Positions 1 through 8,494 of a stretch of 8,494 nucleotides of DNA are shown here, in pieces. The notes under the pieces were generated by a model. It was not told the origin of the DNA and made no database searches. It saw only the letters and a program-made list of their open reading frames with translations. Within the stretch, counting starts at the first letter, position 1; each line of letters starts with the position of its first letter. The position numbers and the translations under genes are program-made. The stretch lies in assembly GCA_008534395.1 (NCBI GenBank), contig SHMQ01000041.1:1-8494 (forward strand), in the 5' to 3' direction. The DNA is from Candidatus Acidulodesulfobacterium acidiphilum. Lineage in GTDB: Bacteria; SZUA-79; Acidulodesulfobacterales; Acidulodesulfobacteraceae.

Positions 1-76
1 CAGCAGAATGTAAATAGAAAAGATAGAAGTTAAATAAATTATAATGTTGAGTATGGGATCACGACCGAAGGGAGTC

Positions 77-94
77 ATCCTCCCGCCCCAGCCA
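77..94 (+). pseudogene. tRNA-Gln 3'-end fragment (copy 1)
   Basis: Read backwards from 94, the sequence gives CCA (92–94), discriminator G (91), a 7-nt acceptor 3' strand CGCCCCA (84–90), a T-stem 3' strand CCTCC (79–83) and AT (77–78), the last two T-loop bases. CGCCCCA-G-CCA is the usual end of bacterial tRNA-Gln, which starts TGGGGCG. The expected GGAGG-TTCG half of the T-arm is absent. In its place is CCGAAGGGAGTC (65–76). This is therefore only the last quarter of a tRNA and cannot fold as one. Bacterial tRNA-Gln commonly sits just upstream of prs in deltaproteobacterial genomes, which fits this position. Confidence 0.7.
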
Positions 95-168
95 GCAGAA
101 TGTAAATAGAAAAGATAGAAGTTAAATAAATTATAATGTTGAGTATGGGATCACGACCGAAGGGAGTC

Positions 169-186
169 ATCCTCCCGCCCCAGCCA
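169..186 (+). pseudogene. tRNA-Gln 3'-end fragment (copy 2)
   Basis: This is identical to the fragment 92 bp upstream: T-stem half 171–175, acceptor half 176–182, discriminator 183 and CCA 184–186. The prs start codon follows 38 nt after the CCA, as expected if an ancestral tRNA-Gln was co-transcribed with prs. Confidence 0.7.
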
Positions 187-224
187 GCAGAATGTAAATA
201 GAAAAGATAGAAGTTAAATTAAAA
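185..224 (+). promoter_or_regulatory. prs leader, mostly made of the partial third repeat
   Basis: Bases 185–219 are repeat sequence and 220–224 are unique. The only Shine-Dalgarno-like stretch is AGAAG at 209–213, eleven bases before the ATG at 225, and it lies inside the repeat. Any transcript entering prs from upstream must cross the repeat array. The TATAAT at 132–137 could be a -10 element, but no good -35 lies at the right distance. Confidence 0.4.
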
Positions 225-1172
225 ATGACAAATAAACTAAGATTATTTTCCGGAAATTCAAACAAGGAACTTGCCGAAAAAATGGCTGCTTATCTGAGTA
301 TGTCTCTTGGAGATGCGGAAGTTTATAAATTCAGCGACGGCGAAACTTTTATAAATATCAACGAAAACGTAAGAGGGTGCGATATTTTTCTTGTGCAGTC
401 CACGTCAAATCCGGTTGACAGAAATTTGATGGAATTGCTGATTATGATCGACGCTATGAAAAGAGCTTCGGCATATAGGATAACCGCCGTGGTTCCTTAT
501 TACGGTTATGCAAGACAGGATAGAAAAACTGCTTCAAGGGTTCCAATTACCGCAAAATTAGTAGCCGATATTATAACGACCGCAGGGGCGAACAGGGTTT
601 TATCTATGGATCTGCACGCAGGACAGATACAGGGATTTTTTAATATTCCAGTCGACCATTTGTATGCGGCGCCAGTTCTTCTGGATTATATAAAGACCAA
701 GAATTACGATTCTTCGGATATAGTTGTAGTTTCTCCTGATGCCGGAGCCGTCGAAAGGGCAAGATCTTTTGCTAAACATTTGGGGGCAAATCTAGCCATA
801 ATCGATAAAAGGAGAATAAAGGCAAACGTTGCCGAAATAATGAATGTCATAGGAGACGTAAAAAATAAAACTGCAATTATGCTGGACGATATGATCGATA
901 CTGCCGGCACTATAGCGCAAGGCGCCTCGGCTTTAGCCGACAACGGCGCAAAAGAAATAATCGCGATGGCTACCCACGGCGTTTTATCAGGCAGCGCCGT
1001 AGAAAAGATAAATAATTCTCCCATAAAAGAACTTATAATAACGGATACTATAGACCAAAAACATAGAAACGATTTATCCGGCAAATTTAAAATATTAAGT
1101 ACGGCTAATATTCTAGGGGAAGCGGTTAAGAGGATTCATGAAGAAGATTCTGTAAGCTCGTTGTTTATATAA
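225..1172 (+). CDS. prs: ribose-phosphate pyrophosphokinase (PRPP synthetase)
   Basis: The enzyme transfers pyrophosphate from ATP to ribose 5-phosphate to make PRPP, the cytosolic precursor of purines, pyrimidines, NAD, histidine and tryptophan. The 315-residue length is typical of bacterial class I Prs. Visible hallmarks are the ATP-site motif ARQDRK (96–101), the family signature around [11 protein letters not shown] (129–139), [10 protein letters not shown] (170–179) and the ribose-phosphate/PRPP loop DDMIDTAGT (221–229). The C-terminus SVSSLFI is the usual conserved tail. The N-terminus (LRLFSGNSN) aligns with the family from the first β-strand, which supports the ATG at 225. The leader sits in tandem repeat sequence with only a weak ribosome binding site. 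The gene is first in a + strand run with rplY, pth and ychF, and a 39-nt gap precedes rplY. No truncation is seen. Confidence 0.97.
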
Positions 1173-1197
1173 ATAATAAAAAAAATAACTTATCGTA

Positions 1198-1214
1198 AAA
1201 GGAGATTTTAATTG
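1198..1214 (+). promoter_or_regulatory. strong RBS fixing a TTG start for rplY
   Basis: AAAGGAG at 1198–1204 lies seven bases before TTG at 1212–1214. No in-frame ATG is available near the conserved bL25 N-terminus. The Shine-Dalgarno match is the best in the upstream operon, so the TTG start is well supported. Confidence 0.8.
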
Positions 1215-1868
1215 GACATCATTAATTTAAATATTGAAATCAGGAAAAAAGAAAACAATCTTAAAGCATTGAGAAAAAACGGTTTGATACCGGCGGTACT
1301 GTACGGAAAAAAAACAGGATCGCATATCATACTCATTAACTACAAAGAATTTCTTAAGGCTTTTGCAAAACATTCTATATCTTCGTTCATTAACATATTG
1401 AGCAACGAAGCCGGCGTTAACGGTAAAATGGCCGTCATAAAAGAAATTCAGAAGGATCCCGTAACCGACGGCATCATTCATGTCGATTTACATGAAATAT
1501 CCATGGATGAAAAAATAGAAATAGAAGCCGTTATTCATTTTAATGGAAAGCCCGAAGGAGTTAAACTCGGAGGTATTCTTGAACCGCTAATGAGACATAT
1601 AGCCATAAAAGGTTATCCAAAAGATATTATAGACACGGTAAATATCGATGTTTCTGGTCTCAACATAGGCGATATTATCCATGTCGGGGATTTAAATTTG
1701 GGCGACAAAATTGAAATTATAACCGAAAAAGATGCGGCTATCGTTACGGTTGCAGAACCTACGGTTGAAGAAGTTTCCGCTTCGGCAGAAGTTGTTGAAA
1801 GCGAAACTGCGGCGCAGGCGGCGGCTACTTCGGCGGCATCGACTCAGCAAGATTCTAAAAAGTCTTAA
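1212..1868 (+). CDS. rplY: 50S ribosomal protein bL25, CTC/TL5 form
   Basis: bL25 binds 5S rRNA in the large ribosomal subunit, and the longer CTC form is also known as a general stress protein. The protein has 218 residues, roughly twice the short E. coli L25, as expected for the two-domain form. Residues 1–93 are the N-terminal 5S-binding barrel, with RKNGLIPAVLYGKK (21–34) and KEIQKDPVTDGIIHVDLHEI (77–96). Residues from about 100 to 183 form the C-terminal TL5 domain, with GKPEGVKLGGILE (112–124). The last 35 residues are an Ala/Glu/Ser-rich tail ending in SKKS, which is probably disordered. Translation starts at TTG. It lies between prs and pth with a 21-nt gap to pth, the common deltaproteobacterial order. 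Confidence 0.95.
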   Translation: MDIINLNIEIRKKENNLKALRKNGLIPAVLYGKKTGSHIILINYKEFLKAFAKHSISSFINILSNEAGVNGKMAVIKEIQKDPVTDGIIHVDLHEISMDEKIEIEAVIHFNGKPEGVKLGGILEPLMRHIAIKGYPKDIIDTVNIDVSGLNIGDIIHVGDLNLGDKIEIITEKDAAIVTVAEPTVEEVSASAEVVESETAAQAAATSAASTQQDSKKS

Positions 1869-1889
1869 AAGTTTTATAATAATAAAAAG

Positions 1890-2495
1890 ATGCCGGAAAA
1901 TATATTTATTTTTGGACTTGGGAATCAGGGCCGCGAGTATCAATTTTCAAGGCACAATTTTGGATTTACGGCGGTAGATTTTTTTTCTGCAGAAAATAAT
2001 TTCCCCGGTTTTATTAATAAAAAAAATTATCTAATTTCCGAGAAAATTATTTCCGAAAAAAAAGTTTTTTTGATAAAACCGCTTACATTTATGAATTTAA
2101 GCGGAAAAGCCGTAAAAGAAGTTTTAAACAAAAACGGCGTTTTTAAATTACCTGAAAATTCCGATGCTCAAGATTCAAATATAATATTGATTCACGATGA
2201 TCTGGATCTTGCCTTCGGAACTTACAAGATAAAGCTCGGCGGCAGCGGAGGATCGCATAACGGCGTTAATTCGGTTATAAATTCACTGCAAAGCAAAAAT
2301 TTTATCCGGCTGAAACTGGGCATTAATTCGTTGGAAAGATTTAAATTCGGCAGCGGAGCGGATTATGTTCTGGCTAATTTTTCTAAGGAAGAGCAAAAAG
2401 TATTGCCTGAAATAATTCAAACGATAAACGAAATTTTACTGTCTTTTATAGATTGCGGTCTTGTTAAGACTATGAATCTTTATAATCATAAATAA
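1890..2495 (+). CDS. pth: peptidyl-tRNA hydrolase
   Basis: Pth cleaves the ester bond of peptidyl-tRNAs that drop off ribosomes, recycling tRNA in the cytosol. The 201-residue length is normal. The catalytic histidine is His22 in FSRHNFGF. Other family signatures are KPLTFMNLSG (63–72) with the substrate-binding Asn69, IHDDLDL (101–107) with the active-site Asp, and GGSGGSHNGVNSV (117–129) with the second conserved Asn. One deviation stands out: the near-invariant GLGNPG reads GLGNQG (9–14), with Gln in place of Pro. All catalytic residues are present, so I expect an active enzyme. The ATG at 1890 has only an A-rich upstream sequence and no clear Shine-Dalgarno. It lies 13 nt before ychF and is probably co-transcribed from prs. 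Confidence 0.95.
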   Translation: MPENIFIFGLGNQGREYQFSRHNFGFTAVDFFSAENNFPGFINKKNYLISEKIISEKKVFLIKPLTFMNLSGKAVKEVLNKNGVFKLPENSDAQDSNIILIHDDLDLAFGTYKIKLGGSGGSHNGVNSVINSLQSKNFIRLKLGINSLERFKFGSGADYVLANFSKEEQKVLPEIIQTINEILLSFIDCGLVKTMNLYNHK

Positions 2496-2508
2496 CTAAA
2501 AATATATT

Positions 2509-3609
2509 ATGGGACTTAAATGCGGTATAGTCGGTCTTCCAAATGTCGGTAAATCGACTATATTTAACGCTATTACCGCCGGAGGCGCTGAGGCGAGCAA
2601 CTATCCGTTTTGCACGATAGAACCTAACATAGGCATAAAACCAGTAAAAGATAGCAGATTAGAAAAACTGCGCGATATATTTAATCCGGAAAAATTTACC
2701 CCTACATACGTCGAATTTGTAGATATTGCAGGATTAGTAAAAGGAGCATCGTCGGGCGAAGGTCTTGGAAATAAATTTTTATCCCACATAAGAAACGTCG
2801 ATTTAATTATTCAGGTAATAAGGGTTTTTAAAGAAAGCACGGTAGTTCATGTAGAGGGAGGAGTAAATCCGGCAAGAGACCTCGATATTATAAATACGGA
2901 GCTCGCTCTTAGCGATATAGAAATTCTTTCCAAGCATATGCAAAAGCTTGAAAAAATAGCAAGAAGCGGAGATAAAACGGCCGGTTCCAATCTTGATTTT
3001 TTAAAAAAAATTAACGATAAACTTTCCGAATCCGGCTATATCGATATCGCCGGATTAGACGGCGACGAGAAAATTTTACTGAAATCCCTCGGCATAATAT
3101 CCGCAAAACCATCTTTATACGTTCTCAACGTAGACGAGGATATGCTTGCCCATGATTTTTTAAATAAAGATATAGAAGATATTATGAATATAGCAAAGCC
3201 CAAAAATATACCGGTTATAAGGTTATGCGCAAAATTAGAAGAAGAGCTTGCTTCTTTAAAAGAAGAAGACAGGCAGATTTTTCTTAAAGATTACGGCATA
3301 GAATCTTCCGCCTTAGATACCGTTGCTTCGGTCAGTTTTAAACTTCTCGGTTTAATCTCATTTTTTACCGCAGGCAAGCAGGAAGTAAGGGCGTGGGAAA
3401 TAAAAAACGGGTGGAAAGCGCCGCAGGCTGCGGGAACAATTCACACCGATTTTGAAAAAGGTTTTATAAGAGCCGAAGTTATTTCTTACGAAGATTTTAT
3501 CAAAGCAGGTTCTGAAGCAAATGCTGCAAAAATGGGACTTTTAAGGCTTGAAGGGAAAGACTATGTCGTTAAAGACGGCGATATAATGCATTTTAGATTT
3601 AACGTATGA
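2509..3609 (+). CDS. ychF: redox-regulated ribosome-binding ATPase/GTPase YchF (OLA1 family)
   Basis: YchF is a universally conserved TRAFAC-class P-loop NTPase of the Obg group that hydrolyses ATP better than GTP and associates with ribosomes. The 366 residues match the family length. The P-loop is GLPNVGKST (9–17), the switch region is NYPFCTIEPN (31–40), and the G3 motif is DIAGLVKGASSGEGLGNKF (72–90). The atypical G4 motif is NVDE (207–210), which replaces the NKxD of true GTPases and fits the known loss of guanine specificity. A TGS domain fills about 283–366, with TAGKQEVRAWEI, GTIHTDFEKGFIRAEV and the terminal VKDGDIMHFRFNV. It is the last gene of the prs operon, followed by a hairpin four bases after the stop. 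Confidence 0.97.
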   Translation: MGLKCGIVGLPNVGKSTIFNAITAGGAEASNYPFCTIEPNIGIKPVKDSRLEKLRDIFNPEKFTPTYVEFVDIAGLVKGASSGEGLGNKFLSHIRNVDLIIQVIRVFKESTVVHVEGGVNPARDLDIINTELALSDIEILSKHMQKLEKIARSGDKTAGSNLDFLKKINDKLSESGYIDIAGLDGDEKILLKSLGIISAKPSLYVLNVDEDMLAHDFLNKDIEDIMNIAKPKNIPVIRLCAKLEEELASLKEEDRQIFLKDYGIESSALDTVASVSFKLLGLISFFTAGKQEVRAWEIKNGWKAPQAAGTIHTDFEKGFIRAEVISYEDFIKAGSEANAAKMGLLRLEGKDYVVKDGDIMHFRFNV

Positions 3610-3613
3610 TTTG

Positions 3614-3648
3614 CGGCAGTGTCGGAGTTGAATTCCGCACTGCCGTTT
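3614..3648. terminator. hairpin terminator between convergent ychF and marC
   Basis: CGGCAGTG (3614–3621) pairs with CACTGCCG (3638–3645). After a single unpaired T, CGGA (3623–3626) pairs with TCCG (3634–3637), leaving a 7-nt loop. A short TTT follows on the + strand and a weak CAAAT on the - strand. Its place between two convergent stop codons supports a bidirectional terminator, though both U tracts are short. Confidence 0.75.
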
Positions 3649-4279
3649 AAGAAGAATGCAGACTCTTCATGTAAGTGATTATGGTGTTTATTACCCCTAC
3701 CCTTATCATCATTACCGCGTATGCGGCAAGGAGAAGCGCTGCAAGTTTTCCTGCGGCGTTTGAACCGTTTTTTCCGAGATATCTTAAAAAAAGCCTTGTG
3801 TTTTTTAAAACGACGTAAACAATTAAAAGGTTTATTATAAAAGCAATAGTTACTATTATATATCCATATATTCCGGTAATTATTAGCAGCGTAGTTAAAA
3901 CTCCGGGACCTACTATTAAAGGTACGCCTATAGGAACTACTCCCAAATCCGCTTTGTCTGCAGACGAATAAAGTTTGCGTTTTTCCGCAAGAAGATTGTT
4001 TATGGATATTATAAACAGAAGAACTCCTCCTGCCATTTCAAAATCGTATATAGAAATTCCCATAACCGCAAAAAGAGATTTGCCAAGCAGAAGAAAGCCT
4101 ATTCCTACGCTGAAAGCGGTTATTAATGAATTTTTTCTAATCTTTTTTTCTTCGTCTGCTTCAGTATCTTTAACGAAATCTAAATAAATAGGAAGAATTC
4201 CAAAAACGTCTATTGCGACGAATATGGGAATTAAAGCAAGGAAGATGTCTTTAAAAAAAATTAAAATAATATTCTGCAT
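3647..4279 (-). CDS. MarC-family integral membrane protein (UPF0056)
   Basis: This is a 210-residue, strongly hydrophobic inner-membrane protein. About six membrane segments can be drawn, at roughly 10–35, 50–72, 82–98, 114–134, 138–159 and 176–198. The MarC signatures are an early FVAIDVFGILPIYL (20–33), FEMAGGVLLFIISINNL (80–96) and VPIGVPLIVGPGVLTTLL (115–132). Length is close to E. coli MarC (221). The family was once linked to multiple antibiotic resistance, a role later not supported, and its substrate is unknown. The start ATG (4277–4279 on the complement) opens directly into the first membrane segment and has no clear Shine-Dalgarno. It is transcribed convergently with ychF and divergently from the glycosyltransferase gene. 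Confidence 0.9.
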   Translation of the reverse strand: MQNIILIFFKDIFLALIPIFVAIDVFGILPIYLDFVKDTEADEEKKIRKNSLITAFSVGIGFLLLGKSLFAVMGISIYDFEMAGGVLLFIISINNLLAEKRKLYSSADKADLGVVPIGVPLIVGPGVLTTLLIITGIYGYIIVTIAFIINLLIVYVVLKNTRLFLRYLGKNGSNAAGKLAALLLAAYAVMMIRVGVINTIITYMKSLHSS

Positions 4280-4349
4280 AAATTAAAAGTAAAATTGTTT
4301 TAAATAAGTATAATATATATAATATAGCATTATAATAACATACAATATT
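4280..4349. promoter_or_regulatory. AT-rich divergent promoter region
   Basis: This 70-nt spacer between two divergent start codons contains almost only A and T. TATAAT occurs on the + strand at 4309–4314 and 4331–4336, and on the - strand at 4329–4334. Any of these could be a -10 box, but none has a convincing -35 at 16–18 nt, so exact promoters cannot be assigned. Confidence 0.4.
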
Positions 4350-5507
4350 ATGAATAACAAAAAAAATAAATTTAATATACTTCATATAGACGCTTTTAAA
4401 AATTTCGGCGGAGCCCAAAACGACGTCGTAATTCTGCTTAAATTTTTGAAACTATACCATAGCGAAGAATTCAATATATTCGTTATTCATAATAACAACG
4501 AGAGATTAAAGGATGAATTGGATAAATGCGGCATTCAAAATTTTTCCGTAAGAATGACGAATTTTATCGATATTTTTTCTTTTTTAAAAATAAGGCGCTT
4601 TTTAAAGCGATACGATATTGACCTTATAAATTTTCATTCGTCCTTAGACCAATTTTTGGGCGGCATTGCAGCAGTTTCTATTTTTAAAAAAAAGATAATA
4701 AAAGTTTTAACGAGGCATGTTGCATACAAAGTAGACTTTTTAAAAGGATTTTTAATATACAGATTTTTAACCGACAGATTTATCGTTATATCGGATTTTA
4801 TTAAAAAAAGGCTGATTAACGACATAGGAATAGACGAAAGTTTAATCAGGGTTATTTACAGTCCAAGGATCTGCGGCGATGAAAATAAAACTGCCTCTTT
4901 TTACGAATCCGAAAAAGCCGAAATAAGAGAAGAATTCGGTATTAAACCGGACGAAAAAATGATTTCCCTCATTGGTAGATTATCGGGCGAAAAAGGGCAT
5001 GAAGTATTTATAAAAGCGGCAGAATTAATAATAAAAAAAAGACGGGATTTAAAATTCGTTATAATAGGCGAAGGAGAATTGCACGATTATATCGTGGGTT
5101 TAATTAAAGCAAAAGGACTTAAAGACTATTTCGTCATAAGCGGCTTTAAGGAAAATATCGAAAAATTTATATATGCATCCGACCTGATTACCGTTCCGTC
5201 GGGTCTTGAAGGAATGGGAAGTATTATAATAGAATCCTGCGCTTTAAAAAAAACCGTTATAGCTTCGGATGTAGGGGGAATTCCGGAGATAATTAAAAAT
5301 AACGAAACAGGGCTGTTGTTTAAGAACGGCGATTTTTTTGAACTTGCGGAAAAAATAATGTATTTAATAGATAAATATGATTTAATTGAAAATTTTGCTG
5401 TTAATTGCTATAATGAAGTCGTAAAAAAATTCGACGCTAAAGCGGTGGCGTCTCAAACTGCTGAATTTTATATTGAATTGCTAAATAGCGTAAATAGAAA
5501 GAAATAA
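4350..5507 (+). CDS. family 4 glycosyltransferase (GT-B fold)
   Basis: This is a 385-residue cytoplasmic or membrane-associated glycosyltransferase that probably transfers a sugar from a nucleotide-sugar donor to a lipid or polysaccharide acceptor. The acceptor domain begins with FGGAQNDVVILL (19–30), the GT4 N-terminal glycine motif. The donor domain starts near GRLSGEKGHEVF (209–220), followed by VIIGEGEL (237–244) and GFKENIEKFIYASDLITVPS (265–284). The EX7E motif is Glu287 to Glu295 in LEGMGSIIIES. It is followed by SDVGGIPEII (306–315) and an NGDFFELAEKI helix (326–336), all standard for GT4. There is no signal peptide and no obvious Shine-Dalgarno before the ATG. It is followed after 37 nt by the TPR-like gene. 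The donor and product cannot be told from sequence, and no other polysaccharide genes are visible nearby. Confidence 0.9.
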   Translation: MNNKKNKFNILHIDAFKNFGGAQNDVVILLKFLKLYHSEEFNIFVIHNNNERLKDELDKCGIQNFSVRMTNFIDIFSFLKIRRFLKRYDIDLINFHSSLDQFLGGIAAVSIFKKKIIKVLTRHVAYKVDFLKGFLIYRFLTDRFIVISDFIKKRLINDIGIDESLIRVIYSPRICGDENKTASFYESEKAEIREEFGIKPDEKMISLIGRLSGEKGHEVFIKAAELIIKKRRDLKFVIIGEGELHDYIVGLIKAKGLKDYFVISGFKENIEKFIYASDLITVPSGLEGMGSIIIESCALKKTVIASDVGGIPEIIKNNETGLLFKNGDFFELAEKIMYLIDKYDLIENFAVNCYNEVVKKFDAKAVASQTAEFYIELLNSVNRKK

Positions 5508-5544
5508 ATAAAAAGAAATTTTAGCATATAGATAACATTTTAAA

Positions 5545-6300
5545 ATGAGCATAAGCATAAATAAATTTTTAAAAGGTTTAGCTGTTTTTTTAATTATGCT
5601 ATTTTTAGCCTATTCAATTTTATTTTCTTTTCATATAGTGGCTTTATCAAAGAGCCGTTTAAAATTGAAATTAGTTTCATTTTTAAAATATTCCTCCGTA
5701 AAACCGGGATTTTTAAAATTTGTAGATTTTAATTTTAATACGTTGACTTCGGATTATTTCTGGACGCTTTTCGTTCAGGAGGCTTCATCCTTCAGGCTGG
5801 CAAAGGCGCATTACCCGTATATGTATAAAATTTCGTTCATAACGGTTTCTTTAAATCCTAATTTTAATTATGCTTACCAGGCGGGCGGTACGCTTCTCGG
5901 ACTGACGGGCAAACCTAAAAGAGCCATAAAACTTTTAAAGCTCGGTATGACCCATTTAAAAGGAAATTGGAATATACCGTTCCTCATATCTTTTAACTAT
6001 TTTTACAATATAGGGAATTATAAAAAAGCCGCATATTATCTTAAATATGCCGTCGATATGAAAGGCAGTCCGAAATATTTAGAATTTTTATATATTAAAC
6101 TCCTTAATAAATCCGGAAGCCTTAAAAAAACGCTAAGTTTTCTTAAAACCATGTATAAAAACAACAAAAATCCTTATATTAAGCAGATAATACAATACAG
6201 GATAGATGCCGTTAAAAACGAGATAGCGCTTAAAAAAGAGCATAAAAATTATAAAATTCCGTATTCTTTAAAACTGTTTATGCCTCAAAAAAGAGGGTGA
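5545..6300 (+). CDS. membrane-anchored TPR-like protein of an ABC exporter cluster
   Basis: This 251-residue basic protein has one N-terminal membrane segment (about 8–34) and no lipobox or clear cleavage site, so it is probably a signal anchor with the rest outside the inner membrane. The mature part looks helical and repeat-like: TSDYFWTLFVQEASS (68–82), LNPNFNYAYQAGGTLLGL (103–120), PKRAIKLLKLG (124–134) and NWNIPFLISFNYFYNIGNYKKAAYYLKYAV (141–170). The last three resemble successive TPR units. The pattern resembles a TPR-type protein I associate with ABC-2 transporter genes in deltaproteobacteria. The stop codon overlaps the RBS of the ABC ATPase gene, so translation is probably coupled. 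A role as periplasmic partner or scaffold of the transporter is inference; no catalytic motif is seen. Confidence 0.7.
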   Translation: MSISINKFLKGLAVFLIMLFLAYSILFSFHIVALSKSRLKLKLVSFLKYSSVKPGFLKFVDFNFNTLTSDYFWTLFVQEASSFRLAKAHYPYMYKISFITVSLNPNFNYAYQAGGTLLGLTGKPKRAIKLLKLGMTHLKGNWNIPFLISFNYFYNIGNYKKAAYYLKYAVDMKGSPKYLEFLYIKLLNKSGSLKKTLSFLKTMYKNNKNPYIKQIIQYRIDAVKNEIALKKEHKNYKIPYSLKLFMPQKRG

Positions 6301-6306
6301 ATTATG
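6293..6306 (+). promoter_or_regulatory. RBS of the ABC ATPase overlapping the upstream stop codon
   Basis: GAGGGTGA (6293–6300) contains the TGA stop of the TPR-like gene (6298–6300), and the ATG follows at 6304. The arrangement suggests translational coupling and supports one operon. Confidence 0.75.
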
Positions 6307-7083
6307 ATTGAAATAAAAAACGTAACGAAATATTTCAGGATAGGTTTTTTCGGAACGCGGAAAAATGCGGTTGAAGACCTTTCTTTAAACATAGACGGAG
6401 GAAAAGTCACCGGTTTTTTCGGTCCTAACGGCGCAGGCAAATCTACGACCATTAAAATGATAGTAGGGCTTATTAAGGCGTCCGGCGGAAGTATCAAAAT
6501 TAACGGATACGACTCTTCCGATTACAGAGCAAGGCTTAATTTGGGGTATCTGCCTGAAAATCCCAGTTTCCCGCGCGGATTAAAAGGCATAGAAATTATT
6601 AATTACTATTCAAAACTCTTGAATAAAAAAATAAATAAAGACGAAATTTACGATGCTTTAAAATTAGCCGGTATTTTCTATGCGAAAAATATCCATGCGC
6701 ATAAATATTCTAAGGGAATGACCCAGAGGCTGGCATTGGCGGTTTCTATCATAGGCGATCCGGAAATTTTAATATTCGACGAACCGTTGTCCGGACTAGA
6801 CCCTATAGGGCGCAAGGAGTTTAAAGATATAATATTTAAACTTAAAGAAAGAAAGAAAACTATATTTTTTTCATCGCACGTGCTTGCCGACAGTAAAGAA
6901 CTGTGCGATAGGATAGCTGTTTTAGTAAACGGCAGATTAATAAAAAACGAAAACTTAGGAAACATAGAAAAAGAAGCGGCTGCATATGCCGAAGAAAAAA
7001 AAGATGACCGTTTGAGCGGGGAATATAACACTCCCTTAGAGGTTTATCTTTACGATTTAATGCTTAAAAACAGGAAAAATTAG
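6304..7083 (+). CDS. ABC transporter ATP-binding protein (ABC-2/DrrA-CcmA type)
   Basis: This 259-residue cytoplasmic ATPase would power the membrane permease encoded next. All ABC motifs are present in order: Walker A GPNGAGKST (40–48), a Q-loop region GYLPENPSFP (81–90), signature YSKGMTQ (135–141), Walker B ILIFDE (155–160) with catalytic Glu160, D-loop SGLD (163–166) and switch His192 in SSHVLADS. The Q-loop reads LPE instead of VPQ and the signature reads YSKGM instead of LSGGQ; both are common in this subfamily, which pairs with ABC-2 permeases. The C-terminal 40 residues are acidic, basic and variable. The start is supported by the RBS just upstream. A 19-nt gap separates it from the permease gene. 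The substrate is unknown; export is likely because no binding-protein gene is present. Confidence 0.95.
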   Translation: MIEIKNVTKYFRIGFFGTRKNAVEDLSLNIDGGKVTGFFGPNGAGKSTTIKMIVGLIKASGGSIKINGYDSSDYRARLNLGYLPENPSFPRGLKGIEIINYYSKLLNKKINKDEIYDALKLAGIFYAKNIHAHKYSKGMTQRLALAVSIIGDPEILIFDEPLSGLDPIGRKEFKDIIFKLKERKKTIFFSSHVLADSKELCDRIAVLVNGRLIKNENLGNIEKEAAAYAEEKKDDRLSGEYNTPLEVYLYDLMLKNRKN

Positions 7084-7090
7084 CAAATTA

Positions 7091-7105
7091 GCGGGGTATT
7101 TAATG
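7091..7105 (+). promoter_or_regulatory. RBS of the permease gene
   Basis: GCGGGGT at 7091–7097 lies just before the ATG at 7103–7105. It is G-rich in an otherwise AT-rich spacer and supports the chosen start. Confidence 0.55.
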
Positions 7106-8035
7106 AAAAATATTTTATACGGAATAATGTATTCTTTTAAAGAAATAAAGAATTCAAAAATTTTTTATTCTTTTTTAATCTTTGCCTTAATACTTATATC
7201 GGGCAGTTATTTCGTTTCCCAGACTAGTTTCATAAACCAGGGAAGAATTATGGTGGATTTTTCTATATTTGCCATATCTATTTTCAATATTTTTATAGGA
7301 ATTTTTATCGGATCTTCCGTGGTTTACGACGATATCGAAAAGAAAAGCATTTTTCTAAGTATTACAAGGCCGGTTAAAAGAACGGAATATTTAACCGGAC
7401 GTTTTCTTGGACTTGCCGCAGCAATAATCTTTTCTACGGTCATAATGATGTTTATTTTTTATTTTGTACTGCTGATTATGCATAAATTTATAGTGCCTGT
7501 CGTGCCCAACGCCGGAGCCGTCGCTTCAGGTGCAAAGTCTGTTCATAATAGCGTTAATTTGCAAAACAGTTCCGCCGCTCATGCCGGCTCCCGCCGGCCG
7601 TTTACTTTTTATATGCTGCCCCAGCCGTTAATAATTCAGGGACTGTTTATAATAATCGAGTCGATATTTATTTCCGCCGCCGCACTGCTGTTTTCTTTAG
7701 TAACGTCAAAAGCTTTGGCATCTATTTTTGCAATTCTTGTTTTTTTTATAGGCAACGTTTCGAGCCGCATGAACGACTTGGTTAAACCGGTAAAAAAGAT
7801 TATTAAAGGCAAAATAGTAATAGTGCATCAGACTAATCATACGTTGACTTCCATAGTCCACTTTATTTATACCGTCCTGCCCAACTTTTCCATATTCAAT
7901 ATAAGTTCCGAAGCCGCATATAAACTTAATATTTCCTCAGGTATTATATTTTACCGCCTTATATACGGAATTTCTTATACTGTTTTGCTGTTTATAATAT
8001 CTTCCTTGATATTTTCAAGGAAAGATATAAGCTGA
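7103..8035 (+). CDS. ABC-2 type transporter permease
   Basis: This is a 310-residue inner-membrane protein with about six membrane segments, at roughly 21–39, 53–74, 101–131, 176–200, 203–220 and 283–305. The motif DDIEKKSIFLSITRPVKRTE (76–95) between segments two and three is the cytosolic coupling region typical of ABC-2 permeases (an E...ILSRPVSR-like pattern). The loop between segments three and four holds a polar Ala/Ser/Asn-rich stretch (about 134–167) whose DNA is more GC-rich than its surroundings, probably an extracytoplasmic insert. The protein presumably forms a homodimer with two copies of the upstream ATPase, with the TPR-like protein as possible accessory. The gene ends at TGA 8033–8035 and appears full length. 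The transported substrate cannot be inferred. Confidence 0.9.
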   Translation: MKNILYGIMYSFKEIKNSKIFYSFLIFALILISGSYFVSQTSFINQGRIMVDFSIFAISIFNIFIGIFIGSSVVYDDIEKKSIFLSITRPVKRTEYLTGRFLGLAAAIIFSTVIMMFIFYFVLLIMHKFIVPVVPNAGAVASGAKSVHNSVNLQNSSAAHAGSRRPFTFYMLPQPLIIQGLFIIIESIFISAAALLFSLVTSKALASIFAILVFFIGNVSSRMNDLVKPVKKIIKGKIVIVHQTNHTLTSIVHFIYTVLPNFSIFNISSEAAYKLNISSGIIFYRLIYGISYTVLLFIISSLIFSRKDIS

Positions 8036-8120
8036 CGGAATTATGCTTTAATCATTCAATTCTTCAATGGAACTACAAAAAACCTCCCGAACGAATATGC
8101 ATAATGTTTAAAAAAAGTGT

Positions 8121-8146
8121 GAGAAAAAGGTGACGAGAAAAAGGTG
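8121..8146 (+). repeat. 12-nt direct repeat, 14-nt period
   Basis: GAGAAAAAGGTG occurs at 8121–8132 and again at 8135–8146. The second copy overlaps the outer end of the inverted repeat that starts at 8139, so the first may be a partial duplicate of an element end. Confidence 0.7.
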
Positions 8147-8223
8147 TCGGATTTTATTTTACGCATATAAAAAGAAATAATTAACGATAAAAGATGTTGC
8201 GTAAAATTAATCTGACACCTTTT
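8139..8223. repeat. imperfect inverted repeat, REP/MITE-like
   Basis: The arm at 8139–8165 begins AAAAGGTGTCGGATT and ends TTTTACGCA. It pairs with the arm at 8198–8223, whose reverse complement begins AAAAGGTGTCAGATT and ends TTTTACGCA. The arms differ by one substitution (G/A) plus a small change in the A/T-rich middle, and the loop is 32 nt. AAAAGGTGTCAGATT-type ends are familiar to me beside IS200-like REP-associated transposase (RAYT) genes, so this may be a non-autonomous relic. No transposase gene is in the window. It could also stop transcripts leaving the permease gene. Confidence 0.7.
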
Positions 8224-8234
8224 ACTTAACGCAA

Positions 8235-8287
8235 TGGCGGAGAGAGAGGGATGAGCGTCCTTCGGACGCTAAAAGCGACGAACCCCC
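8235..8287 (-). pseudogene. tRNA-Ser 3' quarter with split T-loop (copy 1)
   Basis: On the - strand: CCA (complement of 8235–8237), discriminator G (8238), acceptor 3' strand TCTCTCC (8239–8245), T-stem 3' strand CCCTC (8246–8250) and loop end AT (8251–8252). The matching T-stem 5' strand and loop start, GGGGGTTCG, is present at 8279–8287. It is separated from the loop end by a 26-nt insert (8253–8278). GGGGG and CCCTC still pair, with one G·U. The end CTCTCTCCGCCA fits bacterial tRNA-Ser. No acceptor 5' strand, D-arm or anticodon arm is found, so this is a fragment. Confidence 0.65.
8254..8270. other. 7-bp hairpin inside the split T-loop
   Basis: AGCGTCC (8254–8260) pairs with GGACGCT (8264–8270) around TTC. 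A competing hairpin, CGCT (8267–8270) with AGCG (8274–8277), uses the same bases, so the two cannot form together. The structure recurs at 8388–8404 in the second copy. Confidence 0.7.
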
Positions 8288-8314
8288 TAACGCGCTACGC
8301 GCTCCGGGTGTTCG
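8279..8314. other. T-arm-like inverted repeat enclosing a GCGC hairpin
   Basis: CGAACCCCC (8279–8287) is the inverted complement of GGGTGTTCG (8306–8314) at eight of nine positions. Between them GCGC (8292–8295) and GCGC (8299–8302) form a small hairpin. The right arm runs into TTCGAATCC (8311–8319) on the + strand, a perfect T-loop consensus without a matching T-stem. The unit recurs at 8413–8448. Confidence 0.7.
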
Positions 8315-8368
8315 AATCCTATGGCCTGTATTGAATTAAATGACTGTATAAGAAATAGCATTTATTTA

Positions 8369-8421
8369 TGGCGGAGAGAGAGGGATGAGCGTCCTTCGGA
8401 CGCTAAAAGCGACGAACCCCC
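8369..8421 (-). pseudogene. tRNA-Ser 3' quarter with split T-loop (copy 2)
   Basis: This is the same as copy one, 134 bp downstream: CCA complement 8369–8371, acceptor half 8373–8379, T-stem halves 8380–8384 and 8417–8421, and insert 8387–8412. No base differs within this segment. Confidence 0.65.
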
Positions 8422-8494
8422 TAACGCGCTACGCGCTCCGGGTGTTCGAATCCTATGGCATGTATTGAATTAAATGACTGTATAAGAAATAGCA

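Follow-up and report, generated by a model that had tools for sequence, protein, structure and literature searches.

RtT-like tandem tRNA-tail appendages in Candidatus Acidulodesulfobacterium acidiphilum and a possible cis-acting tail swap

Why do two different tRNA 3' ends, one from tRNA-Gln and one from tRNA-Ser, lie at opposite ends of one contig, each cut at the same T-loop position? The window analysed here is the whole contig SHMQ01000041.1 (8,494 nt), and both of its ends lie inside tandem arrays whose starting points, intact tRNA genes, are on neighbouring contigs; the left-end array starts at tRNA-Gln(TTG) and the right-end array at tRNA-Ser(TGA). No tRNA gene was detected within the window (ARAGORN). 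The intact tRNA-Gln(TTG) (C40:7628-7702) is directly followed by an identical 92-nt unit, and the intact tRNA-Ser(TGA) on C49 by an identical 134-nt unit. The remainder of each tRNA has thus not been replaced, as an earlier note on this DNA had supposed; the tRNAs stand intact next door and each tail is an extra copy. In some archaeal and algal permuted tRNAs the break point also lies in the T-loop, resembling the unit junction. A permuted, split or intron-containing tRNA was nevertheless rejected, as the tRNA genes are intact and unpermuted. An assembly artefact at contig ends was likewise rejected, since arrays of up to four units were internal to contigs of the seven-contig genome G019 and lay behind intact tRNAs in relatives.

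On the + strand, the left array comprises a tandem 92-nt unit (copies 1-92 and 93-184, 100% identical) with tails reading ATCCTCCCGCCCCAGCCA and CCGAAGGGAGTC directly 5' of each. The right array, on the - strand, has a 134-nt unit with tails reading ATCCCTCTCTCTCCGCCA, each directly preceded by CCGAAGGACGCTC (Table 1). Tail-unit arrays break short-read contigs and confuse annotation.

Table 1 Features of the two tail-unit arrays, in window coordinates (+ strand numbering).
Feature	Position	Strand	Basis
Class A (Gln-type) spacer, 54 nt, without conserved sequence	3..56	+	25/25 class A spacers are 52-56 nt
Class A core GATCACGACC-GAA-GGGAGTC	57..76	+	Pattern match; conserved across Gln, Tyr and Asn units
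Copy of tRNA-Gln(TTG) 3' end, T-loop base 59 to CCA	77..94	+	Identical to tail of tRNA at C40:7628-7702
Spacer of second Gln unit	95..148	+	
Class A core of second Gln unit	149..168	+	
tRNA-Gln tail copy, final one in array	169..186	+	
Partial spacer copy 3' of final Gln tail, 5 nt 5' of prs ORF (225-1172)	187..219	+	
Copy of tRNA-Ser 3' end, final one in Ser array	8235..8252	-	tRNA-Ser(TGA) at L007:1412-1500
Hairpin P3 AGCGTCC-GAA-GGACGCT, within T-loop of direct T-arm copy	8254..8270	-	
5' half of T-arm, direct copy GGGGGTTCG	8279..8287	-	
Apical hairpin P2b AGCGCG-TAG-CGCGTT	8288..8303	-	Relatives have GGGC/GCCC, GCCC/GGGC, GCCAC/GTGGC
Antisense (inverted) copy of own T-arm GGATTCGAACACCCGG	8304..8319	-	One mismatch vs perfect complement of tRNA-Ser(TGA)
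Spacer of Ser unit, unconserved	8320..8368	-	
tRNA-Ser tail copy of next unit	8369..8386	-	
Second Ser (class B) unit, cut at contig end	8387..8494	-	R1 match 8382-8456

In each unit an unconserved spacer of ~50 nt was followed by a conserved core and then by 18 nt copied from the 3' end of its own tRNA, from T-loop base 59 onwards. The class A spacers, near-constant in length (Table 1), had a median ungapped identity of 35%. Terminal tails carried 14 mismatches in 828 positions (1.7%), compared to a rate of about 30% over the 20 nt that follow. The Ser units and those of E. coli share one order, newly recognised here: an inverted copy of the own T-arm is followed by a direct copy whose T-loop is interrupted by a hairpin, and this by the tail. 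The inverted T-arm and acceptor and the interrupted direct copy were present in Ser units and vestigial in Gln, Tyr and Asn units. CCGAAGG, which the earlier note read as a shared junction sequence, does occur on both sides, mainly as a hairpin tip in both classes, where relatives carry CCTTAAGG, CCAAAGG, CCGCAGG or TCAAAGA. Since it varies among relatives, CCGAAGG alone does not demonstrate that the left and right repeats descend from a common ancestor, and a homologous CCGAAGG junction was mostly rejected.

The same junction was found at eight tRNA isotypes, namely tRNA-Gln(TTG, CTG), Tyr, Asn and Ser(TGA, CGA, GCT, GGA). This bears out the earlier suspicion that two tRNAs sharing one T-loop junction was not due to chance, and the search of further isotypes, a check that could have refuted a family, instead extended it. 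Most genomes of the source bacterium's family had the 58/59 junction, as did one unrelated genome and E. coli tyrT/tyrV; its recurrence over isotypes and genomes demonstrates that a cross-isotype family exists. The idea of a family of small elements therefore survives in so far as the T-loop junction is fixed and loci acquire, lose and multiply units, but not in the proposed insertion into, or removal of, the 3' quarter of tRNA genes. Unit-bearing loci had 1-4 units behind each intact tRNA. Within the source family, the class B core occurred in 21/30 genomes and the class A core in 19/30. G061, of a third lineage besides the source family and E. coli, carries a tail unit behind a tRNA-Ser. Among 386 genomes searched with a generic pattern, true matches occurred only in G019, G024 and G061, and we took the remainder for ordinary tRNAs in reverse orientation or adjacent tRNAs. 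R1 model matches in G173 and G286 were ordinary tRNA-Ser genes on the opposite strand, and a class A pattern match in G060 had no nearby tRNA and looks like chance. Many loci had no units, and in G006 and G003 the units had decayed, so they are not essential.

Units also resembled their own tRNA beyond the tail. For example, tRNA-Ser(GGA) has the T-loop TTCGACT, and its units carry GGAGTCGAACCCTCGATAG and the tail CTCCC. The mean antisense score was 16.1, compared to 14.6 with tRNAs permuted (permutation maximum 15.6, n = 300). Some TGA loci had CGA-type antisense arms, so this tracking is not strict.

Compensatory changes in the aligned sequences support a Y-shaped fold of the unit, with 93.3% of cells paired and 37 double-change cells versus 13.8 in shuffles (0/500). 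MAFFT misaligned helix P3 between its AGCGTCC and AACTTTC types, making the covariation count for that helix conservative. Folded alone, the window's TGA unit was barely more stable than shuffles (z = -1.0) and the CGA-type unit was stable (z = -5.4). When tRNA and unit were folded jointly, using a model that takes in neither modified bases nor RNase P/E, class B units gained -12.1 kcal/mol, compared to -1.4 kcal/mol for 100 unit-less tRNAs and -4.7 kcal/mol with the antisense arm shuffled. In 34/36 of these predicted folds the antisense arm sequestered the real tail and the acceptor stem re-formed by pairing of its strand with the spare tail. Class A units have no good antisense arm and gained only -4.5 kcal/mol. 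Part of the predicted gain is a simple consequence of carrying a duplicated tail plus an inverted copy.

We propose, with confidence evenly balanced, that the units are tandem tRNA-tail appendages that arose by tail duplication and perform a cis-acting tail swap of the pre-tRNA. Judging by position, they probably share a primary transcript with the upstream tRNA. In the pre-tRNA, the antisense arm would pair with the T-arm and tail of the tRNA proper, and the 5' acceptor strand would pair with the spare tail instead, so that the precursor could toggle between the normal tRNA and a strand-swapped form. Such a swap may adjust how the tRNA matures and set free a structured RNA ending in CCA. A normal tRNA would fold first while being transcribed, which counts against the strand-swapped form. 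Units may originate by tail-templated duplication and multiply via unequal recombination, and their likeness to the own tRNA could reflect homogenising recombination (concerted evolution), selection or both. The anatomy offers a concrete mechanism in which strands are exchanged at the tRNA 3' end, and this would account for the exact spare tail on every unit. More tentatively, and with more doubt than confidence, the modelled switch might be recurrent across distant bacteria, including at E. coli tyrT. The antisense arm would then extract the first T-arm together with its tail, the tRNA end would be rebuilt from the spare T-arm, spare acceptor strand and spare CCA, and tRNA supply could be set by RNA strand exchange.

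Rather unlikely, in our view, is that the units are selfish DNA: non-autonomous mini-elements with a folded core that a trans-acting recombinase, transposase or reverse transcriptase recognises at the DNA level. The tail would then be a target duplication and the unit RNA would lack a host function. Precise empty sites fit this explanation. The sequence after the tail at Ser(GCT) matched the unoccupied locus (score 49.5, shuffles ≤14.5), as it did at Ser(CGA) (34.0 vs 13.5) and Asn (11.5 vs 9.0), and the duplication reached a variable 0-35 nt beyond CCA. So do the CGA-type units at TGA loci and the Gln and Tyr units of G018, which share a homologous spacer (score 23, shuffled maximum 11.5) with tails that each match their own tRNA. 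However, BLAST found no unit copies away from tRNAs in the bacterium's own genome, and adjoining duplicated sequence decays while the tails remain exact. No tested trans-acting gene was common to all unit-bearing genomes: the Y1_Tnp domain was missing in G018, G019, G024 and G008, and RVT_1 in G019, G002, G009 and G022, leaving G019, among the unit-richest genomes, with neither. A Y1 transposase or reverse transcriptase as the required mobiliser was rejected on this inconsistent presence. Mobilisation by an integrase or recombinase in trans, as the earlier note envisaged, is also unsupported; none was seen among the window's ORFs, and a T-loop crossover between differing isotypes would damage the target, giving tRNA-Tyr a Gln tail.

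It is unlikely that the units instead specify a small RNA that acts in trans, an idea put forward for E. coli rtT, with the tail merely its processed 3' end. A passage of PMC4986893, citing Bosl and Kersten 1991, describes rtT RNA as freed from the tyrT transcript and ties it to amino-acid limitation, and the stable fold of the CGA-type unit agrees with a discrete RNA. Yet no common seed was found, spacers are unconserved, antisense arms track the own tRNA, and the RtT model did not match the units.

Neutral local duplication, through slippage or template switching at tRNA palindromes and unequal crossing-over, with neither function nor mobility, is quite improbable. It accommodates units derived locally from their own tRNA, similar flanks after the first and last tails within a locus, and varying copy number, but not the compensatory changes, a core and spacer length conserved across genera while spacer sequence is randomised, the shared architecture of the E. 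coli repeats or the presence of a tail unit in G061. Finally, that the 8 kb bracketed by two inward-pointing arrays is a genomic island with two flanking att sites is hardly conceivable and was rejected, as the block carries what we take to be prs, ribosomal L25-like, pth and ychF-like genes and the same two tRNAs bracket an 8-9 kb block in G002, G005, G012, G014 and G019, indicating ancestral gene order.

Among known systems, integrative elements at tRNA att sites (tyrosine integrases, T-loop crossover) share the T-loop-to-CCA identity block and a layout like tandem integrants. They differ in that the units here are only 90-194 nt, have no integrase gene, and carry a tail matching each target tRNA, a match that crossover would fail to produce. 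REP/BIME sequences with RAYT (Y1) transposases are similarly small, palindromic and extragenic, but our units occur only behind tRNAs, without dispersed copies, and several unit-bearing genomes lack Y1_Tnp. E. coli rtT was previously grouped with REP/BIME-like sequences (PMC2965389, PMC12306157).

The units are of a known kind, RtT-like, and the earlier statement that no named family fits fails because the E. coli tyrT rtT repeats share their architecture. At primary-sequence level there was no match to rtT. An Rfam search of the window at the gathering threshold returned nothing, and the RtT covariance model (RF00391; cut-off 45 bits, E. coli control 133-138 bits) had no match in the window, L203, L205, L165 or the whole of G000, G019 and G061. 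The K-12 repeat also differs in its longer unit (178 nt tail-to-tail), its tRNA and the tpr ORF annotated inside it. For decades the tyrT repeats of E. coli have been known as a one-operon curiosity. In tyrT/tyrV, rtT (RttR) likewise forms tandem units behind an intact tRNA-Tyr with a T-loop-to-3'-end tail, and the units described here stand in tandem right behind a tRNA, with its own 3' end and the 58/59 junction. The E. coli unit has, in order, GGGGAAGG(A/G)TGAGAA... as inverted T-arm and acceptor, the direct copy AAGGTTCGA, hairpins and the tail; we inferred from it that an inverted T-arm/acceptor plus an interrupted direct copy marks the rtT type. The same multiloop with a free CCA end, and the same tail swap, are predicted for tyrTV. 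This E. coli-like build at eight isotypes in an unrelated family, together with the third-lineage unit, suggests that tRNA appendages of this type form a general class that has been overlooked.

In the source genome (2.09 Mb, 70 contigs; the window being all of contig C41), a 92-nt unit stands twice, in perfect copies, at the left end of the window and a 134-nt unit twice at the right end, with no tRNA genes called within the window. Intact tRNA genes lie at the ends of two other contigs, tRNA-Gln(TTG) on C40 with the 92-nt unit directly behind it and tRNA-Ser(TGA) on C49 with the 134-nt unit behind it, which places the window between two inward-pointing arrays. By coordinates, the same two tRNAs border an 8-9 kb block in several relatives; an island was therefore rejected in favour of ancestral gene order. 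Compared by Prs protein, the closest relatives with names are metagenome bins. The inverted repeat adjoining the Ser array (Table) resembles a small transposon or a MITE-like palindrome.

Table. Location of features in the window, in other contigs of the source genome and in loci (L) of compared genomes (G).
Sequence	Position (strand)	Feature
Window	3647-4279 (-)	ORF, presumably (by recognition) MarC-family membrane protein-like; presumed ychF-like and glycosyltransferase-like genes, one each side
Window	8143-8222	Imperfect inverted repeat, GGTGTCGGATTTTATTTTACGCA ... TGCGTAAAATTAATCTGACACC
C22		Class B (Ser) core, at tRNA-Ser(GCT)
C16		Class B core; downstream gene matches Ser(CGA) locus of G008
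C64		Class B core, Ser(GGA)-like
L176 (G009:C23)	~1170-1296	Full-length tRNA-Ser(CGA)-like gene upstream of intact tRNA-Ser(CGA)
L165	1353-1508	Weak sub-threshold Rfam match, Xanthomonas sRNA sX4; spans tRNA and unit start
L240	1671-1775	As for L165

A survey of every tRNA of genome G019, and nearly every one of G018, found tail repeats at Gln(TTG), Tyr, Asn and Ser genes only, to which further loci added Ser(GGA) and Gln(CTG). Tail copies begin ATCC..., or CTCC... in Ser(GGA) tRNA with the T-loop TTCGACT. The earlier note had inferred small elements sharing one T-loop junction across isotypes, and this was borne out: the tail copy always starts at T-loop base 59, defining a family of tRNA-tail units that spans isotypes and keeps its junction fixed. 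Mobilisation by an integrase, suggested there as a possibility, was not supported. The class A (Gln, Tyr, Asn) pattern occurred in 19/30 family genomes versus 1/356 others, this one match having no tRNA nearby. The class B model matched 21/30 family genomes; its two matches outside the family were rejected as units, since each was an ordinary tRNA-Ser gene on the opposite strand. A generic pattern scanned across 386 genomes picked out a single unrelated genome, G061, in which tRNA-Ser(TGA) is followed by a unit that ends in its own, different tail.

Class A cores read GATCACGACC-GAA-GGGAGTC or are variants in which the hairpins are longer. Class B units run from an antisense T-arm through an apical hairpin, a direct T-arm 5' half and hairpin P3 to the tail, with alternative versions of hairpins P2b (GCGC/GCGC, GGGC/GCCC, GCCC/GGGC, GCCAC/GTGGC) and P3 (AGCGTCC/GGACGCT, AACTTTTC/GAAAAGTT, AACTTTCC/GGAAAGTT). 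Their Y-shaped fold was paired in 93.3% of cells, with both-side changes in 37 cells versus 13.8 in shuffles, and shifting the partner by one column lowered pairing to ~40%. Spacers from CCA to core measured 52-56 nt in class A (25/25 spacers; median ungapped identity 35%) and mostly 49-59 nt in class B. At five loci (L204, L205, L051, L148, L149), long similar palindromes, TTATAAAAGCC..GGCTTTTATG and TTTACAAAAGC..GCTTTTGTG, enlarge hairpins of both classes, as would result if another small palindromic element inserted into hairpin tips. The tRNA-Ser(CGA)-like gene of L176 has a 20-nt T-loop insert (GGGGGTTCG-GACGCAGTCCAGCAAAGCTC-ATCCC), a similar insert in its variable arm and a CCG 3' end; it may be a pseudogene or represent a stage from which the units arose.

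Tails differed from their own tRNA at 14/828 positions in terminal units, a set taking in G061 and one spurious pair formed by adjacent Leu and Phe genes, versus ~30% over the 20 nt beyond. The antisense arm is GGATTCGAACCCTCG in Ser(GCT) units and GAACNCCCG in most Ser(CGA) and Ser(TGA) units. Ser(GGA) units with the rare T-loop have tails starting CTCCC and the arm GGAGTCGAACCCTCGATAG, which is perfectly complementary to 19 nt of their own tRNA, extending into the variable arm of that tRNA. Across the other units, complementarity to the own tRNA exceeded all 300 permutations. CGA-type arms at some Ser(TGA) loci imply that units also move between Ser loci. At L271 (G006:C25), a tRNA-Ser(TGA) without encoded CCA and its unit tail both end GCCGG, so that even CCA loss is common to both.

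At Ser(GCT), Ser(CGA) and Asn loci, the sequence past the last unit tail aligned with that directly after the tRNA in unit-free genomes; Ser(GCT) and Asn spacers gave no such alignment. In G018, Gln and Tyr units have a homologous spacer in common, each with its own tail, and units have decayed in G006 and G003. Units may spread by tail-templated duplication.

If transcribed together with the tRNA, the unit could act as a switch, exchanging the real 3' end for the spare copy. Joint folds, which are thermodynamic predictions that take no account of base modifications, proteins or the order of folding during transcription, shifted partner choice. In class B and E. coli folds, the antisense arm paired with the T-arm and tail of the tRNA itself, the 5' acceptor strand took the spare tail as its partner (5 bp or more in 34/36), and the direct T-arm copy was able to rebuild the T-stem. 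The mean gain was -12.1 kcal/mol, versus -1.4 for 100 unit-free tRNAs and -4.7 when the antisense arm was shuffled; part of it arises just because copies are present. Class A showed the same exchange more weakly (15/20; -4.5 kcal/mol). With the hairpin in its T-loop, the copy is predicted to pair less well with the antisense arm than the tRNA itself does, in keeping with a strand-exchange design.

The tail units, with conserved structured cores, tracking of their own tRNA and empty sites, also have an E. coli counterpart. RttR units start GGGGAAGG(A/G)TGAGAA..., an inverted tRNA-Tyr T-arm plus acceptor strand, followed by AAGGTTCGA, hairpins and an AATCCTTCCCCCACCACCA tail; as in the Ser(CGA) unit, the tail folds within the closing stem with CCA free. 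The Rfam RtT model scored 133-138 bits on the control locus, K-12 tyrT-tyrV, and did not match units of Acidulodesulfobacteraceae. Given the like layout and fold, the two are therefore of the same kind by architecture, not by sequence family, and the earlier view that no named family fits exactly gives way to a counterpart in RttR.
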